Below the pieces are notes generated by a model. It worked only from the letters and a program-made list of their open reading frames with translations, ran no database searches and had not been told where the DNA came from. DNA of 64,000 bases from assembly GCF_024494685.1 (NCBI RefSeq), contig NZ_JANHDM010000011.1, positions 1 through 64,000 on the forward strand, written 5' to 3'. Source of the DNA: Halorubrum rubrum (lineage in GTDB: Archaea > Halobacteriota > Halobacteria > Halobacteriales > Haloferacaceae). The position numbers and the translations under genes are program-made. Of this stretch, positions 1 to 64,000 are shown piece by piece (the stretch's first letter is position 1; each line of letters starts with the position of its first letter).

Positions 1-30
1 TGATTTAGCCTTCGCCACCGTAACACGCGT

Positions 31-70
31 GAAGAGACGGATTTCGGATGTCACACCGATCCGTCTCTTC
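31..70. terminator. Perfect 12-bp stem hairpin
   Basis: The arms gaagagacggat (31-42) and atccgtctcttc (59-70) are perfect reverse complements around a 16-base loop. The hairpin lies just beyond the stop codon of the minus-strand ORF ending at 80. It could be a terminator or the trace of an inverted-repeat element. No T-run follows, so the terminator reading is only an inference. Confidence 0.45.
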
Positions 71-79
71 GCTTTCTAC

Positions 80-313
80 CTAGATAACGGAGTCGTCGGC
101 TTCGCGTCTAGCGAAACTACAGAGCCCAATCTTCAGGTACTCCCTCACAACATCGATGTCGACCTCGTCTTCAACACCGTACTCTTCGACGAGCTTGGGA
201 GCGACCTCGTCGGTTTTGTCGAACAGTTTGTCGATCAGCGCACGACTGATTCCATGAACTGTGGCCAGCGTGTCTTTGCCGTCCTCGCTGGAGTCGAACT
301 TGGGCCCTCGCAT
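80..313 (-). CDS. Hypothetical small acidic protein, 77 aa
   Basis: This is a 77-residue acidic, lysine-containing protein with the composition of a haloarchaeal soluble protein. It is probably helical, with no membrane segment or recognised motif. The ATG at 313 is followed upstream by an in-frame stop five codons away, so the start is constrained. A second, overlapping frame runs on in the region 171-413, so this could be the 3' part of a longer gene broken by a frameshift. It lies in the AT-richer first 1.8 kb and ends next to a perfect hairpin. I do not recognise the family and assign no function. Confidence 0.4.
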   Translation of the reverse strand: MRGPKFDSSEDGKDTLATVHGISRALIDKLFDKTDEVAPKLVEEYGVEDEVDIDVVREYLKIGLCSFARREADDSVI

Positions 314-470
314 ATGGCGCCGACGTCACTGGCTTCGGATAAATGCCGGCCCACTCACCGGAAGTTCCAAATGATCCGTAGGTCTGCGTACGTAGCATCC
401 GCGAGCGGAGCAAGCGAGGATATCCAAGGTGAAAGAGGTCGTACTGGGCGTCTCAAAGAAACATTTGGTA

Positions 471-476
471 TTATAC
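471..476 (+). promoter_or_regulatory. TATA box for the nuclease-like gene
   Basis: The sequence ttatac lies about 30 bases before the ATG at 505, the usual haloarchaeal spacing for a leaderless or nearly leaderless transcript. It is the best promoter element between the minus-strand ORF and this gene. Confidence 0.5.
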
Positions 477-504
477 CTACTGCTGATAATTACACGACAA
501 TCCG

Positions 505-1677
505 ATGCAGATACGCAGTAATGGAGTGGAGGAATCCGATTTCAATCTTTCAGACGTTAAGGTGGATTCTTGGAGGCGTCGAGGGACAGTCGACCTCGAT
601 AATGATTTGTTAATAGTAGACCTTGATTTTTCGAACAGTTCTACTGACTCGGCTAGTGGGAATACAGTTAATTCGCTCTGGAGGATTCGAGAGGGAGTTG
701 ATGGATTCCTCCGCTCGGATGGCACAGTAATTGCCCTTGTCGACAAAACGTTCCATCTCTCTGGTGAGTCCTATGGGGACAGTTACGGGATTTATACCAG
801 TAATATATTCACAGAGCTGGGGATTCAGTTACATCCAGTCAATTTCCGCGAGTACGGTTGCCAATCAGTCGTTGAGAACGAGAGTCTTGACGGGTACCTT
901 AAGATTGCGAACACTACGAGTACTTACCTCAAATTCGAGGATCACGACTTTGACGAGGGTACGGAGTTAGTTCGACGTGGCGAATATGGGAAACCCGGTG
1001 GAGTTGCGTTCCGGTCAATAGACGGCACTGGGAATGGTAGTCTCATCATCCTTCCACGCCCTCACCACATTGGTGCTAGACCGCAGCAATGGCTGAAATT
1101 ACTGATTGAAAGTTGTCTCCCCTACTTCCCAAAGCATCTTCAAGAAGAATTCACGCCAGAGGAGTCCACCACAAAGGAAACACAATCTTCGTCATCAAGC
1201 GGGGAGTCTCAGTTTTCTCCATCGGTGTATGATAGGCTCACCCAACTCTGCGAGCGGTTTCCGAAGGTCGCTGAAAAACTCACTAATCGTTACGGAGACA
1301 AAGAACCACTGCAGATGGAGGATGAACACGACGTACAAGACCTGTTTTATGCACTACTCAAGATAGATTTTGACGACATACGTGCCGAAGAACATTCCCC
1401 AAGTCATGCAGGAAGTGGGTCACGAGTTGATTTCGTTCTCAAGGAGGAAGACATCGGCATAGAGATCAAATACGCCAAGGAACACACTCAAGAAAAGCGT
1501 CTGAAGAACCAGTTGGCTGAAGATAAAGAACAGTACGGTCAGCATCCGAACTGTGACGAATTAATCTGCTTCATTTACGATCCTGAACATATAATCAGCA
1601 ATCCTCTAGGATTTGAGAAGGATATGACGGGGAGAACCCACGACTTAGACACAACCGTCATTATATCACCTAAGTGA
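505..1677 (+). CDS. Putative PD-(D/E)XK nuclease-domain protein, 390 aa
   Basis: This 390-residue protein has an unrecognised N-terminal region (about 1-210), a serine-rich linker (about 220-240) and a C-terminal domain. In the last 100 residues an Arg-Val-Asp segment is followed by Ile-Glu-Ile-Lys-Tyr-Ala-Lys. That Asp ... Glu-x-Lys arrangement on adjacent beta strands is typical of PD-(D/E)XK restriction-type nuclease folds. Seen directly: the motif, the much lower GC of the gene, and the absence of any methylase or helicase beside it. Inferred: a transferred defence-type or mobile-element nuclease. The N-terminal half may recognise a target or sense a signal. Its specificity cannot be read from the sequence. 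Confidence 0.6.
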   Translation: MQIRSNGVEESDFNLSDVKVDSWRRRGTVDLDNDLLIVDLDFSNSSTDSASGNTVNSLWRIREGVDGFLRSDGTVIALVDKTFHLSGESYGDSYGIYTSNIFTELGIQLHPVNFREYGCQSVVENESLDGYLKIANTTSTYLKFEDHDFDEGTELVRRGEYGKPGGVAFRSIDGTGNGSLIILPRPHHIGARPQQWLKLLIESCLPYFPKHLQEEFTPEESTTKETQSSSSSGESQFSPSVYDRLTQLCERFPKVAEKLTNRYGDKEPLQMEDEHDVQDLFYALLKIDFDDIRAEEHSPSHAGSGSRVDFVLKEEDIGIEIKYAKEHTQEKRLKNQLAEDKEQYGQHPNCDELICFIYDPEHIISNPLGFEKDMTGRTHDLDTTVIISPK

Positions 1678-1715
1678 CTCAATCTCCATCTCTATACACT
1701 CCTTAGAAGTACGGA

Positions 1716-1790
1716 ATGCTGAGTCTGGTCGAACTCGTTCTGATAATCGCCATCATCGCCACGATGTCCGGCCTCCGCTGGGGCTTTTAA
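1716..1790 (+). CDS. Possible 24-aa hydrophobic mini-protein
   Basis: An ATG-to-TAA ORF encodes a peptide whose residues 2-17 are almost all hydrophobic (Leu, Ile, Val, Ala), followed by a short Arg-Trp-Gly-Phe tail. It could be a single-span membrane peptide or chance. There is no convincing TATA box or ribosome binding site. It lies in the otherwise gene-free stretch between the nuclease-like gene and the amidohydrolase. Confidence 0.2.
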   Translation: MLSLVELVLIIAIIATMSGLRWGF

Positions 1791-1901
1791 CACCGAATTC
1801 GCCGAACGACACTCGTTCTTCACTTCGTCCCATCGCTCCAACAGGGTCTCCCCGGAGTACTACCGACAACTTTGACGCGGTTGCCGCTTCAGGGAGGACA
1901 T

Positions 1902-3368
1902 ATGGCTGTTGACACCGCTATCTCTGATGCGCTTGTTCTCACGGTCGACGAGCGCAACCGTCTGTACGAGCGTGGGACGGTGCTCATCGACAACGGTCGT
2001 ATCACGGAGGTGCGAAAGTCCGAGGACGGCGATGGGGAGATCGAAGCCACGCACACGATCGACGGCGACGGAAAACTGGTGATGCCGGGGCTAGTCAACG
2101 CCCACACCCACCTCGAACTGACGCCGCTAATCGGTGCGTTCAGCGATCTCGACCTGCTGGAGATGATGGGCAGTATGACGGCCATCTATGGCCGTCTTGG
2201 CGAGGGTGACTTCGACTATCTGGTCGGGGCGGGGTACGAACTTGCCGCTCTGAATTTCCTCCTCGGGGGCGTCACGACGATCAACTCGATGGATGTCCGG
2301 CCGAGTGCGGGCGCGGAGACGTTCGGCGAAGCGGGCCTCCGCGGCTTCTTCGGCCCGACAATCACGGATCTGTTCTGGGACGTCCCCGTCGACGAGCAGT
2401 TCGACCGCGCTCGAACGTTCATCGACGAGTACCACGATACCTACGACGGCCGGATCCGGGCGACGATCTGCCCGCACGATGACTGGTCGTGTACGCGCGA
2501 CCTCTGGGAGCGCACGGCCGATCTCGCGGCCGAGTATCCCGACCTGCTCGTCCACACCCACTTACTGGAACTCGAGGAGAGCAACACGATGGCGCGGGCG
2601 AACGGCGGCGAGGACTCGCTCGATCTGCTCGATGACGTCGGATTGCTCGACGACCGGCTGGTTGCGGCGCACTTCCGCGTCGCCGACGAGGCGGACATCG
2701 AGCGAACTGCCGCGGCGGACGCGTCCGTGGCACACTGCCCGTCGGTGTTCTGCTACTGGAACCCGGACGCCGAGATGCAGTGGACGCCCGTCCCCGAACT
2801 GCGAGAGGCGAATGTCGACGTCGGGCTGGGTATCGACGATCACTACTGGCACGACTCCTACAGCATGTTCGGCGAGGCCCGACAGGCCCGTCTGGCGGCC
2901 AACGTCAAGCGGACGACCGGCCAGTTCTCCTCGATGGAACTGGTGCGGATGCTGACGATCGACGGGGCTCGTGCGCTGGGTGTCGGCGACGAAATCGGAA
3001 GCATCGAACCGGGCAAGCGGGCGGACATCATCCTCCTCGACGTGGACAAGCCGAAGTTCACGCCGCTGACAAACGTGCCTGCCCACGTCGTGAACAACGC
3101 CGCACCAGCCGATGTGGAGACGGTCATCGTCGACGGAGAAGTCGTGATGCAAGGTGGGGTACCGGAGACGATGGAGGCCGACACGGTACAGCAGCGCGTG
3201 GAGGGGGCAGTCAAACGCTTTGCCGACGAGACGGGGTGGGAACTGGACATTGGAGGCGGTGAACCACCGGGGTCGGTCGAGACGATCCGAGACCTCCCCA
3301 AGCGTGGGCCCGCCCGCCTGCTCTCCCGTCTTGCCCTCCAATCGGCGCGTGACAAGTTCCCCTTCTGA
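1902..3368 (+). CDS. Metal-dependent amidohydrolase (cytosine/SAH deaminase-like)
   Basis: This 488-residue protein belongs to the amidohydrolase superfamily, in the subtype that includes S-adenosylhomocysteine/methylthioadenosine deaminases, guanine deaminase and s-triazine hydrolases. The TIM-barrel metal ligands are visible: His68-x-His70 in an Asn-Ala-His-Thr-His context, His220 (in Val-His-Thr-His), His257 and Asp312. The C-terminal beta-sandwich part carries the usual Pro-Gly-Lys-x-Ala-Asp motif. The ATG at 1902 was chosen because GGAGG lies just upstream; an in-frame ATG at 1872 would add ten unlikely residues. A Shine-Dalgarno site of this strength is unusual here, since most neighbours look leaderless. 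An alpha/beta hydrolase gene follows after 6 bases, so the two are probably one operon. The substrate is unknown. Confidence 0.8.
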   Translation: MAVDTAISDALVLTVDERNRLYERGTVLIDNGRITEVRKSEDGDGEIEATHTIDGDGKLVMPGLVNAHTHLELTPLIGAFSDLDLLEMMGSMTAIYGRLGEGDFDYLVGAGYELAALNFLLGGVTTINSMDVRPSAGAETFGEAGLRGFFGPTITDLFWDVPVDEQFDRARTFIDEYHDTYDGRIRATICPHDDWSCTRDLWERTADLAAEYPDLLVHTHLLELEESNTMARANGGEDSLDLLDDVGLLDDRLVAAHFRVADEADIERTAAADASVAHCPSVFCYWNPDAEMQWTPVPELREANVDVGLGIDDHYWHDSYSMFGEARQARLAANVKRTTGQFSSMELVRMLTIDGARALGVGDEIGSIEPGKRADIILLDVDKPKFTPLTNVPAHVVNNAAPADVETVIVDGEVVMQGGVPETMEADTVQQRVEGAVKRFADETGWELDIGGGEPPGSVETIRDLPKRGPARLLSRLALQSARDKFPF

Positions 3369-3374
3369 TCGACC

Positions 3375-4292
3375 ATGTCCACGTCACCGTTTCCTCCCGG
3401 GTACGTCCGGTTCGATGACGTCCGAACCTCGATGCCGGAACCACGCCGGGTGCAGGTTTCCGAATCGGTCGCATTAGAGACGATACACGTGGATGGGTCG
3501 GATCCAGCAGTCGTGTTCGTTCACGGCGGTCTCGGCTCGCTGTGGAACCCCTATCCGCAACTGAACGCATTCGAGGGCGAGCAGGAGCTGGTGACGTATT
3601 CGCTGGCCGGAAACGGCAACTCCACGACGCGTCCCGAGCAGTCGCTCACCGGGCACGTCACCGACCTCCGAGATCTGCTCGATGCGCTTGACGTCGACCG
3701 ACCAATCGTCCACGGCCACAGTTACGGCACCGCCATCGCGCTCGAATACGCCAAACGCCATCCGACGGCTGGCCTCGTACTCCACGCAGGGGGTGATCAC
3801 GACCTCACACCGGCGTGGGAGAAACCGCTGTTACGGCTGTTCCTCGCGCTTCGACTGTATCACCTGCCTGCGAACGACGCGCTCATCCGTCAACTGGCCT
3901 ACAGCGTCGGCTTTCATGAGGAGACAGCCGAGGCCGTCGTCGAGGATTTCCTGCAATCAAATCCCTTGCCGCGCCGCCGCTCGGCGTGGACGACTGTGAC
4001 CGAGGCGTTCTGGGGCTACGATGGACGCTCCGATACCGAGCGGAGCGACGTGCCCGCGCTCGTCATCCACGGCCCTGCCGATGGGATCGTCCCGGTCGGT
4101 GCGGCACGTAGGACTGCGCGTCGGCTTCCTAACGGCGTGTTCTGCCGGATGGAGCGCACCGGTCACGTCGCGATGATCGAACGCCCGTCTGCGTACAATC
4201 GTCTTCTCCGGGCACTCCTCGCGGCAATCGAAGGTGACCGTGATCTCGAATCGGCGGTTCGTGATCGGCTTGGCGAGTATACTAGCGACTAG
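3375..4292 (+). CDS. Alpha/beta hydrolase
   Basis: This 305-residue alpha/beta-hydrolase-fold protein has an oxyanion-hole His-Gly-Gly near residue 51, a nucleophile elbow Gly-His-Ser-Tyr-Gly near residue 117, an acid in His-Gly-Pro-Ala-Asp, and a catalytic His in Gly-His-Val-Ala. The complete triad suggests an active esterase, lipase-like enzyme or C-C/amide hydrolase. It starts 6 bases after the amidohydrolase stop, which suggests the two act on one imported compound. That link is inference from context; the substrate cannot be named. No signal peptide is seen, so it is cytoplasmic. It converges on the copper ATPase gene. Confidence 0.8.
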   Translation: MSTSPFPPGYVRFDDVRTSMPEPRRVQVSESVALETIHVDGSDPAVVFVHGGLGSLWNPYPQLNAFEGEQELVTYSLAGNGNSTTRPEQSLTGHVTDLRDLLDALDVDRPIVHGHSYGTAIALEYAKRHPTAGLVLHAGGDHDLTPAWEKPLLRLFLALRLYHLPANDALIRQLAYSVGFHEETAEAVVEDFLQSNPLPRRRSAWTTVTEAFWGYDGRSDTERSDVPALVIHGPADGIVPVGAARRTARRLPNGVFCRMERTGHVAMIERPSAYNRLLRALLAAIEGDRDLESAVRDRLGEYTSD

Positions 4293-4336
4293 TCGTCTAT
4301 TCCCACGGATGTGGGTTCTCGAAGGGGCATCACAAC

Positions 4337-6523
4337 CTACGCCGTGATATCGGCCCGACGCAGGAGTTGCGCGTTGACCGCGACGATGACCGTACTCGCC
4401 GACATGAGGACGGCCCCGACTGCGGGCGAAAGCAAGATCCCGATCGGGGCGAGGATTCCCGCAGCGAGCGGGAGAGCGAAGACATTGTAGCCGGCGGCCC
4501 ACACGAGATTCTCCTGCATCTTCCGGTAGCTCTTCCGGCTGAGGCGGACGAGACTCACGACGTCTCGAGGGTCGTTCTCGACGAGGACGACGTCCGCTGA
4601 CTCGACAGCCACGTCGGTTCCCGATCCGATTGCGATGCCGACGTCCGCACGCGTCAGCGCGGGGGCGTCGTTCACGCCGTCACCGACCATCGCAACCAGT
4701 TGATCCTGCTCCTGTAGCTCGACGATTTTCTTGTCTTTGTCCTCCGGGAGAACTTCGGCGAAGTAGGTGTCGATGCCGAGTTCCTCGGACACGGCACGAG
4801 CGACATCTTCGGAGTCGCCGGTCAACATCGCCACTTCGATCCCCATCTCGTGGAGGGCGTCGATTGCCTCGCGGCTTTCGTCGCGGATCACGTCCGCGAG
4901 TGCGACTGCACCGACAGCCTCGTTGTCACGCAGCAGGTAGACGACTCCCTGCCCCCGGGAACCGGCCTCGTCTGCGAAGGCGGTCAGGCTGTCGCCGGGA
5001 TCGATATCGAGATGCCGCAAGAGATTCGGCCCGCCGACGTAGACCGTCGTTCCCTGCTGGACGGCGCTGGACTCGCCAGTACCCACTGAGATGTCGGTTT
5101 CGACAGTGGCACGGACACCCCGTCCCTCGAGGGCCTCGAACTCTCGCGTGGATGGGACGGACAAGCCACGGTCGTGTGCCTCCTCTCGAATCGCCGTGGC
5201 GATCATGTGTTCTGAATCGCCCTCCGCGGCGGCCATGAGCGTGAGCACGTCGTCCTCGTTCCAGCCGTCCGTCGTCGCGATGTCGACGATGCCCTGTTCA
5301 CCTTTTGTGAGGGTTCCCGTTTTGTCGAAGACTATGGTGTCGAGGTTGCGGGCCTCCTCCATCGCGATCCGGTCGCGGACGAGCATCCCGTTGCGGGCGG
5401 CCAGCGAGGTGTTGATCGCGACGACCAGCGGGACTGCGAGTCCGAGCGCGTGCGGGCACGCGATCACCAGCACGGTGACGACCCGTTCGACCACAGACAG
5501 GCCGAACCCCTCGGCGAGGCCCCACGCGATCGCGGTCATCGCCGCGACGCCGAGCGCCGCGTAGAAGAGCCAGCCCGCGGCACGGTCAGCGAGTACCTGC
5601 GTTCGCGACTTGCTCTGTTGGGCTTCGTCGACCAACCGCATAATCCCCGACAGTGTCGTCTCCTCGCCGGTCGCGGTCACGCGAACGCGGAGGCTGCCGC
5701 TCTGATTGGTCGTGCCGCCGATCACCTCGTCGCCGGGCGTCTTCTCGACCGGTTTCGATTCGCCGGTGACCATCGCCTCGTTGACGTTCGATTCGCCCTC
5801 CTCGACGACGCCGTCGGCCGGGACGTTTGCCCCGGGTCGGACGAGTACCAGATCGCCCTCGGAGAGATCGACGACGGAGACCTCCTCGGTATCTCCGGAT
5901 TCGTCGATCCGCTCTGCGGTGGCGGGCATCAGGTCGGCGAGTTCGTCGAGCGCCCCCGAGGCCCGGCGGACGCTCCGCATCTCGATCCAGTGACCCAGCA
6001 GGAAGATGACGACCAGCGTGACCAGCTCCCAGAAGAATGGTTCGCCGATGTCGAAGGCGATGGCGGCGAGACTGTAGACGAAGGCGACGGTGATCGCCAG
6101 CGAGATGAGCAACATCATTCCGGGCTCGCGGTTTCTGGCTTCGACCGCGCCCATCCGGAGGAAGGGGACGCCGCCGTACGCGAAGATAACTACTCCGAGG
6201 ACAGGGCCGACGAACTCGCTGCCGGCAAACTGGATAGCGGTGTACCCGAACCAGCCCTGCAGCATCGAACTGTAGTAGAGGACGGGCAATGCGAGCAGGA
6301 AGCAGACGACGAATCGGCGCTTGAACATCTGCTCGTGGCCGGAGTGGTCGACCATTCCGCCGTGGTCGTGTCCACCGCCCCCGTGGTGGCCTTCGTGAGA
6401 CGACGCCTCCTCGTCGGATTCATCTCGATAACACTCGCAAACGCGACAGCACGGACACTCGCGGTCGGTCGGCTTCTCACGGTGGGACGCGTGTTCGTCG
6501 TGGTGGTCGTGACGGTCGGACAT
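4337..6523 (-). CDS. copB: Heavy-metal P-type ATPase, CopB type
   Basis: This 728-residue P1B-type ATPase probably exports copper or silver ions across the cytoplasmic membrane. It has a His- and Cys-rich N-terminal tail (about 1-64, with Cys-Pro-Cys-Cys and His-Gly-His runs) instead of a ferredoxin-like metal domain. Other motifs are Thr-Gly-Glu-Ser at 253-256 (actuator), Cys-Pro-His at 356-358 in the transport helix, the phosphorylated Asp400 in Asp-Lys-Thr-Gly-Thr, and the Gly-Asp-Gly-x-Asn-Asp hinge. The CPH motif and His-rich tail define the CopB subgroup, as opposed to CPC in CopA. The usual Ser-Glu-His-Pro dipeptide is Ser-Glu-His-Met here. A SHOCT protein gene lies 5 bases upstream, so they are co-transcribed. 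No copper chaperone or sensor is adjacent. Confidence 0.88.
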
Positions 6524-6528
6524 ATCGG

Positions 6529-6879
6529 TTAGTCCTCCCGTCGTAGTCGCTCACGTCGTGTTTCGAACTCCTCGTCGGATAGCTCACCTCGGGCGTAGGC
6601 GACCCGCAGTTCTTCGAGCGCGGCGTCCTCACTTTGACCGCCTGTTCGGCGAATCCCTCGGTACAGGAGGTATCCGAGCCCGAGAGCGACGATCAGGACG
6701 ATCAACCACATCAGGAGCAATATCCATCCAGCTCCGCCCCACATTCCCACGTCACCCATGTGGCCCCATCCCCACATCCCCATAGCGGGCATCATAACTG
6801 CCATCAAGAGGAACGGCACGAGGAGAACGACCGCGACGATGATGAGGAGGACTCGGAGGAGCTGCTCATTTGAAGACAT
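6529..6879 (-). CDS. Two-helix membrane protein with SHOCT domain
   Basis: This 116-residue protein has two hydrophobic segments (about 10-32 and 46-72) separated by a Gly/Met/Trp-rich loop. A charged C-terminal SHOCT motif (about 85-115) has the typical Leu-x-x-Arg-x-Ala-x-Gly-Glu-Leu-x-x-Glu-Glu-Phe pattern. SHOCT domains are thought to mediate oligomerisation. It is first in an operon with the CopB ATPase, so a role in metal export or membrane stress is plausible but unproven. A TATA-like ttttatgc lies about 27 bases upstream on the minus strand. Confidence 0.75.
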
Positions 6880-6994
6880 ATGCTAACTCTTCTCCCAGCG
6901 AGCATAAAATACTGTCCGGGGCTCCGGAAAACCGATAGTTGCATCTGATCAATCATCCCTGCCTCCTCAATAGTGGTCACCGACACTGCTGCTG

Positions 6995-7057
6995 TTAGAA
7001 ATTAGTAATCACAACAGATCGGGCCGAGTAGTTGTAGTAGTCGTCCTTTCCGCTCAT
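6995..7057 (-). pseudogene. Possible N-terminal stub of an RlmE/FtsJ rRNA methyltransferase gene
   Basis: A 20-codon ORF begins Met-Ser-Gly-Lys-Asp-Asp-Tyr-Tyr-Asn. This matches my recollection of the conserved N-terminus of haloarchaeal RlmE 2'-O-methyltransferases, but the reading then diverges and stops. It sits where GC-rich core sequence (above about 7030) meets AT-richer sequence (below). I infer a gene cut by the rearrangement that brought in the accessory block. The match is only about nine residues and could be coincidence; a genuine small peptide is also possible. The rest of 6880-7202 shows only promoter-like sequence. Confidence 0.3.
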
Positions 7058-7202
7058 TTGCTCCCCGTAGGCCCGCGGACGGTTTATCGGCGTCGTTCGG
7101 GAGCGATCGCGGGGTTCGACGGGCCGGCCGCGTCCTCGAACGCGACCGGACCGACCCGACACGGCCGGTAGAATCAAACGGTCACGCGTGTCAGGTTTCG
7201 GT

Positions 7203-7622
7203 ATGAGCGTCGAAGGGACGGAACGGACCGTCCGCTGTCTGGTCGCGAAGGTCGGGCTCGACGGCCACGATCGGGGCGCACACGTGATCGCGAGGGCGTT
7301 CCGTGACGCGGGCTTCGAAGTGGTCTACTCGGGGCTCCACCGCGCGCCGGAGGAGATCGTCCAGGCGGCAGTCCAGGAGGACGTCGACGTCCTCGGCATC
7401 TCGATCCTCTCGGGGGCGCACAACACCCTCGTGCCGAAGGTCATCGACGGGCTCAAAGAGTACGGCGCGTTCGAGGACACCCTGATCCTCGTCGGCGGGA
7501 TAATCCCCGAGGACGACGTGGCCGAACTGAAGGAGCTCGGCGTCGCGGAGGTGTTCGGACCGGGGACGCCGATGTCGGAGACGGTCGAGTTCGTCCGGAA
7601 CAACGCCCCGGAGCGCGGGTAG
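7203..7622 (+). CDS. mcmB: Methylmalonyl-CoA mutase, B12-binding (small) subunit
   Basis: This 139-residue cobalamin-binding domain works with a separate large subunit to interconvert methylmalonyl-CoA and succinyl-CoA. The base-off B12 motif Asp20-x-His22-x-x-Gly25 is intact, followed by Ser-Ile-Leu-Ser-Gly-Ala-His and a Gly-Gly-x-Ile-Pro loop, as in the family. The ATG at 7203 was preferred over a GTG at 7188 because family members start close to this point. The MeaB GTPase gene begins directly after the stop codon, so the pair is translationally linked. The large subunit is not in this window. Confidence 0.88.
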   Translation: MSVEGTERTVRCLVAKVGLDGHDRGAHVIARAFRDAGFEVVYSGLHRAPEEIVQAAVQEDVDVLGISILSGAHNTLVPKVIDGLKEYGAFEDTLILVGGIIPEDDVAELKELGVAEVFGPGTPMSETVEFVRNNAPERG

Positions 7623-8783
7623 ATGCCAGGGCCGGACGCGAACGGGGGGACGGGACCGGATCGCGAGCGGTCCGCGTCCCCCGAGGGACGGGTCGAACTC
7701 CGCGACCGGGACGTCGAACTCCTCGAGGGCCTCCTCGCCGGGGACCACCGCGCGCTCGCCCGCGTCATCACCCGGATCGAGGAGCGCGATCCGGGGTACC
7801 GCGGGCTCGTCTCGGCGCTGTACGACCACGCGGGCGGGGCGGACGTGATCGGCGTGACGGGCGCGCCGGGCGCGGGGAAGTCCACGCTCGTCGACAAGCT
7901 CGCGGCGGCCTACCGCGACCGGGGAGACACGGTCGGCGTCGTCGCCGTCGACCCCTCCTCGCCGTACTCCGGCGGCGCGGTGCTCGGCGACCGGATCCGA
8001 ATGGCCTCGAACGTCGGCGACATGGACGTGTTCTTCCGGTCGATGAGCGCGCGCGGCCAGCTCGGCGGGCTCTCGATGGCGACCGCGGACGCGGTGACGG
8101 CGCTCGACGCCTTCGGGAAGGACGTGATCGTGATCGAGACCGTGGGGGCCGGACAGAACGAGGTCGACGTGGTCCGCACCGCGGACACCGTCGCCGTCCT
8201 CGTCCAGCCCGGATCCGGCGACGACGTCCAGACGCTGAAGGCCGGAATCTTGGAGATCGGCGACGTCTTCGTCGTCAACAAGGCCGACATGGACGGCGCG
8301 GAACGCGCCCTCGCGGAGTTGGAGGAGATGGTCCATCGGCGCGACGGCTCCGCGGGTCCTCGCGGAACCGGCCACCACGGTCCACGGAAGCCGACCGACG
8401 CGTCGGGAGGGGCCGGCGCTCCCGACCCGAACGGAGCCGACGACGACGCCTCCGAGTGGACCCCCGAGGTGTTGGAGACCGTCGCCGATACCGGCGAGGG
8501 CGTCGAGGAGCTGATCGCCGTGTTCGACGCCCACGCAGCGTACCTGCGGGAGTCGGGAGAACTGACCCGCGCGCGGCGGCGACGGTACGCAGAGGAGATC
8601 CGGACGCTGGTGCGCGCCGACGTCGGCGCGCTCGCGTCCGAGGCGATCGAGCGTCGCGGCGGGATCGAGGCGCTCGCCGACCGCGTTCGGCGGAAGGAGG
8701 CGGACCCGTACGGCCTCGCAGCCGAGATCGTCGACCCGCTCGCGACGTGTCTCGAGGACCGCGACGACCCGGCCGACGAGTAG
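7623..8783 (+). CDS. meaB: Methylmalonyl-CoA mutase-associated GTPase MeaB
   Basis: This 386-residue G3E-type P-loop GTPase (MeaB/ArgK family) protects and reloads the B12 cofactor of methylmalonyl-CoA mutase. The Walker A motif Gly-Ala-Pro-Gly-Ala-Gly-Lys-Ser is at about 80-87, the Asp-Pro-Ser-Ser-Pro switch follows, and the Asn-Lys-Ala-Asp guanine-specificity motif is near 219. A low-complexity Gly/Pro/Asp-rich insertion at about 240-275 interrupts the fold and is typical of surface loops in halophiles. The start codon directly follows the mutase subunit's TAG. Older names connecting this family with arginine transport (ArgK) do not apply in this context. Confidence 0.9.
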   Translation: MPGPDANGGTGPDRERSASPEGRVELRDRDVELLEGLLAGDHRALARVITRIEERDPGYRGLVSALYDHAGGADVIGVTGAPGAGKSTLVDKLAAAYRDRGDTVGVVAVDPSSPYSGGAVLGDRIRMASNVGDMDVFFRSMSARGQLGGLSMATADAVTALDAFGKDVIVIETVGAGQNEVDVVRTADTVAVLVQPGSGDDVQTLKAGILEIGDVFVVNKADMDGAERALAELEEMVHRRDGSAGPRGTGHHGPRKPTDASGGAGAPDPNGADDDASEWTPEVLETVADTGEGVEELIAVFDAHAAYLRESGELTRARRRRYAEEIRTLVRADVGALASEAIERRGGIEALADRVRRKEADPYGLAAEIVDPLATCLEDRDDPADE

Positions 8784-8856
8784 GCGGCGGCAGGGGGGCC
8801 GGTTCGCGGGCTGCGACTCCACGTGTTATAAGTCGCCGGCGAACCAACGGGATTCC

Positions 8857-9810
8857 ATGAGACTCAGGAACCTCGCCGGAACGGTCCTCCTCGGCGTCGG
8901 CGCGCTGGCGGCGACGAACGCCGGACTCCGCTACGAGGGCGATCTCGAATCGCCGCTCGTCGGCGACGACGGCACCTTCCGCTGGCGCGGCATGGACGTC
9001 GCGTACACCGAGGGCGGCGATCCCGAGGACCCCGACCTCGTGCTCCTCCACGGGATCAACGCCGCCGGTTCCTCGGGCGAGTGGCGCGAGACCTTCGGCG
9101 ACCTCACCGCCGACTACCACGTCGTCGCGCCCGACCTGCCGGGATACGGCCGGTCCGACCGCCCGCCGCTCCGGTACTCCGCGGCGCTGTACGAGGACTT
9201 CGTCGGCGACTTCCTCGCCGAGTTCGACGAGCCCGCCGTGGTCGCCTCGTCGCTGTCGGCGGCGTACGCGGCCGGGGCGATCGCGGGCGACGCGGCGAGG
9301 GAAGACCTCGGGGTGAGCGGCTTCGTCGGCGTCTGTCCCACGGCCGTCGCCGGGCCGAGCCCGCCGAAGTCCTGGCTCCGGGAGCTGATCCGGTCACCGC
9401 TCGTCGGCTCGGCGGTCTTCAACCTGATCGCCTCGAAACCCTCCATCCGGTATTTCAACGCCGACCACGGCTACTACGATCCCGAGAATCCAACGGAGGA
9501 GTGGGTCGACTACGAGTGGCGGACCAGCCACGTCGAGAACGCGCGCTTCGCGCCGGCGTCGTTCGTCTCGGGGTACCTCAACAGCGACGTCGACCTGGCA
9601 GCCGCGCTCGCCGACCTCGAGGTGCCGACGACCATCGTTTGGGGCCGCGAGGCCGAGGTGAGCCCGCTGTCGGACGGCCGCGAACTCGCGGACGCCTCGG
9701 GCGCGCGGCTCGTCGTCTTCGACCGCGCCGCGCTGTTGCCCCACGTCGAACACCCGAACCGCTTCCTCGAGACCGTTCGCGAGAGCCTCGTCGCGGGCGC
9801 GACTGCCTGA
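8857..9810 (+). CDS. Alpha/beta hydrolase with atypical nucleophile elbow
   Basis: This 317-residue alpha/beta-hydrolase-fold protein has a hydrophobic N-terminal segment (about 8-22) that may be a membrane anchor. It has an oxyanion-type Leu-His-Gly-Ile-Asn near 69 and an elbow reading Ser-Ser-Leu-Ser-Ala near 130 rather than Gly-x-Ser-x-Gly. The position usually held by the acid appears to be Glu, in Trp-Gly-Arg-Glu-Ala-Glu, and a His lies in Pro-His-Val-Glu-His. This elbow suits small residues around the Ser, so the protein may still be active. A TATA box (gttataag, near 8825) sits about 28 bases before the start. The substrate is unknown. Confidence 0.7.
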   Translation: MRLRNLAGTVLLGVGALAATNAGLRYEGDLESPLVGDDGTFRWRGMDVAYTEGGDPEDPDLVLLHGINAAGSSGEWRETFGDLTADYHVVAPDLPGYGRSDRPPLRYSAALYEDFVGDFLAEFDEPAVVASSLSAAYAAGAIAGDAAREDLGVSGFVGVCPTAVAGPSPPKSWLRELIRSPLVGSAVFNLIASKPSIRYFNADHGYYDPENPTEEWVDYEWRTSHVENARFAPASFVSGYLNSDVDLAAALADLEVPTTIVWGREAEVSPLSDGRELADASGARLVVFDRAALLPHVEHPNRFLETVRESLVAGATA

Positions 9811-9899
9811 CGGGTCGTTCCTTCTCCCGCCCCGGCCGCCGCTATCAGAACTGAATAGCGGGGAGCAAACGATTTAGGTCGCCTCGGCGGAGGCGGAGT

Positions 9900-10649
9900 A
9901 TGACCGATGACCCGTTTCGTGTGCTCTGTGTCGACGACGAACCCGGACTCGCGGAGCTCGTCGTGGCGTACCTCGAGCGCGACGACGGGTTCGACTGCGA
10001 GACGGCCGTCGAGACCGACCCGAACGCGGCGCTCGAGCGGATCCGCTCGGAGGCGTTCGACTGCGTCGTCACCGACTACGACATGCCCGCCCGAACCGGC
10101 GTCGAACTCCTCGCGTCGGCCCGCGAGACGCATCCTGAGCTTCCGTTCCTGCTGTTCTCGGCGACGGAGCCCGACGAGATCGCGGCCGAGATGGTCCGCG
10201 TCGGCGTCACCGACTACGTGGGCAAGGGCGGCGGCAGCGAGGCGTACACGACGCTCATCCGTCGGGTCGAACACGCGATGGACGACGACGAGGAGAGAGA
10301 CGACGGGTTCGACGCGGGCGGAGTCTCCCTCGACGGCGTCTGTACGGTCGGGCCGGACGGGACTTTCGAGTACGTCTGTGAGGAGTACGGCGAGCTGTAC
10401 GGCTACGACCCCGACGACCTGGTCGGCGAGCGCTGGCAGCGGCTCCACCCCGACGAGGCGGTCGAACACATCCGGACCGACGTGCTCCCGGCCGTAATGG
10501 AGGGCGACCGGTGGACCGGACGGAGCACGGGGCTGCGGGCGGACGGGAGCACGTTCCCGGAGTCGAAGATGGTGAGCACGACGAGCGACGGCCGCCTCCT
10601 GATCTCGGTGTCGGAGTACGGCGGATCGGGCGTCCGCGCCGGCGACTGA
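9900..10649 (+). CDS. Response regulator with receiver and PAS domains
   Basis: This 249-residue two-domain signalling protein has an N-terminal receiver (about 6-118). It carries the acidic pair Asp12-Asp13, phosphoacceptor Asp59 in Thr-Asp-Tyr-Asp-Met-Pro, a Ser-Ala switch, and the conserved Lys in Tyr-Val-Gly-Lys-Gly. A PAS domain (about 140-245) follows, with no output DNA-binding or kinase domain. Such receiver-PAS proteins are common in haloarchaea and probably relay phosphorylation or sense a ligand. No kinase gene is adjacent. A TATA-like gatttagg lies about 27 bases upstream of the ATG. Confidence 0.8.
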   Translation: MTDDPFRVLCVDDEPGLAELVVAYLERDDGFDCETAVETDPNAALERIRSEAFDCVVTDYDMPARTGVELLASARETHPELPFLLFSATEPDEIAAEMVRVGVTDYVGKGGGSEAYTTLIRRVEHAMDDDEERDDGFDAGGVSLDGVCTVGPDGTFEYVCEEYGELYGYDPDDLVGERWQRLHPDEAVEHIRTDVLPAVMEGDRWTGRSTGLRADGSTFPESKMVSTTSDGRLLISVSEYGGSGVRAGD

Positions 10650-10661
10650 GCCGGAGCCGGC

Positions 10662-11180
10662 TCACCCGTCGCGGCGCACGTACAGGGTCTTCCGACAGGT
10701 CGCGTGGACGGTGCCCGCCTCGTCGACGAGCGAGACCTCGTACTCGCGGTCGGTCGACTCCCCCGGCGCGAGCGCCCCACGGAGCGTCCCGGTCTCGTCC
10801 GGCGCGAGTTCGAACTCCGCGTACAGCGTGTCTCGGCCGGGTTCGACGAACTCGATCGCGGCCGACTTGTCCCAGACGGTGAACCCGTCGCCGAGGATCC
10901 GCCGGAGCATGGTCATGTACACCGGGTCGAGCGCGCCGTAGAGGCTCCCGCCGAAGGTCACGCCGAGCCCGTTCCGCGTCCGCCAGTTGAACGGGACCCG
11001 CACGCGGACGTACCGCCACGCCGCGCCGATGTGCTCGACCCGCCCGCCGGTCCCGCGGTAGGCGGGGAGCAGGTTGAACGCGTGCCGCCACAGGCGGGTC
11101 CGGAGGCTCTCGGCCGGCGGATCCGGGTCGAGCGGCCGCGGCTCCGGGTCGCGGTCGATCCCGGTCGGGGAATCACTCAC
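10662..11180 (-). CDS. DUF4442 (hotdog-fold, PaaI-like) protein
   Basis: This protein of about 172 residues matches DUF4442, a hotdog-fold family related to acyl-CoA thioesterases. The conserved core runs from Phe-Asn-Trp-Arg-Thr-Arg-Asn to Gly-Gly-Ser-Leu-Tyr-Gly-Ala-Leu-Asp-Pro. I chose a GTG at 11180 preceded by a GGGGTGG run, because the longer reading to 11333 adds 51 low-complexity residues. The start is therefore an inference. It converges on the response-regulator gene with only 12 bases between stops, and diverges from ncsA. A thioesterase role is only a family-level guess. Confidence 0.7.
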   Translation of the reverse strand: MSDSPTGIDRDPEPRPLDPDPPAESLRTRLWRHAFNLLPAYRGTGGRVEHIGAAWRYVRVRVPFNWRTRNGLGVTFGGSLYGALDPVYMTMLRRILGDGFTVWDKSAAIEFVEPGRDTLYAEFELAPDETGTLRGALAPGESTDREYEVSLVDEAGTVHATCRKTLYVRRDG

Positions 11181-11335
11181 GTCCACCCCGGCCGTCCGCG
11201 CCGACAAACCGCTATCGGAACGCGAAACAACGCGCGTCCGGTTGCCGCGAGGCGTCACGGTCCGCGGGGGCGATCCGAGCGGCGACCCGCGAGCGCCCGA
11301 AACCGGTATCCCCGCGCGTCCGCAACCGGACACCG

Positions 11336-12364
11336 ATGGAGTGTGACAAGTGCGGGGCCGACGCGATCCACCACGCCGCCTACTCGGGGGCGCACCTCTG
11401 TGGCGAGCACCTCTGTCGCTCGGTGGAAAAGCGCGTGAAACGCCGGGTACGGGAGGACGGACTGCTCGACCCCGACGCGACCCCCGAGGACCCGGACCGG
11501 TGGGTGATCGGGCTCTCGGGCGGGAAGGACAGCGTGGTCCTCACACACGTCCTCGAGGAGGTGTTCGGGCGAGACCCGCGCGTCGAGATGCTCGCGCTCA
11601 CGATCCACGAGGGGATCGAGGGGTACCGCGACGAGAGCCTCGACGCCTGCGTCGAACTCGCCGAGGCCCGCTCGATCCGCCACGAGATCGTCTCCTACGA
11701 CGACGAGTTCGGCGTCCGCATGGACGACGTGGCCGAGACGGACCCGGAGAACATGGCCCCGTGTGCGTACTGCGGGGTGTTCCGCCGGGACGTCCTGGAG
11801 CGGTACGCCGAGGAGTTCGGCGCGGACAAGCTCCTCACCGGCCACAACCTCGACGACGAGGCCCAGACCGCGCTGATGAACTTCCTCGAGGGCGACGTCC
11901 GGCAGGTCGCGAAACACTTCGACGCCTCGCTCGGCCCCTTCGACGAGCGCGGCGAGACCGACGCGTTCGTCCCGCGCGCCAAGCCGCTGCGGGACGTGCC
12001 CGAAAAGGAGGTCGCGCTCTACTGTCACGTCCGGGACCTCCCGGTCCACATGGCCGAGTGCCCCCACGCCGCCGAGGCGTATCGCGGCGAGATCCAGTCC
12101 GTGATCCACGACCTCGAGGAGAACCACCCCGGCACGCGCCACTCGATCATGGCCGGCTACGAGGAGCTATCGGGGATCACGGCGGAGCGGTATCGAGACG
12201 GCGAGGGCGACGAAGGGAACGCAGAAGACGGATCCGGAAACGGGGCCGACCGCGGCGGCAACGACGACCGATCGCTGCGCGAGTGTACGCGTTGCGGCTC
12301 GACGACCAGCCGCGAGGTGTGCCGGAAGTGCCGGCTGCTCGATTCGATCGAGGCGGCGTCGTAA
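11336..12364 (+). CDS. ncsA: tRNA 2-thiolation protein NcsA
   Basis: This 342-residue PP-loop ATPase of the TtuA/Ncs6 family adenylates wobble U34 of Lys, Glu and Gln tRNAs for 2-thiolation. In haloarchaea the sulfur comes from a SAMP2-type ubiquitin-like carrier, and a SAMP2 gene lies at 27320 in this window. Visible features are N-terminal zinc-finger cysteines (Cys3, Cys6, Cys22, Cys27), the PP-loop Ser-Gly-Gly-Lys-Asp-Ser at 61-66, catalytic or cluster cysteines Cys143 and Cys146 (Cys-Ala-Tyr-Cys) with Cys242, and a C-terminal Cys-x2-Cys pair set. A low-complexity linker of about 30 residues precedes the last zinc finger. It converges on ftsZ2, an order I recall from Haloferax. Confidence 0.9.
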   Translation: MECDKCGADAIHHAAYSGAHLCGEHLCRSVEKRVKRRVREDGLLDPDATPEDPDRWVIGLSGGKDSVVLTHVLEEVFGRDPRVEMLALTIHEGIEGYRDESLDACVELAEARSIRHEIVSYDDEFGVRMDDVAETDPENMAPCAYCGVFRRDVLERYAEEFGADKLLTGHNLDDEAQTALMNFLEGDVRQVAKHFDASLGPFDERGETDAFVPRAKPLRDVPEKEVALYCHVRDLPVHMAECPHAAEAYRGEIQSVIHDLEENHPGTRHSIMAGYEELSGITAERYRDGEGDEGNAEDGSGNGADRGGNDDRSLRECTRCGSTTSREVCRKCRLLDSIEAAS

Positions 12365-12390
12365 CTCGTGGGAGCGGGTCGACGAGCGCG

Positions 12391-12396
12391 AAAAAA
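12391..12396 (-). terminator. Oligo-T terminator after ftsZ2
   Basis: Six A on the plus strand give T6 on the minus strand 34 bases after the ftsZ2 stop codon. Oligo-T runs are the main archaeal termination signal, and the surrounding sequence is very GC-rich, which makes the run stand out. Confidence 0.5.
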
Positions 12397-12429
12397 CGGA
12401 GTGCCGCGAACGGCTTCGGGAGTGCCGCC

Positions 12430-13638
12430 TCAGCGGATGACGTCGAGCCCGTTGTTCGTCTCGACGGGCTCGGTGCCGCCGTCGGACTCCCAGGCGGCGC
12501 GCTCGGAGCCGCCGGATCCCTGAACGCCGTTTTTCGCCTCGGTCGCCCGCGAGCGGGAGTCGCCGAGGTCGTCGGCATCGACCGCGGCACGGGACTTGTC
12601 GGCCTGCTTCTGCGTCGAGGGGCCGAGCACCTGCGCGCTCTGGACGCCGGTCATGATCGCCATGACGCGGACCTTCCCCTTGTACTCGTCCTGGATGCGC
12701 GCGCCCCAGATCACGTTGGCGCTCGCCTCCAGTCGCTCGGTGATGTTGTTCGCGATCCCCTCGGCCTCCTTCAGGGTGAGGTCCGGGCCGCCCGTGATGT
12801 GGACGAGCCCGCCGGAGGCACCGCGGTAGTCGACGTCCAAGAGCGGGTGGTTCATCGCGTCGTTGACCACCTCCTGGGTCTTGTTCTTGTCCTGGGTCTC
12901 GCCGACGAGCATGACGGCGACGCCGCCCTGGTTCATGATCGTCGACATGTCGGCGTAGTCCAGGTTGATGAGGCTCGGCTGGGTGATCGTCTCGGAGATC
13001 CCCTTCACCGTCTCCGCGATGATCTGGTCCATCACGGAGAACGCCTTGCCGATCGGCAGGTTCGGGACGTAATCGAGCAGGCGGTTGTTGTCGAGGACGA
13101 TGATCGAGTCGGCCTCGTTGCGGAGGCTCTCTAAGCCCTCCTCGGCTTTCACCGTGCGGGCACGCTCGACGTTGAACGGCGTTGAGACCATCCCGACGAC
13201 GATCGCGCCCTGCTCTTTGGCGATCTTCGAGACGACGGGTGCCGCGCCCGTGCCGGTGCCGCCGCCCATGCCGGCCGTGACGAAGACGAGGTCGGCGTCG
13301 CCGAGCACCTCCTTGATCGTCCCCTGGGCCATCTCCGTCGCGCGTTCGCCCATCTTGGGGTCGCCGCCGGCACCGAGCCCCTGCGTGAGCGACTTGCCCA
13401 CGAGGATCTTGGTGTCGGCTTCGATCATCTTGAGGTGCTGTTTGTCGGTGTTGATCGCGACGGTGTCGGCACCGTCGACGCCGATGTTGTACAGGCGGTT
13501 GACGGTGTTGTTGCCCGCGCCGCCGGCACCGACGATGACGATACGGGGGTCCCCGAACTCGTCGTCGTCCATGTTGGCGTCCATCTCGCGCTTCTCCGCT
13601 TCCGCGTTGTCGAGGGCATCCTGAACGAGATCCTGCAT
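12430..13638 (-). CDS. ftsZ2: Cell division tubulin homologue FtsZ2
   Basis: This 402-residue FtsZ-family GTPase forms part of the mid-cell division ring. In haloarchaea FtsZ2 acts mainly in constriction, beside FtsZ1. The tubulin signature Gly-Gly-Gly-Thr-Gly-Thr-Gly is at 125-131, the N-terminal nucleotide loop Gly-Ala-Gly-Gly-Ala-Gly-Asn is at about 37-43, and the T7-loop Asn-Leu-Asp-Tyr-Ala-Asp is present. Residues 1-30 are an acidic tail and the last 65 or so are disordered. FtsZ2 assignment rests on the sequence and on the neighbours ncsA, cdrS and cdrL. The gene starts 4 bases downstream of the cdrS stop, so the two are co-transcribed from the promoter upstream of cdrS. Confidence 0.93.
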
Positions 13639-13642
13639 CGAT

Positions 13643-13822
13643 CTACACCTTGGCCCAACTGCGGTTGCGGCCGCGCTCCTCGCGCTCGCCGTCCTGTTCG
13701 CTCAACATGTCGCGGACGGCCGATCGGATCGCCTCGCTCCGGTTCGGGAACTCACCCGTCTCGACCATCTGTTCGACCTCGTCTATCTGCTGTTTCGGGA
13801 TCCGTAGTGTCACACGCTCCAT
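13643..13822 (-). CDS. cdrS: Ribbon-helix-helix regulator CdrS
   Basis: This 59-residue protein has one CopG-like ribbon-helix-helix domain: Val-Thr-Leu-Arg-Ile-Pro beta strand, then helices with Asn-Arg-Ser-Glu-Ala-Ile-Arg. CdrS is known in Halobacterium and Haloferax as a short regulator that controls ftsZ2 and other cell-division genes, and its gene sits directly upstream of ftsZ2 as here. I started it at 13822 because the domain's first strand begins there; a longer reading adds 13 unlikely residues. The transcript probably starts about 125 bases upstream, leaving a leader that contains GTAAGACG palindromes which may be its own or CdrL's operators. Confidence 0.88.
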
Positions 13823-13838
13823 TTGTTGTATTCCCCCG

Positions 13839-13875
13839 GTAAGACGACGGTCACGACACACGCCGCGCGTCTTAC
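13839..13875. promoter_or_regulatory. Inverted GTAAGACG pair upstream of cdrS
   Basis: gtaagacg (13839-13846) and cgtcttac (13868-13875) are exact reverse complements with centres 29 bases apart, about three helical turns. They lie in the cdrS 5' leader and repeat the half-site of the compact palindrome at 13925. They are probably operator half-sites for an RHH protein. Confidence 0.5.
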
Positions 13876-13924
13876 GGCCACGAACCGCCCGACGGCGGGG
13901 ACGTCCCTTCGTCGGACGGCGGCT

Positions 13925-13942
13925 GTAAGACGGTCGTCTTAC
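13925..13942. promoter_or_regulatory. Perfect GTAAGACG-GT-CGTCTTAC palindrome
   Basis: Two exact 8-base half-sites are separated by GT. If transcription of cdrS-ftsZ2 starts about 25 bases from the TATA box near 13971-13979, this site covers roughly +5 to +25, a classical repressor position. RHH proteins bind such short palindromes as dimers of dimers. CdrL and CdrS, the flanking genes' products, are the obvious candidates. Confidence 0.6.
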
Positions 13943-13970
13943 GCGATTGTAGTCACCGAGGCTACCCTTA

Positions 13971-13979
13971 TAAAATTAA
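13971..13979 (-). promoter_or_regulatory. TATA box for cdrS-ftsZ2
   Basis: On the minus strand the AT-rich run reads ttttataag within an otherwise GC-rich region. It is the only good TATA element between cdrL and cdrS. A further GTAAGAC half-site lies just upstream, at 13988-13994, so sites flank the promoter on both sides. Confidence 0.55.
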
Positions 13980-14045
13980 CGCCGGTCGTAAGACACAATC
14001 GAGAATTGGCGTATACCGGCTCGAAACGAGCGTTTTCGGCGATAG

Positions 14046-14636
14046 TCAATCTTTCAGCACGTCCGCTGCGGGAGTTCGTCGACCGCAACCGGGACAGAAC
14101 GCCCAGTCCGTCCGGATCTCGTCGCCGCATTCACAGAAGGCCCGATGGGACTGCTTTTCACCACAGTTCGGGCAGTATACGTGATTCTCCGGGACGTTTT
14201 CGCCACATCCGCCGCAGACGCTGTCGTCCGTTTGCATCCCGCGATCGGCGCGTGTCTTACGCGTATCCGACTCGGTCTCCGGTTCCGTTTCCCGTGTCAC
14301 ACGCGCGTCCCCATCGTCGGCTCCAGGGACGTCGAGCGTGACGTTTACGTTGATCTCACCGGGTGTAGACGGCGTATACGCGTCTTCAGGGCGGCGACGA
14401 CTCGCGACTCCGAGCCGATCGTCCAACGCGGCATCGAGCCGGTCCGCGATCAGGTCGTCGATCCGATCGGAGAGGGCGGCGTCCACGCTCCCCTCGGGAG
14501 CGTCCGCGTCCGTCCCGCCGACCGGGTCGTCGAGGTGCGCGCGGAGCGCCTCGCGCATCACCTCGCTCTTCGAGGCGTCACACGCTTCCAGCCGCTCGAC
14601 GAGGTCGTCGTCGGCCCGGAAGGTGATCTTGCTCAT
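14046..14636 (-). CDS. cdrL: RHH and zinc-ribbon regulator CdrL
   Basis: This protein of 196 residues has an N-terminal ribbon-helix-helix domain (about 1-40, Ile-Thr-Phe-Arg-Ala-Asp-Asp then Ser-Lys-Ser-Glu-Val). A disordered acidic middle follows, then two C-terminal zinc ribbons with paired Cys-x2-Cys and Cys-x-Cys knuckles (about 135-185). Its position upstream of cdrS-ftsZ2 and its longer form match CdrL, the partner RHH regulator reported in haloarchaea. The ATG at 14636 was chosen because a TATA-like minus-strand sequence (14657-14669) lies about 27 bases upstream, giving a leaderless mRNA. The GTAAGAC sites in the following interval are the likely targets; that is inference. Confidence 0.82.
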   Translation of the reverse strand: MSKITFRADDDLVERLEACDASKSEVMREALRAHLDDPVGGTDADAPEGSVDAALSDRIDDLIADRLDAALDDRLGVASRRRPEDAYTPSTPGEINVNVTLDVPGADDGDARVTRETEPETESDTRKTRADRGMQTDDSVCGGCGENVPENHVYCPNCGEKQSHRAFCECGDEIRTDWAFCPGCGRRTPAADVLKD

Positions 14637-14775
14637 ACCGCAGCGATATCGATCCCAGTACAAGTATCTTCCCCCCCTCGTCCGCTCTGCGGCAGACACG
14701 TTTCAGCGGCTCGAAACGTCCGATCCGGCCGGATCGGCGTTCGGGGTTCGCCGCCGCCGCGGGCGGATCGTGTCA

Positions 14776-14791
14776 TGTGATCACACGTGTG
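14776..14791. promoter_or_regulatory. Overlapping palindromes upstream of the smc operon
   Basis: tgtgatcaca (14776-14785) and cacacgtgtg (14782-14791) are both perfect palindromes and overlap. A looser tgtca...tgaca pair frames the area (14771-14798). They lie just upstream of the TATA box at 14803, where an activator or repressor would bind. Confidence 0.5.
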
Positions 14792-14802
14792 TCTGACACA
14801 GG

Positions 14803-14808
14803 TTTATA
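14803..14808 (+). promoter_or_regulatory. TATA box of the smc-scpA operon
   Basis: tttata lies 27-32 bases before the ATG at 14835, fitting a leaderless transcript starting at or next to that codon. The smc and scpA genes have no other good promoter and probably share this one. Confidence 0.6.
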
Positions 14809-14834
14809 CGCCTCGCGCGGGCATACGTGAGCAC

Positions 14835-15290
14835 ATGAGTAACCGCGTCGAGGACCTCGAACGGCAGGTCGCGGAGCTGCAGGCGGCGGTCAACGGGCTC
14901 ACGGAGGAGCTCGTGGAGATGAAAGAGCGCGTCCGACAGGTGGAGGACGCACAGGAGGTGGCGGTCGACGCGGAGGCGGCGGCCGCCGCGACCGCTCCCG
15001 AGGAGTCACCGTCGGACGCGTCCGACACGTCCGACTCGCCGACGGAGGGCGAACGCCGGACCCACTCCGACGACCACGTCGAGGTCGTCGAACGGACCGG
15101 CGGACCGTCGAACCCTGGGGAGGCGGCCGGGAGCGACCCCGAACGCTCGGACGCCGACTCGCCGGCCCCGGACGACGAGGAGCCCGCCCCCGAGACGACG
15201 GCGGGAGACGGGGAAGCCGCCGCCGACGGCGCTGACGGGAGCGACGCCGAGGATGGAGAGTCGGACGACAGCGACATCATCGTCGCGTAA
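14835..15290 (+). CDS. Coiled-coil acidic protein (DUF7518-like) upstream of smc
   Basis: This 151-residue protein has an N-terminal leucine-zipper-like coiled coil (about 3-45, with Leu/Val heptads). A long, very acidic, Ser/Asp/Glu/Ala-rich tail lacks predicted structure and ends Asp-Ile-Ile-Val-Ala. It lies 20 bases upstream of smc on the same transcript. I recall this arrangement from other haloarchaea, where the protein is annotated only as a domain of unknown function. A role as an accessory to the SMC-ScpA complex is inference from position and coiled coil. The ATG at 14835 was chosen because it fits the TATA spacing. Confidence 0.7.
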   Translation: MSNRVEDLERQVAELQAAVNGLTEELVEMKERVRQVEDAQEVAVDAEAAAAATAPEESPSDASDTSDSPTEGERRTHSDDHVEVVERTGGPSNPGEAAGSDPERSDADSPAPDDEEPAPETTAGDGEAAADGADGSDAEDGESDDSDIIVA

Positions 15291-15310
15291 CCCGGCGTCC
15301 GTATCCCGCC

Positions 15311-18300
15311 ATGCACATCACTGAAGTAGTCCTGGACGGTTTCAAGAGCTTCGGGCGGACCACGAGGATCCCCTTCTACGAGGACTTCACGGTCGTCACG
15401 GGACCGAACGGCTCCGGGAAGTCGAACATCATCGACGGCGTCCTGTTCGCGCTCGGGCTCGCGCGCACCCGCGGGATCAGAGCCAAGAAGCTCACCGACC
15501 TCATCTACAACCCCGGCCACGACGACGGCGAGACCGCCGGCGGTCCGAAGGAGGCGTCCGTCACGGTCGTCCTGTCGAACGAGGACGGGACGCTCGACCG
15601 CTCGCAGGTCGTCTCGGCGGCCGGCTCCGAGAACGTCGGCGACGTCTCGGAGATCACGATCAAACGGCGGGTCAAGGAGACCGAGGACAACTACTACTCG
15701 TACTACTACCTCAACGGACGCTCCGTGAACCTCTCCGACGTCCGCGACCTACTCGCGGCCGCGGGCGTCACCCCCGAGGGGTACAACGTCGTCATGCAGG
15801 GCGACGTGACCGAGATCATCAACATGACTCCCTACCAGCGCCGGGGGATCGTCGACGAGATCGCGGGCGTCGCGGAGTTCGACGAGAAGAAGGAGGCCGC
15901 CTTCGAGGAGCTCGACACGGTGAAAGACCGGATCGGCGAGGCCGACCTCCGGATAGAGGAGAAAGAGGAACGGCTCGATCGGCTCTCCGAGGAGCGCGAG
16001 ACCGCCCTCGAGTACCAGTCGCTACGCGAGGAGGCCGAACAGTACCGCGGCTACCGGAAGGCCTCGGAGCTGGAGGACAAACGCGACTCGTTCGCCGAGA
16101 TCGAACGCGAGATCGGGGAGGCCGAGGCGGAACTCGAGGAGCTCCGCGTCGAACTCGACACCAGACAGGGAACGGTCACCCGCCTCGAGGAGGACCTGGC
16201 CGATCTCAACCACGAGATCGAGACGAAAGGCGAGGACGAACAGATCGCCATCCGGTCGGAGATCGAGGAGATCAAAGGCGAGATCTCCCGGCTGGAGGGG
16301 AAGATCGAGGCGGCCGAGGAGCGCGCCGCGGACGCCGAGACCGAGCGGCGGAACGCGTTCGTCCAGATCGACCGCAAGCAGGAGACGATAGACGACCTCG
16401 AGTCGGAGATCCGGGAGACGAAAGTCGAGAAGGCGTCGCTCAAATCCGAGCTCGCGACGAAGCGGTCGGAGCTGGCGGAAGTGGAAGCCGAGATCGAGGG
16501 CGTCGACACCGAGTTCGACGAGCTGAAGGACGAACTCGCCGACAAGAAGGAGCGGCTCGAGTCCCTCCGCGAGGAGAAGAACCGTCACCAACGCGAGAAG
16601 GACCGGCTGCTCGACGAGGCGCGCCGGCGCTCGAACGCAGTCGAGGAGACCCGCGCGGACCTCGAGGCGGCCCGCGAGGAGGTCCCCGACCTGAAAGCGC
16701 GGATCTCCGAGCTCCACGGGGAGCTCGACAAGGCCGAGAAGAACGAGTCGAAGATCGAGGAGGTGGTCGCCGACCTGTTCGCCGAGAAGGCCGAACGGAA
16801 GGAGGAGTTGGAGGCGGTCGAGGACGACCTCCGCGAGAAACAGAACGAGTACGCGAAACTGGAGGCGGCCGCGAGCGAACGGGGCGACACCTCCTGGCCG
16901 CGGGCGGTCACCGAGGTGAAAAACGGCGGCATCGACGGCGTTCACGGCGCGGTCGGCGAGCTCGGCTCCGTCGAGGCGGAGTACGCCGAAGCGTGTGAGA
17001 CGGCTGCCGGCGGGCGGCTCGCGAACGTCGTCGTCGACGACGACGGCGTCGGCTCGACCTGTATCGACTACCTGAAACGGCGCAACGCGGGTCGGGCGAC
17101 GTTCCTCCCCATCACGAAGATGGACGATCGCGGCCTGCCGCGGAAGCCCTCGATGCCGGGCGTCGTCGACTTCGCGCGGAACCTCGTCGAGTACGACTCG
17201 CGGTACGAGCCGATATTCTCGTACGTGCTCGGGTCGACGCTCGTCGTCGAAGACATGGCGACCGCCCGCGATCTGATGGGCGACTATCGGATGGTCACCC
17301 TCGAGGGCGACCTCGTCGAGAAGTCCGGCGCGATGACCGGTGGCTCCGGGGGCGGATCCCGGTACGCGTTCACGAAGTCCGGCGGCGGCAAGCTCGAGCG
17401 GCTCGCCGCGGCGATCGGCGACCTGGAGGACGAGCGGCGCGAGCTCGAGTCCGAGATCGACGAGCTGGACGCCGACATCGACGACGCCCGCGATCGAAAG
17501 GCGGACGCCGCGGACCGCGTCCGGTCGCTGGAGGGGGACGTCGAACGCGCAAAAGAGGAGCTCGCGGAGACCGAGACTCGGATCGAGGGGCTGGAGACGG
17601 AACTCGAGGGACTCCGTGCGGAACGCGAGTCGGTCGACGAGGAGATGAACGGGATCGACGAGACGATCGACGCCCTCGACGCGGACGTCGAGCGGCTGGA
17701 GACGGACATCGAGGAGATCGAATCCGAACTCGCCGACTCGAGGATTCCGGAGCTCTCCGAGGAGGCCGACGGGATCCGCGAGGAGATCGCCGAGTTGGAA
17801 GAGCGCATGGACGACCTCGACGCCCGGCAGAACGAGTCGGAGCTCGAAAAGGAGTACGCCGAGGACGCCGTCGACGACCTCCACGACACGGTCGAGGAGG
17901 CACAGAACAAGAAGAGCGAGGCCGAGGAGGCGATCGCCGAACACGAGGTGACCATCGACGAGAAGGAGGAGACGCTGGAGGTCAAACGCGAGTCGATCGC
18001 GGAGCTGGAAGCGGAGATCGCGGAGCTGAAGGAGGACCGCGAGGCGCTCCGCGAGGAGATCCGGGAGGCGACCCGGCGGCGCGACGAACAGCGCTCGCGC
18101 GTCGCCGACGCGGAGTCCGAACTCGGAGACCTCACGGACCGCCGGGACCGCCTGGAGTGGGAGATCGACGAGCTGGAGTCGCAGGTCGGCGAGTACGACC
18201 CCGAGGACGTTCCCGACATCGACGAGGTCGAGTCGCGGATCGAGGAGGTGGAGTCCGAGATGGAGGCGTTGGAGCCGGTCAACATGCTCGCGATAGACGA

Positions 18301-18895
18301 GTACGACGAGGTCGAAGCCGAACTCGAGACGCTCCAGGAGCGCCGCGACGTGCTCGCCGAGGAGCGCGACGCGATCACCGAGCGGATCGAGGGGTACGAA
18401 GCCGAGAAGAAGGCGACGTTCATGGAGACGTTCGAGTCAATAAACGACCACTTCCGGGACATCTTCTCGCGGCTGTCGGCGGGCAGCGGCGAGCTCCTCC
18501 TGGAGAACCCCGAGGACCCCTTCGAGGAGGGGTTGACGATGAAGGCACAGCCCGCGGACAAGCCGGTCCAGCGGCTGGAGGCGATGAGCGGCGGCGAGAA
18601 GTCGCTGACCGCCCTCTCGTTCATCTTCGCGGTCCAGCGGCACAACCCCGCCCCGTTCTACGCGCTCGACGAGATCGACGCCTTCCTCGACGCGGTCAAC
18701 GCCGAGCGGGTCGGCGAGATGATAGAGGAGCTGGCCGCCGACGCCCAGTTCGTCGTGGTCGGGCACCGCTCGGCGCTTCTGGAACGGTCGGACCGCGCCA
18801 TCGGCGTCACGATGCAGGGCGACAACCTCTCGGCGGTGACCGGAATGCGGTTCGGCGGCGACGACGAGGAGGCGGAGGTGAGCGCGGATGACTGA
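15311..18895 (+). CDS. smc: Chromosome segregation protein SMC
   Basis: This 1194-residue structural-maintenance-of-chromosomes ATPase forms the core of the condensin-like complex that organises DNA, with ScpA encoded directly downstream. The N-terminal head has Walker A Gly-Pro-Asn-Gly-Ser-Gly-Lys-Ser at 31-38. Two long coiled coils (about 170-500 and 690-1010) surround a hinge (about 530-680) containing Gly-Gly-Ser-Gly-Gly-Gly. The C-terminal head carries the ABC signature Ser-Gly-Gly-Glu-Lys-Ser-Leu and Walker B Tyr-Ala-Leu-Asp-Glu-Ile-Asp. Length and order are normal. The last 8 bases overlap the scpA start, indicating translational coupling. Confidence 0.97.
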   Translation: MHITEVVLDGFKSFGRTTRIPFYEDFTVVTGPNGSGKSNIIDGVLFALGLARTRGIRAKKLTDLIYNPGHDDGETAGGPKEASVTVVLSNEDGTLDRSQVVSAAGSENVGDVSEITIKRRVKETEDNYYSYYYLNGRSVNLSDVRDLLAAAGVTPEGYNVVMQGDVTEIINMTPYQRRGIVDEIAGVAEFDEKKEAAFEELDTVKDRIGEADLRIEEKEERLDRLSEERETALEYQSLREEAEQYRGYRKASELEDKRDSFAEIEREIGEAEAELEELRVELDTRQGTVTRLEEDLADLNHEIETKGEDEQIAIRSEIEEIKGEISRLEGKIEAAEERAADAETERRNAFVQIDRKQETIDDLESEIRETKVEKASLKSELATKRSELAEVEAEIEGVDTEFDELKDELADKKERLESLREEKNRHQREKDRLLDEARRRSNAVEETRADLEAAREEVPDLKARISELHGELDKAEKNESKIEEVVADLFAEKAERKEELEAVEDDLREKQNEYAKLEAAASERGDTSWPRAVTEVKNGGIDGVHGAVGELGSVEAEYAEACETAAGGRLANVVVDDDGVGSTCIDYLKRRNAGRATFLPITKMDDRGLPRKPSMPGVVDFARNLVEYDSRYEPIFSYVLGSTLVVEDMATARDLMGDYRMVTLEGDLVEKSGAMTGGSGGGSRYAFTKSGGGKLERLAAAIGDLEDERRELESEIDELDADIDDARDRKADAADRVRSLEGDVERAKEELAETETRIEGLETELEGLRAERESVDEEMNGIDETIDALDADVERLETDIEEIESELADSRIPELSEEADGIREEIAELEERMDDLDARQNESELEKEYAEDAVDDLHDTVEEAQNKKSEAEEAIAEHEVTIDEKEETLEVKRESIAELEAEIAELKEDREALREEIREATRRRDEQRSRVADAESELGDLTDRRDRLEWEIDELESQVGEYDPEDVPDIDEVESRIEEVESEMEALEPVNMLAIDEYDEVEAELETLQERRDVLAEERDAITERIEGYEAEKKATFMETFESINDHFRDIFSRLSAGSGELLLENPEDPFEEGLTMKAQPADKPVQRLEAMSGGEKSLTALSFIFAVQRHNPAPFYALDEIDAFLDAVNAERVGEMIEELAADAQFVVVGHRSALLERSDRAIGVTMQGDNLSAVTGMRFGGDDEEAEVSADD

Positions 18896-19850
18896 CGACG
18901 GCTCGGCCGACGCCGGGGCGGGCGGCGGCGTGCCCGACCTCGACCTGACGAGCGATCGCGACGGCGCGAGCGAGGGTCCGGCGTTCGACGCCGCCGACGC
19001 CGGCCCCGCCGCGGCCGCGACCGGCCCTCCCGACACCGCCGAGGCCGACCCCGACGAGGGTGAGGTCGAGCCCGTCGAACTGCTCGTCCAGCTCGCCGAG
19101 GAGGGCGAGATCGAGCCGTGGGACATCGACATCGTCCGGGTGACCGACGCCTTCCTCGAGAAGCTCGACGAGACCGACCTCCGGACGACGGGTCGCGCGC
19201 TGTTCTACGCGAGCGTCCTGCTCCGGATGAAAAGCGACGGAATGCTGGCCGACGACGACGAGGACGACGAGCCCGAGCGGGAGCCGTGGGAGGTGGCGAT
19301 GGAGGGCGGGGCCGCCGACCCCGCCGACCCGGAGTTCGACCCGGTCGACCGGCTGGAGGCCGAGATGGACCGGCGACTCGACCGCAAGAACACCCGTGGG
19401 TCGCCGGAGACGCTCGACGAACTGGTCCGCGAACTGCGCGAGGCCGAACGCGGGTCGTGGTGGAAAGACTCCCGCGAGTACGACACTTCGGAGTCGCCGA
19501 CCGGCTACGGCCGGGGCACCCAGACCCTGGATTACCACGCGGGCGACGAGTTCCGTCGCGACGGCGAGCCGACCGCCGGGGAGGCCACGGACCGCACGCA
19601 CGACGAGGACATCGAGGAGGTGATTGCGGAGGTGGAGACCGCCCTCCGTCCGCACTTCGACGGTGGGCGTGCGGAGGTACTGTTCGCCGAGGTGGAGTCG
19701 TCCGGCGGCCGCCCGTTCATGACGTTCCTCGCGCTGTTGTTCATGGCCCACCGGGGAAGCGTCCGGCTCCGACAGGACGATCTGTTCGGCGACCTCTGGA
19801 TCCGCGATCCCGCGACGGCGACGGGCGAGACCGAGGCGATCGCGGACTGA
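18888..19850 (+). CDS. scpA: Segregation and condensation protein ScpA (kleisin)
   Basis: This 320-residue kleisin bridges the two heads of the SMC dimer. The N-terminal half contains the typical Pro-Val-Glu-Leu-Leu-Val-Gln-Leu-x-Glu-Glu-Gly-Glu-Ile-Glu-Pro-Trp-Asp-Ile-Asp segment at about 63-84. The C-terminus is a winged-helix-like domain (about 240-315). The first 60 residues are acidic low complexity. The start overlaps the end of smc by 8 bases. No ScpB gene follows; in many archaea ScpA acts without it, or scpB lies elsewhere. Confidence 0.9.
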   Translation: MTDDGSADAGAGGGVPDLDLTSDRDGASEGPAFDAADAGPAAAATGPPDTAEADPDEGEVEPVELLVQLAEEGEIEPWDIDIVRVTDAFLEKLDETDLRTTGRALFYASVLLRMKSDGMLADDDEDDEPEREPWEVAMEGGAADPADPEFDPVDRLEAEMDRRLDRKNTRGSPETLDELVRELREAERGSWWKDSREYDTSESPTGYGRGTQTLDYHAGDEFRRDGEPTAGEATDRTHDEDIEEVIAEVETALRPHFDGGRAEVLFAEVESSGGRPFMTFLALLFMAHRGSVRLRQDDLFGDLWIRDPATATGETEAIAD

Positions 19851-19901
19851 GCACTGGCGAGAAACGAGAACCTCGGTTGCGGGAACTCGTCAGTCGCCGG
19901 T

Positions 19902-20780
19902 CTACAGGTAGTCGCCGAGCAGCGGCTCGACGCGCTCGCGGGTCTCCTCGGGGATCGCCTCGGTCGGCGTGTTGACGGTGCCCTCCAGCGCGGTGTGCGC
20001 CTCGCACGCGTGGTCTTCCGGAAGCGTCCGCACCGCCTCCTCGACCGCGGCCTTGATCGCTTCCTGGTTCCGCTCGGCGTTCTCGAGGACCTCTTCGAGG
20101 GTCACCTCGCTGTCCGCCTTCCAGACGTCGTAGTCGGTGACGCCCGCGATCGTCGCGTACGCGATCTCCGCCTCGCGGGCCAGTTTCGCCTCCGGGATCG
20201 CCGTCATGCCGACGAGGTCCCACCCCTGTGCCCTGTAGAACTCCGACTCCGCGCGCGTGGAGTACTGCGGCCCCTCGATACAGACGTAGGTCCCTCCCTT
20301 CACGACGGGCGTGGCGTCGTCGCCGTCGCCGCCGACGGCCGACTCGGCGGCCGCGGTCAGGTGATCGACGAGTTCGGGGCTGTACGGGTCCGCGAAGGGC
20401 TGGTGGACGACGACGCCGTCGCCGTAAAAGGAGAGCTCGCGGCCCTTGGTCCGGTCGTAGATCTGGTCGGGGACGACGAGCGTGCCGGGCTCGAGCTCCT
20501 CTCTCAGGCTGCCGACCGCGTTCGACGCGAAGACGTGGGTCACGCCCGCCCGCTTCAGGGCGTACATGTTCGCGCGGTACGGGAGGTCGGTGGGCGAGGC
20601 GCCGTGGTTCGAGCCGTGTCGCGGGAGGAACGCGACCTCCCGGCCCGTGTCGGCGAACTCGCCGATCGTGACCGCGTCGCTGGGCTCGCCGTACGGCGTG
20701 TCGTACTCGACCTCGCGCACGTCGTTCAGGGGGAGCGCCTCGTAGATCCCGCTGCCGCCGATGAAGCCGATGGTGCTCAT
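19902..20780 (-). CDS. mtnP: S-methyl-5'-thioadenosine phosphorylase
   Basis: This 292-residue PNP/MTAP-family phosphorylase cleaves methylthioadenosine, the by-product of polyamine synthesis, to adenine and methylthioribose-1-phosphate. It contains Gly-Gly-Ser-Gly-Ile-Tyr near residue 9, Pro-Arg-His-Gly for phosphate binding near 55, Phe-Ala-Ser-Asn-Ala-Val-Gly-Ser, and Cys-Ile-Glu-Gly-Pro-Gln-Tyr-Ser-Thr-Arg-Ala-Glu-Ser. A Gly/Asp-rich insertion near 150 is halophile-specific. It is monocistronic, with a minus-strand TATA box (tataagta) about 27 bases upstream, so leaderless. The amidohydrolase at 1902 is a distant relative of MTA deaminases but is not linked to it. Confidence 0.9.
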   Translation of the reverse strand: MSTIGFIGGSGIYEALPLNDVREVEYDTPYGEPSDAVTIGEFADTGREVAFLPRHGSNHGASPTDLPYRANMYALKRAGVTHVFASNAVGSLREELEPGTLVVPDQIYDRTKGRELSFYGDGVVVHQPFADPYSPELVDHLTAAAESAVGGDGDDATPVVKGGTYVCIEGPQYSTRAESEFYRAQGWDLVGMTAIPEAKLAREAEIAYATIAGVTDYDVWKADSEVTLEEVLENAERNQEAIKAAVEEAVRTLPEDHACEAHTALEGTVNTPTEAIPEETRERVEPLLGDYL

Positions 20781-20867
20781 ATTCCGGATCCGCCCGCTCG
20801 CTACTTATATCGACGGAAGTGTTCGGCGACGATCGACGGAGACGCTCGGCGACGTCCATGGGGCCCG

Positions 20868-20873
20868 AAAAAA
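20868..20873 (-). terminator. Oligo-T terminator after the START-like gene
   Basis: Six plus-strand A (T6 on the minus strand) lie 41 bases beyond the stop codon at 20914 and end the only AT-rich patch in this gap. Confidence 0.45.
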
Positions 20874-20913
20874 GGGGTTGACGCGGATCCCGTCCTCCGC
20901 GGAGGAAGACGAC

Positions 20914-21375
20914 CTAGGCGGGCGCCGCCGACTCGGCCGCGACCTCGGCCTCGACGAGGTCCTTCGTGTTCCGGAGGTGGTTCTCGAGCTGCCGCTCGTT
21001 GTAGCGGCTGGCGACCGGTTTCAGGATCCGATCCAGGAGGGAGTCTCCCATCTCGTAGGTCGCCCGGTGCGAGAGTCTCGTCCCGGCGTCGGTTCCCGAG
21101 TAGCGGTTCCGGATCTCGCCGCTCATCTCGTCGCTCTCGATCGTGACGAGCAGTTCCTCGTTCGGTTCGACGACCGTCATCTCCATGTCCATCTCCATCG
21201 CGATGCCGAACACGCCGTAGGTCCCGGTCATCCGCGCGCCGTGGTCGGTCTCCTCGACGACCTCGAGGTCACGCAGGCTGGCCATCGTCCGTGACCAGTT
21301 CTCGGGGGTGCTGTCGAACGCGAAGACGTGCTCGACGGGTGCGGCGATCTCGATGGTGTGTTCGAATGTCGTCAT
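20914..21375 (-). CDS. SRPBCC (START-like) family protein
   Basis: This 153-residue protein has the helix-grip fold signature of polyketide cyclase/START-like proteins: an initial strand Glu-His-Thr-Ile-Glu-Ile-Ala-Ala-Pro-Val-Glu-His-Val-Phe, then Pro-Glu-Asn-Trp near 32, and a long C-terminal helix. Such proteins bind hydrophobic ligands; many have no known substrate. The gene is monocistronic, with an oligo-T run after it and a divergent, empty 160-base gap before it. No neighbour suggests a pathway. Confidence 0.75.
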   Translation of the reverse strand: MTTFEHTIEIAAPVEHVFAFDSTPENWSRTMASLRDLEVVEETDHGARMTGTYGVFGIAMEMDMEMTVVEPNEELLVTIESDEMSGEIRNRYSGTDAGTRLSHRATYEMGDSLLDRILKPVASRYNERQLENHLRNTKDLVEAEVAAESAAPA

Positions 21376-21541
21376 GTGGTCTCAACTCGGTCGTCGAACC
21401 GGTCCACGCGTTCGGTCGGAAAGAGCCTCTCTCGTGATCTCTCGTGGTCCGATCGCGCCGGGGCGACTGAGGTACTATACGCCGTCCGAGGTATTAAACG
21501 AGTACTGAGGCGTGTACACCCGCATCACGGACGGAATCGGG

Positions 21542-22537
21542 TCACAGGAGCGTCCGCACCGCCAGCAGCGTCAGCGCGCTCACGACGATCAGGTGGATCA
21601 ACACGACGCCGACCGGCGCGAGGCCGACCGCCCGCAGATCGCGCGCCCGGATCGACAGCCCGAGCCCGACGAACGCGACGAGAAAGAGGGCGTCGGACAC
21701 CGCGGTGATGGACTCGATCGCGGCTGGCGAGAGCAGTCCGCCGTTGGCGACCGCGGCGACGAGCAGGAAGCCGAGCAGGAACTTCGGGAACTCCGCCCAC
21801 AGCTCGCGGGCCTCCGAGTCCGTCGCCGAGCGGGCCGCGTACGCGACCGAGTAGGCGACCGCGACGCCACCGAGAAGCGAGTTGCGCGCGAGCTTCGTGA
21901 CCGTCGCCCACTGGCCCGCCTCCGGGGAGTGTGCGAACCCCGCGGCCGCGACCGGGCCGGTCGAGAACATGCTCACGCCCGCCCACACGCCGAACTGTCG
22001 CGCGGTGAGCCCGAGCCACTCGCCCGCCAGCGGGAACGCCACGAGCGTGATCACGTCGAAGAGCAGGACCGTCGCGGCCGCGAAGGTGAGCGCCGCCCCG
22101 CGCGCCTCCAGCACCCGACCGATCGCCACGACGGCGGAGACGCCACAGACGCTCGCGCCCGCCGCCAGGAGCGACGGGGTCGTCCCCTCGAGCCGGAAGA
22201 GACCGCGAGCGACCGCCTCCGAGAGCAGAAGGCCGCCGGCGACGGCGACGACCACGAGCCCGACCACCGTCGGCCCGGCCGCCACCAGCTCCTCGATCGC
22301 GATCGCCGCGCCGAGCAGGACGATCCCCGTCTCCAGGGCGAGCTTGTGGAGCGACACGCCCGGCTCGGCGGCGGCCGGCGTGCCGACGGTGTTCGCGGCG
22401 ACGACTCCGACGGCGACGGCGACGACGAGCGGCTGGACTCCCGGAACCGCCCCGCCCAGCAGCGTCGCGAACAGCGCGCCGCCGCCGAGCAGCACCGATC
22501 CGGGAACGTAGGGCCGAACGTCGTCGAGAAGCGTCAT
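21542..22537 (-). CDS. YeiH-family putative sulfate/sulfonate exporter
   Basis: This 331-residue integral membrane protein has about ten hydrophobic segments and the YeiH (UPF0324) pattern, with repeated Gly-Pro and Leu-Gly motifs such as Gly-Ala-Ser-Val-Cys-Gly-Val-Ser-Ala. The family is called putative sulfate exporter, but the substrate is poorly established. Its start codon overlaps the stop of a 56-codon membrane-protein gene by one base (TGATG), so the two are translationally coupled. The N-terminus begins in the usual Leu-Leu-Asp-Asp-Val-Arg context. Confidence 0.82.
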   Translation of the reverse strand: MTLLDDVRPYVPGSVLLGGGALFATLLGGAVPGVQPLVVAVAVGVVAANTVGTPAAAEPGVSLHKLALETGIVLLGAAIAIEELVAAGPTVVGLVVVAVAGGLLLSEAVARGLFRLEGTTPSLLAAGASVCGVSAVVAIGRVLEARGAALTFAAATVLLFDVITLVAFPLAGEWLGLTARQFGVWAGVSMFSTGPVAAAGFAHSPEAGQWATVTKLARNSLLGGVAVAYSVAYAARSATDSEARELWAEFPKFLLGFLLVAAVANGGLLSPAAIESITAVSDALFLVAFVGLGLSIRARDLRAVGLAPVGVVLIHLIVVSALTLLAVRTLL

Positions 22538-22707
22538 CAGACGGGGTAGACCACGAGGTGGATCGCGACGATCGCGAGCCCCAGACAGAGCGCCTGCCAG
22601 CCGCGGTCGAGGGACCGCCAGCGGCGGGCGAGGCGCGTCTCACCGGCGACGTCCGTGTCGTCGACCACGTCACCTTCGATCGCGCCGTCGCCGTTCTCCC
22701 CGGACAT
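22537..22707 (-). CDS. Small single-span membrane protein coupled to YeiH
   Basis: An ORF of 56 codons has an acidic N-terminal half, a basic Arg-Arg-Trp-Arg patch at about 28-31 and one C-terminal hydrophobic segment (about 38-56) that ends at the last residue. This predicts a tail-anchored protein. Its TGA overlaps the transporter's ATG by one base. Codon use resembles the neighbours. It may be a small subunit or regulator of the transporter; this is inference from coupling. A GTAAGACG-type site at 22731-22738 lies where its TATA box should be. Confidence 0.65.
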   Translation of the reverse strand: MSGENGDGAIEGDVVDDTDVAGETRLARRWRSLDRGWQALCLGLAIVAIHLVVYPV

Positions 22708-22800
22708 ACGGAGTCGGATCCGCGCGTCGGCGTCTTACGCGTGTCGCTCGGCGGGAGGATCTCCGGAAACCGCTCGTGACCTCTCGGTCGGTCGGGTCGA

Positions 22801-24243
22801 TCAGTCGTCCGCCTCGACGGCGGTCGAGGCCTCCTCGGCCGCCGCCGCGTCGTCGCTTTCGTCGGCGCTCCCGTCCTCGCCGCCGTCGCCGCCGTCCGCA
22901 GTGCCATCGAGCCGTGGGAAGTTGTCGATCGTCTCCGCGCGGAACGCCTCCTCGTCGAACTCGTGCGTCGAACCGAGGAACTCGAGGACCGTCCGCGTGT
23001 CGAGCATCGCGTTCTTCAGCGCGGTCGACGCGCCCGGCGAGGGCGTGATGTTGAACAGGATCCCGTCGCCGCGGATCTTCGCTTCGCCCATGTCGAGTTC
23101 CTTCGAGTCGGTGTCGACGATCTGCGGGCGAACCCCGCCGTACCCCTTCGCTCGGTCGATGTCCTCGACGTCGACGCTCGGAACGACCTTCCGAACGTGC
23201 GGGAGGAACGCGCGTTTGCCTGCTACCGGCAGGTCGTACACCAGGTTCCGGACCACGTACGGGAACAGGATCCTGTCCGCGAGGATGTTCGCGTAGCTGA
23301 GAAACGACGACGGCGTGAAGCCGAACACGTCCGCGAAGTCTCCCACCGTCGAGAGCTCGCCGCGCTCGAGCGCGGGGACGAGCTTCGCGGTCGGCCCGAA
23401 CCGGGTGACGCTCCCGTCGTGGACGTCCGCGTCGCCGTGGACCGCCGCGAAGGGCAGCTTCTTCATCTGGAGGGTGTACACCTTCCCGTTCAGCAGGTCG
23501 TCGGCGAGGAAGAAGCTCCCCGCGACGGGCAGAAGCGACATGTCCTGGCCGTATCCCATTCGCTGTGCGAACTGAAGGCTGTGCGAGCCGGCGGCGACGA
23601 CGATCGCGTCGGCCGCGAAGTCGCCGTCGTCGGTCTCGACGGTGAAGCCGTCACGCCCCTCCTCGACGTTCGTCACCGTCGTTCCGAGGTGGACCGAGAC
23701 GCCCTCCTCGGCGCGGGCGGCCTCCACGAACGACTCCGCGATCATGCCGTAATCGAGGACGTAGCCGTCGGGCGTCTGGAGCGCCATGAGTTCGGTGTCG
23801 GGGTCGCGTCCCTCGACGACCTTCGGCTCGATCTCCGCGATCTCCTCGCGGCCGATCGGCTCCAGTTTGGGGAAGAGCTCGCCGAACCCCTCGTCGTGGT
23901 AGCGTGCCTCCAGCTCCGCGACCTCCTCCTCGCCGACCGCGAGCACCATCTTGCTGCGCTTGCTGTGCATCTCGCGGTCGGGGTCGACGTTCTCGAGGTA
24001 CCCCGCGAGCAGCTCCGCGCCCTCCTTGACCTCCTCGGCCTTCTCGAGCGTGTAGTTCGTCTCGATGTCGCCGAAGTGGAGCGTCTGGGAGTTGTTCGTG
24101 TGGTGGGAGTTCACCGCCGCGATCTCGGGCTCCTTCTCGATCAGCGTGACGTCCTCGACGTCGGTGAACTTCGAGACCGTGTACAGAAGCGATGCCCCGC
24201 TTATTCCCCCGCCGATGACGATGAGGTCGGTGTGGTCGGACAT
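22801..24243 (-). CDS. mqo: FAD-dependent malate:quinone oxidoreductase-like protein
   Basis: This 480-residue flavoprotein has an N-terminal FAD dinucleotide-binding motif (Gly-Gly-Gly-Ile-Ser-Gly-Ala-Ser, about 11-18). It also has the Mqo-type His-His-Thr-Asn-Asn-Ser-Gln-Thr-Leu-His segment near 48 and a C-terminal Thr-Pro-Ser-Pro-Gly-Ala-Ser FAD contact near 400. It would oxidise malate to oxaloacetate and pass electrons to quinone at the membrane face. The last 45 residues are acidic and Ala-rich. The Mqo name rests on family resemblance; another 2-hydroxyacid substrate is possible. Confidence 0.8.
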   Translation of the reverse strand: MSDHTDLIVIGGGISGASLLYTVSKFTDVEDVTLIEKEPEIAAVNSHHTNNSQTLHFGDIETNYTLEKAEEVKEGAELLAGYLENVDPDREMHSKRSKMVLAVGEEEVAELEARYHDEGFGELFPKLEPIGREEIAEIEPKVVEGRDPDTELMALQTPDGYVLDYGMIAESFVEAARAEEGVSVHLGTTVTNVEEGRDGFTVETDDGDFAADAIVVAAGSHSLQFAQRMGYGQDMSLLPVAGSFFLADDLLNGKVYTLQMKKLPFAAVHGDADVHDGSVTRFGPTAKLVPALERGELSTVGDFADVFGFTPSSFLSYANILADRILFPYVVRNLVYDLPVAGKRAFLPHVRKVVPSVDVEDIDRAKGYGGVRPQIVDTDSKELDMGEAKIRGDGILFNITPSPGASTALKNAMLDTRTVLEFLGSTHEFDEEAFRAETIDNFPRLDGTADGGDGGEDGSADESDDAAAAEEASTAVEADD

Positions 24244-24374
24244 GCGTGAGGCTCCGTCTCGAGGAGAGTACCGTCTTGGGAGTTAACTGACTTCCTATTC
24301 CGCGCCGTCGGGATCGATCGTCCCAGTATCGGCCCGCGGGAGGTCGAACCGAGGGGGTCTCCGCCGACGCGAGA

Positions 24375-25034
24375 TCAGGATCGCAACGTCCGATACCGCT
24401 CCCGGAGTTGCTCGAAGAGCGCACGTCCGGCGTCGGTTCGAAGCCGCGGTTCCGCCGTCGCGAAGAACTCCTCGAGCGCGTCGTACTCCGCGAACGTCTC
24501 CGGGGTTCCGTCGCCGGGATCGTACCGGTCGTCGCGCTCGTAGACGATCGCCTGGAGGCAGGTGTCGAGGAGGTCACACTCCTTGACGAGGACCGCCTCC
24601 GGCGTCTCGCGCGCCTCGTACTCCTCCCACGCCTCGCGGACGCCGTCGGGGAGCGGACCGGCGAGGTCCCCCATCGCGGCGCGCTCGGCCGCCTCCTTCC
24701 GCTCGCGGTCGACCGACGCCGCCGTCGAGTCCGCCCGCGTCGCCACGTCCCCCGTCTCGGCCTCTCCGACGTCGTGGACGACCGCGAGCCGGAGCGCGCG
24801 GTCGAGGTCGACGTCGGGTAGATCCGCTCGAAAGCGGTCGCCGAGCGCCAACACGAGGTACGCGACGCCCCACGTGTGGGCGGCCACCGACTCGGGCTCG
24901 TCGACGCCGCGGAGCTGCCAGCCGGTCCGCCCCTCGTCCTTCAGCGCGTACGCGTCGAGGACGGCGTCGATGACGGGATCGACCTCGGACCCCGTGTTCG
25001 GGGCGCCCTCGCTCCCGGACTCGTCCGCGTCCAT
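24375..25034 (-). CDS. HD-domain hydrolase (YfbR/HDDC2-like)
   Basis: This 219-residue metal-dependent phosphohydrolase has the HD motif set: His53 in Ala-Ala-His-Thr-Trp, the His-Asp pair in Val-Val-His-Asp-Val-Gly-Glu-Ala near 89-96, and a later Asp in Lys-Glu-Cys-Asp-Leu-Leu-Asp. The family includes 5'-deoxynucleotidases. It starts 3 bases after the stop of the upstream phosphoribosyltransferase gene, suggesting a joint role in nucleotide salvage. That functional link is inference. Confidence 0.8.
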   Translation of the reverse strand: MDADESGSEGAPNTGSEVDPVIDAVLDAYALKDEGRTGWQLRGVDEPESVAAHTWGVAYLVLALGDRFRADLPDVDLDRALRLAVVHDVGEAETGDVATRADSTAASVDRERKEAAERAAMGDLAGPLPDGVREAWEEYEARETPEAVLVKECDLLDTCLQAIVYERDDRYDPGDGTPETFAEYDALEEFFATAEPRLRTDAGRALFEQLRERYRTLRS

Positions 25035-25037
25035 CGC

Positions 25038-25733
25038 TCACTCCGCGAGCGCCCAGGTCTCCTCGTCGATCGCCTCGACCACGCCGCGGCGCTCCATCTC
25101 CGCGAGCACCTCGTCGAGCCGGCCGGGCTGGGCGACCTCCATCTCGATGCGGCCGACGCCGTGGTCGGCCTCGAGGTGGTGACGGACCGCCTCGCGGTCG
25201 AACGTCGTCGCGTCGGCCCGGTCCATCGCACCGGCGATGATGTCGATCATGTCCTCGATGAAGTTCCACGGGTAGACCACCCACGTCCACGTCTCGAGCC
25301 GTTCGCCGACGAAGTCGGGCTCGAACTCGGAGGTGGAGAGGAGCTGGAGCGTCGCGGTGCGGACCGTGCCGGCGGCGCGCTCCTCGACGTACTCCTCGGC
25401 ACGGCGGATCGACCCGCCGGTGTCGGCGATGTCGTCGATGATCAACACGTCCTTGTCCTCGACGCTCCCCTCCGGCATCGGGTAGCGGATCTGCGGCTCG
25501 TCGCTCTTGTCTGCCGCGCCGACGTAGTGTTCCATCTTGAGGCTCGTGAGGTCGTCGAGCCCGAGGAAGTCACAGATACAGCGACCGGCGAACCAGCCCC
25601 CTCGGGCGAGCGCGACGACGACGTCCGGCTCGAAGTCGGCACGCTTCACCGCGTTCGAGACGTTCCGACAGAGCCCGTAGATGTACTCCCAGTTGGTCAC
25701 GGTACAGTCGAAGTCGTCCGGGAGTTCGCCCAT
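25038..25733 (-). CDS. Phosphoribosyltransferase family protein
   Basis: This 231-residue type I phosphoribosyltransferase has the PRPP loop Val-Leu-Ile-Ile-Asp-Asp-Ile-Ala-Asp-Thr-Gly-Gly-Ser at about 98-110 and a purine-PRT-like Ala-Leu-Ala-Arg-Gly-Gly-Trp near 43. The last 70 residues form an extra domain resembling a small winged helix. The ATG at 25733 was chosen because a TATA-like minus-strand sequence at about 25757-25763 lies 27 bases upstream; a longer in-frame reading is an artefact. The base substrate is not evident; xanthine/guanine-type PRTs are nearest in pattern. Confidence 0.82.
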   Translation of the reverse strand: MGELPDDFDCTVTNWEYIYGLCRNVSNAVKRADFEPDVVVALARGGWFAGRCICDFLGLDDLTSLKMEHYVGAADKSDEPQIRYPMPEGSVEDKDVLIIDDIADTGGSIRRAEEYVEERAAGTVRTATLQLLSTSEFEPDFVGERLETWTWVVYPWNFIEDMIDIIAGAMDRADATTFDREAVRHHLEADHGVGRIEMEVAQPGRLDEVLAEMERRGVVEAIDEETWALAE

Positions 25734-25827
25734 ACGTCGGGAGTCGCCCGCGCGAGCATAAGGGTTTGTGGAAGTGCGGCCACCCGTGTCGACACGATTT
25801 AGGTGACCCGCCCGCAACGACCCGCCA

Positions 25828-27315
25828 ATGAGCACACGGGCCGCGAGCGAGGAGCGGGCGGTCGTGATCGGGCTGGAGGTCCACGTCCAGCTCGAGACCG
25901 ACACCAAGGTCTTCTGTGGCTGTTCGACGGAGCCGGCCGACGACGAGGAGCCGAACACGCGAACCTGCCCGACCTGTCTCGGGCTGCCGGGCGCGCTACC
26001 GGTCCTCAACGAGGCCGCCGTCGAGAGCGCGGTGAAGATCGGGAAGGCGCTCGACGCCGACATCCCCGAGACGACCACGTTCCACCGGAAGAACTACTAC
26101 TACCCCGACCTGCCGAAGAACTTCCAGCTCACCCAGTACGACGCGCCGATCTGCGCGGACGGCGAACTGGAGGTGTCCGTCGACGGCGAGCGCCGCACCA
26201 TCGGGATCACCCGCGCGCACCTCGAGGAGGACCCCGGAAGCATCCAGCACGCGGGCGGCTCCATCGAGTCGGCGACCCACACGCTCGTGAACTACAACCG
26301 CGCCGGGACGCCGCTGATGGAGGTCGTCACCGAGCCCGACTTCCGGTCGCCGGCGGAGACCCGCGCGTTCCTCGCGAAGCTCGAGGAGGTGCTGGAGTAC
26401 CTCGGCGTCTTCGACGCGACGCGGGACGGCAGCCTCCGGATCGACGCCAACGTCTCGCTCGTCGACGCCGACGAGGTACGAGCGGACGGCTCCGTCCCCG
26501 AGTCGGTCCTCGCCGACGCCAACCGCGCCGAGGTGAAGAACATCTCGAGTCACAAGGGCGCGGAGCGGGCGCTCGCCTACGAGATCACCCGCCAGCGCAA
26601 CGTCCTCCGCCGCGGCCGCGAGATCGAACAGGAGACCCGCCACTGGGACGAGGCGCGCGGCGTCACCGTCTCGATGCGGTCGAAGGAGGCCGAGAAGGAC
26701 TACCGCTACTTCCGGGAGGCCGACCTGCCCGCGCTGGAGGTGGCCGACTGGAAGGAGTCGATTCCGATCCCCGAGCTGCCCGACGCCCGCCGCGAGCGCT
26801 TCCGCGACGAGTACGGGCTCGACGCCGAGGCCGCCTCGAAGCTGACCTCCACGAAGGAGGTCGCGGACTTCTTCGAGGACGTCGCCGGCGAGTACGACCC
26901 CGACCTCGCGGCGACGTGGGTTGCGGACAACCTGCTCGGCGAGCTCAACTACCGCGAGCTGGAGATCACCGACGTGGCCGGCCGGCTCGACGAGTTCAAA
27001 CGCCTGATCGAGCTGGTCGCCGCCGAGGAGCTGACGGTGAAGAACGCCGAGGAGGTCGTCCTCCGCGAGATGCTCGACGAGGGCGACGACCCCGACGCCG
27101 TGATCGAGCGCGAGGGGCTCGGGAAGGCCGAGGCCGGCGAGGTCGAGCGCGCGGTCGAGTCCGCCATCGACGACAACCCCGAGGCGGTCGCCGACTACCA
27201 CGACGGCGACGAGGGCGCGATCAACTTCCTCGTCGGTCAGGTGATGCAGGCGACCGGCGGCAGCGCCGACCCCGGCCAGGTGAACGGGCTGCTGCGCGAG
27301 CAGCTGGACGGCTAG
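25828..27315 (+). CDS. gatB: Asp-tRNA(Asn)/Glu-tRNA(Gln) amidotransferase subunit B
   Basis: This 495-residue GatB amidates misacylated Asp-tRNA(Asn), and Glu-tRNA(Gln) if used that way, together with GatA and GatC encoded elsewhere. Family features include Gly-Leu-Glu-Val-His-Val-Gln-Leu near residue 14, zinc-type cysteines Cys-x-Cys (Cys30, Cys32) and Cys-x2-Cys (Cys47, Cys50), and the C-terminal YqeY-like tRNA-binding domain (about 350-495). It leads an operon with the SAMP2 and acetyltransferase genes; SAMP2 begins 4 bases after its stop. Confidence 0.95.
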   Translation: MSTRAASEERAVVIGLEVHVQLETDTKVFCGCSTEPADDEEPNTRTCPTCLGLPGALPVLNEAAVESAVKIGKALDADIPETTTFHRKNYYYPDLPKNFQLTQYDAPICADGELEVSVDGERRTIGITRAHLEEDPGSIQHAGGSIESATHTLVNYNRAGTPLMEVVTEPDFRSPAETRAFLAKLEEVLEYLGVFDATRDGSLRIDANVSLVDADEVRADGSVPESVLADANRAEVKNISSHKGAERALAYEITRQRNVLRRGREIEQETRHWDEARGVTVSMRSKEAEKDYRYFREADLPALEVADWKESIPIPELPDARRERFRDEYGLDAEAASKLTSTKEVADFFEDVAGEYDPDLAATWVADNLLGELNYRELEITDVAGRLDEFKRLIELVAAEELTVKNAEEVVLREMLDEGDDPDAVIEREGLGKAEAGEVERAVESAIDDNPEAVADYHDGDEGAINFLVGQVMQATGGSADPGQVNGLLREQLDG

Positions 27316-27319
27316 TCGC

Positions 27320-27553
27320 ATGGACGTGACCGTCGACGTCGTCGGCGGCGACACGGAGACGTACGGCGTCGACGACGACGCGACCTACGCCGACCTGATA
27401 CGCGCCGCGGGCTTTCACCCACAGGAGGCGTCCGTCCTCGTCGACGGCTCGCCCGTCCCCGGCGACCGCCCGGTCGACGCCGACCGAGTGCGGCTGCTCC
27501 GGCTGATCCAGGGTGGGTCGAACGCTGCCCGAAACCGGCGGGTGGGCCCGTGA
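27320..27553 (+). CDS. samp2: Ubiquitin-like small archaeal modifier protein SAMP2 with C-terminal tail
   Basis: This 77-residue beta-grasp protein is used as a sulfur carrier for tRNA 2-thiolation and as a protein modifier in haloarchaea. Residues 1-66 match SAMP2 and end Arg-Leu-Ile-Gln-Gly65-Gly66, but eleven more residues follow (67-77, Ser-Asn-Ala ... Gly-Pro). The family normally ends at the di-glycine, which must be C-terminal for adenylation. The codon after Gly-Gly is TCG, one substitution from the stop TAG. The protein contains no lysine; the residue matching the chain-forming Lys58 of Haloferax SAMP2 is Arg58. The stop overlaps the GTG of the next gene (GTGA). Processing by a JAMM-type peptidase, or loss of function, are alternatives. 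Confidence 0.85.
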   Translation: MDVTVDVVGGDTETYGVDDDATYADLIRAAGFHPQEASVLVDGSPVPGDRPVDADRVRLLRLIQGGSNAARNRRVGP

Positions 27554-28056
27554 CGGCCCCTGAGGACCGCGTGAACGGCGACCGCGACCCCGCGGACTCC
27601 GGGGACCGCGGCCCGCTCCCCGAGGGGATCGCGATCGAGTCGGCGACCCCCGCCGACCGGCTCGACGTCCTCCGCGTGCTCGACGCCGCGATGCTCGAGA
27701 CCGACGCCGACGACATCGCCGCCCGGATCGACGCCGGCGACGTGCTCGTCGCCCGCTTCGAGCGGACCGGGTCCGTCGTCGGAGCGCTGGTCGCGACCCG
27801 CCCGGAGCCGGCGGTCCGCCACGTCGACGCGGTCGCCGTCCGGCGCGCGCGACGCGGCCGAGGGATCGGGTCCGCGCTCGTCTCGCGCGCGGTCCGGGAC
27901 GCACGGTCGAGCCCCGGCGTCGACGCGATCACCGCGGCCTTCGATTCGGGTCTGACGCCGTTTTACGCGGACCTCGGGTTCTCGATCGAGTCGGCCGGGA
28001 ACGGCCGGTCCGGTGGGCGGCGGACGGTCGGATCCGCGGAGCCGGACGGCGCGTGA
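27550..28056 (+). CDS. GNAT-family N-acetyltransferase
   Basis: This 168-residue GNAT acyltransferase starts with GTG in a GTGA overlap with the SAMP2 stop. The acetyl-CoA-binding motif A is clear: Val-Ala-Val-x-x-x-x-Arg-Gly-Arg-Gly-Ile-Gly-Ser-Ala-Leu at about 97-113. The first 30 residues are charged and probably disordered. Coupling to SAMP2 raises the question of shared function, but the substrate is unknown. Confidence 0.8.
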   Translation: MTAPEDRVNGDRDPADSGDRGPLPEGIAIESATPADRLDVLRVLDAAMLETDADDIAARIDAGDVLVARFERTGSVVGALVATRPEPAVRHVDAVAVRRARRGRGIGSALVSRAVRDARSSPGVDAITAAFDSGLTPFYADLGFSIESAGNGRSGGRRTVGSAEPDGA

Positions 28057-28104
28057 GGTCCCGTTCCAGAGACGTTTTATCCCCGACCTGAGTTGGCGAT
28101 CCAC

Positions 28105-28530
28105 ATGGACCGCCCCCGACTCGAGACGGACGCCGACGCTGGACTGCTCCTCCGGCGCGGGGGCGCGCTGGTCGCCGACGCGCTGCTCGTCGCGACGCTG
28201 TTCGGCCTCGTTTCGATCGCGTTTCGACTCCTCGCCGGATCCCTCCCTTCCGCAGGGCGCTGGCTCCTCCCGGTCGCGTACCTCGGCTACTACGTCGCCT
28301 TCGAGGGAACGTTCGGGCGAACGCCCGGAAAGCGACTTCTCGGGCTCGTCGTCCTCGAGGCCGACGGGTCGCCGTGCGGGCCCCGGTCGGCGCTCGTCCG
28401 GAACCCGCTCCGGGTCGTCGACGGCGCGGTCTTCTACCTCGTCGGGCTCGCCGTCGTCGTCCTCACGGACGAGGACCGACGCGTCGGCGACCACGTCGCG
28501 GGGACGCGGGTCGTCCGGGCCGGCGAGTAG
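28105..28530 (+). CDS. RDD-family membrane protein
   Basis: This 141-residue protein has three or four hydrophobic segments and RDD-domain features: an Arg near the start of helix 1 with Asp in it (Arg-Arg-Gly-Gly-Ala-Leu-Val-Ala-Asp-Ala), Gly-Arg-Thr-Pro-Gly-Lys in the loop near 72, and a terminal Arg-Arg-Val-Gly-Asp-His. Function of the family is largely unknown; some members take part in ion or osmolyte transport. A TATA box (ttttat, 28075-28080) lies 27 bases before this ATG, so I start here rather than at the TTG at 28093. Confidence 0.78.
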   Translation: MDRPRLETDADAGLLLRRGGALVADALLVATLFGLVSIAFRLLAGSLPSAGRWLLPVAYLGYYVAFEGTFGRTPGKRLLGLVVLEADGSPCGPRSALVRNPLRVVDGAVFYLVGLAVVVLTDEDRRVGDHVAGTRVVRAGE

Positions 28531-28551
28531 CCGGTTCGCGTCGCGTCCGGG

Positions 28552-28557
28552 AAAAAA
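28552..28557 (-). terminator. Oligo-T terminator of the pst-phoU operon
   Basis: Plus-strand A6 (minus-strand T6) lies 18 bases after the phoU stop codon, at the end of the five-gene operon. Confidence 0.5.
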
Positions 28558-28574
28558 GGGGGGCCGTCCGCGAC

Positions 28575-29282
28575 TCAGTAGATCAGCTCGTCGTCGTTCT
28601 CGATCATGTACAGCGCGCGGGCGGCGATGTTGACGGCGTGGTCGCCCACGCGCTCGAGGTCGCGAACCGCGAGCAGCGCGCGCGAGACCTCGTCGAGCGC
28701 GGCGGCGAGCTCGTCGGCGTCCGCCTCGACGTCCCGGTCGCCGCCGGCCGCCTCGACCCGTGCGCGGTCGGCCTCCAGGAGGTCCCGGACGACCGCCTCG
28801 CTGGCGCGCCGACACCGCTCGTCGAGGTCGTCGTCGCGGGCCGCGACCGCCCGACAGGCGTCGGGATCGCCGGACTCGTAGGCGGCCACCGCGTCGGCGA
28901 CCATCCCGCCCGCCTCCTCGCCGATCCCGCGGAAGTCGACGGCGGGGTGGAGCCCGCCGTCGTCGCCGCCGTAGCCCGCGAGGTTGGTCGCGAGGTCGGC
29001 GACGCGTTCGAGGTCGGTGATGACCTTGAAGGAGGCCGTCACCAGTCGGAGGTCGCCCGCCACGGGCTGTTGGAGCGCGAGCAGCTCCGTACACTCCTCC
29101 TCGAGCCCGAGGTACCGTTCGTTGACCTCGTGGTCGCCCTCGATCACCTCGCGGGCGAGGTCGTCGTCGCCGGTCTCGGCCGCCTCGAGCGCGGCGTCGT
29201 ACCGCTCGAGGACCAGGTCTCCCATGCCGACGACCCCGGTTCGGAGGTCCGCGAGCCGCTCCTGGTAGTTCTCTCTGGGCAT
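28575..29282 (-). CDS. phoU: Phosphate signalling protein PhoU
   Basis: This 235-residue all-helical PhoU protein has two copies of the three-helix repeat, each with an acidic metal-binding segment (Asp-Leu-Glu-Arg-Val-Ala-Asp near 91 and Asp-Leu-Glu-Arg-Val-Gly-Asp-His near 211). PhoU modulates the Pst transporter and phosphate signalling. It is the last gene of the operon; its ATG lies directly next to the pstB stop. No PhoR/PhoB-like kinase pair is present, as expected in archaea. Confidence 0.9.
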   Translation of the reverse strand: MPRENYQERLADLRTGVVGMGDLVLERYDAALEAAETGDDDLAREVIEGDHEVNERYLGLEEECTELLALQQPVAGDLRLVTASFKVITDLERVADLATNLAGYGGDDGGLHPAVDFRGIGEEAGGMVADAVAAYESGDPDACRAVAARDDDLDERCRRASEAVVRDLLEADRARVEAAGGDRDVEADADELAAALDEVSRALLAVRDLERVGDHAVNIAARALYMIENDDELIY

Positions 29283-30119
<837 letters not shown>

Positions 30120-30120
30120 G

Positions 30121-31887
30121 TTAGTTCCCCCGTTCCGCACGGTTCCGCAGCAGGATCGCCGTCCCGTTCATGCCGATGAGGATGACCAGCAGCGTGATAA
30201 CGCCGGCGGCGACGACGCCGTACCGGAAGTCGGCCTGCGGGAAGTTCGCCCACGCGTAGATCTGCATCGGCATGGCGCTGAAGCGACTGAAGAGGCTGCT
30301 CGGCGCGCTGAACACGGTCGTCGCCGCGCCGACCATGATGAGCGGCGCGGTCTCGCCGATCGCGCGGCCGAGCGCGAGGATCGTCCCGGTGAAGATGCCC
30401 GGCATCGCCTCCGGGAGGACCACGTTCTTCGTCGTCTGCCAGCGCGTCGCGCCCATGGCGTCGGACCCTCGACGGAGGTCGTCCGGCACCGACCGGATCG
30501 CCTCCTGTGCGGAGATGATCGTGATCGGTAAGATGAGAAGCGACAGCGTCAACGCGACGGTCACCGCCGTACCGAAGCCGAACCCGAGGAGGTTGGCGAA
30601 CAGCCCCAACCCGAGGAGGCCGTAGACGACCGACGGGATGGCGGCCAGGTTCGCGATGTTGATCTGTAACAGTCGCGTCAGGGAGCCGAGAACGCCGCTT
30701 TCCGGCGTGTACTCCTCCAAGAAGACCGAGGTGCCGACGCCGAGGACGAACGAGAGCACCGCGACGAGCGCGATGATGATGACGGATCCGACGATGGCCG
30801 GGTAGAGCCCGGCCTCCTCCGGCGTTCGCGAGGGGGCCTCCGTGACGTAGCCCAGGTCGAGCCACGGGTCCGGAGCCGGGACTCCCCACGCCTCGACGAT
30901 CAGCGCTCCGGCGGCCACGCCGGCGGCGAGGAGGATCGGGAGGCCGAGCCCGACGATCCCGTCGCCGACCTCGATCACGCGGGAGACGTACACCGCCGTC
31001 GGCACGCCGGCCAACACGAGCACGAGGAGGACGGTGGGGGCCGACAGCCCGGCGCCGGCGGCCAGGAACCCCCCGGCGGTGGCGACGGTGAGCGGGAGAC
31101 CGGCGACGACGATCCCGACGGTTCGACCGCTGCGGTCGACGACGAGGAACGCACCGACGGCCGCGACCGGGATCGCGATCGTCCAGAGGTAGATGACGAG
31201 ATCCGACGGGTACACCGTGACCACGCGGCGGAGGAACACCGCGGTGACGAGCCCGACGAGCCCGACCGGGATCGCGGCCGTCGCCGCTCGGTCCGCGGCG
31301 CGCCAGCGGCCGTACGCGTACAGCGCCGCGGCCGGGACCACCCCGAACGTGTACGCGAGGAACCACACCAGCTCGTCGAACACTAAAAAGAGGGTCCCGA
31401 CCGCGAGGCCGATCGCGGCCCCGCCGACGAGCCGGCCGAGCAGCCCGAACCCGACCGCGGCGACGCGCCCGCGACTGCCGACGTACGCGAGGTACGCGGC
31501 CACGGGCGCGGCGACGACGAAGAGGTACGCGAGCTGCCAGTTGAGTCGCGGAATCGGCGCGACGACCGCCTCGATCGCGGTGAAGAGCGCGGCGACGGCG
31601 ACGAGTCCGCCGCCGAGCGCGGCGAGCGCGCGGCGCGTGACTTCGGAGTCGTTCGCGCTGTACAGACAGAACGCGAGGAAGGGAACGACGAGCGTAAGGA
31701 AGTAGGTCAACAGCCACTCGGGACTGGCGTTCGCCAGGTCGAAGGCGTCGATCGAGACGTACACGAGCAGGACGCCGAGCGCGACGAGGCCGAACACGCT
31801 CGCGCCGAACGAGAGGTACTCGAAGACGATCCCCCGCACTCGGCTGACCTCGCCGAACCCGCCCGCGTTCGCGTTGTCGGTCGCCAT
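30121..31887 (-). CDS. pstA: Phosphate ABC transporter permease PstA, extended
   Basis: This 588-residue inner-membrane permease has its C-terminal half (about 320-588) as the usual PstA transport domain, with the EAA-like loop near Ala-Met-Gly-Ala-Thr-Arg-Trp. The N-terminal half adds roughly eight more hydrophobic segments without a recognised transport motif, about doubling the size of a bacterial PstA. The start overlaps the pstC stop by one base (TGATG). Large PstA proteins occur in other haloarchaea, so this is a lineage feature; its role is unknown. Confidence 0.9.
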
Positions 31888-32861
31888 CAGTACTCCTCCC
31901 GGTAGCGTTCCGCGATGATGTCACTAATCACGTTCATTACGAGCGTCACGGCGAACAGCGCGAGACCGAGCGCGAACATCGAGTCGTACGGTATCGTTCC
32001 TCCCGTGAGGTCGCCGCCGGCGATCTGGACCATCGCGACGGTGATCGTCATCCCGGACTCCAGGAGCACGTCGGCGGGGTTGATGAACGGAACGCCGAAC
32101 GCCGCCTCCCGAACCGCGGGCATCCGCGCCTGTGCACCCATCGCGACGACGACGATCATCGTCTCGCCGATGGCGCGGGAGACCGCGAGGATGTACGAGG
32201 AGGCGATCCCCGAGATGGACGCCGGAACGACGATCCCCGTCGACACCTCGAACTTCGTCGCGCCGAGCCCGTAGCCGGCCTGCCGGAGCTCGTCGGGCAC
32301 GGCGCTCATCGCGTCCTCGGAGATCGACGACACCATCGGGATCGTCATGATGCCGACCATGATCGACGCCGACAGCGCGTTGAAGGTGCCGATCTCGGGA
32401 AACAGCGTCGCCTCCAGCGCCGGCGTGACGTACACCAGCGCGAAGTAGCCGTACACGACCGTCGGGATGCCGGCGAGGATCTCCAAGAGCGGTTTGAGTA
32501 TCGAGCGCGCGTTCGAGGTCGCGTACTCGCTGAGGTAGATGGCGGTGAGCGTCCCGGTCGGCAACGAGACGAACGCCGCCGTGATCGTCACGACGATCGT
32601 CCCGATGAGCAGGGGCACGACGCCGAACGCCTGTCCGCCTCCGGACGGATTCGGGCTCCAGCTGGTACCCGTCAGGAACTCGGAGATGGGGATCTCCTGG
32701 AAGAACACCACTGCGTCGGACAGGAGGGTCACGAAGATCGCGACCGTCGTGAGCAGAGTGATCGCCGCGCACGCGGCGAAGAGGCCGCCGTAGGTCCCCT
32801 CTTTCAGCCGTCTGAGCCCGTTTCGTCGCTGGAGATCGGGACTCTCGGTACTATCTGTCAC
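31887..32861 (-). CDS. pstC: Phosphate ABC transporter permease PstC
   Basis: This 324-residue permease has about six membrane segments and the BPD-transport loop Gly-Leu-Gly-Ala-Thr-Lys near 200. It forms the membrane channel with PstA. Gly/Pro-rich Ile-Pro-Thr-Val-Val-Tyr-Gly matches PstC/PstA permeases. It lies 56 bases after the pstS stop and overlaps pstA by one base. Confidence 0.93.
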   Translation of the reverse strand: MTDSTESPDLQRRNGLRRLKEGTYGGLFAACAAITLLTTVAIFVTLLSDAVVFFQEIPISEFLTGTSWSPNPSGGGQAFGVVPLLIGTIVVTITAAFVSLPTGTLTAIYLSEYATSNARSILKPLLEILAGIPTVVYGYFALVYVTPALEATLFPEIGTFNALSASIMVGIMTIPMVSSISEDAMSAVPDELRQAGYGLGATKFEVSTGIVVPASISGIASSYILAVSRAIGETMIVVVAMGAQARMPAVREAAFGVPFINPADVLLESGMTITVAMVQIAGGDLTGGTIPYDSMFALGLALFAVTLVMNVISDIIAERYREEY

Positions 32862-32917
32862 AAGCGATAGGGTATCGCACGTTGTCGTAAATCAATACAC
32901 CGGTTCATCCTGCCGGG

Positions 32918-33934
32918 TCAGCCCTGCGCTTCCTCGATCGCGTCCTCGAGCTTCTGCATCTGCTCTTCTTGGGTCTCCTCGGTCGCCGGAACGTACCCGA
33001 CGTCGCCGGCGACGAGGTCCTCGTTGGTCGTCTGTTCGACGAAGTACCGGGCGAACTCCGCGATGTGCTCCTCGCCGAGCGACTCCATCGACGGGTACGT
33101 GAACAGCGAGCGCGAGAGCGGACTGTACTCGCCGCTCGCCGCCGTTTCGAGGTTCGGCTCGACGGGGCCGTCGCCGGAGTCGATCTCGAGCGCCTTCAGC
33201 TGGTCGGGGTTCTGGAAGTAGTACGCGAAGCCGAAGTAGCCGATCGCGTACTCGCTGCCCGCCACGCCCTCGGCGATCGCGTTGTCCTTTTCCGTCGCCG
33301 AGTAGTCGTCGGTGTGGCCCTCGTCTCCCATGACGTTCTCGATGAAGTAGTCGTACGTCCCCGACGTGTCGGCCGCACCGAACCGCTCTATCTCCTCGTT
33401 CGGGAAGTCGTCGCGGACCTCGTCCCAGGTCTCGACGGCGTCCGACCGCCAGATCGACGCGAGTTCCTCGATCGTGAGCGAGTCGATCCAGTCCGCCTCC
33501 GGATTGACCACGATCGTGAGCGCGTCCGTCGCCGCGACCAGCTCGATGTACTCGACGTCGTTCTCCCCACACAGCTCCTCCTCTTCGGGCTGGATCGGCC
33601 GGCTCGCGTTGTTGAAGTCCGTCTCGCCGACACAGAAGTAGTTCGAGAACCCGCCACCGGACCCGGTCTGGCTGATGTCGGGGTCCACGTCGGGGTGCTG
33701 CTCGGCGAAGTCCTCGAGGATCGCGCTCATCAACGGGAACACCGTGCTCGACCCGGCGATGTTGATCGAGCCGGAGAGCGAACCCGAACCGTCACCGGAA
33801 CCGTCGCCGCCGTCTCCGCCGTTACCCGTGCTCTGCGTACAGCCCGCGAGCCCGAGCGCGCCGGCGCCGGCGAGCGCCGCGAGCGATTGCCGCCGCGTGA
33901 TTCCCTCCGCGTCCAGGTTCTGGCTGGGTGCCAT
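32918..33934 (-). CDS. pstS: Phosphate-binding lipoprotein PstS
   Basis: This 338-residue periplasmic-side binding protein has a Tat-type signal: Thr-Arg-Arg-Gln-Ser-Leu at about 13-18, a hydrophobic stretch, and a lipobox Gly-Leu-Ala-Gly-Cys. The mature protein begins with a Gly/Ser/Asp linker. Phosphate-site residues are typical: Ala-Gly-Ser-Ser-Thr-Val-Phe and Gly-Ser-Gly-Gly-Gly-Phe. I chose the ATG at 33934 rather than 33958 because a TATA box (33960-33965, minus) sits 27 bases upstream. A second TATA and palindromes further upstream suggest phosphate-dependent control. Confidence 0.93.
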   Translation of the reverse strand: MAPSQNLDAEGITRRQSLAALAGAGALGLAGCTQSTGNGGDGGDGSGDGSGSLSGSINIAGSSTVFPLMSAILEDFAEQHPDVDPDISQTGSGGGFSNYFCVGETDFNNASRPIQPEEEELCGENDVEYIELVAATDALTIVVNPEADWIDSLTIEELASIWRSDAVETWDEVRDDFPNEEIERFGAADTSGTYDYFIENVMGDEGHTDDYSATEKDNAIAEGVAGSEYAIGYFGFAYYFQNPDQLKALEIDSGDGPVEPNLETAASGEYSPLSRSLFTYPSMESLGEEHIAEFARYFVEQTTNEDLVAGDVGYVPATEETQEEQMQKLEDAIEEAQG

Positions 33935-33959
33935 CACCGGATCGTGGACGAAGAGCACG

Positions 33960-33965
33960 TAAATA
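33960..33965 (-). promoter_or_regulatory. Proximal pstS TATA box
   Basis: The minus strand reads tattta centred about 28 bases upstream of the pstS ATG, giving a leaderless transcript. Confidence 0.55.
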
Positions 33966-34004
33966 CCATGCTATGATGGATATACGACGGGGCGTAGTGA
34001 ACGA

Positions 34005-34022
34005 TAGTCCTATGTAGGACTA
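34005..34022. promoter_or_regulatory. 18-bp palindrome in the pstS promoter region
   Basis: tagtcctatgtaggacta is two exact 8-base arms with a TG spacer. It overlaps the end of a second, distal TATA-like sequence (tataaata, plus strand 34021-34028; tatttata on the minus strand). In Halobacterium, pst operons are known to use two promoters with phosphate-responsive boxes, so this is a good candidate for such a site. Confidence 0.55.
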
Positions 34023-34142
34023 TAAATACTATATAGATTGGAATACTGGCGGTGAATATATCGGAGAGATGGGCCTCATCTCGTCTTCAGATCGACGATA
34101 TATATCCGTACAAGGGACTCTAACGGGAGATATACGGCACAT

Positions 34143-34154
34143 ATAATCGATTAT
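34143..34154. promoter_or_regulatory. 12-bp palindrome ataatcgattat
   Basis: This perfect palindrome lies 25-37 bases before the plus-strand gene at 34180 and overlaps its TATA-like atataat (34141-34147). A protein bound here would block that promoter. It may be part of the same intergenic control region as the pstS palindrome. Confidence 0.45.
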
Positions 34155-34179
34155 GACGCATCGACGTATTCCGTGAGAT

Positions 34180-35049
34180 ATGGCGACGACCGATCCAGCC
34201 AACGGGTCCGATTCCGGCATCGGGGAGGGACTACGTAGCGCCGACTCCGCCCTGGCTGACGCCGGCGACGCCCTCCGCGTCGAACGGCGGCGAACCGTGG
34301 ACGAACGGGAAGCCTTCGAGGCGTTCCGGTCGCGCGTCCGGCGGATCCCAGCGGAGGCGACGCCGACGGCGGGATCGGCTCTCGCCGCCTCCGCGGCGAC
34401 GGCGTCGGCGGCGAGAGCCGATCCGTCGCGGCTCAGGGGCGGAACGGGGGGGACCGGCCCCGGCCTCGTGGCGATCCGGAACGCCTACGCGGAGACGGTC
34501 ATGTCGGTCCCCCACTACGAGGAGGAGTACAACGACACCTACGAACGCAGCCTCGCGGAGGAGTTCACCCCGGAACTCGCGGTCGCGCTCACCCGCGAGC
34601 CGACGCTCCGCGAGCAGTCTCGCTCGTCGCTGCTGACGAAGACGACGGAGGCGATACGTCGGCGGGAGGAGTTCCTCGAGCGGCTCGAGTCCGAATCCGC
34701 GTCGGTCTCGCGCGCTCGTGAGACCCTCTCGTCGATCGTCGAGGAGATCGGGTCGTTCTCACGACGGGAGTTCGAGACCGAACGGTTCGGCGCGCTCGAC
34801 GCGTACCGCGCGCGACTGAACGTCCTCGCCGAGAAGTGCGACGAGGTGGCGGCGCGGCGACAGCGGGCGCGCATCGACGGAGAGCAGTGGGCGAACGTCG
34901 GCGAGGGCGCCTCGGACGTCCAGACGTACCTCTACCAGGACCTGTCGGTCACGTATCCGGTCCTCGCGGGCGTCGCCGCGGTCGGCCGGCGGGTCGAATC
35001 CGTCCGCCTCGACGTCGAACGGGCGATGATCTACGCCGAGTCGTCGTAG
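34180..35049 (+). CDS. Uncharacterised haloarchaeal protein, 289 aa
   Basis: This 289-residue acidic protein is rich in helices (long Glu/Arg-rich stretches, about 15-60 and 130-235), with no signal peptide or membrane segment. A Gly-rich turn separates an N-terminal coiled region from the rest. The pattern resembles a haloarchaeal domain of unknown function (DUF7260, from memory). It is divergent from the phosphate operon and shares its AT-rich, palindrome-containing promoter region, so co-regulation by phosphate is possible but unproven. Confidence 0.6.
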   Translation: MATTDPANGSDSGIGEGLRSADSALADAGDALRVERRRTVDEREAFEAFRSRVRRIPAEATPTAGSALAASAATASAARADPSRLRGGTGGTGPGLVAIRNAYAETVMSVPHYEEEYNDTYERSLAEEFTPELAVALTREPTLREQSRSSLLTKTTEAIRRREEFLERLESESASVSRARETLSSIVEEIGSFSRREFETERFGALDAYRARLNVLAEKCDEVAARRQRARIDGEQWANVGEGASDVQTYLYQDLSVTYPVLAGVAAVGRRVESVRLDVERAMIYAESS

Positions 35050-35057
35050 CGAGGCTC

Positions 35058-35297
35058 TCACTCCTCGACGTGTTCGGCGAGGAGGCGCTCGGCGTGGGCC
35101 TCCGAGTCGGCGACCTCCCATCGGACGCGTGTCGCGTCGCCGTAGGCGAGCGCCTCCTTCAGCTCGTCGCGCAGGACGCCCGTCCCGAACCCCACGGTCT
35201 CTTTCCCGTCGTCGCCGAGCTCGTAGAGGCCGTATCGGTTCGGGGCGCGCCCGACGGTCGAGCGATCGAGGTCGCGCCAGGGTTTCGCGAGGCTCAC
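35058..35297 (-). CDS. Small haloarchaeal protein of unknown function
   Basis: This 79-residue protein starts with GTG at 35297. It has a compact alpha/beta pattern with a conserved-looking Leu-Ala-Lys-Pro-Trp-Arg-Asp-Leu and Gly-Arg-Ala-Pro-Asn-Arg-Tyr-Gly-Leu-Tyr-Glu-Leu-Gly segment, resembling a GIY-YIG-like or DUF7508-type haloarchaeal family from memory. It lies 10 bases after the DUF5796 gene, in the same operon. No function is assigned. Confidence 0.6.
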   Translation of the reverse strand: MSLAKPWRDLDRSTVGRAPNRYGLYELGDDGKETVGFGTGVLRDELKEALAYGDATRVRWEVADSEAHAERLLAEHVEE

Positions 35298-35307
35298 GGT
35301 CGTCCCC

Positions 35308-35766
35308 TCACCGGTGGGCGTCGAGCCCCTCCTCGGGGCCGGAGACGATCTCGTAGCTCTCTTCCGTCCAACCGTCCTCGACGAACACGAACACGCGGCC
35401 GCCGGCGACCTCCGGGTCGGCGATCACCCGGTTTCGCTGTCCGTCGCGGCCGACGATCACGCCGGGGAACACCTCGTCGGTCTCGCCGGAATCGACCACG
35501 ACTCGGCCCACGCCCGAGTCGCGGAGGATCTCCTCGCCGGTGTTGTAGTCGTTCACGTACGTCATCACGCCCTCGGTCTCGGTCGGGTCGGTGACGAGCA
35601 CGTGCGTCTCCTTGCCCGGCCCCGCGGTGACCGTCCCCTCCACCGAGTCGGGAACGCCGCGGTAGAGCGTGGTTCGGCCGTCGAGGTACTCGACGACGAC
35701 GCCCTCCTCGCGGAGGTCGACGCCGATCGAGGTCGGCGGGACGTCGCCGGGTGCGGATGCGGACAT
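35308..35766 (-). CDS. DUF5796 family protein
   Basis: This 152-residue, mainly beta-strand protein is of a haloarchaeal family (DUF5796, by recollection). It contains Gly-Val-Asp-Leu-Arg-Glu-Glu-Gly-Val-Val-Val-Glu-Tyr near the start and repeats of short acidic strands. No catalytic motif or signal peptide is seen. I took the ATG at 35766; longer readings run into low-complexity antisense sequence of the divergent shikimate kinase region. Function unknown. Confidence 0.65.
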   Translation of the reverse strand: MSASAPGDVPPTSIGVDLREEGVVVEYLDGRTTLYRGVPDSVEGTVTAGPGKETHVLVTDPTETEGVMTYVNDYNTGEEILRDSGVGRVVVDSGETDEVFPGVIVGRDGQRNRVIADPEVAGGRVFVFVEDGWTEESYEIVSGPEEGLDAHR

Positions 35767-35905
35767 GTCGGTCGCTCCGGCCGCCGACGTGAAAAGGACC
35801 GCGCTCGCGGGCGCGACGGGACGAGCCGTCGGGACGGAGCGTCGCCCCCTCGACAGCCTCGCCGCGACCGCTAACCCTTTCAGGGCCCTCGGCGCGAGTG
35901 CGTGT

Positions 35906-36808
35906 ATGGAGGGACGGGCGGCCGCGCTCGGCGCGGGAACCGTGTTGAACGCCCTGGCGACGGGGACGGGTTCGGCCTTCGGGCTCGACGTCGAGACGCG
36001 CGCGACCGTCGAACTCGACCCCGAAGCCGACGCCGTCGAGGGGACCATCGCGGAGGACCCCGAGGGCGACACGGCGCTCGTCGAACGCTGCGTCGCGCTC
36101 GCGACCGATCGATGGGGAGACGGCGAGGGCGGCGTCGTCCGGACCGACAGCGACGTGCCGCTGGCGGCGGGGCTCAAAAGCTCCAGCGCGGCCGCCAACG
36201 CGACCGTCCTCGCGACCTGCGACGCGCTCGGACTGGCCGTCGGCGACGACGCCGACGATTCGGCGGTCGACGTGACCCGACTCGAGGCGTGCCGGCTCGG
36301 CGTGCGCGCCGCCCGCGAGGCCGGCGTCACCGTCACCGGCGCGTTCGACGACGCGACCGCGTCGATGCTGGGCGGCGTCTGTCTCACCGACAACGGCGAG
36401 GACCGCCTCCGCGCCCGCGACCCGGTCGACTGGGAGGTGCTGGTGTGGACGCCCCCCGAGCGGGCCTACAGCGCCGACGCCGACGTCGAGCGCTGCGGGG
36501 CCGTCGCGCCGATGGCCGACCTCGTCGCCGACCTGGCCGCCGAGGGACGGTACGCGGAGGCGATGACCGTCAACGGGCTCGCCTTCTCGGCCGCGCTCGG
36601 CTTCGATACGGACCCCGCCGTCGAGGCGATGCCCCGCGCGTCGGGGGTGTCGCTCTCGGGAACCGGGCCGAGCGTCGTCGCCGTCGCGGACGCGGCCGAC
36701 CCCGACGCCGACCTCGCTTCCCTCGCGGAGGTGTGGGGCGACCGACCCGGAGCCCTTCGGCGGACGACGACGCGAAACGACGGCGCGTACGCCGGTGATT
36801 CACCATGA
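35906..36808 (+). CDS. aroK: Archaeal shikimate kinase (GHMP type)
   Basis: This 300-residue GHMP-superfamily kinase phosphorylates shikimate in aromatic amino-acid synthesis; archaea use this family instead of the bacterial P-loop AroK. It has the ATP motif Pro-Leu-Ala-Ala-Gly-Leu-Lys-Ser-Ser-Ser-Ala near residue 89 and the Gly-Thr-Gly-Pro-Ser glycine loop near 253. The ATG at 35906 fits the family start (Gly-Arg-Ala-Ala-Ala-Leu-Gly-Ala-Gly-Thr). Its TGA overlaps the chorismate mutase ATG (ATGA). Confidence 0.9.
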   Translation: MEGRAAALGAGTVLNALATGTGSAFGLDVETRATVELDPEADAVEGTIAEDPEGDTALVERCVALATDRWGDGEGGVVRTDSDVPLAAGLKSSSAAANATVLATCDALGLAVGDDADDSAVDVTRLEACRLGVRAAREAGVTVTGAFDDATASMLGGVCLTDNGEDRLRARDPVDWEVLVWTPPERAYSADADVERCGAVAPMADLVADLAAEGRYAEAMTVNGLAFSAALGFDTDPAVEAMPRASGVSLSGTGPSVVAVADAADPDADLASLAEVWGDRPGALRRTTTRNDGAYAGDSP

Positions 36809-37101
36809 GTACTGACACATCCGACCCCGAAGAGATGAGCCTCGACGAACTCCGTCAGGAGATCGAGGACATCGATCACGAGATCGTCGAACTGATCGCC
36901 CGCCGAACGTACGTCGCCGACACGGTCGCGCAGGTGAAAGAGAAGCGGAACCTCCCGACCACCGACGAGTCACAGGAGGCCCGCGTGATGGACCGCGCCG
37001 GCGAGAACGCAGAGCAGTTCGACGTCGACGTGAACCTCGTGAAGGCGATCTTCCGGCTGCTGATCGAGTTGAACAAGGCCGAACAGCGGCAGAGTCGGTA
37101 G
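36805..37101 (+). CDS. Chorismate mutase (AroQ type)
   Basis: This 98-residue all-helical AroQ chorismate mutase converts chorismate to prephenate on the Phe/Tyr branch. The first helix has Leu-Arg-Gln-Glu-Ile-Glu-Asp-Ile-Asp and then Ile-Ala-Arg-Arg, and an Arg-Lys-Glu type active-site set is present. It is translationally coupled to shikimate kinase by ATGA. The two act at different steps of one pathway. It converges on the MazF-like gene with one base between stops. Confidence 0.88.
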   Translation: MSTDTSDPEEMSLDELRQEIEDIDHEIVELIARRTYVADTVAQVKEKRNLPTTDESQEARVMDRAGENAEQFDVDVNLVKAIFRLLIELNKAEQRQSR

Positions 37102-37102
37102 C

Positions 37103-37456
37103 TCAATCGAGGTCGAGACTCAGCTGTAACGCCTCGTCGACTTCAGCCATCGTGGGTCCGTCGAGTGAACCGATGACCGAGTGAATCCGTTCCGGAACCG
37201 AGACGGTGCGAATCTGGTCGAGCCGGATCGACGAATCCTTTTCGAGCGGTGACCCGTCCGCCTCGACGAACGCCTCGAACGGATACTCGCGGTAGGTTCC
37301 CGTGACGGGCGCGACGATGGTCGTACTGGCGTTTCGGTTTCCGATATCGTTTTGAACGACCACGGCCGGCCGCGTCTTCTTCATCTCGTGTCCTTCGGCG
37401 GGGTCGAGTCGAACGATAACCACGTCGCCCCGTCGCACGTCCGTCCCGTCACTCAT
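37103..37456 (-). CDS. mazF: MazF/PemK-family toxin
   Basis: This 117-residue SH3-like ribonuclease toxin candidate has Arg-Arg-Gly-Asp-Val-Val-Ile-Val, Lys-Thr-Arg-Pro-Ala-Val-Val-Val-Gln-Asn-Asp and a Thr-Thr-Ile-Val-Ala-Pro-Val-Thr segment, the core of PemK/MazF. MazF toxins cut mRNA. Its first 8 bases overlap the end of the upstream antitoxin gene. It is complete, with no obvious lesion. Activity is inferred from family only. Confidence 0.85.
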   Translation of the reverse strand: MSDGTDVRRGDVVIVRLDPAEGHEMKKTRPAVVVQNDIGNRNASTTIVAPVTGTYREYPFEAFVEADGSPLEKDSSIRLDQIRTVSVPERIHSVIGSLDGPTMAEVDEALQLSLDLD

Positions 37457-37685
37457 CGAGGCGTTCCCACGCTTCGTCGGAGGCTTCGCTCCACTCCTCG
37501 GCGAGTGCCTCCGCGCTCTCGGAGGCCTCCCGATAGGCGGCTGCCAGCTTCTCGTCGTCCGGCCTGTCGGACTCGACCTCGACGACGGCGACGGTCACGC
37601 GCTTGTTCGCGTACTCGGTGCCGAGATACACGCGACCCCGGTCGTCCGTCTCGGTCGTTTTGAGGTCCGTTGCGTCGACTTTCAT
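37449..37685 (-). CDS. MazE-like antitoxin
   Basis: This 78-residue acidic protein has a short N-terminal beta-rich part (Asp-Arg-Gly-Arg-Val-Tyr-Leu-Gly, reminiscent of AbrB/MazE swapped hairpins) and a helical acidic C-terminus rich in Glu/Ala. Its position directly upstream of and overlapping the MazF gene supports an antitoxin role. A TATA-like acatatca (minus) lies about 26 bases before this ATG. Two GTGGG repeats (minus; 37722-37726 and 37732-37736), ten bases apart, sit just upstream and could be its operator. Confidence 0.72.
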   Translation of the reverse strand: MKVDATDLKTTETDDRGRVYLGTEYANKRVTVAVVEVESDRPDDEKLAAAYREASESAEALAEEWSEASDEAWERLDE

Positions 37686-37721
37686 CGAGGAACGGTACGG
37701 ACCCGTCGTTGATATGTGTTG

Positions 37722-37736
37722 CCCACTATTACCCAC
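37722..37736 (-). promoter_or_regulatory. Direct GTGGG repeat upstream of the antitoxin gene
   Basis: Two GTGGG units one helical turn apart lie immediately upstream of the TATA box, where an activator or autorepressing TA complex could bind. The motif is short, so chance cannot be excluded. Confidence 0.3.
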
Positions 37737-37861
37737 GGAGTTCGTAGAGGGTATGATGTGTGATGTATTTCGGCGACCGGAACGAGGCCGAACGGCGGGA
37801 GGAGGTCGAACTCTCACGGCCACCGCCTCACCCTTTTGTGTGAGACGACCGTCCCCTTCGT

Positions 37862-38293
37862 ATGGTCTCCGTAACCGACGTCCGCGCGGCCGTGCTCGGA
37901 CGGGACCGTCGGGACGCGGTCCGTGCCGGGGTCGTCGCGGTCGGTCTGTTCGTCGTCGCGCTCGCGTCCAGTTCCGTCACCCACCTGCTCTCCGTATCCG
38001 CCGGGGGTCCGTTCCAGTATCTGCTCGTCGTCGTCGGGATCGGGTTCGCGGTCGTACACGGGTTCCGGAACGCCGGCCTACTCGTCTGTTGGGCGCTCGT
38101 GTCGGCTCCGGTCGCCGGGACGCTCGCGTTTTACACGTGGCTCACGACACGGCAGGACGCCGCCCCGGTGGCGCTGCCGCTCTCGTTTTACGGTCACGGG
38201 GCCGTCGCGTTCTGGATCCCGACGGTTCTCGTGTGCGGGACGTTCGCCTTCGCGCTCGGCGTGCTCACGCGCCGGGCGGCGTCGCTGCGCTGA
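37862..38293 (+). CDS. Four-helix membrane protein, unknown function
   Basis: This 143-residue protein has four hydrophobic segments (about 22-42, 50-68, 72-92, 112-135) and a short cytoplasmic N-terminus with Arg/Asp. No recognised motif or family is evident. It lies between the TA pair and the CNNM-family gene, converging on the latter with 3 bases between stops. A weak TATA (cttttgtg) sits about 27 bases upstream. Confidence 0.6.
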   Translation: MVSVTDVRAAVLGRDRRDAVRAGVVAVGLFVVALASSSVTHLLSVSAGGPFQYLLVVVGIGFAVVHGFRNAGLLVCWALVSAPVAGTLAFYTWLTTRQDAAPVALPLSFYGHGAVAFWIPTVLVCGTFAFALGVLTRRAASLR

Positions 38294-38296
38294 GGC

Positions 38297-39427
38297 TCAC
38301 GTTCCCGACCCGTCGCCCTCCGGTCGTCCGCCCAGCGCGACGTCGAGCGGGTCCTCGATCTCGCCCATCACCGCCTCGAGGGCGTCCGTGGCGGTCACCA
38401 AGCCCACGACGTTCCCGCCGTCGTCGTCACCGCCGTCGTCGTCACCGCCGTCGTCGTCACCGCCGTCACACACGAGCGCGAGCTCTTGACGTTCCTCCTG
38501 GAACCGGTCGACGGCCTCGCTTATCGGCGTGTCCTCGCGGATCGTCATCGGCGTTGCGGCGACCTCCTCGAAGCTCGTCGACCCCTCTCGCAGGGCGTCG
38601 ATCCGGTCGACGACCGCGGGCACGTAGACGATCCCCCGGAAGTCCGCCGGGTCGTCGCCGATCAGCGGGAACCGCGTGTGCGGGCTGCCACCGATCCGGT
38701 CGAGGTTCTCCTCGACGCTCGCGGTCGTCGAGAGGAAGACGACGTCCTCGCGGGCGGTCATCACCTCGCTCACGGGACGCTCGCCGACGGTGAGCGCGTT
38801 GAGTATCTCGGTCTTGCGCTCCTCCGGGAGACCGCCCCGGTCGAGGACGGATCCGAGCCGGTGTCTGAGGTCCGCTCGCGATTCGATCCGGTCGGACTCC
38901 GCCTCGAGCCACGCGCCGGTCATCTCGATCCCGAAGAGCCCGAGCGTCCACTTGGCGACGCCGTCGCCGATCGCGATCATCGGCGAGATGGCCTTCGCGA
39001 ACCAGTACAGCGGAGTCGCGCCGTAGCGGGCGACGAACCGCGTCCGCTCGACGCCGAGGTACGTCGGCGTCTGCTCGCCGTGGGTCAGGTGGAGCAGGTT
39101 GATGATCAGGAAGCCGACGATCCCGCCGGCCCCTATCGAGGCCAGAAGCGTGTTCTCGAAGACCGGCTCGATCAGCGTCGCCAGCGCCGGCTCAGCGACG
39201 ATCCCGACCGCGATGCTCGTCGCGGAGATGCCCACCTGACAGCTCGTGAGGTAGATCTCGAGGTCCTCGGTCATCTCCCAGGCCCGCTGTAACCCCGGCG
39301 TGTCGAACGCCGACTCGGGGTACTGGCGGACGCGAGTCAGGGCGAACTCGATCGCGACGAAGAAGCCGTTTGCCAGGATGAGCAGGACGCCGGCGAGCAG
39401 TCGGAGACCGATCTCGAGGCCGTTCAC
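38297..39427 (-). CDS. CNNM/CorC-family membrane protein with CBS domains
   Basis: This 376-residue protein has a DUF21 (CNNM) membrane domain at about 1-190 with three or four helices and a CBS pair at about 210-360. The family exports or regulates Mg2+/Co2+ ions. In the second CBS region a Gly-Gly-Asp-Asp-Asp repeat is encoded by three and a half tandem 15-bp units (38415-38468), which may vary in length. The C-terminal transporter-associated CorC_HlyC domain found in many relatives is absent, so this is the short form. Confidence 0.85.
   Translation of the reverse strand: MNGLEIGLRLLAGVLLILANGFFVAIEFALTRVRQYPESAFDTPGLQRAWEMTEDLEIYLTSCQVGISATSIAVGIVAEPALATLIEPVFENTLLASIGAGGIVGFLIINLLHLTHGEQTPTYLGVERTRFVARYGATPLYWFAKAISPMIAIGDGVAKWTLGLFGIEMTGAWLEAESDRIESRADLRHRLGSVLDRGGLPEERKTEILNALTVGERPVSEVMTAREDVVFLSTTASVEENLDRIGGSPHTRFPLIGDDPADFRGIVYVPAVVDRIDALREGSTSFEEVAATPMTIREDTPISEAVDRFQEERQELALVCDGGDDDGGDDDGGDDDGGNVVGLVTATDALEAVMGEIEDPLDVALGGRPEGDGSGT
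38415..38468 (-). repeat. 15-bp tandem repeat inside the CBS protein gene
   Basis: The unit ccgccgtcgtcgtca occurs three times exactly (38415-38459) with a partial fourth copy. It stays in frame and encodes repeated Asp-Asp-Asp-Gly-Gly. Slippage would add or remove five residues without a frameshift. Confidence 0.8.
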
Positions 39428-39534
39428 GTCGGGACGTTTCTCGAGCTATCTCAAGGCTCTTTCCGTCTCTGCCGTACCGTGGAGGCGTCGATTACGTCGA
39501 ATCGGTCGGCGACCACGTCGCGCCGTCGAGCCGG

Positions 39535-39912
39535 TCACTTCGCGGTCGGCGTCACGTCGCCGATGGCGTCCATGACCTGGATCGCGGCGCTGGCGGCCAG
39601 TCCGCGAGCGACCTCGTCGGCGTCGGACTCGGCGATCCCGGCCTCGAGCTCGTCGAGGTCCGGCGTGAACCCGGCGGTGACGGGGTGGCCGGCCGGCGGG
39701 TTGACGGCGACCGTCGCTTGGGGGCCGTCGGTTCCGACGGAGAGCTCCGAACCGACCGCGTAGCCGTCCGGGAGATACGATTCGGTGCGGGAGACGATCC
39801 CCGCCACCGTCCGCCTGAGTCGCCGTTCCTGTTCCGGGGAGAGGTCGACCGGCGCGGGTGAGCCCGCGTCGGTGACGCCCGGCGGTCCGGCGTACGGATT
39901 GTTGCCGTTCAT
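39535..39912 (-). CDS. DUF5811-like small haloarchaeal protein
   Basis: This 125-residue protein begins Met-Asn-Gly-Asn-Asn-Pro-Tyr-Ala-Gly-Pro-Pro-Gly, a start I recall from the haloarchaeal DUF5811 family. It has a central helix with Leu-Ser-Pro-Glu-Gln-Glu-Arg-Arg-Leu-Arg-Arg-Thr-Val and a Pro-rich beta region. The stop is at 39535. It is downstream of the FAD oxidoreductase gene in the same direction, separated by an oligo-T run. Function unknown. Confidence 0.65.
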   Translation of the reverse strand: MNGNNPYAGPPGVTDAGSPAPVDLSPEQERRLRRTVAGIVSRTESYLPDGYAVGSELSVGTDGPQATVAVNPPAGHPVTAGFTPDLDELEAGIAESDADEVARGLAASAAIQVMDAIGDVTPTAK

Positions 39913-39943
39913 CGAAGACACCCGGTGTACGCGGAGCCGATTC

Positions 39944-39948
39944 AAAAA
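39944..39948 (-). terminator. T5 run after the flavin oxidoreductase gene
   Basis: Plus-strand A5 (minus T5) lies 24 bases after the oxidoreductase stop and about 32 bases before the DUF5811 start. It could terminate the first gene. A run of five is a weak signal. Confidence 0.3.
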
Positions 39949-39971
39949 GGCGTCGGCGGCGGTGAAACCGC

Positions 39972-41321
39972 TCACGGGGTCAGCACGCGCCACGACACGC
40001 CCGGCCGCAGGAGCGATGTCGGCCCCCGCTCCAGCCGGAACACGCGGTAGTAGGCGTCGGTCACTCGCCCGTCGTCGTGCGCGGTCGAGACCAGCCGGTC
40101 GACGTACCGGTTGAACGCGTCGGTCCCGGTCGGCTTCGGCCCCGTGGTCGCCTCGAACGCGAAGTCCGCGCCCACGGCCACCCGCCAGACGGCCTCGACG
40201 AGGTCGGCCGTCCGGTCGAAAAAGCGGCGTCCGAGGTCGTCGAGGCCGCCGCCAGCGAGCGCGTGGTGGAGCGCAAGCGCGTCCAGCGCCGCCACGGACA
40301 TCCCCTGGCCGTAGATCGGGTTGAAGCTCGCTACCGCGTCGCCGGTGACGACCAGTCCGTCGGGGAACCGGTCCAGCCGGTCGTACCGGCGGCGGACGCT
40401 CGAGGGGAACGGGTAGCGGTGGATCTCCGGATCCGCCCACTCGCGGTCGCGGACCAGTTCGGCGACCTCGGCGACGGGGAAGCTCTCCGCGAACGCGACG
40501 AGCCCCTCGCGATCGGTCGGGGCGTCGTCGCCGTGGAGTCCCTGGAGGATCACCTCCCATCGGCCGTCCTCGATCGGGATCGCAGCGGCCCCGCGCGTCC
40601 GCGGCGGGTCCGGCGGGACGACGAGCGCGTGCCGAGCCGACGCGGGCCGGTCGACCCGGACCGTGCTGTAGGTCACGTCGACCTCGACGGACTCCGTCTG
40701 CGGCGGTTCGTACCCGTGTTCCTCGAGCCACGAGGGGGTCCGGCTCGTGCGGCCGGTCGCGTCGACGACGAGGTCGGCCGGGAGCGTCGTCGGGTCGCCG
40801 CGCTCGTCGCGGAACTCGACGCCGGTGACGGCGTGGTCGCTCGCGGCGTCCGTCTCGTAGGCCGAAAAGTGACGGTTCCCGCGCTGGGTGACCGACGGCA
40901 GCCGCGCTATCCCCTCGCGGATCGCGTGTTCGAACAGCGGCCGGCTCGCGCAGTACATCGGGAGCCGCTCGGGGGGCTCCGCGAGGAAATCGCCGCCGTC
41001 GTAGTAGCGCATCTCGCGGGCGGCGTCGATCAGGAGCCCGCCGGCCGAGAGGAGACGCTCGCCGAAGCCGGGGAGGAGGTCCTCGATCGTCGCCCGGCCG
41101 GCCTCCAGCATGGCGTGCGGGTGGCTCGTCTGGGGCGCGCCGTCGCGGGGACGCGGCGTCTCCGGGATCGGGTCCCGCTCCAGCACCACCACCTCGTCGA
41201 AGGCGTCCGCGAGGACGCGCGCGGCGCACAGCCCGGCCACGCTCCCCCCGAGGACGACCGCCCGGTCTCCGAGCGTCGAGACCGCCTCCGGGTCGTACCG
41301 CCTCACGTCGTCGAGTACCAT
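39972..41321 (-). CDS. FAD-dependent oxidoreductase (monooxygenase-like)
   Basis: This 449-residue flavoprotein has an N-terminal Val-Val-Leu-Gly-Gly-Ser-Val-Ala-Gly-Leu-Cys-Ala-Ala motif at about 21-33. A second motif, Gly-Asp-Ala-Val-Ala-Ser-Phe-Asn-Pro-Ile-Tyr-Gly-Gln-Gly near residue 332, is typical of the PHBH/geranylgeranyl-reductase class that binds FAD. An Asp-Ala-Thr-Gly-Arg motif lies near 190. The family oxidises or reduces aromatic and isoprenoid substrates. No neighbouring gene indicates the substrate. Confidence 0.8.
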   Translation of the reverse strand: MVLDDVRRYDPEAVSTLGDRAVVLGGSVAGLCAARVLADAFDEVVVLERDPIPETPRPRDGAPQTSHPHAMLEAGRATIEDLLPGFGERLLSAGGLLIDAAREMRYYDGGDFLAEPPERLPMYCASRPLFEHAIREGIARLPSVTQRGNRHFSAYETDAASDHAVTGVEFRDERGDPTTLPADLVVDATGRTSRTPSWLEEHGYEPPQTESVEVDVTYSTVRVDRPASARHALVVPPDPPRTRGAAAIPIEDGRWEVILQGLHGDDAPTDREGLVAFAESFPVAEVAELVRDREWADPEIHRYPFPSSVRRRYDRLDRFPDGLVVTGDAVASFNPIYGQGMSVAALDALALHHALAGGGLDDLGRRFFDRTADLVEAVWRVAVGADFAFEATTGPKPTGTDAFNRYVDRLVSTAHDDGRVTDAYYRVFRLERGPTSLLRPGVSWRVLTP

Positions 41322-41381
41322 CGGTCCCCGTCGAACCCGGATAGGGAGTCGACCTCGATCGATCGTGACGACATCGGACGG

Positions 41382-41927
41382 TCAGAGGATCGGCTCCGAC
41401 TCGCCGTACGCCGCGACGGTGACCGCCGTGGTGTACCGGTCGGGCTCGGCGGTCGCGGTCTCGACGCGAGTCTCCCGATCGACGAGGTCCCACTCGCGTA
41501 GCGACGATCCGGCGTCCAGCCCGGCGTGGATCCGATCGCGGACCGCTTCGGGGTCCTCGCCGGTCACCTCGTAGAAGATCCCCGGACCGGGTCCGGTCGC
41601 CCAGCCGAGTCCGGCGGCGACGTCCGGCCGACGCCGGGGAGCGCGCTTGTCGGCCGCGTCCTCCGCGCCCGCGCGACCGCCCTCGCGGAAGTCGACCTCG
41701 TCTCCCGGCCCGACCGTCCGGCGGGCCTCCACGACGGTGAGCGCGTTCCCCGCGGGACCGAGGTCGGGGACGGCGTCGACCGCCCGAACCGTCGCGTCCG
41801 CGGGGATCACGGAGGAGACGGCGACGAGGTTGTAGTTGTGGAGGTTCGCGTCCGCGAGCGCGGCGTCGTAGGAGGCCATCGCCGTGTCGGCGACGCCGAC
41901 GCCGCCGGCGACGTGGATGGTGTTCAT
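41382..41927 (-). CDS. pdaD: Pyruvoyl-dependent arginine decarboxylase
   Basis: This 181-residue proenzyme cleaves itself at a Ser-Ser pair to generate a pyruvoyl group; Ser38-Ser39 lies in Val-Ala-Val-Ser-Ser-Val-Ile-Pro here. It makes agmatine, which archaea use for polyamines and for agmatidine in tRNA-Ile2. A low-complexity basic/acidic stretch (about 75-103, Arg-Arg-Arg-Pro) is longer than in methanogen enzymes and may be a surface loop. It is probably monocistronic. Confidence 0.88.
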   Translation of the reverse strand: MNTIHVAGGVGVADTAMASYDAALADANLHNYNLVAVSSVIPADATVRAVDAVPDLGPAGNALTVVEARRTVGPGDEVDFREGGRAGAEDAADKRAPRRRPDVAAGLGWATGPGPGIFYEVTGEDPEAVRDRIHAGLDAGSSLREWDLVDRETRVETATAEPDRYTTAVTVAAYGESEPIL

Positions 41928-42007
41928 CGGACCGCAATCGACGCCGCTCGATGGAAGGTGTTACGAACCGGATCGTCTCGATGGAGATCCGTTACCGCTC
42001 CTTCGCT

Positions 42008-42092
42008 GTGGCGCGCCTCCGAGTGCCCCAACGGGGCACGAGGAGCCCGCGAGGTTGGGGAGGCGTGAGGTGCGGGGTGGGGCTTTGGAGGT
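42008..42092 (+). repeat. Dispersed intergenic repeat, copy A (short)
   Basis: It begins gtggcgcgcctccgag and contains gaggttggggaggcgtgagg and tggggctttgg. It shares these blocks with copies B (54443-54690) and C (56085-56230, opposite strand) but lacks the variable middle. It occupies the gap between the pdaD start and the pan stop. No protein-coding pattern is seen. Confidence 0.7.
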
Positions 42093-42180
42093 AGCCTCCG
42101 CAATCGCATTCTCCAAGTCGTACAGCCGAGCGGCTGGGGGCGTTGGAGACGGGCCGCGCCGGCGACGACGGACGGCCGAC

Positions 42181-43404
42181 TCAGTACTGGTAGTGGATGA
42201 CCTGCTCGTCGGTGCCCTCGACGTCCTGGAGCTTCTCGCGGGCCCGCTCGAAGTCCTCCTGGACGACCTCGGTGCGGTCGTCGCGGATCGCGAACATCCC
42301 CGCCTCGGTCGCGATCGAGGCGATGTCCGCGCCGCTGTATCCCTCCAGATCCGCCGCGATCTCGCTCACGTCGACGTCGTCCGCGACGTTCATCTCCTGG
42401 GAGTGTATCTCGAGGATACGCTCGCGGCCCTCGACGTCGGGCTCGGGAACCTCGATGAGGCGGTCGAACCGGCCGGGACGCAGGATCGCCTCGTCGAGCA
42501 TGTCGAAGCGGTTGGTGGCGGCGATGATGCGGATCTCCCCACGTTCGTCGAAGCCGTCCATCTCCGAGAGCAGCTGCATCATCGTCCGCTGGACCTCGGC
42601 GTCGCCGCTCGTCTTCGAGTCCGTCCGCTTCGAGGCGACCGCGTCGATCTCGTCGATGAAGATGACCGCGGGCTCGCGCTCCGCGGCCAGCTCGAAGAGG
42701 TCGCGGACGAGCCGGGAGCCCTCGCCGATGAACTTTCGGACCAGCTCCGAGCCGGCCATCTTGATGAACGTCGCGTCCGACTCGTTCGCGACCGCCTTCG
42801 CCAGCATCGTCTTCCCGGTTCCCGGCGGGCCGTGAAGCAGCACGCCGCTCGGCGGCTCGACGCCGACGGCCTCGAACTGCTCGGGGTTCTCGAGGGGGTC
42901 CTCGACGGCCTCGCGCACCTCGCGGATCTGCTCGTCGATCCCGCCGATGTCGGCGTACTCCACGTCGGGTGACTCCGTGACCTCCATCGCCTGCGCGCGG
43001 GAATCGGTCTCGTCGTCGAGGGTCTGCTGGATCGCGAACGAGTCGTTGATCGCGACGCGGTCGCCGGGACGGAGGTCGGCGTCCAGTCGGGTCGCCGCCT
43101 GCGTCAGCACCTCCTGGTTGTTGCCGTGCTGTTTGATGACGACGCCCTCGTCGGTGATCTCCTCGACCGAGGCGATGTACAGTGAGGACGTCTTCAACAC
43201 TTCGTTCTCGCGTTTCAGCTCGTCGACGTCGGATTTGAGGTCGCCCCGGCGTCCCTGCGCGTCCTCGAGGCGGTCCTCGAGTTCGTCGTTCACATGGACG
43301 ATCCGCCGGTAGTGTTGCCGGATCGCCTCGAGCCGTTCCGCCTCGCTCATCTCCGGATCGAGTTCGAGACGGGGGCGGTCCGGCAGTGAGGGGCTATGAG
43401 ACAT
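42181..43404 (-). CDS. pan: Proteasome-activating nucleotidase (PAN)
   Basis: This 407-residue AAA+ unfoldase feeds proteins to the 20S proteasome. It has an N-terminal coiled coil (about 20-75), an OB-like domain, and an ATPase with Walker A Gly-Pro-Pro-Gly-Thr-Gly-Lys-Thr at 192-199, Walker B Phe-Ile-Asp-Glu-Ile-Asp, and arginine fingers in Arg-Pro-Gly-Arg-Phe-Asp. The last residues are His-Tyr-Gln-Tyr; the textbook HbYX motif would have Tyr second to last, so the docking tail is not canonical. The ATG at 43404 fits a TATA-like catttac 27 bases upstream. SAMP conjugates and PAN are linked in haloarchaea. Confidence 0.93.
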   Translation of the reverse strand: MSHSPSLPDRPRLELDPEMSEAERLEAIRQHYRRIVHVNDELEDRLEDAQGRRGDLKSDVDELKRENEVLKTSSLYIASVEEITDEGVVIKQHGNNQEVLTQAATRLDADLRPGDRVAINDSFAIQQTLDDETDSRAQAMEVTESPDVEYADIGGIDEQIREVREAVEDPLENPEQFEAVGVEPPSGVLLHGPPGTGKTMLAKAVANESDATFIKMAGSELVRKFIGEGSRLVRDLFELAAEREPAVIFIDEIDAVASKRTDSKTSGDAEVQRTMMQLLSEMDGFDERGEIRIIAATNRFDMLDEAILRPGRFDRLIEVPEPDVEGRERILEIHSQEMNVADDVDVSEIAADLEGYSGADIASIATEAGMFAIRDDRTEVVQEDFERAREKLQDVEGTDEQVIHYQY

Positions 43405-43526
43405 TCGTTGGCCCCGATACGGCACGCGCGTAAATGTGCCTTTGGGTCACGGCGGACCGACGGCGACATCCGGAGGGGGTTCCGCGCTCGGCCCCGGTTA
43501 TCCGTCGTGATACCCGCCCGACGAGT

Positions 43527-43532
43527 TTTATA
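43527..43532 (+). promoter_or_regulatory. TATA box of the uORF-HalX transcript
   Basis: tttata centred 27 bases before the ATG at 43557 places the transcript start at, or next to, the first base of the 26-codon upstream ORF rather than at the regulator's own start. Confidence 0.6.
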
Positions 43533-43556
43533 CCACTCCCGTCCGTGGTGTCGAGC

Positions 43557-43637
43557 ATGAGTGGACGAACCGGATCACGGCGCGGCACGTCGTCGGAGAC
43601 GGAGCGGGACCGCCTCGTCGCGCCCGGTCGACCATGA
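43557..43637 (+). CDS. 26-codon leaderless upstream ORF, ATGA-coupled to the HalX regulator
   Basis: ATG-to-TGA ORF encodes an Arg/Ser/Thr-rich 26-residue peptide ending Arg-Pro. Its TGA overlaps the regulator's ATG (ATGA). The promoter spacing puts the mRNA 5' end at this ATG, so ribosomes must translate it to reach the regulator. The peptide has no hydrophobic segment or recognised motif. A second ORF arranged this way precedes the UspA gene at 60307. Confidence 0.55.
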   Translation: MSGRTGSRRGTSSETERDRLVAPGRP

Positions 43638-44221
43638 CCGACGGCTCGGTTCCTGGTGGTTCGTCACCCGACGGATCGACGCCGACGGTCCTCGCCGTCG
43701 ACGACGAGCCCGACCTGGCCGAGCTGTACCGCGTCTACCTCGACGGCCGCTACGACGTTCGGGTCGCCACGAGCGGCGAGGGGGCCCTCGAGACGATGGA
43801 CGACGACGTCGACGTGGTGCTCCTCGACCGGCGGATGCCGGACCTCTCCGGCCACGAGGTGCTCTCCGAGATCCGGGCGGCGGGGTACGACGCCCGGGTG
43901 GCGATGTTGACCGCGGTCGAGCCCGACGTCGACATCGTCGACATGCCGTTCGACGACTACAAGACCAAGCCCGTCACCCGCGAGGACCTCCTCGCGCTCG
44001 TCGAGGTGCTCTTGGAGCGCGCCGCCTTCGACGAGCGGAGCCAGCGCTTCTTCGCGCTCGCCTCGAAGAAGGCCGCGCTCGAGGCCTCCGGAGCGACGAA
44101 CACCGAGGAGTACGACGACCTCGTCGAGCGGATGGAAGCGGTCCGCGCGGAGGTCGACGAGACCCTCGATCGGCTCTCGGCGGCGGACGCGTTCGCCGAG
44201 ATATCGACGAACTCCTCCTGA
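43634..44221 (+). CDS. HalX-domain response regulator
   Basis: This 195-residue protein has a receiver domain (about 18-125) with phosphoacceptor Asp65 in Leu-Leu-Asp-Arg-Arg-Met-Pro, and Lys in Tyr-Lys-Thr-Lys-Pro. A C-terminal HalX domain (about 130-190) is found almost only in haloarchaea and is of unknown output. Translation probably depends on the upstream 26-codon ORF by ATGA reinitiation. No histidine kinase gene is near. Confidence 0.85.
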   Translation: MTDGSVPGGSSPDGSTPTVLAVDDEPDLAELYRVYLDGRYDVRVATSGEGALETMDDDVDVVLLDRRMPDLSGHEVLSEIRAAGYDARVAMLTAVEPDVDIVDMPFDDYKTKPVTREDLLALVEVLLERAAFDERSQRFFALASKKAALEASGATNTEEYDDLVERMEAVRAEVDETLDRLSAADAFAEISTNSS

Positions 44222-44314
44222 GAGGCCGACCGGCCCGGCCGCGGGGCGAGCGGATCGGTCGCGGATCGACCGGATCGACCGCTGGGCGGTCCCGGATCCC
44301 TCCCGAGACGACTG

Positions 44315-44599
44315 CTACTCGATCGCGAGGTCGTTCCCGCTCCCGTCGGCGCCGCCGTCCTCGCCCCACTCGAGTTCGAACTCGACGCTCAACTCGCCGG
44401 GACCGTCGGCGGGGCCCTCCCGCTCGGCTTTCACCTCGAAGGTGGGCCGCTCGGGCGGCTCCATCGTCACCGACTGTTCGCCGCGAGTCAGCGTGATCGC
44501 GTTGCCGGACTCCAGCGAGTCGGCGACGGTTCGGAGGTACGAGGCGATCTCCTCGCGGCTGCGACGGCTCTCCGATTCGAAGAGGACTTCCTCTGGCAT
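44315..44599 (-). CDS. Amphi-Trp domain protein
   Basis: This 94-residue protein matches the amphi-Trp domain: Pro-Glu-Glu-Val-Leu-Phe-Glu-Ser-Glu-x-x-Arg-Ser-Arg-Glu-Glu-Ile-Ala near the N-terminus and Val-Glu-Phe-Glu-Leu-Glu-Trp near residue 76. The last 15 residues are acidic and Gly-rich. The family is small and poorly characterised. It is flanked by convergent HalX and divergent membrane-protein genes. Confidence 0.78.
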   Translation of the reverse strand: MPEEVLFESESRRSREEIASYLRTVADSLESGNAITLTRGEQSVTMEPPERPTFEVKAEREGPADGPGELSVEFELEWGEDGGADGSGNDLAIE

Positions 44600-44683
44600 A
44601 CCGTCCCGTTGGCGGCCTCGCCGGATAAACGTATGTGCCGGTCGCCGATCAAGGTTTAGTAGTGCGTCTGATAAATCCGAGAC

Positions 44684-45748
44684 GTGTCCGAAACCGTCGA
44701 CGCACCGGGTTCCCTCCGTCGAAACCTCCGCACACTCCCGACCCTGCTCGCGATCCCGATGGCCGTCCTCCTGTCCGCCACCCTCGTCTCCGGGACGACG
44801 ACGGCCGCCGACGGACCGCCGTCGGCTCCCGTCGGGACGATAGCGCTCGCCTTCGCGGTGGTCGCGATCCCGATCGTGGCGTCGATCGCGGCCGTCGGGG
44901 CGTGGCGCAACGATCGACGGCTCCAGTGGGCGGCGACCGGCGGACTCCTGCTTCTCGGGATCGCTCCGTTCGGCGTGGTCTCCGAGGTGGTTCTGCTCGG
45001 CGTTCTCGTGCTGCTCGGACTGTTGAACACCGTTCCGGACCGCCGCTGGTACGACGTCTGGCTGGCGTTGGCGTTGCTCGTCTCGCTGTGGGGCACCGGC
45101 TCGCTTCTCGTCACGTACACGCCCGGTCACGGCGGCGTCATGGTCGTCGTCGGTGCGACGATCGTCTTCGGAGCGACGGTTTCGGTCCTCGCCGCCGGCA
45201 CCGGGACGCTCGGCGAGGCTCGTCCGCCGCCCGCGACGCGGGACCACGCGGGACGGACGCCCCTGTCGTGGCTCGTTTCGGGGGTCGCGTCCGGTCCCGG
45301 ATGGCGGATCGCCTGGATCGCGGTCGCCCTCCTCTCGCTTACCGTCACCGTCTTCCACTTTCTCGGGCTGGCGTGGGGGACGTACACGCGCTACTGGTTC
45401 TGGGACGCGATCACCCACTCGCTGTCCGGGTTCGGGGTCGCGGGCATCGTCTACCTGTCGCGGCCGGCGGCGTTCGCGACCCCGAGACGGCTGTTCCTGC
45501 TTCTGCCCGCGCTCGTGTTCACGATCGGTGCCGTCTTCGAGGTGTACGAGTACGCCTTCCGCGAGTTCTACGTCCGGTGGAGCTTCGAACGATACCTCAC
45601 GGACACCCTCGCCGATCTGGGATACGACACGCTCGGCGCGCTGGCGTTCGCCTCCTTCCCGTACGCCCGTCTCGTCGGGATCGGGCCTCGACTGCTCGAG
45701 ACGCCGACGGACGGTGATTCGACCGGGGAGTCGGACGAGGACGATTAG
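44684..45748 (+). CDS. DUF2238-like integral membrane protein
   Basis: This 354-residue protein has about nine hydrophobic segments and a leaderless GTG start; a TATA (tttagtag, 44655-44662) lies 26 bases upstream. The C-terminal third contains Trp-Asp-Ala-Ile-Thr-His-Ser-Leu-Ser-Gly-Phe-Gly and a Glu-Val-Tyr-Glu-Tyr-Ala segment, which resembles the DUF2238 (YjdF) membrane family with its conserved His, Asp and Glu. Function unknown. Its stop overlaps the convergent aminopeptidase stop by 4 bases. Confidence 0.68.
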   Translation: MSETVDAPGSLRRNLRTLPTLLAIPMAVLLSATLVSGTTTAADGPPSAPVGTIALAFAVVAIPIVASIAAVGAWRNDRRLQWAATGGLLLLGIAPFGVVSEVVLLGVLVLLGLLNTVPDRRWYDVWLALALLVSLWGTGSLLVTYTPGHGGVMVVVGATIVFGATVSVLAAGTGTLGEARPPPATRDHAGRTPLSWLVSGVASGPGWRIAWIAVALLSLTVTVFHFLGLAWGTYTRYWFWDAITHSLSGFGVAGIVYLSRPAAFATPRRLFLLLPALVFTIGAVFEVYEYAFREFYVRWSFERYLTDTLADLGYDTLGALAFASFPYARLVGIGPRLLETPTDGDSTGESDEDD

Positions 45749-46824
45749 AACTCGTCCTCGAAGACGAACGTGCCGTCGCGCTGGACGACCTCGCCGTCGA
45801 CCTCGATGACGGAGTCCTCGCTCATGTCGACGATCATGTCGACGTGTTCGGCCGACTCGTTGACGGCGTTCCCCTCGCCGACGGTGTCGGGGTACGCCGA
45901 CCCGACCGCCATGTGGACGGTGTCGCCCATCTTCTCGTCGAACAGCATGTTGTAGGTGAACCGGTCGATCTGGCGGTTCATCCCGATCCCCAGTTCGCCG
46001 AGGCGGCGCGACCCCTCGTCGGTGTCGAGAATGCCGGCGAGTAAGTCCTCGTTTCGCTCGGCGGCGTGCGAGACGACCTCGCCGTCCTCGAATCGCAGCC
46101 GGACCCCCTCGATCTCACGACCGTAGCGGTACAGCGGGAGGTCGAAGTACACCTCGCCGTCGACGCCGTCGCGGACGGGCGCGGTGAACACCTCGCCGCC
46201 GGGGAGGTTCTTCTCGCCGTGATCGTTGAGCGCGGCGTTTCCGGAGACGTCGAGCGTCAGGTCCGTCTCCTCGCCCGAGCGTATCCGGACCTCGTCGGCG
46301 TCGGTCAGGATCGCCGCCATCTCCGCCTGGAACTCGCGTTGGGCCTCCCAGTCGAGCGAGACGGCGTCCCACACGAAGTCCTCGTACGCCTCGGTGCTCA
46401 TCCCCGCGAGCTGGGCGTGTCCGGAGGTGGGGAACTGCGTGAGACACCACGTCTTCGAGAGCCGCGTCCGCTTGACCTCCTCCATGGCGCGATTGTACGC
46501 GGCGTTCGTCTCGGGGTCCACGTCCGCGTCCTCCGTGACGTTGCGGCCGCCGCGGGCGATCACGAACACGTCCGTCTCCTCGTAGAGGGCGCGCCGGTGG
46601 CCGGGTTCCTCGAAGCCGTCCGCGGCGCGTTTGAACGCGCGGTCCGCCCGCTTCGAGTAGTTGAGGTACACCGGGTTCGCCCCCCGGTCGCCGCAGATCT
46701 CGTGGAGCGCGACCGCGAGGTCCTCGGCCTCCTTCGGCAGTTGGATGACGACGTCGTCCCCGGCCTCGATGCCGGTCGAGTGGTTCGCGATCGTCTCCGC
46801 GTGCTCGCGTACGCGTGGGTCCAT
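45745..46824 (-). CDS. M29-family aminopeptidase
   Basis: This 359-residue M29 (thermophilic aminopeptidase T-like) metallopeptidase removes N-terminal residues from peptides. It has Glu in Gly-Glu-Gly-Asn-Ala-Val-Asn, His in Ser-Ala-Glu-His-Val-Asp, and Asp in Val-Asp-Met as metal-ligand candidates near the C-terminus. The ATG at 46824 was chosen because a TATA-like ggatttaat (minus) lies 26 bases upstream. Its stop overlaps the convergent gene by 4 bases. Confidence 0.82.
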   Translation of the reverse strand: MDPRVREHAETIANHSTGIEAGDDVVIQLPKEAEDLAVALHEICGDRGANPVYLNYSKRADRAFKRAADGFEEPGHRRALYEETDVFVIARGGRNVTEDADVDPETNAAYNRAMEEVKRTRLSKTWCLTQFPTSGHAQLAGMSTEAYEDFVWDAVSLDWEAQREFQAEMAAILTDADEVRIRSGEETDLTLDVSGNAALNDHGEKNLPGGEVFTAPVRDGVDGEVYFDLPLYRYGREIEGVRLRFEDGEVVSHAAERNEDLLAGILDTDEGSRRLGELGIGMNRQIDRFTYNMLFDEKMGDTVHMAVGSAYPDTVGEGNAVNESAEHVDMIVDMSEDSVIEVDGEVVQRDGTFVFEDEF

Positions 46825-46912
46825 GACGATCCGCTTCTCACCCAGGGGGATTAAATCCGCTCTCTCCCGTCGCGACGCGACGGGTTTTGACCCTGCGGCC
46901 CGTAGGGGGCCC

Positions 46913-47875
46913 ATGGTCCGGCTCGCCTTCCGGTTCGCGACGGCGACGGTCGGCGTCGTTCTCCTCGCGGGGTACCTCGCGGCGGCGCTCGTCGTCCTCC
47001 GGACGCTCCGCGCGCTCTGGGCGCTTCGGCCGGGAACCGTCGAACTGGTCGTCCTGCTCGTCGCCGCCGCGCTCGGGTCCGCGTACCTGAGCTACCGGTT
47101 CGGGACGGCGCGACTGCTCGACGCCGTCGACGCCGACCCGATCCCCCGTTCGCGCGCTCCGGAGCTCCACCGCCGGATCGACGCGCTCGTCTCCCGGATG
47201 GACGTCGACCGGCCGACGCTGTACGTCGCGGACGCCCGCGCGCCGAACGCGTTCGCGGTCGGCGGGGCCGGCGGCGGCGCGCTCGTGATCGACCGGTCGC
47301 TCTTCCGGCTGTTGTCGCCGCCCGAACTCGAGGGGATCCTCGCACACGAGCTCGCGCACCTCGAGACGCGGGACGGGCTCGCGGCCGCGATGATCGACGG
47401 CCTCGCGCGGACCGCCGTCGGCCTCGTCGCGCTCGCGACGCTTCCCGCCCTGCTGGCGCTGTCGGGGCTCGCGGGCGGGTCGGCGTGGATCCGCGGGCGA
47501 CCCGGCGACCGCTCGGGGGTCTTCGCGCGGCTCCATCGCCTCCTCGCCGGGGGGCTCGTCGCCGGGTTCGTCCTCGCGACGCTGCTCGCGCGCACCCGCT
47601 CACGCAGGCGGGAGTTCGCGGCCGACGACCGGGCGGCGGAGGTGACCGGCGATCCGCTCGCGCTGGCTCGGGCGCTGCGTCGGATCGAGCGCGCGACCGA
47701 TCCCACCTGGCCGTTCGCGCCGCTTTCGACCCACCGCGACACCGGCGACCCGATCGAGCGCTGGCTCTCGACGCACCCGCCGACCGCCGACCGGATCCGG
47801 CGGCTTCGGGAACGCGCCGGAGCGGAGTCCGACCGGCGCGGCCGCGAGGGGTGGACCGGCGTGCCGGTTCGGTGA
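46913..47875 (+). CDS. M48-family metalloprotease (HtpX-like)
   Basis: This 320-residue membrane protease has two N-terminal hydrophobic segments (about 5-32 and 41-62), the zinc motif His-Glu-Leu-Ala-His at 145-149, a further hydrophobic pair (about 155-210) and the third ligand Glu in Glu-Phe-Ala-Ala-Asp. HtpX-type enzymes degrade misfolded membrane proteins. The C-terminal Ser-Thr-His-Pro-Pro-Thr-Ala-Asp-Arg-Ile motif is typical of M48. Start at the first ATG after the gap; longer readings are artefacts. Confidence 0.88.
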   Translation: MVRLAFRFATATVGVVLLAGYLAAALVVLRTLRALWALRPGTVELVVLLVAAALGSAYLSYRFGTARLLDAVDADPIPRSRAPELHRRIDALVSRMDVDRPTLYVADARAPNAFAVGGAGGGALVIDRSLFRLLSPPELEGILAHELAHLETRDGLAAAMIDGLARTAVGLVALATLPALLALSGLAGGSAWIRGRPGDRSGVFARLHRLLAGGLVAGFVLATLLARTRSRRREFAADDRAAEVTGDPLALARALRRIERATDPTWPFAPLSTHRDTGDPIERWLSTHPPTADRIRRLRERAGAESDRRGREGWTGVPVR

Positions 47876-47992
47876 GCGGGCGGCGGTCGGGGACGTGGTC
47901 GGCGGCGACCGGGGGTGCCGTGACCGCTGTCGCTCCGAACGCGGCTCCCGTGACCGCCCCGTTTTTATTCGTGGGGCGGGGACGGTAGGGGG

Positions 47993-49381
47993 ATGACGAC
48001 GGAGCCCGACCTGGACCCGAACGACTTCGGCTTCGCCGAGCCGGCGACCGACCAGTCGTTCGAGAACGCCCTCGCGAAGGCCCGCGACGGGATCCGGCTC
48101 TCCGTCGACGACGCGACCGAGCTGCTCGCGACCGGCACGGACCGCGAGGGGATCGACCCGGTCCGCAAGGAGGCGGTGCTGGAGGCCGCCGACCGCCGCC
48201 GCGCCGAGGAGGTCGGCGACGAGGTCACCTTCGTCGCCAACCTCAACAACAACGTCACCACCGCCTGTAACACCGGCTGTCTGTTCTGTAACTTCAAGGA
48301 CTCCGCACACGCCTTCGAGGCCGACAGCGACGTCGACCACGCGGGGTTCACGAAGCTGCCGGCGGAGTCGCGAGCGGTGGTCGAGGACGCCCTCTCGATG
48401 GGGATCTACGAGGTGTGTTCGGTCTCGGGGCTCCATCCCGCGTTCGCGCTGAACGACGAGCACCACGAGATCCTCGCCGCTCACGACGACCCCGCGAGCG
48501 CGGTGAACTACAAGCCGCCCGAGGCGTACGCGACCGATCCGGGAACCTACCTCGAGCAGATGGCCGCGATGTCGGTCGGCGGCGTCCACCTCCACTCGAT
48601 GACGCCCGAGGAGGCCTATCACGCGAGGCGGGGGACCGACTGGAGCTACGAGTCCGTCTACCGCGAACTGGCCGACGCGGGACTCGACTCCGCGCCCGGC
48701 ACGGCCGCCGAGATCCTCGTCGACGAGGTGCGCGACGTGATCTGTCCGGGGAAGATCCGCACCGACGACTGGGTCGACGCGATGGCGGGTGCGGTGGCCG
48801 CGGGGCTCGACGTGACCTCGACGATGATGTACGGCCACGTCGAGACCGTCGAGCACCGCGCGAAACACCTGTCGGTGATCCGCGACCTCCAGGACCGGAC
48901 CGGCGGGATCACGGAGTTCGTGCCGCTGTCGTTCATCCATCGGAACACCCCGCTGTACCGGCAGGGCGTCGTCGACTCCGGCCCCTCCCGTGACGAGGAC
49001 GAGCTCGTCGTCGCCGTCGCCCGGCTCTTCCTCGACAACGTCGAGCACGTCCAGGCGTCGTGGGTGAAATCCGGCGACGCACACGGGCTCAAACTCCTCA
49101 ACTGCGGCGCGGACGACTTCATGGGGACGATCCTCTCTGAGGAGATCACGAAGCGCGCGGGCGGCGAGTACGGCGAGTACCGCTCGTTCGACGACTACGT
49201 CGAGATGATCACGGCGATCGGCCGGACCCCCGTCGAGCGGTCGACCGACTACCGCACGCGCCGGCGGATCGACCCCGACGACGCCCCGCACGGGCCGCGG
49301 CTCGGCCCCCGCGCCGACGGCACCCCGATGCTCCCGAGCCGGACGGGGGGCGACGGCGACCCCGCGAGCGCGGACGACTGA
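47993..49381 (+). CDS. cofH: 7,8-didemethyl-8-hydroxy-5-deazariboflavin (Fo) synthase subunit CofH
   Basis: This 462-residue radical SAM enzyme, with CofG, builds the deazaflavin Fo of coenzyme F420. The cluster motif Cys92-x3-Cys96-x2-Cys99 is intact, and the TIM-barrel includes Gly-Val-His-Leu-His-Ser-Met near 200. A TATA (tttttatt, about 47961-47968) lies 27 bases before the ATG, so the mRNA is leaderless. CofG is not adjacent here. The last 40 residues are an acidic low-complexity tail. Confidence 0.9.
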   Translation: MTTEPDLDPNDFGFAEPATDQSFENALAKARDGIRLSVDDATELLATGTDREGIDPVRKEAVLEAADRRRAEEVGDEVTFVANLNNNVTTACNTGCLFCNFKDSAHAFEADSDVDHAGFTKLPAESRAVVEDALSMGIYEVCSVSGLHPAFALNDEHHEILAAHDDPASAVNYKPPEAYATDPGTYLEQMAAMSVGGVHLHSMTPEEAYHARRGTDWSYESVYRELADAGLDSAPGTAAEILVDEVRDVICPGKIRTDDWVDAMAGAVAAGLDVTSTMMYGHVETVEHRAKHLSVIRDLQDRTGGITEFVPLSFIHRNTPLYRQGVVDSGPSRDEDELVVAVARLFLDNVEHVQASWVKSGDAHGLKLLNCGADDFMGTILSEEITKRAGGEYGEYRSFDDYVEMITAIGRTPVERSTDYRTRRRIDPDDAPHGPRLGPRADGTPMLPSRTGGDGDPASADD

Positions 49382-49480
49382 GCAGGCCCCGGATCGGAAT
49401 CGCTCCCCGCCGGCGAGCGTCGGCGTCGCGGCGGGACGCGTTCCGAAAACCATTACACCACGACCCCCGGAGGAACGTCC

Positions 49481-50269
49481 ATGAAAGTCCTCGTGACCGT
49501 GAAGGAGGTCGGAGTGGCCGACGACGACTTCGAGATCGAGGGGACCGACATCGCGGCGTCGGACCTCGAGTACGATCTCAACGAGTGGGACGACTACGCC
49601 GTCGAGGCGGGCGTCCAGCTCGCGGAGGCCGGGATCGCGGACGAAGTCGTCGCCGTCACGATCGGGCCCGAGCGCGCCGAGGAGACGATTCGGATGGCCC
49701 TCGCGAAGGGTGCCGACCGCGCGGTCCGGGTGTGGGACGACGCCTTCGAGGGATCGTTCGCCGACGTCGCCTCGAAGGTGGACGTCTTCGAGGCGATCGT
49801 CGACGAGGAGGAACCGGACCTCGTCCTGAGCGGCGTCCAGGCGGCCGACACCGCCTTCGGCGCGACCGGCGTCGCGCTCGCCGAGCGGATCGGCTTCGAC
49901 CACGCCGCCGTCGTCAACGACCTCGACCTCGACGCCGAGGCGGGGGTCGCGAACGTCCACCGCGAGCTGGAGGGCGGGATCGAGGAGCTGACGGAGGTCG
50001 ACCTGCCCGCCGTGTTGACCGTCCAGACCGGGCTCAACGAGCCGCGGTACGCCAGCCTTCGGGGGATCCGACAGGCGCAGCGCAAGGAGATCGCCGCGAC
50101 GGACCTCGCCGACCTCGGGCTCTCCCCCGCCGACGTCGAGAGCGCGCTGACGCTGACGGAGATGTACGAGCCCGAGAGCGAGTCCGACGCGGAGCTCATC
50201 GAGGGCGACGCCGGCGAGGCCGCGGGTCGCCTTGCCGAGGTCCTGCGCGAGAAGGGGGTGGACGCGTGA
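49481..50269 (+). CDS. etfB: Electron transfer flavoprotein beta subunit
   Basis: This 262-residue ETF beta (FixA-like) carries AMP and shares the FAD site. It has Val-Lys-Glu-Val near the start, Leu-Ser-Gly-Val-Gln-Ala-Ala-Asp-Thr-Ala near 110 and a C-terminal helix. The ribosome binding site GGAGG lies 9 bases before the ATG, one of the few clear ones in this window. It is translationally coupled to etfA by TGATG. It passes electrons from dehydrogenases to the respiratory chain. Confidence 0.9.
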   Translation: MKVLVTVKEVGVADDDFEIEGTDIAASDLEYDLNEWDDYAVEAGVQLAEAGIADEVVAVTIGPERAEETIRMALAKGADRAVRVWDDAFEGSFADVASKVDVFEAIVDEEEPDLVLSGVQAADTAFGATGVALAERIGFDHAAVVNDLDLDAEAGVANVHRELEGGIEELTEVDLPAVLTVQTGLNEPRYASLRGIRQAQRKEIAATDLADLGLSPADVESALTLTEMYEPESESDAELIEGDAGEAAGRLAEVLREKGVDA

Positions 50270-51219
50270 TGAGCGACGTGCTCGTCGTCTCCGAACACCG
50301 CCGCGGGGAGCTTCGCGACGTCTCGCTCGAGCTGCTCACCGCCGGCCGGGAGCTGGCGGACGCCCTCGGCGGGGACCTCCACGTCGCCGTCGTCGCCGGC
50401 GACGTCGAGCGGTTCGCCGACGATCTGAACCGGCCGGGCGTCGACCGGATCCACGCCGTCGCGAACGGCGAGGAGTTCGACCACACCGTCTACGCGGCCG
50501 CCGTCGACGCGCTCGTGGAGACGATCGACCCGACCGCCGTGCTCGCGCCCAACTCCGTCAACGGCCTCGACTACGCACCCGCGGTCGCGGAGCGGCTGGA
50601 CCTCCCGCTCGTCACCGACGTGCTCGGCTTCGAGTACGACGACGACGGCCTGACGGTGACCCGCGAGATGTACGGCTCGAAGGTGGAGACGAGCGTCGCC
50701 GTCGAGGGCGACCGCTTCTGTCTCACGATGCGGGGCGGCGAGTTCGCCCCCGCCGAGGGCGTCGGCGACGCCGAGGTGGAGTCCGTCGACGTCGAGACAC
50801 CCGAGTCGGGCGCGCGCGTCAAGGGCTTCGAGGAGGTCGGCGGCGGCGACGTCGACATCGCGGACGCGGACGTGCTCGTCTCCGTCGGGCGCGGGATCGG
50901 CGAGGAGGAGAACCTCGAGCTCGTCGAGGACCTCGCCGACGCGCTCGGCGCGACCCTCTCCTCCTCGCGACCGATCGTCGACAACGGGTGGCTCCCGAAG
51001 AACCGACAGGTCGGCCAGAGCGGGAAGGTCGTCACCCCCGACGTGTACATCGCGGTCGGCATCTCCGGGGCGGTCCAGCACGTCGCCGGGATGAAGGGCT
51101 CCGACACCATCGTCGCGATCAACACCGACCCGAACGCGCCCATCTTCGACATCGCCGACTACGGGATCGTCGGGGACCTCTTCGACGTCGTCCCCGAGCT
51201 CGTCGCCGAGTTCGAGTGA
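50269..51219 (+). CDS. etfA: Electron transfer flavoprotein alpha subunit
   Basis: This 316-residue ETF alpha has the C-terminal FAD motif: Ser-Val-Gly-Arg-Gly-Ile-Gly near 205, Ser-Ser-Ser-Arg-Pro-Ile-Val-Asp-Asn-Gly-Trp, Gln-Val-Gly-Gln-Ser-Gly and Asn-Thr-Asp-Pro-Asn-Ala-Pro-Ile-Phe. It forms the heterodimer with EtfB. The ATG at 50269 overlaps the etfB stop by one base; a GTG one codon upstream is an alternative start. No ETF-QO or acyl-CoA dehydrogenase is adjacent. Confidence 0.92.
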   Translation: MSDVLVVSEHRRGELRDVSLELLTAGRELADALGGDLHVAVVAGDVERFADDLNRPGVDRIHAVANGEEFDHTVYAAAVDALVETIDPTAVLAPNSVNGLDYAPAVAERLDLPLVTDVLGFEYDDDGLTVTREMYGSKVETSVAVEGDRFCLTMRGGEFAPAEGVGDAEVESVDVETPESGARVKGFEEVGGGDVDIADADVLVSVGRGIGEEENLELVEDLADALGATLSSSRPIVDNGWLPKNRQVGQSGKVVTPDVYIAVGISGAVQHVAGMKGSDTIVAINTDPNAPIFDIADYGIVGDLFDVVPELVAEFE

Positions 51220-51341
51220 GGCCGGCGCGGACGGACCCGACGAACCGTATCGGCGGCCCGTGTCGGCGGCCCGCGGCGAAGCGCGTCTCGTTCTTTCCTC
51301 TCGACGAAAGCCCTATACTCCCCGTCGCAGATCCCTTGGGT

Positions 51342-51584
51342 ATGCCACATGTTCGGGGGACGATCCACGGGGTCGCGGCGATGGTGACGCTCGTCGTCGG
51401 GTCGGTGCTGACGAACACGATCCGGGCGGAGTTCGAACTGTTCGCGCAGCTCGCTGCGACGACGACGCGGCTCCTCGTCGACGTCGCCGGCCTGCCGATC
51501 TCCGAGGAGGTCGCCGAGGTCGTCGTTCCCGTCGGGGTGCTGATGGGCGTCTGGGTGTTCGCCTACGAGCTCCAGCGGCTCTGA
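51342..51584 (+). CDS. Small two-helix membrane protein, 80 aa
   Basis: This 80-residue protein has hydrophobic segments at about 9-26 and 57-76 with a short amphipathic region between. A TATA (ctatac, about 51312-51317) lies 27 bases before the ATG, so it is an independent leaderless gene. No family is recognised. Confidence 0.6.
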   Translation: MPHVRGTIHGVAAMVTLVVGSVLTNTIRAEFELFAQLAATTTRLLVDVAGLPISEEVAEVVVPVGVLMGVWVFAYELQRL

Positions 51585-51698
51585 CGGGACACCGGCGGCC
51601 GGAGCCGCGACCGCCACCGCCGCCAGCGTTTTCGCGTCCGGCCGTGTATCCGACGTCGAGGACGGTTCTCGTCATCACGTCACGATCTCTCACATCAC

Positions 51699-52652
51699 AT
51701 GCTTCCCATCCGCGCCACGGTCCCGACGACCGCCGAACTTCGGGCGCTACTCGCCGCCTACAGGCGGTCGACCGACGTGGACGCCGAGGCGCTCGCCGCG
51801 GAACTCGACGACGAGCCGGACGCGACGCTGCTCGATCCGCTCGCCGAGCCGTTCGCCTCCGTGGCGGACGTCGCGGACCGGCTGACTCGAACCGAGGCGT
51901 ACCTCCGCGAGCGCGACGACCGCCGCGCGGTGTTCCTCACGGTGTACGCCCGGATGACGAGAGCGGTCGGGGACGCGATCGAGGCCGACTTCTTCGCCGA
52001 CGACGAGTGGGTCGAGGCGTACCTCGTCGCGTTCGCGGAGCGGTACCGGCGGGCGCTCGTCGCCTTCGAGCGCCGCGAGTTCGACGCGCTTCCCCGCGCG
52101 TGGCTGTTGGGGTTCGCGGCCGCGGTCCGCGGGGAGGGGCTCGTCCTCCAGGACGCCCTCTCGGGGATCAACGCCCACATCACCTACGACCTCACGTACA
52201 CGCTTCGGGACGTGGGGATCGACCCGGACCGCGGCCGCAAGCGGACGGACCACGACCGGATCAACGCAGTCCTCGCCCGCCTCGTCGCGGCGGTCCAGGA
52301 GGCGCTCGTCGCGGTGTACGACGCCGCGGGCGTCGCCGCCGCGGAGGCGCTTTTCAGCCCGATCGACGACCGACTGATGCTCCTCGGACTGGAGGGAAGC
52401 CGGGAGTTCGCGTGGCGCAACGCCGTGCTGCTCGCCGACCTGCCGGCGTGGCTCGGCGAGCGGTACGTCGGCTGGCGGACCCGAACCGCCTCGACCGGGG
52501 CCGCCGCGATCGTTCTCGCGCCGCGGATCGACCCGGAGACGCGCAGCGCGCTGAAGGAGGCCGAAGACGACGTGTTGACGCTGACCGCGTTCCGCGACGA
52601 ACTCGAACGACGGCTGCCCCCGCCGGTGCCGGACGAGCGAGCGGACGAGTGA
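51699..52652 (+). CDS. DUF5995 family protein
   Basis: This 317-residue helical protein matches DUF5995 by the segment [12 protein letters not shown] near 152, with Asp-Asp-Arg-Leu-Met-Leu-Leu later. The conserved His and Asp suggest a metal or enzymatic site, but the function is not known to me. No signal peptide. It precedes rfcS by 60 bases and may share regulation. Confidence 0.72.
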
Positions 52653-52713
52653 CCGACCGCCCGCCGTCGGGTTCTCGGTTCGTTTATCACCCCGCCGACC
52701 CCTCGATCCGTGT

Positions 52714-53697
52714 ATGAGCGAGGGGTCTTCGCCGGCGGCGACCGCGACGGGACGCGAGATCTGGATCGAGAAGTACCGACCGCAGACGCTCGAGGACGTC
52801 CACGGCCAGGAGGAGATCGTCGAGCGGCTCCAGAGCTACATCGACCAGGACGACGTCCCCCATCTTCTTTTCAGTGGTCCTGCCGGTGTAGGAAAGACGA
52901 CCGCAGCGACCGCCATCGCCCGCGAGATATACGGCGAGGACAACTGGCGGGGGAACTTCCTCGAGCTCAACGCCTCCGACCAGCGCGGCATCGACGTGGT
53001 CCGCGACCGGATCAAGGGGTTCGCCCGGTCGTCGTTCGGCGGCGACTTCCGGATCGTGTTTCTCGACGAGGCGGACTCGCTCACCGATGACGCCCAAGCA
53101 GCGCTCCGCCGCACGATGGAGCAGTTCTCAGACAACACCCGCTTCATCCTCTCGTGTAACTACTCCTCGAAGATCATCGACCCGATCCAGTCGCGGTGTG
53201 CGGTCTTCCGCTTCTCCCCCCTTTCCGACGAGGCGATCGCCGCCCAGACCCGCGAGATCGCCGCCGCGGAGGGGATCGAGGTGACCGACGCCGGCGTCGA
53301 CGCGCTCGTCTACGCCGCCGACGGCGACATGCGCCGGGCGATCAACTCGCTTCAGGCCGCGGCGACGACCGGGGAGGTGGTCGACGAGGAGGCGGTGTAC
53401 GCGATCACGGCGACCGCCCGCCCGGAGGAGATCGAGTCGATGGTGACGGACGCGCTGGCGGGCGATTTCACCAAGGCGCGCGCGACGCTCGACACCCTGC
53501 TCACGGACACCGGGATGGCCGGCGGCGACGTGATAGACCAGCTCCACCGCTCGGTGTGGGACTTCGACCTCCACGAGCGCGAGGCGGTCCGGCTGATGGA
53601 GCGGATCGGCGAGACAGACTACCGGATCGCCGAGGGCGCGAACGAGCAGGTCCAACTCGAGGCGCTGTTGGCGGCGCTGGCGCTGCGCGAAGCGTAG
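52714..53697 (+). CDS. rfcS: Replication factor C small subunit
   Basis: This 327-residue AAA+ clamp-loader subunit loads the PCNA sliding clamp. It has RFC boxes Glu-Lys-Tyr-Arg-Pro at about 19-23, Walker A Gly-Pro-Ala-Gly-Val-Gly-Lys-Thr at 55-62, Walker B Phe-Leu-Asp-Glu-Ala-Asp and sensor Ser-Cys-Asn-Tyr-Ser. Length is normal and no intein is present. A TATA-like gtttatc lies about 31 bases upstream. It converges on rnhB. Confidence 0.95.
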
Positions 53698-53718
53698 GAG
53701 CGCGGCGTAGAGACGAGA

Positions 53719-54378
53719 TCAGAACTCGTCGAGCCCCGACTGCTCGGCGGCCGCGAGCGCGTCCGCGCACGTCGACCACGACCGCCGGGCGTGCGGCGGG
53801 ACGTCGCCGTGGTCGGCGACGTACGCGCGGAGGAACGCCCGCGTCGTCGGGTCGCTCGGGTAGCCGCTGCCGACGCCGTCGTAGTCGGGGTACGCCGCGT
53901 CGATGGCGGCGACCCGCGCGTCGCGGGCCACCTTCGCGACGACGCTCGCCGCGCCGACGACGGGGTCGGACTCGTCCGCGCCGTGGGCGGCGTCGACGTC
54001 GACGGATTCGACGGGTTCGGGGTCGGCCACGAACTCGCGAAGCCGCCGCGCGAACCGCTCCTCGGAGGTGTCGCCCGCGTCGGCGACGACGCGGTCGCCG
54101 GCCCGCACCACCGCTCGCACCGCCCGCGCCTGCCCGCGGACCGTGAGCGTGTTCATGTCCGTGTCGGGCGCGTCGATCTCCGCGGTCTCGACGGTCGCGA
54201 CCGCGACGTCGACCGCGCCCGCGCGGAGTTCCGCCGCGATCGCCTCCCGTCGCTCGGGGGCGACGCGCTTCGAGTCGTCGACGTCGGCCGGCAGGCTCTC
54301 CGGGTCCGCGCGCACCGCCGCGGCGACCATCGGCCCGAGCACGGGCCCCTTGCCGGCCTCGTCGACGCCGACGTACAC
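53719..54378 (-). CDS. rnhB: Ribonuclease HII
   Basis: This 219-residue RNase HII removes ribonucleotides from DNA and RNA:DNA hybrids. Its catalytic acids include Asp6-Glu7 in Val-Gly-Val-Asp-Glu-Ala-Gly-Lys-Gly, an Asp in Ala-Asp-Ala-Gly-Asp, and Asp-Glu in Gly-Ala-Asp-Glu-Ser-Asp. There is no suitable ATG: I chose the GTG at 54378, with ctatttgtc on the minus strand about 27 bases upstream as a TATA element. Longer readings only run into repeat-rich sequence. Confidence 0.88.
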   Translation of the reverse strand: MYVGVDEAGKGPVLGPMVAAAVRADPESLPADVDDSKRVAPERREAIAAELRAGAVDVAVATVETAEIDAPDTDMNTLTVRGQARAVRAVVRAGDRVVADAGDTSEERFARRLREFVADPEPVESVDVDAAHGADESDPVVGAASVVAKVARDARVAAIDAAYPDYDGVGSGYPSDPTTRAFLRAYVADHGDVPPHARRSWSTCADALAAAEQSGLDEF

Positions 54379-54442
54379 GACCGGATCGGGGGATGGGAGG
54401 GACAAATAGCTTGAGATCGGTCGGCCGAATGGTCGTCGGGGC

Positions 54443-54690
54443 GGTCGGCGCGCCTCCGAGCGCCCAACGGCCGCGAGGAGCCCGCGAGGGAGTCGGTCGG
54501 CCGGAGCAAAGCGGAGGGCGACCGACGAGGCTGGGGAGGCGTGAGGTGCGGGGCGGTGTAGGGTGGGGTTCAAAGGGGCAGCCGGCGGCTCCGCCGCCGG
54601 CGACACTGGAAGGAGCGAACGACGTGAGCGACTGAAGCGCGCAACGAGCGTGCGTCCGCCTCCCGGCTGGGGCTTTGGTGGTGTTCACCG
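54443..54690 (+). repeat. Dispersed intergenic repeat, copy B (long)
   Basis: It begins cggcgcgcctccgagcg, includes ggctggggaggcgtgagg and later a second ggctggggctttgg plus gtgttcaccg block. It shares all these with copies A and C. It contains a gccggcggctccgccgccggc inverted repeat (about 54581-54601). It fills most of the 400-base gap between rnhB and rps8e, which holds no gene. Copy C lies in the opposite orientation 1.4 kb on. Confidence 0.7.
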
Positions 54691-54759
54691 CGCCAGCAGC
54701 TCACCACGCTTGGAGCCCGGATCGGTGATGACGGTCGAGACTACGGCCTCACGAGAGCG

Positions 54760-54765
54760 AAAAAA
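54760..54765 (-). terminator. Oligo-T terminator after rps8e
   Basis: Plus-strand A6 (minus T6) 22 bases after the rps8e stop codon. Confidence 0.5.
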
Positions 54766-54786
54766 CGGACACCGAGGAAATCGACT

Positions 54787-55158
54787 CTACTCGATCAGGA
54801 CGGCGTTGACCTGGCCGGTCTGGCCGGGTCGGGAGGTGACGCGGGCGCGTCCCTCGCTCGTCTCGATGACGGCACCCTTGGTGACGATGTTCCGGCGGAC
54901 GTAGTTGACGTTCGAGGGGTTCTCGACGACGTCCTCGATGTCGGCTTCGACGACCTCGTCGCCGTCGGCGACCTGCGCGACGTTCGTCGCGAGCGCGCGA
55001 ACCTTTCGCTCGTTGCCGCGGGAGTCGATGTACTGAACGCGGGTCTCGCCGACCGTCGTCTCGGCGGGCTCGCGGCCGAGCTGGTGGCGCTTCTTGTTCG
55101 AGGCGTGCTTCAGTCGGCCGCCGGTTCGCTTGCGCGTGGAGCGTCCCTGGTCTTTCAT
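54787..55158 (-). CDS. rps8e: 30S ribosomal protein S8e
   Basis: This 123-residue archaeal/eukaryotic-type S8e is a small-subunit ribosomal protein. It is basic at the N-terminus (Arg-Ser-Thr-Arg-Lys-Arg-Thr-Gly-Gly-Arg) with Lys-Lys-Arg-His-Gln-Leu-Gly-Arg and ends with the usual Gly-Gln-x-Gly-Gln-Val-Asn-Ala-Val-Leu segment. Start ATG at 55158. It is monocistronic, ending in an oligo-T run. Confidence 0.94.
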   Translation of the reverse strand: MKDQGRSTRKRTGGRLKHASNKKRHQLGREPAETTVGETRVQYIDSRGNERKVRALATNVAQVADGDEVVEADIEDVVENPSNVNYVRRNIVTKGAVIETSEGRARVTSRPGQTGQVNAVLIE

Positions 55159-55319
55159 GTCCCTACGAACAGCCAGCGAATACTTGAACCGTTCGACTCC
55201 GGACGAGCGGCGTCTCGCGGCCGATCCGGACCGATTCGGACCGCGCCGGGAGACGCCAGGGGAGCGTCGAGGCCGACGCGACCGACAGACGAAAGTCCCG
55301 CCGTCACCGATCGGCAGGT

Positions 55320-55703
55320 ATGAGCGACGCGCGCGGGACCGAACCCGACGAGGCCGACGGAGAGGACGGAAGCGACGACGGCGTCCTCGCTGCGAGCGAC
55401 CTCGGCGGCGAGGGGCCGCCGATCGAGGAGAAACCGTACAAGATCGTCTTCGAGGCGAACAAGTGCTTCGGCGCGGGCAAGTGCGCGGAGGTCGCCGACA
55501 ACTGGGAGATGGACGTGATGAGCGGGATGGCGAAGCCGCGGACCTACTACATCGGGGAGGAGGACTTGGCCGAGAACGTCCGGGCAGCCGAGGTGTGTCC
55601 GGCCAAGAAGGAGCGCGGCGTCATCCACGTCGTCGACCGGCGGACGGACGAGGAGATCGCACCGAACCCGCACGGCGACGGGACGCTGTCGGTCGATTGG
55701 TAG
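55320..55703 (+). CDS. Ferredoxin (single-cluster type)
   Basis: This 127-residue protein has a disordered acidic N-terminus (about 1-35) and a compact cluster domain: Cys49-x5-Cys55 and later Cys93-Pro. Three cysteines in this spacing suit a 3Fe-4S or atypical 4Fe-4S cluster. It would carry single electrons to oxidoreductases or P450-like enzymes. It is divergent from rps8e and lies just upstream of tRNA-Leu. Confidence 0.78.
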   Translation: MSDARGTEPDEADGEDGSDDGVLAASDLGGEGPPIEEKPYKIVFEANKCFGAGKCAEVADNWEMDVMSGMAKPRTYYIGEEDLAENVRAAEVCPAKKERGVIHVVDRRTDEEIAPNPHGDGTLSVDW

Positions 55704-55776
55704 CGGGACGAGCCGGCGGGATCCCCACGCCGGCTTCCGAAAGGGGTTTGACCCCGCCGGCGGTACCCGGATCCGC

Positions 55777-55861
55777 GCGGGGGTGGCTGAGCCTGGCCAA
55801 AAGCGGCGGACTTAAGATCCGCTCCTGTAGAGGTTCGAGGGTTCGAATCCCTTCCCCCGCA
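55777..55861 (+). tRNA. tRNA-Leu (anticodon UAA)
   Basis: The 85-base gene folds as a class II tRNA. The acceptor gcggggg (55777-55783) pairs with cccccgc (55854-55860), discriminator A, no encoded CCA. The anticodon stem gcgga/tccgc encloses loop cttaaga with TAA. A long variable arm follows, and the T-arm contains gggttcgaatccc. No intron is seen. The 3' part, from 55840, is repeated downstream. Confidence 0.93.
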
Positions 55862-55877
55862 TGCCTGCGGCGAGCAA
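55840..55877 (+). repeat. att-like direct repeat, copy 1 (inside tRNA-Leu 3' end)
   Basis: The 38-base sequence from ggttcgaatccc to gcggcgagcaa covers the T-arm, acceptor and 16 bases beyond the gene. It is repeated without mismatch at 55978-56015, 138 bases downstream. This is the pattern left when a tyrosine integrase inserts at a tRNA 3' end. Confidence 0.7.
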
Positions 55878-55905
55878 CTCGCGAGCCGCAGGTATCTGAT
55901 CAGAA

Positions 55906-55917
55906 GGGTTCGAACCC
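55906..55917. repeat. Palindrome gggttcgaaccc between the att-like repeats
   Basis: A perfect 12-base palindrome resembling a T-arm. It lies in the 100-base segment between the two repeats, which also carries gcccggaccg twice (55929-55938 and 55959-55968). These look like leftovers of mobile DNA; no ORF is present. Confidence 0.5.
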
Positions 55918-55977
55918 AGAAAGTCGCAGCCCGGACCGGCGAGCGGAGCGAGCCGCATGCCCGGACCGTCTTTCGTT

Positions 55978-56015
55978 GGTTCGAATCCCTTCCCCCGCAT
56001 GCCTGCGGCGAGCAA
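55978..56015 (+). repeat. att-like direct repeat, copy 2
   Basis: Exact copy of 55840-55877. It cannot be a functional tRNA, since only the 3' third is present. Together with copy 1 it brackets a 100-base remnant, probably the scar of an excised or decayed integrated element. The rest of 55704-56263 holds the tRNA gene and dispersed repeat copy C, with no protein gene. Confidence 0.7.
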
Positions 56016-56084
56016 TCCGTGAGCGACGGGGCCGGAACACGGCGGACGAAGCCCCGGCTTCTCGGACGTAGATCGTTGCTGGCA

Positions 56085-56230
56085 CAGTGAACACTTTCAA
56101 AGCCCCACCCGCCCCGCACAGCCCCGCACCTCACCCCTCCCCAGCCTCGCGGTTCGCGCTCTTCGAGCGCTCACCGCGTCCCTCGCACGCGCTCCTCGCG
56201 GCCTCCGGCCGCTCGGAGGCGCGCGCCACC
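56085..56230 (-). repeat. Dispersed intergenic repeat, copy C (inverted)
   Basis: Read on the minus strand it begins gtggcgcgcgcctccgag, carries gcggccggaggccgcgaggag (a hairpin-forming block), then gaggctggggaggggtgagg, and ends tggggctttgaaagtgttca. The same blocks appear in copies A and B. It sits between the tRNA-Leu scar and the menB stop. Confidence 0.7.
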
Positions 56231-56263
56231 GCGGCGGAACGCGTGACAAGTCGTGACGTTCGA

Positions 56264-57175
56264 TTAGTAGTGCCAGGGGTAGTCGTCGAACTCGGGCTCA
56301 CGCTTCTCGAGGAAGGCGTCTCTCCCCTCCTGGGCCTCCTCGGTCATGTACGCGAGCCGGGTGGCCTCGCCCGCGAACACCTGCTGGCCGACCATCCCGT
56401 CGTCGGTCAGGTTGAACGCGTACTTCAGCATGCGCATCGCGGTGGGCGACTTGCTCGTCATCTCCTCGGCCCACTCCAGGGCGACCGACTCCAGGTCCTC
56501 GTGTGAGACCGCCTCGTTGGCCATCCCCATGTCGACGGCCTCCGCCGCGGAGTAGGTCTTCCCGCGGAAGAACACCTCTCGGGCCTTCTTCTGGCCGACC
56601 TGCTTGGCGAGGTAGGCGGAGCCGAACCCGCCGTCGAATGAGGCCACGTCGGGGTCGGTCTGGAGGAACTTCGCGTGCTCGTCGCTCGCGAGCGTGAGGT
56701 CACAGACGACGTGAAGCGAGTGGCCGCCGCCGACCGCCCAGCCGGGGACGACCGCGACCACCGGTTTCGGCATGAACCGGATCAGCCGCTGGACCTCGAG
56801 GACGTGGAGCCGGCCGGCCTTCGCCTCGCGCACGAGCGGGTCGTCCGCCTCGCCCGCCTCGTCGTCGTCGCGGTACTCGTAACCGGAGCCGCCCCGCACG
56901 GACTGGTCGCCGCCGGCGCAGAACGCCCAGCCGCCGTCCTTCTCCGAGGGGCCGTTGCCCGTGAGGAGGACGCAGCCGACGTCGGCCTGCTTGCGGGCGT
57001 GGTCGAGCGCGGCGTACAGCTCGTCGACGGTCCCCGGGCGGAACGCGTTGCGGACCTCGGGGCGGTCGAACGCGATCCGGACGACCGGCGCGTCGCGGGC
57101 GCGGTGGTACGTCACGTCCTCGAACTCGTCCGTGACCGGCTCCCACGCGTCGGGGTCGAAGATCTCCGAGACCAT
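56264..57175 (-). CDS. menB: 1,4-Dihydroxy-2-naphthoyl-CoA synthase
   Basis: This 303-residue crotonase-fold enzyme closes the second ring in menaquinone synthesis. It has Arg-Pro-Glu-Val-Arg-Asn-Ala-Phe-Arg-Pro near 40, Gly-Gly-Asp-Gln near 89, Val-Gly-Gly-Gly-His-Ser-Leu near 152, and an Asp-Pro-Asp-Val-Ala-Ser-Phe-Asp-Gly-Gly-Phe-Gly-Ser segment that is diagnostic for MenB. Halophiles use menaquinone in respiration. The ATG at 57175 matches family starts; the longer reading is an artefact. No other men genes are adjacent. Confidence 0.92.
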   Translation of the reverse strand: MVSEIFDPDAWEPVTDEFEDVTYHRARDAPVVRIAFDRPEVRNAFRPGTVDELYAALDHARKQADVGCVLLTGNGPSEKDGGWAFCAGGDQSVRGGSGYEYRDDDEAGEADDPLVREAKAGRLHVLEVQRLIRFMPKPVVAVVPGWAVGGGHSLHVVCDLTLASDEHAKFLQTDPDVASFDGGFGSAYLAKQVGQKKAREVFFRGKTYSAAEAVDMGMANEAVSHEDLESVALEWAEEMTSKSPTAMRMLKYAFNLTDDGMVGQQVFAGEATRLAYMTEEAQEGRDAFLEKREPEFDDYPWHY

Positions 57176-57422
57176 GTCGGAGGGTCGGGCGGCGGCGACA
57201 TAAACGGGGGCGAGTCGAGGCGGGAGGATCGACGGCGGGCCGATCGACCTCCGGGACCGGCAATGCTTACGCCTATCGGGGACGCGGCACCGACGAGGCG
57301 ATCGGTGGATACCCCGATCGAGCGGCGTCTCCCGTCCGATATCGGCGCACGGTGGCGTCGGCGGTACGGTCGGCGATTGCTGGTGGCGCGAGGGTATTGA
57401 TCCCCGATCCCCTTGGATCGAC

Positions 57423-58448
57423 ATGAACCAGCGAAACGCGGGAGGCTCGCGGCGGTCGTTTCTGGCGGCCGCGGGTGGAACGGCGACGGTCGGGTTCGCC
57501 GGATGTCTCGGCGGCGACGGCGGCGGACTCGACGAGTTGACCGTCGCGCACATGCCGATCTACCCGGACCTCCAGTGGTACGTGATGGAGGGGGAGGGGT
57601 ATCTCGAGGGGATCGACGCCGAGGTCACCGGCGAGGAGTTCACCGACGGCCCGGCGATCGTCCAGGCGTTCGGGGGCGGCGACATCGACGTCGCGATGTT
57701 CGGGATCGTGCCCGCGATGATCGTCATCGACCGCGGGATCCCCGCGCAGGTGACCGCGGCGAACATCCGCGAGCCGATGGGGATCATGGCCGAGTCATCG
57801 TTCCACGACGTCTTCGAGGCACAGGGCGCGGAGGCGTTCGCGACGTGGGCGGCGGAGAACGACCGTCCCTTCCGGTTCGGCACGTTCCCGCAGGGGAGCG
57901 TGCCGGACGTGCTGCTGCGGTACTGGCTCCGGGAGGTCGGCGTCGACCCCGAGACGAACGACGACGTCGAGATCATCGAGATCGGCGGCGCGAGCGCGGT
58001 CTGGCAGGCGATCGCCAACGACGAGATCGACGGCACCTCGATCATGGAGCCGGTGCCGACGATCGCGGAGGCGGAGGGGTCGTCCGTCACGATGCTCCGG
58101 ACCGCCGCGGAGATACTCCCCGGCCAGCCGGCCGCGGTCACCCTGATGAGCGACGAGGTCCGCGAGTCGCCGCTCGCCGCGCAGTTCCTCGAGGGACACG
58201 TCCGCGCCACCGAGCTCATCGGCGCGGAGCCGGACGTGACCGCCAGACACGTCGAGGAGGGCATCGGGATGCCCGCCGACCGCGCCCGGCGCGCGCTCGA
58301 CTCGCCGCTGTCGAACTTCGTCACGGACCCCGCCGAGATCACCGAGGCGACGCCGGTGTTCTCCGAGTTCGCGGCGGACGACGGCCAGATCGACGAACGG
58401 CTCTCGACCGACGAGATCTTCGATCTCGGGGTCTACGACTCGCTCTGA
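57423..58448 (+). CDS. ABC transporter substrate-binding lipoprotein (SsuA/TauA-like)
   Basis: This 341-residue solute-binding protein has a Tat-type signal (Ser-Arg-Arg-Ser-Phe-Leu-Ala-Ala-Ala, about 9-17) and a lipobox Gly-Phe-Ala-Gly-Cys ending near residue 29. The NMT1/SsuA-type fold is suggested by Met-Pro-Ile-Tyr-Pro-Asp-Leu-Gln and later Gly-Gly-Ala-Ser-Ala-Val-Trp-Gln-Ala-Ile. It heads an operon with the permease and ATPase. The substrate may be a sulfonate, nitrate or thiamine-precursor; the sequence does not decide. Confidence 0.82.
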   Translation: MNQRNAGGSRRSFLAAAGGTATVGFAGCLGGDGGGLDELTVAHMPIYPDLQWYVMEGEGYLEGIDAEVTGEEFTDGPAIVQAFGGGDIDVAMFGIVPAMIVIDRGIPAQVTAANIREPMGIMAESSFHDVFEAQGAEAFATWAAENDRPFRFGTFPQGSVPDVLLRYWLREVGVDPETNDDVEIIEIGGASAVWQAIANDEIDGTSIMEPVPTIAEAEGSSVTMLRTAAEILPGQPAAVTLMSDEVRESPLAAQFLEGHVRATELIGAEPDVTARHVEEGIGMPADRARRALDSPLSNFVTDPAEITEATPVFSEFAADDGQIDERLSTDEIFDLGVYDSL

Positions 58449-59260
58449 TGGCCGCCGACACCTCTGGACGGCTCGACGGGAGGGACGACGCAGGGGTGTA
58501 CGCCGTCCTCGGACTCGCCGATCCGACGCGGCTGCTCCGCGGCGTCGCGGGGGTCGCCGGCTTCCTCGGGCTCTGGTATCTCGTCTCGCTCACGCAGCCG
58601 GCGTACGTGTTGCCCTCGCCCGCGGCGGTGGGGGTCCGGTTCCTCGAGGAGCTCGCCGCGGGCACGATGACCGCGGCGCTGGCGTCGAGCGTCCGTCACT
58701 GGCTGCCCGGTACGGTGGTCGGGACCGGGCTCGGCGTCGGGGCGGGCGTCGCCTTCGCCTGGAGTGTGACCCTCGACGACGTGACCGCGCCGCTCGTTCG
58801 GACCCTGCGACCGGTTCCGCCGCTCGCGCTGATCGGGTTCGCGATCGCGTGGTTCGGGATCAACGACGCGGGCGCGGCGTTCATCATCGCCGTCGGCGCG
58901 TTCTGGATCAACTTCTACGCGGCCTACGGCGCGGTCGAGGGCGTCTCCGAGGACCTCCTCGACGTGGGGCGGACGCTCGGGGTGCGCGGCGACCTCGACA
59001 TGATCCGGTCGGTCGTCCTCCCGGCCGCGCTGCCGGGGATCACGACCGGGATCCGGACCGGGCTCGGACGGTGCTGGATGCTCGTGGTCGCCGCCGAGAT
59101 CTTCGGCGTGCCGGGCGTCGGGAGGGAGATACTGCGCGCGAGCAACAACCTGCTCGTCGACAAGGTGATCGCGTACATCCTCGTGTTGAGCCTGATGTAC
59201 CTCCTCGTCGACGTGGCGTTCCGCTCGGCCCAACGGCGGGTGTTGGTATGGCAGGCGTAA
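58448..59260 (+). CDS. ABC transporter permease (SsuC/TauC-like)
   Basis: This 270-residue permease has about six membrane segments and the EAA-type loop: Asp-Val-Gly-Arg-Thr-Leu-Gly-Val-Arg-Gly near 180. Its ATG overlaps the binding-protein stop by one base (TGATG), and its end overlaps the ATPase start by 13 bases. The three genes form one importer. Confidence 0.88.
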   Translation: MAADTSGRLDGRDDAGVYAVLGLADPTRLLRGVAGVAGFLGLWYLVSLTQPAYVLPSPAAVGVRFLEELAAGTMTAALASSVRHWLPGTVVGTGLGVGAGVAFAWSVTLDDVTAPLVRTLRPVPPLALIGFAIAWFGINDAGAAFIIAVGAFWINFYAAYGAVEGVSEDLLDVGRTLGVRGDLDMIRSVVLPAALPGITTGIRTGLGRCWMLVVAAEIFGVPGVGREILRASNNLLVDKVIAYILVLSLMYLLVDVAFRSAQRRVLVWQA

Positions 59261-60015
59261 GTGACGACTCCGGCGTCGTCGTCGACCGGGTGGGTAAGAC
59301 CTACGACGGCGACGGCGACCCGGTCCGCGCGCTCGACGACGTCTCCTTTTCAGTCGAGGGGGGAGAGTTCGTCTGTCTCGTCGGTCCCTCCGGCTGTGGA
59401 AAGACGACCCTGTTCCGGGTCATCGCCGGGCTCGCCGACGCCACGGACGGCGAGGTCCGGCTCGACGGGACGCCGGTGACGGGTCCGACGACCGACATGG
59501 GCGTCGTCTTCCAGGAGTACCACCTGTTCCCGTGGCTCACCGTCGAGGAGAACGTCGGGTTCGGGCTCGAACGGAGCGACCGGTCGGCCGACGAACGCGC
59601 GGCGCGGGTCGACGAGATGCTCGACCTCGTCGGGCTAGGCGAGTTCCGCGGGTCGTATCCGAAGTCGCTGTCGGGCGGAATGAAACAGCGCGTCGCCATC
59701 GCGCGGGCGCTCGCGGTCGACCCGGACCTCCTGTTAATGGACGAGCCGTTCGGCGCGGTCGACGCGCAGACCCGCGAGATGCTCCAACGCGAGCTGCTCG
59801 ACGTGTGGGCGTCGACGGGGAAGACCGTCCTCTTCGTCACCCACGACGTCGCCGAGGCGGTGACGCTCGCCGACCGGATCGTGGTGATGGCCGCCGAGCC
59901 GGGACGCGTCCGCGAGGTCGTCGACGTGGACGTCGACCGGCCGCGCGAGCGCGGCGATCCGGCCTTCGGCGAACGCGTCGCCCGCGTGCGGGAGCTGATC
60001 GGCGCACGTCCCTGA
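59248..60015 (+). CDS. ABC transporter ATP-binding protein (SsuB/TauB-like)
   Basis: This 255-residue ABC ATPase has Walker A Gly-Pro-Ser-Gly-Cys-Gly-Lys-Thr near 44, Q-loop Val-Phe-Gln-Glu-Tyr-His-Leu-Phe-Pro-Trp, signature Leu-Ser-Gly-Gly-Met-Lys-Gln-Arg, Walker B Leu-Leu-Met-Asp-Glu-Pro-Phe-Gly-Ala, and His in Val-Thr-His-Asp. The motif order matches nitrate/sulfonate/taurine importers. The start at 59248 overlaps the permease; the start is clear from the Val-Ser-Asp-Asp N-terminus and the domain boundary. Confidence 0.9.
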   Translation: MAGVSDDSGVVVDRVGKTYDGDGDPVRALDDVSFSVEGGEFVCLVGPSGCGKTTLFRVIAGLADATDGEVRLDGTPVTGPTTDMGVVFQEYHLFPWLTVEENVGFGLERSDRSADERAARVDEMLDLVGLGEFRGSYPKSLSGGMKQRVAIARALAVDPDLLLMDEPFGAVDAQTREMLQRELLDVWASTGKTVLFVTHDVAEAVTLADRIVVMAAEPGRVREVVDVDVDRPRERGDPAFGERVARVRELIGARP

Positions 60016-60054
60016 CCCGGTCGGTGATCCGCTCGCCGAGCCGCGCTCGCTCTC

Positions 60055-60222
60055 TCATCGATCCCCTTCGAGGGCGTCCCGCAGGTCGTCGGCGTGGCTC
60101 CGGAGCACCGAGACGGTCGCGTCGGCGTCGGCGTATCCCTGATCGTACTGGTCGAACGCCGCGTCCGCGTCCTCGAGGAAGCGGTCGACCGCCTCCGCGA
60201 GGGCAGTCTCGTCGTCGGTCAT
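60055..60222 (-). CDS. Small acidic helical protein, 55 aa
   Basis: This ORF, shorter than 60 codons, has the composition of a real haloarchaeal protein: 55 residues, very acidic, helical, no membrane segment. A TATA-like atatac (minus, about 60247-60254) lies about 27 bases upstream, so a leaderless transcript is expected. It is divergent from the UspA operon, sharing an 85-base promoter region. No family recognised. Confidence 0.55.
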   Translation of the reverse strand: MTDDETALAEAVDRFLEDADAAFDQYDQGYADADATVSVLRSHADDLRDALEGDR

Positions 60223-60276
60223 GCCCGAGAACACGCCCGCCGCCGGGTATATCCCCCGATACCGTTCGACCGCGGG

Positions 60277-60282
60277 TTTTAT
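60277..60282 (+). promoter_or_regulatory. TATA box of the uORF-UspA transcript
   Basis: The sequence ttttat lies about 27 bases before the ATG at 60307, not before the UspA start at 60363, so the mRNA probably begins at the upstream ORF. Confidence 0.6.
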
Positions 60283-60306
60283 CTCCGAGCGAGAGTATTG
60301 TGCGAT

Positions 60307-60366
60307 ATGGAGAATACCGTGTGGCCGAGAGGGTCGGCGGACCGGGGACGGGGGCGGGACCGATGA
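60307..60366 (+). CDS. 19-codon leaderless upstream ORF, ATGA-coupled to UspA
   Basis: ATG-to-TGA ORF encoding a 19-residue Arg/Gly-rich peptide ending Arg-Asp-Arg. The TGA overlaps the UspA ATG (ATGA). Together with the uORF at 43557 this is the second case in the window of a short, basic, leaderless leader peptide coupled to a signalling-type gene. Confidence 0.55.
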   Translation: MENTVWPRGSADRGRGRDR

Positions 60367-61214
60367 GCGGGAAGTCGGCCGTGCTCGCGACGGACCTCTC
60401 GACGGCGAGCGAGACGATGATCGAGTCGGAGACGGGGTTGAACTGCCTCTCGCGGATCGGCGTCGACCGGATCCACCTCGTGACGGTGGTCCCCTCCAAC
60501 GTCCACTCCGGGATGCCGGGGATCGACTTCGAGAAACGGCGAAAGCGCGGGCTTCGCCGCTACCGGGAGACGGTCGAGGCCGCCGGGTTCGACGTCGAGA
60601 CGCACGTCGTTCGGGGGACGCCGCACCGTCGGATCAACGGGATCGCGGGCGCGGTCGGCGCGGACCTGATCCTCGTCGGTTCTCGCGGGAAGAGCCCGCT
60701 CGAGAACCGCGTCATCGGATCGACGGCGCGGAACCTCGCCCGGACCACGGTGGCGCCGCTGCTCGTCGACCGGATCGAGCGCGGCGTCGACGACCCCGAG
60801 ACGGTGCGACGACACCTGTTCAAGCGGACGCTCCTCGCCACCGACTTCTCGGAGAACGCCGAACGGGCCTTCGAGACGTTCGAGTACCTCCGACACGCGA
60901 CCGAGGAGGTCACGCTGGTCCACGTGCGCTCGCCGAAGGACGACACCGGCGACGAGGGCGACGTGGAAGCGCGGCTCGGCGAGCTCGAGGATCGGCTCGA
61001 CGCGTGGGGACTCGACTCCCGGACCGACGTCAGACGCGGGGATCCGGCGGCGGAGATCCTCGCCGCGGAGCGCGAACACGAGCCGAGCACGCTGCTCCTC
61101 GGATCGCGCGGCCGGAGCCGTCTGCGGCGGCTGCTTTTGGGCAGCGTGAGCGAGGAGGTCGTCGTGAACGCGGCCGGCAACGTCTTCTTGGTGCCGCCGC
61201 CGCGGTCGGCTTGA
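60363..61214 (+). CDS. Tandem universal stress protein (UspA) domains
   Basis: This 283-residue protein has two Usp domains (about 4-140 and 158-278). Each has a Gly-Ser-Arg-Gly ATP-binding segment: Val-Gly-Ser-Arg-Gly-Lys-Ser-Pro near 118 and Leu-Gly-Ser-Arg-Gly-Arg-Ser near 252, so nucleotide binding is plausible in both. Usp proteins respond to stress. Translation appears to be coupled to the upstream 19-codon ORF. The promoter and uORF make control at initiation likely. Confidence 0.85.
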   Translation: MSGKSAVLATDLSTASETMIESETGLNCLSRIGVDRIHLVTVVPSNVHSGMPGIDFEKRRKRGLRRYRETVEAAGFDVETHVVRGTPHRRINGIAGAVGADLILVGSRGKSPLENRVIGSTARNLARTTVAPLLVDRIERGVDDPETVRRHLFKRTLLATDFSENAERAFETFEYLRHATEEVTLVHVRSPKDDTGDEGDVEARLGELEDRLDAWGLDSRTDVRRGDPAAEILAAEREHEPSTLLLGSRGRSRLRRLLLGSVSEEVVVNAAGNVFLVPPPRSA

Positions 61215-61336
61215 ACTCCCGGCCGAACGTTCGGCCGGAGAACGGAACATCGACGGGTTCGATCCCTCCTCGCACGGAATTGTGTGTTCTATACACAAGC
61301 CTTTTAGGCGCACGGGCCGTACTCGCAGGTAATATC

Positions 61337-61735
61337 ATGCCAGATTCGTTGGCCGAACAGCTCCGGAGCGACATGGAGTGTGAGGGGTTACTGGAGTGTT
61401 TTCACGGGCTCAAACCGCTGGACCGGGAGTGCTTCCAGGTGCTCGTCGAGAGCGAGGAGCCGCTGACGATAGACGAGATCGGCGAGGCCGTCGACCGGGA
61501 GCGATCGACCGCCTACCGCGCGGTCCAGCGGCTCCTCCAGACCGGCTTCATCAGTAAAGAGCAGATCAACTACGACCAGGGCGGCTACTACCACGTCTAC
61601 CAGCCGACCGATCCCGAGAAGATCTCGGGGGAGATGCAGCGGATGTTGAACGACTGGTACGCGAAGATGGGCCAGCTCATCCAGGAGTTCGAGGACAAGT
61701 ACGAGAGCGCCGAGTCGGCGACCGCCTCGAGCTGA
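61337..61735 (+). CDS. HTH transcriptional regulator (TrmB/MarR-like)
   Basis: This 132-residue winged-helix protein has the recognition-helix region Asp-Arg-Glu-Arg-Ser-Thr-Ala-Tyr-Arg-Ala-Val-Gln-Arg-Leu at about 53-66 and a C-terminal helix (about 92-120) likely for dimerisation. A TATA-like cttttagg lies about 30 bases upstream. A T7 run (61777-61783) after the gene is a good terminator. Its target could be the cyclase and DsrE genes downstream; that is inference. Confidence 0.75.
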   Translation: MPDSLAEQLRSDMECEGLLECFHGLKPLDRECFQVLVESEEPLTIDEIGEAVDRERSTAYRAVQRLLQTGFISKEQINYDQGGYYHVYQPTDPEKISGEMQRMLNDWYAKMGQLIQEFEDKYESAESATASS

Positions 61736-61776
61736 TCCGACCCGCGCCGGATCGAACCGGTCCACCCCCGAGTCGC

Positions 61777-61783
61777 TTTTTTT
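61777..61783 (+). terminator. T7 terminator after the HTH regulator
   Basis: Seven T 42 bases after the stop codon, the longest T-run in this part of the window. Confidence 0.55.
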
Positions 61784-61849
61784 CGTCGACTTCGTTAGGA
61801 TCCTCGAGCGGGTGAGACGGGTCGACTCGGTTCGCTCAGTACAGGCCAT

Positions 61850-62056
61850 TCATGTTGTAGCGCTGTCGAATGCCTTGTCCAAAATCGGAGTGATAACCAC
61901 GAATCCGATGAAGATCGCAATAACGTAGGAACTGAATTCGAAACCAATCGTGACTGGGTCAGAAAAACCGCTAGTATAGGCGTTGTAGAGCGTGAATATG
62001 GCCGCAGCAACGACGGCGTTTGGAAGGTGATCGGAGAGCAACGTTCGTAACTCCAT
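61850..62056 (-). CDS. Small two-helix membrane protein, 68 aa
   Basis: This 68-residue protein has hydrophobic segments at about 13-30 and 40-58 and AT-richer coding sequence than its neighbours, which hints at transfer. No family is recognised. It converges on the HTH regulator gene with 114 bases between stops. Confidence 0.5.
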   Translation of the reverse strand: MELRTLLSDHLPNAVVAAAIFTLYNAYTSGFSDPVTIGFEFSSYVIAIFIGFVVITPILDKAFDSATT

Positions 62057-62246
62057 ACTGAGATTGTTCGGCGAATCTTCAAATTCGTATCGGTTAGGAC
62101 GTAGTTACCCGAGAGTGAATACGAGCAGTATACACCGTTCAGCGACCAAGCGTTTCGGACGGGAACGTATCCGTACGGCGGACGACGGTTCAACGAACCC
62201 ACACGGTCGGGGACAGGATTATACGAGACGTACCGGGACGTGAACC

Positions 62247-62948
62247 ATGACGCTGTACGACTGTACACACCGGATCGAGACCGGAATGCCGACGTATCCC
62301 GACGATCCGGACGTGTCGTGTTCGCCCCACGCGACCCACGAGGCGGACGGGTACGAGGTCACCGCCCTCGAACTGGGGAGCCACGCCGGGACGCACGTCG
62401 ACGCCCCGCGCCACACCGAGCCCGACGGGCTGACGCTCGGGGCGTACGCCGTCGACGAGTTCCGGTTCGACGCGCGCCTCGTCGACTGTCGCGGCGTCGG
62501 CGCACGCGAGGCGATCCCGCCGGACGCGGTTCCCGAGACCGACGCGGAGCTGCTGGCGTTTCGGACCGGCTGGGACGACCACTGGGGGACCGACCGGTAC
62601 CTCGACCATCCCTACCTGGCTCCCGCGACGGCCAGACGCTGCGTCGACGCCGGCCACCACGTGGCCACCGACACGCTCAACCCGGACCCGACGCCGACCG
62701 AGCGCGCGAGTCCGGACGAGCCCTCGGGCGTGCCGGCCCACCGCGCGCTGCTCGGCGCGGAGCGGTTCGTCATCGAGAACCTGACCGGCCTCGAGCGGCT
62801 CCCCGAACGGGTCATCCTCCACGCCTACCCGTTGGCCATCGACGCCGACGGCGCACCGATCCGGGCGGTCGCGGAAACCGACGCGGACCGAGAGCCCGAC
62901 GTGGACCGGGAGGTCGACGCGGACCGGGACGGTCCCGACGACGCGTGA
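62247..62948 (+). CDS. Cyclase/kynurenine formamidase-like metal hydrolase
   Basis: This 233-residue protein of the cyclase (KFase) family has the zinc signature Ser-His-Ala-Gly-Thr-His-Val-Asp-Ala-Pro near 47-56 and a further His-His pair near 139. Family members hydrolyse kynurenine formamide or similar cyclic amides and esters. The last 30 residues are an acidic Asp-Arg-Glu-Val-Asp-rich tail. A TATA (ttatac, 62219-62224) is 25 bases before the ATG. Confidence 0.82.
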   Translation: MTLYDCTHRIETGMPTYPDDPDVSCSPHATHEADGYEVTALELGSHAGTHVDAPRHTEPDGLTLGAYAVDEFRFDARLVDCRGVGAREAIPPDAVPETDAELLAFRTGWDDHWGTDRYLDHPYLAPATARRCVDAGHHVATDTLNPDPTPTERASPDEPSGVPAHRALLGAERFVIENLTGLERLPERVILHAYPLAIDADGAPIRAVAETDADREPDVDREVDADRDGPDDA

Positions 62949-62994
62949 TCGGGACCCGATCGGACGGATCGTGAGAACCGACGTCGACGGCGAC

Positions 62995-63360
62995 TCACCC
63001 GACGGTGAGGACCCGATCGGACGTCGTCACGACCTCGAGGAGGTCGCTCATCGTCGAGATCGGGCAGACCTCGCTTCCGTCCCGCTTCCGTATCTCCAGA
63101 CACGTTCCACAGGCGAGCAGCTCCCCGCCGGCGTCGTCGAACGCCTCCATGCGCTCGCGCACGTCGAACCCGTCGCCCGTGATCTCGTCGTCCGTGATCT
63201 CCTCGGTCTCGACGCCCTCGCCGAGAAGGAACACCGAGACGTCCAGTCCGTCCTCGAGTGCGGTGATCCCGAGCCGAAACGCGTTCCACGCCCGCTCGGG
63301 GTCGGCGGTCTCGAGGACGATACCCAACTGCTCCACGTCGTCGTCCAGCGTGTCGGACAT
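62995..63360 (-). CDS. DsrE-family protein
   Basis: This 121-residue DsrE/TusD-like protein has a Cys-Gly-Thr-Cys motif near 84-87 and another Cys near 98, candidates for sulfur relay. It starts Leu-Gly-Ile-Val-Leu-Glu-Thr with Ala-Phe in the first helix, as in DsrE folds. An AT-rich minus-strand TATA (around 63385) lies about 27 bases upstream. It may carry sulfur for tRNA modification or another pathway; no partner is adjacent. Confidence 0.8.
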   Translation of the reverse strand: MSDTLDDDVEQLGIVLETADPERAWNAFRLGITALEDGLDVSVFLLGEGVETEEITDDEITGDGFDVRERMEAFDDAGGELLACGTCLEIRKRDGSEVCPISTMSDLLEVVTTSDRVLTVG

Positions 63361-63459
63361 GTGTGTTTTATACTCCCAATATTAAATAATACTGTCGTCA
63401 CGCGAGGCCAATACCCTGAAATCGAACCGGCTCGTGTCCGGATCGACTCGTCGGCCCGC

Positions 63460-63561
63460 GGCTCAACGAGGACGTGGCTCAACGAGGACGTGGCTCAACG
63501 AGGACGTGGCTCAACGAGGACGTGGCTCAACGAGGACGTGGCTCAACGAGAACGTGGCTCA
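63460..63561. repeat. 16-bp minisatellite (six units)
   Basis: Unit ggctcaacgaggacgt occurs five times exactly from 63460 to 63539, then once as ggctcaacgagaacgt (63540-63555), with a partial unit running into the stop codon of the next minus-strand gene. Units are head to tail without spacers. Confidence 0.9.
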
Positions 63562-63783
63562 GCGGCGGCGGAGCGCGTACGCCGCGTAGCCGACCGCGGC
63601 GAGCAGCCCGGTGAAGAGCAGGCTTCCGGTCGCGGCTGGCGTGGCCGTGACGTACTCGCCGAACGGGTCGGTGAGCGCGATCACGCCCACGGTGAGGCCG
63701 ACCCCGATCAGGATCGTCACCGCGCCGAACGCTTTGAACGCCGCGTCGAGGTCGATACGTGGAGAACGCGATGAGTGACTCAT
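63559..63783 (-). CDS. Small two-helix membrane protein, 74 aa
   Basis: This 74-residue protein has a polar N-terminus and hydrophobic segments at about 18-37 and 50-69, ending Arg-Arg-Arg. The stop codon lies at the edge of the 16-bp minisatellite, so repeat changes could alter the end of the reading frame. A TATA-like sequence (tttatgta, minus) is about 26 bases upstream. No family is recognised. The remaining 217 bases to the window end show no gene. Confidence 0.6.
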   Translation of the reverse strand: MSHSSRSPRIDLDAAFKAFGAVTILIGVGLTVGVIALTDPFGEYVTATPAATGSLLFTGLLAAVGYAAYALRRR

Positions 63784-64000
63784 ACCTCCATATACGCGTT
63801 CGGTACATAAATGACCGGGTGTGGATTCTCACGTGCGGAGAACACGTCGGCGTGAAATCAGGATGGTTGTGTAGAGAGATCCCACGGAAAAACTCACGCG
63901 AGATGGGCCGGTGAGATGCTGCGATCGCCGGTCGGGATCCAGTCACGGGACTGATCACGAGCGGTCGGGACGGATCGGCTCCCGATCCGAGGATCGTCGC

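Follow-up and report, generated by a model that had tools for sequence, protein, structure and literature searches.

The locus studied here raises a simple question: how could SAMP2, a model archaeal ubiquitin-like protein that has so far been described as Gly-Gly-ended, be put to use when its gene carries on past the Gly-Gly? The gene lies in a stretch of 64,000 nucleotides of the Halorubrum rubrum genome (positions 1 to 64,000 of contig NZ_JANHDM010000011.1; hereafter, the window), in which the following features were delineated:

27320..27553, + strand: predicted SAMP2 precursor gene, with ATG at 27320 and 77 aa plus the stop TGA at 27551-27553
27320..27517, + strand: beta-grasp SAMP2 body, residues 1-66, ending Gly65-Gly66, with predicted cleavage after Gly66
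27518..27550, + strand: C-terminal tail SNAARNRRVGP, 11 residues, a predicted propeptide
27550..28056, + strand: downstream GNAT acetyltransferase gene, 168 aa, GTG start (Acetyltransf_1, 5e-11)
25828..27315, + strand: upstream ORF, given for context, which by sequence recognition, with no family search, we take to be gatB (Asp/Glu-tRNA amidotransferase subunit B)

The gene at 27320-27553 encodes a true SAMP2. Its body scored 102.9 bits against the NCBIfam SAMP2 model NF041919 (positions 1-66; cut-off 70) and 99.1 bits against the Pfam SAMP2 model PF21965. It shares family and fold with H. volcanii SAMP2 (HVO_0202); its residues 1-67 match the solved structure of that protein, 2l32, with 4hrs matched too. 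The translation and the model scores bear out an initial reading of the window, made from the sequence only, which had described a SAMP2 with Gly65-Gly66 followed by 11 further residues; likewise, the stop indeed overlaps the next gene, the bases GTGA being common to the SAMP2 stop and the GTG start (27550) of the GNAT gene. The Gly-Gly terminates the beta-grasp body but not the encoded protein. AlphaFold2 modeling of all 77 residues of the precursor gave a pLDDT of about 90 for residues 1-60 and below 50 for residues 65-69, which predicts a well-ordered body followed by a flexible Gly-Gly/tail region. A second, normal SAMP2 gene elsewhere, an alternative named by the sequence-only reading, was not found in a whole-genome search of this 98%-complete genome (next best match, E=0.17), which encodes one ThiF/E1 homologue and two JAMM proteins. 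A search for RNA elements at the SAMP2/GNAT junction gave no Rfam match within 27000-28200.

The sequence-only reading had regarded the tail as a departure from normal SAMP2 proteins, suggested a lost stop (TCG from TAG) as its origin, named a sequencing error at TCG as a possible refutation, and proposed examining related Halorubrum genomes for its conservation. A SAMP2 match was found in 49 of 52 congeneric genomes, and all 49 carry a tail. A recent stop loss is thereby ruled out, and the tail, far from being peculiar to this genome, is a trait of the genus, ancestral to Halorubrum. A sequencing error is very unlikely, because Halorubrum cibi DSM 19504 and H. aquaticum (L035, L038) open their tails with the same two codons as H. 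rubrum, TCG-AAC (Ser-Asn); the shared codons speak equally against a recently lost TAG. The tails of the genus range from 2 to 25 residues, with differing end points, and some are lengthened by short repeats (L023, L029). Those of equal length are 48% identical, compared to 86% for the bodies (157 same-genus pairs), which points to a fast-evolving tail. In two genomes of the genus, the SAMP2 reading frame continues into the downstream acetyltransferase (GNAT) gene, giving fusion proteins of 236 residues (Halorubrum sp. 48-1-W, G033) and 221 residues (G029).

Reading 264 SAMP2 genes through their 3' ends, across the family of H. rubrum and the wider order, we found residues beyond Gly-Gly in 106 of them, with 29 genera represented overall, indicating that an encoded C-terminal Gly-Gly is no family-defining rule for SAMP2. 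The Gly-Gly itself is intact in 264/264, fusions included, with no decay at this site in any of the sequences examined. These observations bear on the possibility that loss of the stop codon left a SAMP2 that is not activated, and is either impaired or on its way out. An untrimmed tail would block the C-terminal glycine of a single-copy protein, as such a scenario requires; however, tails that are genus-wide and occur in 29 genera, behind a body and a Gly-Gly that are conserved throughout, even in fusions, make it highly improbable. Thus, of the two outcomes initially envisaged, namely that a protease trims the tail or that function is impaired, impairment is unsupported, whereas the protease alternative gains support.

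The fusions are particularly informative in this regard, as 20 genomes encode SAMP2 solely as a fusion, with GNAT or AhpC/TSA behind the Gly-Gly. SAMP2-GNAT fusions were found at loci L009, L010, L128-L136, L152 and L291, including 10/10 genomes read of genus g18, and one f13 genome carries a GNAT-like partner. Fusions to an AhpC/TSA redoxin occur in 3/3 genomes of genus g17 and in the one genome read from each of g15 and g28, and two g44 genomes, of another family, carry a redoxin-like partner; Pfam confirmed both kinds of partner in the examples tested. By locus, the AhpC/TSA-type fusions are L213 and L223 in family f17, and L071, L123 and L125-L127 in H. rubrum's own family. Their presence in two separate taxonomic families suggests repeated fusion to the same partner. 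In the fused cases there is a single SAMP2 per genome, and therefore free SAMP2 in these 20 genomes would need a cut inside the chain.

Alternatively, the tail or fused enzyme might stay attached and have a function of its own, for example as an acetyltransferase or peroxiredoxin tethered to SAMP2, which would serve as a binding domain. That both partner families recur as fusions in at least two taxonomic families is compatible with such a role, yet the short tails diverge quickly in length and sequence, and a permanently attached partner would make keeping the Gly-Gly unnecessary and leave the dependence on JAMM1 described below unexplained. We therefore give this explanation very little credence. 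Removal of the tail is in keeping with its composition: 83% of tails begin with Ala, Ser, Thr or Gly, and for the related CsRpn11, bulky or acidic residues near the cut site are known to block cleavage. A small first residue would fit selection for cuttable tails, though composition and shared ancestry could explain part of the pattern.

A candidate protease is encoded in the same genome as the tailed SAMP2:

contig C24:134901-135335: JAMM1 metalloprotease (desampylase), NF041370 148.9 bits (cut-off 130)

Its active site, E..HSHP..S..D, is complete, with E30, H101, H103, S111 and D114 invariant among 20 homologues. The predicted structure (mean pLDDT 88) matches P. furiosus JAMM1 (5ld9, 5lda), which has also been solved with SAMP2 (5lda). 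H. rubrum thus possesses a JAMM desampylase whose active-site residues are intact.

We compared the distribution of JAMM1 with that of the tails, taking JAMM status from a PF14464 search that covered the whole family and sampled the order evenly; for most genomes, a JAMM1-positive status means passing an E-value threshold in this search. JAMM1-type proteins scored 54-321 bits against a JAMM1 query and no more than 19 against a JAMM2 query, with the reverse for JAMM2-type proteins, so that by sequence the two separate cleanly. Outside the family, genomes with and without JAMM1 were picked by genus before their SAMP2 3' ends were seen, and all 127 were read: tails were present in 18/75 JAMM1-bearing and 0/52 JAMM1-less genomes. 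With the family included, the counts were 105/198 and 0/65, respectively. Removing two genomes with damaged JAMM1 left 105/198 vs 0/63 (Fisher 1.3e-17, a value to be read with the phylogenetic non-independence of the genomes counted). With genera as units, tails were found in 29/72 with JAMM1 and 0/29 without it (p=6.6e-6; p = 0.004 when only tails of at least 5 residues were considered), and a family-stratified exact test gave p=3.3e-4. A Pagel-type two-trait model yielded a likelihood ratio of 47 and a tail-gain rate of 0 without JAMM1, on a SAMP2 tree that is short and weakly supported; a phylogenetic pair test on this tree had few supported branches and hence few contrasts. Confirming the JAMM1 assignments, the curated desampylase model NF041370, the one that marks H. 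volcanii, placed none of 61 tested JAMM1-less genomes over its cut-off, while 18/18 tailed genomes outside the family and H. rubrum itself (G000) passed it. Conversely, 93/198 JAMM1-bearing genomes have no tail, so that JAMM1 is permissive for tails rather than predictive of them.

Three genomes were dropped from the conservative statistics. One of these, G129, has a fused SAMP2 and no detectable JAMM1, and is just 79% complete. In G084, JAMM1 (L298) lacks its N-terminal half, including the region of the catalytic glutamate, and looks like a decaying gene; the SAMP2 of this genome stops at Gly-Gly. In G308, JAMM1 is split into two parts that apparently lie in different frames (G308:C22:8151-8464), and the split may reflect a draft frameshift or a pseudogene.

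Could another protease, such as JAMM2, the proteasome or a carboxypeptidase, trim the tail, with JAMM1 correlating for other reasons? JAMM2 is also carried by nearly all Halorubrum genomes, and that JAMM1 is the tail protease of H. rubrum is something we infer. However, JAMM2 is kept in JAMM1-less genomes, none of which is tailed, and evidently does not suffice to support tails, and we do not favor it for this role. A general peptidase would likewise exist in JAMM1-less genomes, and HvJAMM1 alone accounts for the cleavage of a SAMP1 fusion in vivo (PMC4443979). We thus regard trimming by another protease as improbable.

Since tails occur only in species keeping JAMM1, we consider it very probable that SAMP2 is made as a precursor that is matured by a JAMM1 cut after Gly-Gly. 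By this mechanism, the precursor would be inactive and the residues beyond Gly66 a disposable propeptide. Its removal by JAMM1 would expose the Gly-Gly carboxylate, which the single E1 (UbaA-type) could then adenylate for conjugation and sulfur transfer. In genomes with JAMM1, the stop codon would be free to drift away from Gly-Gly, giving rise to tails (1-25 residues in such genomes) or in-frame fusions to the neighboring gene. Where JAMM1 is lost, SAMP2 would have to end exactly at Gly-Gly, and JAMM1-less genomes could therefore not afford a tail. There are two precedents for such a cut: HvJAMM1 cleaves linear SAMP1-MoaE exactly after Gly-Gly, with jamm1 required in vivo (PMC4443979), and CsJAMM cleaves the SAMP precursors of Candidatus Caldiarchaeum subterraneum (PMC6043591). 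From these precedents and the co-occurrence we infer the cleavage, its enzyme in H. rubrum and the need for it. Together with the tails, fusions, Gly-Gly conservation and JAMM1 co-occurrence that we observed, they make maturation of SAMP2 by JAMM1 a strong prediction.

A more tentative idea, which we deem rather unlikely, is that the fusions are polyproteins of SAMP2 and a lysine acetyltransferase or peroxiredoxin, from which the JAMM1 cut would free the modifier and its partner enzyme at a 1:1 ratio, thereby acting as a regulated switch that couples sampylation to acetylation or to redox stress. If so, the conserved role of JAMM1 would be ubiquitin-like protein maturation as well as desampylation.

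JAMM-cut precursors are already known for other ubiquitin-like proteins; new to the literature that we searched, which leaves out most subscription journals, are the SAMP2 tails and fusions and their dependence on JAMM1, for neither of which an earlier report was found. Csub_C0702 and Csub_C1603 of C. subterraneum are likewise JAMM-processed SAMP-type precursors (PMC6043591), but that system belongs to a distant archaeon, was studied with purified proteins in vitro and involved no link between tails and JAMM1 across genomes. In SAMP1-MoaE and other Ubl-MoaE fusions, the same protease family separates a ubiquitin-like protein from an enzyme by cutting after Gly-Gly; there, the modifier is of the MoaD branch, the fusion tested was engineered and natural archaeal fusions were reported only in Crenarchaeota (PMC4443979), whereas the fusions found here are natural and join SAMP2, of the ThiS branch, to GNAT or AhpC/TSA. 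Eukaryotic ubiquitin precursors (ubiquitin-ribosomal protein fusions and tailed ubiquitin), as well as CsUb-pre with CsRpn11, also combine an inactive precursor, a disposable part and a cut after Gly-Gly, in another ubiquitin-like lineage than that of SAMP2. The eukaryotic precursors are processed mostly by cysteine-protease deubiquitinases.

H. rubrum SAMP2 has, as had been noted initially, no lysine in its 77 residues, with Arg at position 58 and Gln at 64, whereas its H. volcanii counterpart carries both Lys58 and Lys64 and has no residues beyond Gly-Gly. The absence of Lys58 stood as a sequence observation, but not as a peculiarity: Lys58 is found in just 52/264 haloarchaeal SAMP2 proteins and Lys64 in 214/264. 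Lysine-free bodies number 37/264, many of them without tails (e.g., in genus g13). Accordingly, Lys58 does not define the family, and the absence of lysine is ordinary variation that is separate from the tail. Lysine-free (K58R/K64R) SAMP2 of H. volcanii still conjugates and loses its chains on NcsA (PMC4048286). It follows from this result and from the lysine-free sequence that chains through SAMP2 lysines should be impossible for the H. rubrum protein, in agreement with the initial reading, and such chains are no conserved feature of the family.

Maturation by JAMM1 would give SAMP2 a ubiquitin-like maturation step with a predicted enzyme. Whether JAMM1 is needed for making SAMP2, besides removing it, can now be tested in culturable haloarchaea, with the natural SAMP2-GNAT and SAMP2-AhpC/TSA fusions as ready-made substrates and the repeated losses of JAMM1 as natural knockouts. 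Of practical relevance, annotation and assays that assume a C-terminal Gly-Gly can miss the gene models of tailed species.

Two further loci of the H. rubrum genome are of note. L164 (G000:C22:89793-90053, - strand) encodes a MoaD-branch SAMP (NF041918, 100 bits) whose ubiquitin-like domain ends VAGG and is followed by an acidic linker and a second domain ending RAGG-stop. It is possibly a second ubiquitin-like precursor of H. rubrum, whose fusion partner could be the TBP-like GG protein (arCOG06308) listed beside MoaD-like genes in PMC2948915. L168 (G000:C19:163852-164118, - strand) gives a ThiS-like match, and its frame ends FCC-stop, resembling the halobacterial CC-ending ubiquitin-like family arCOG00539 (PMC2948915).
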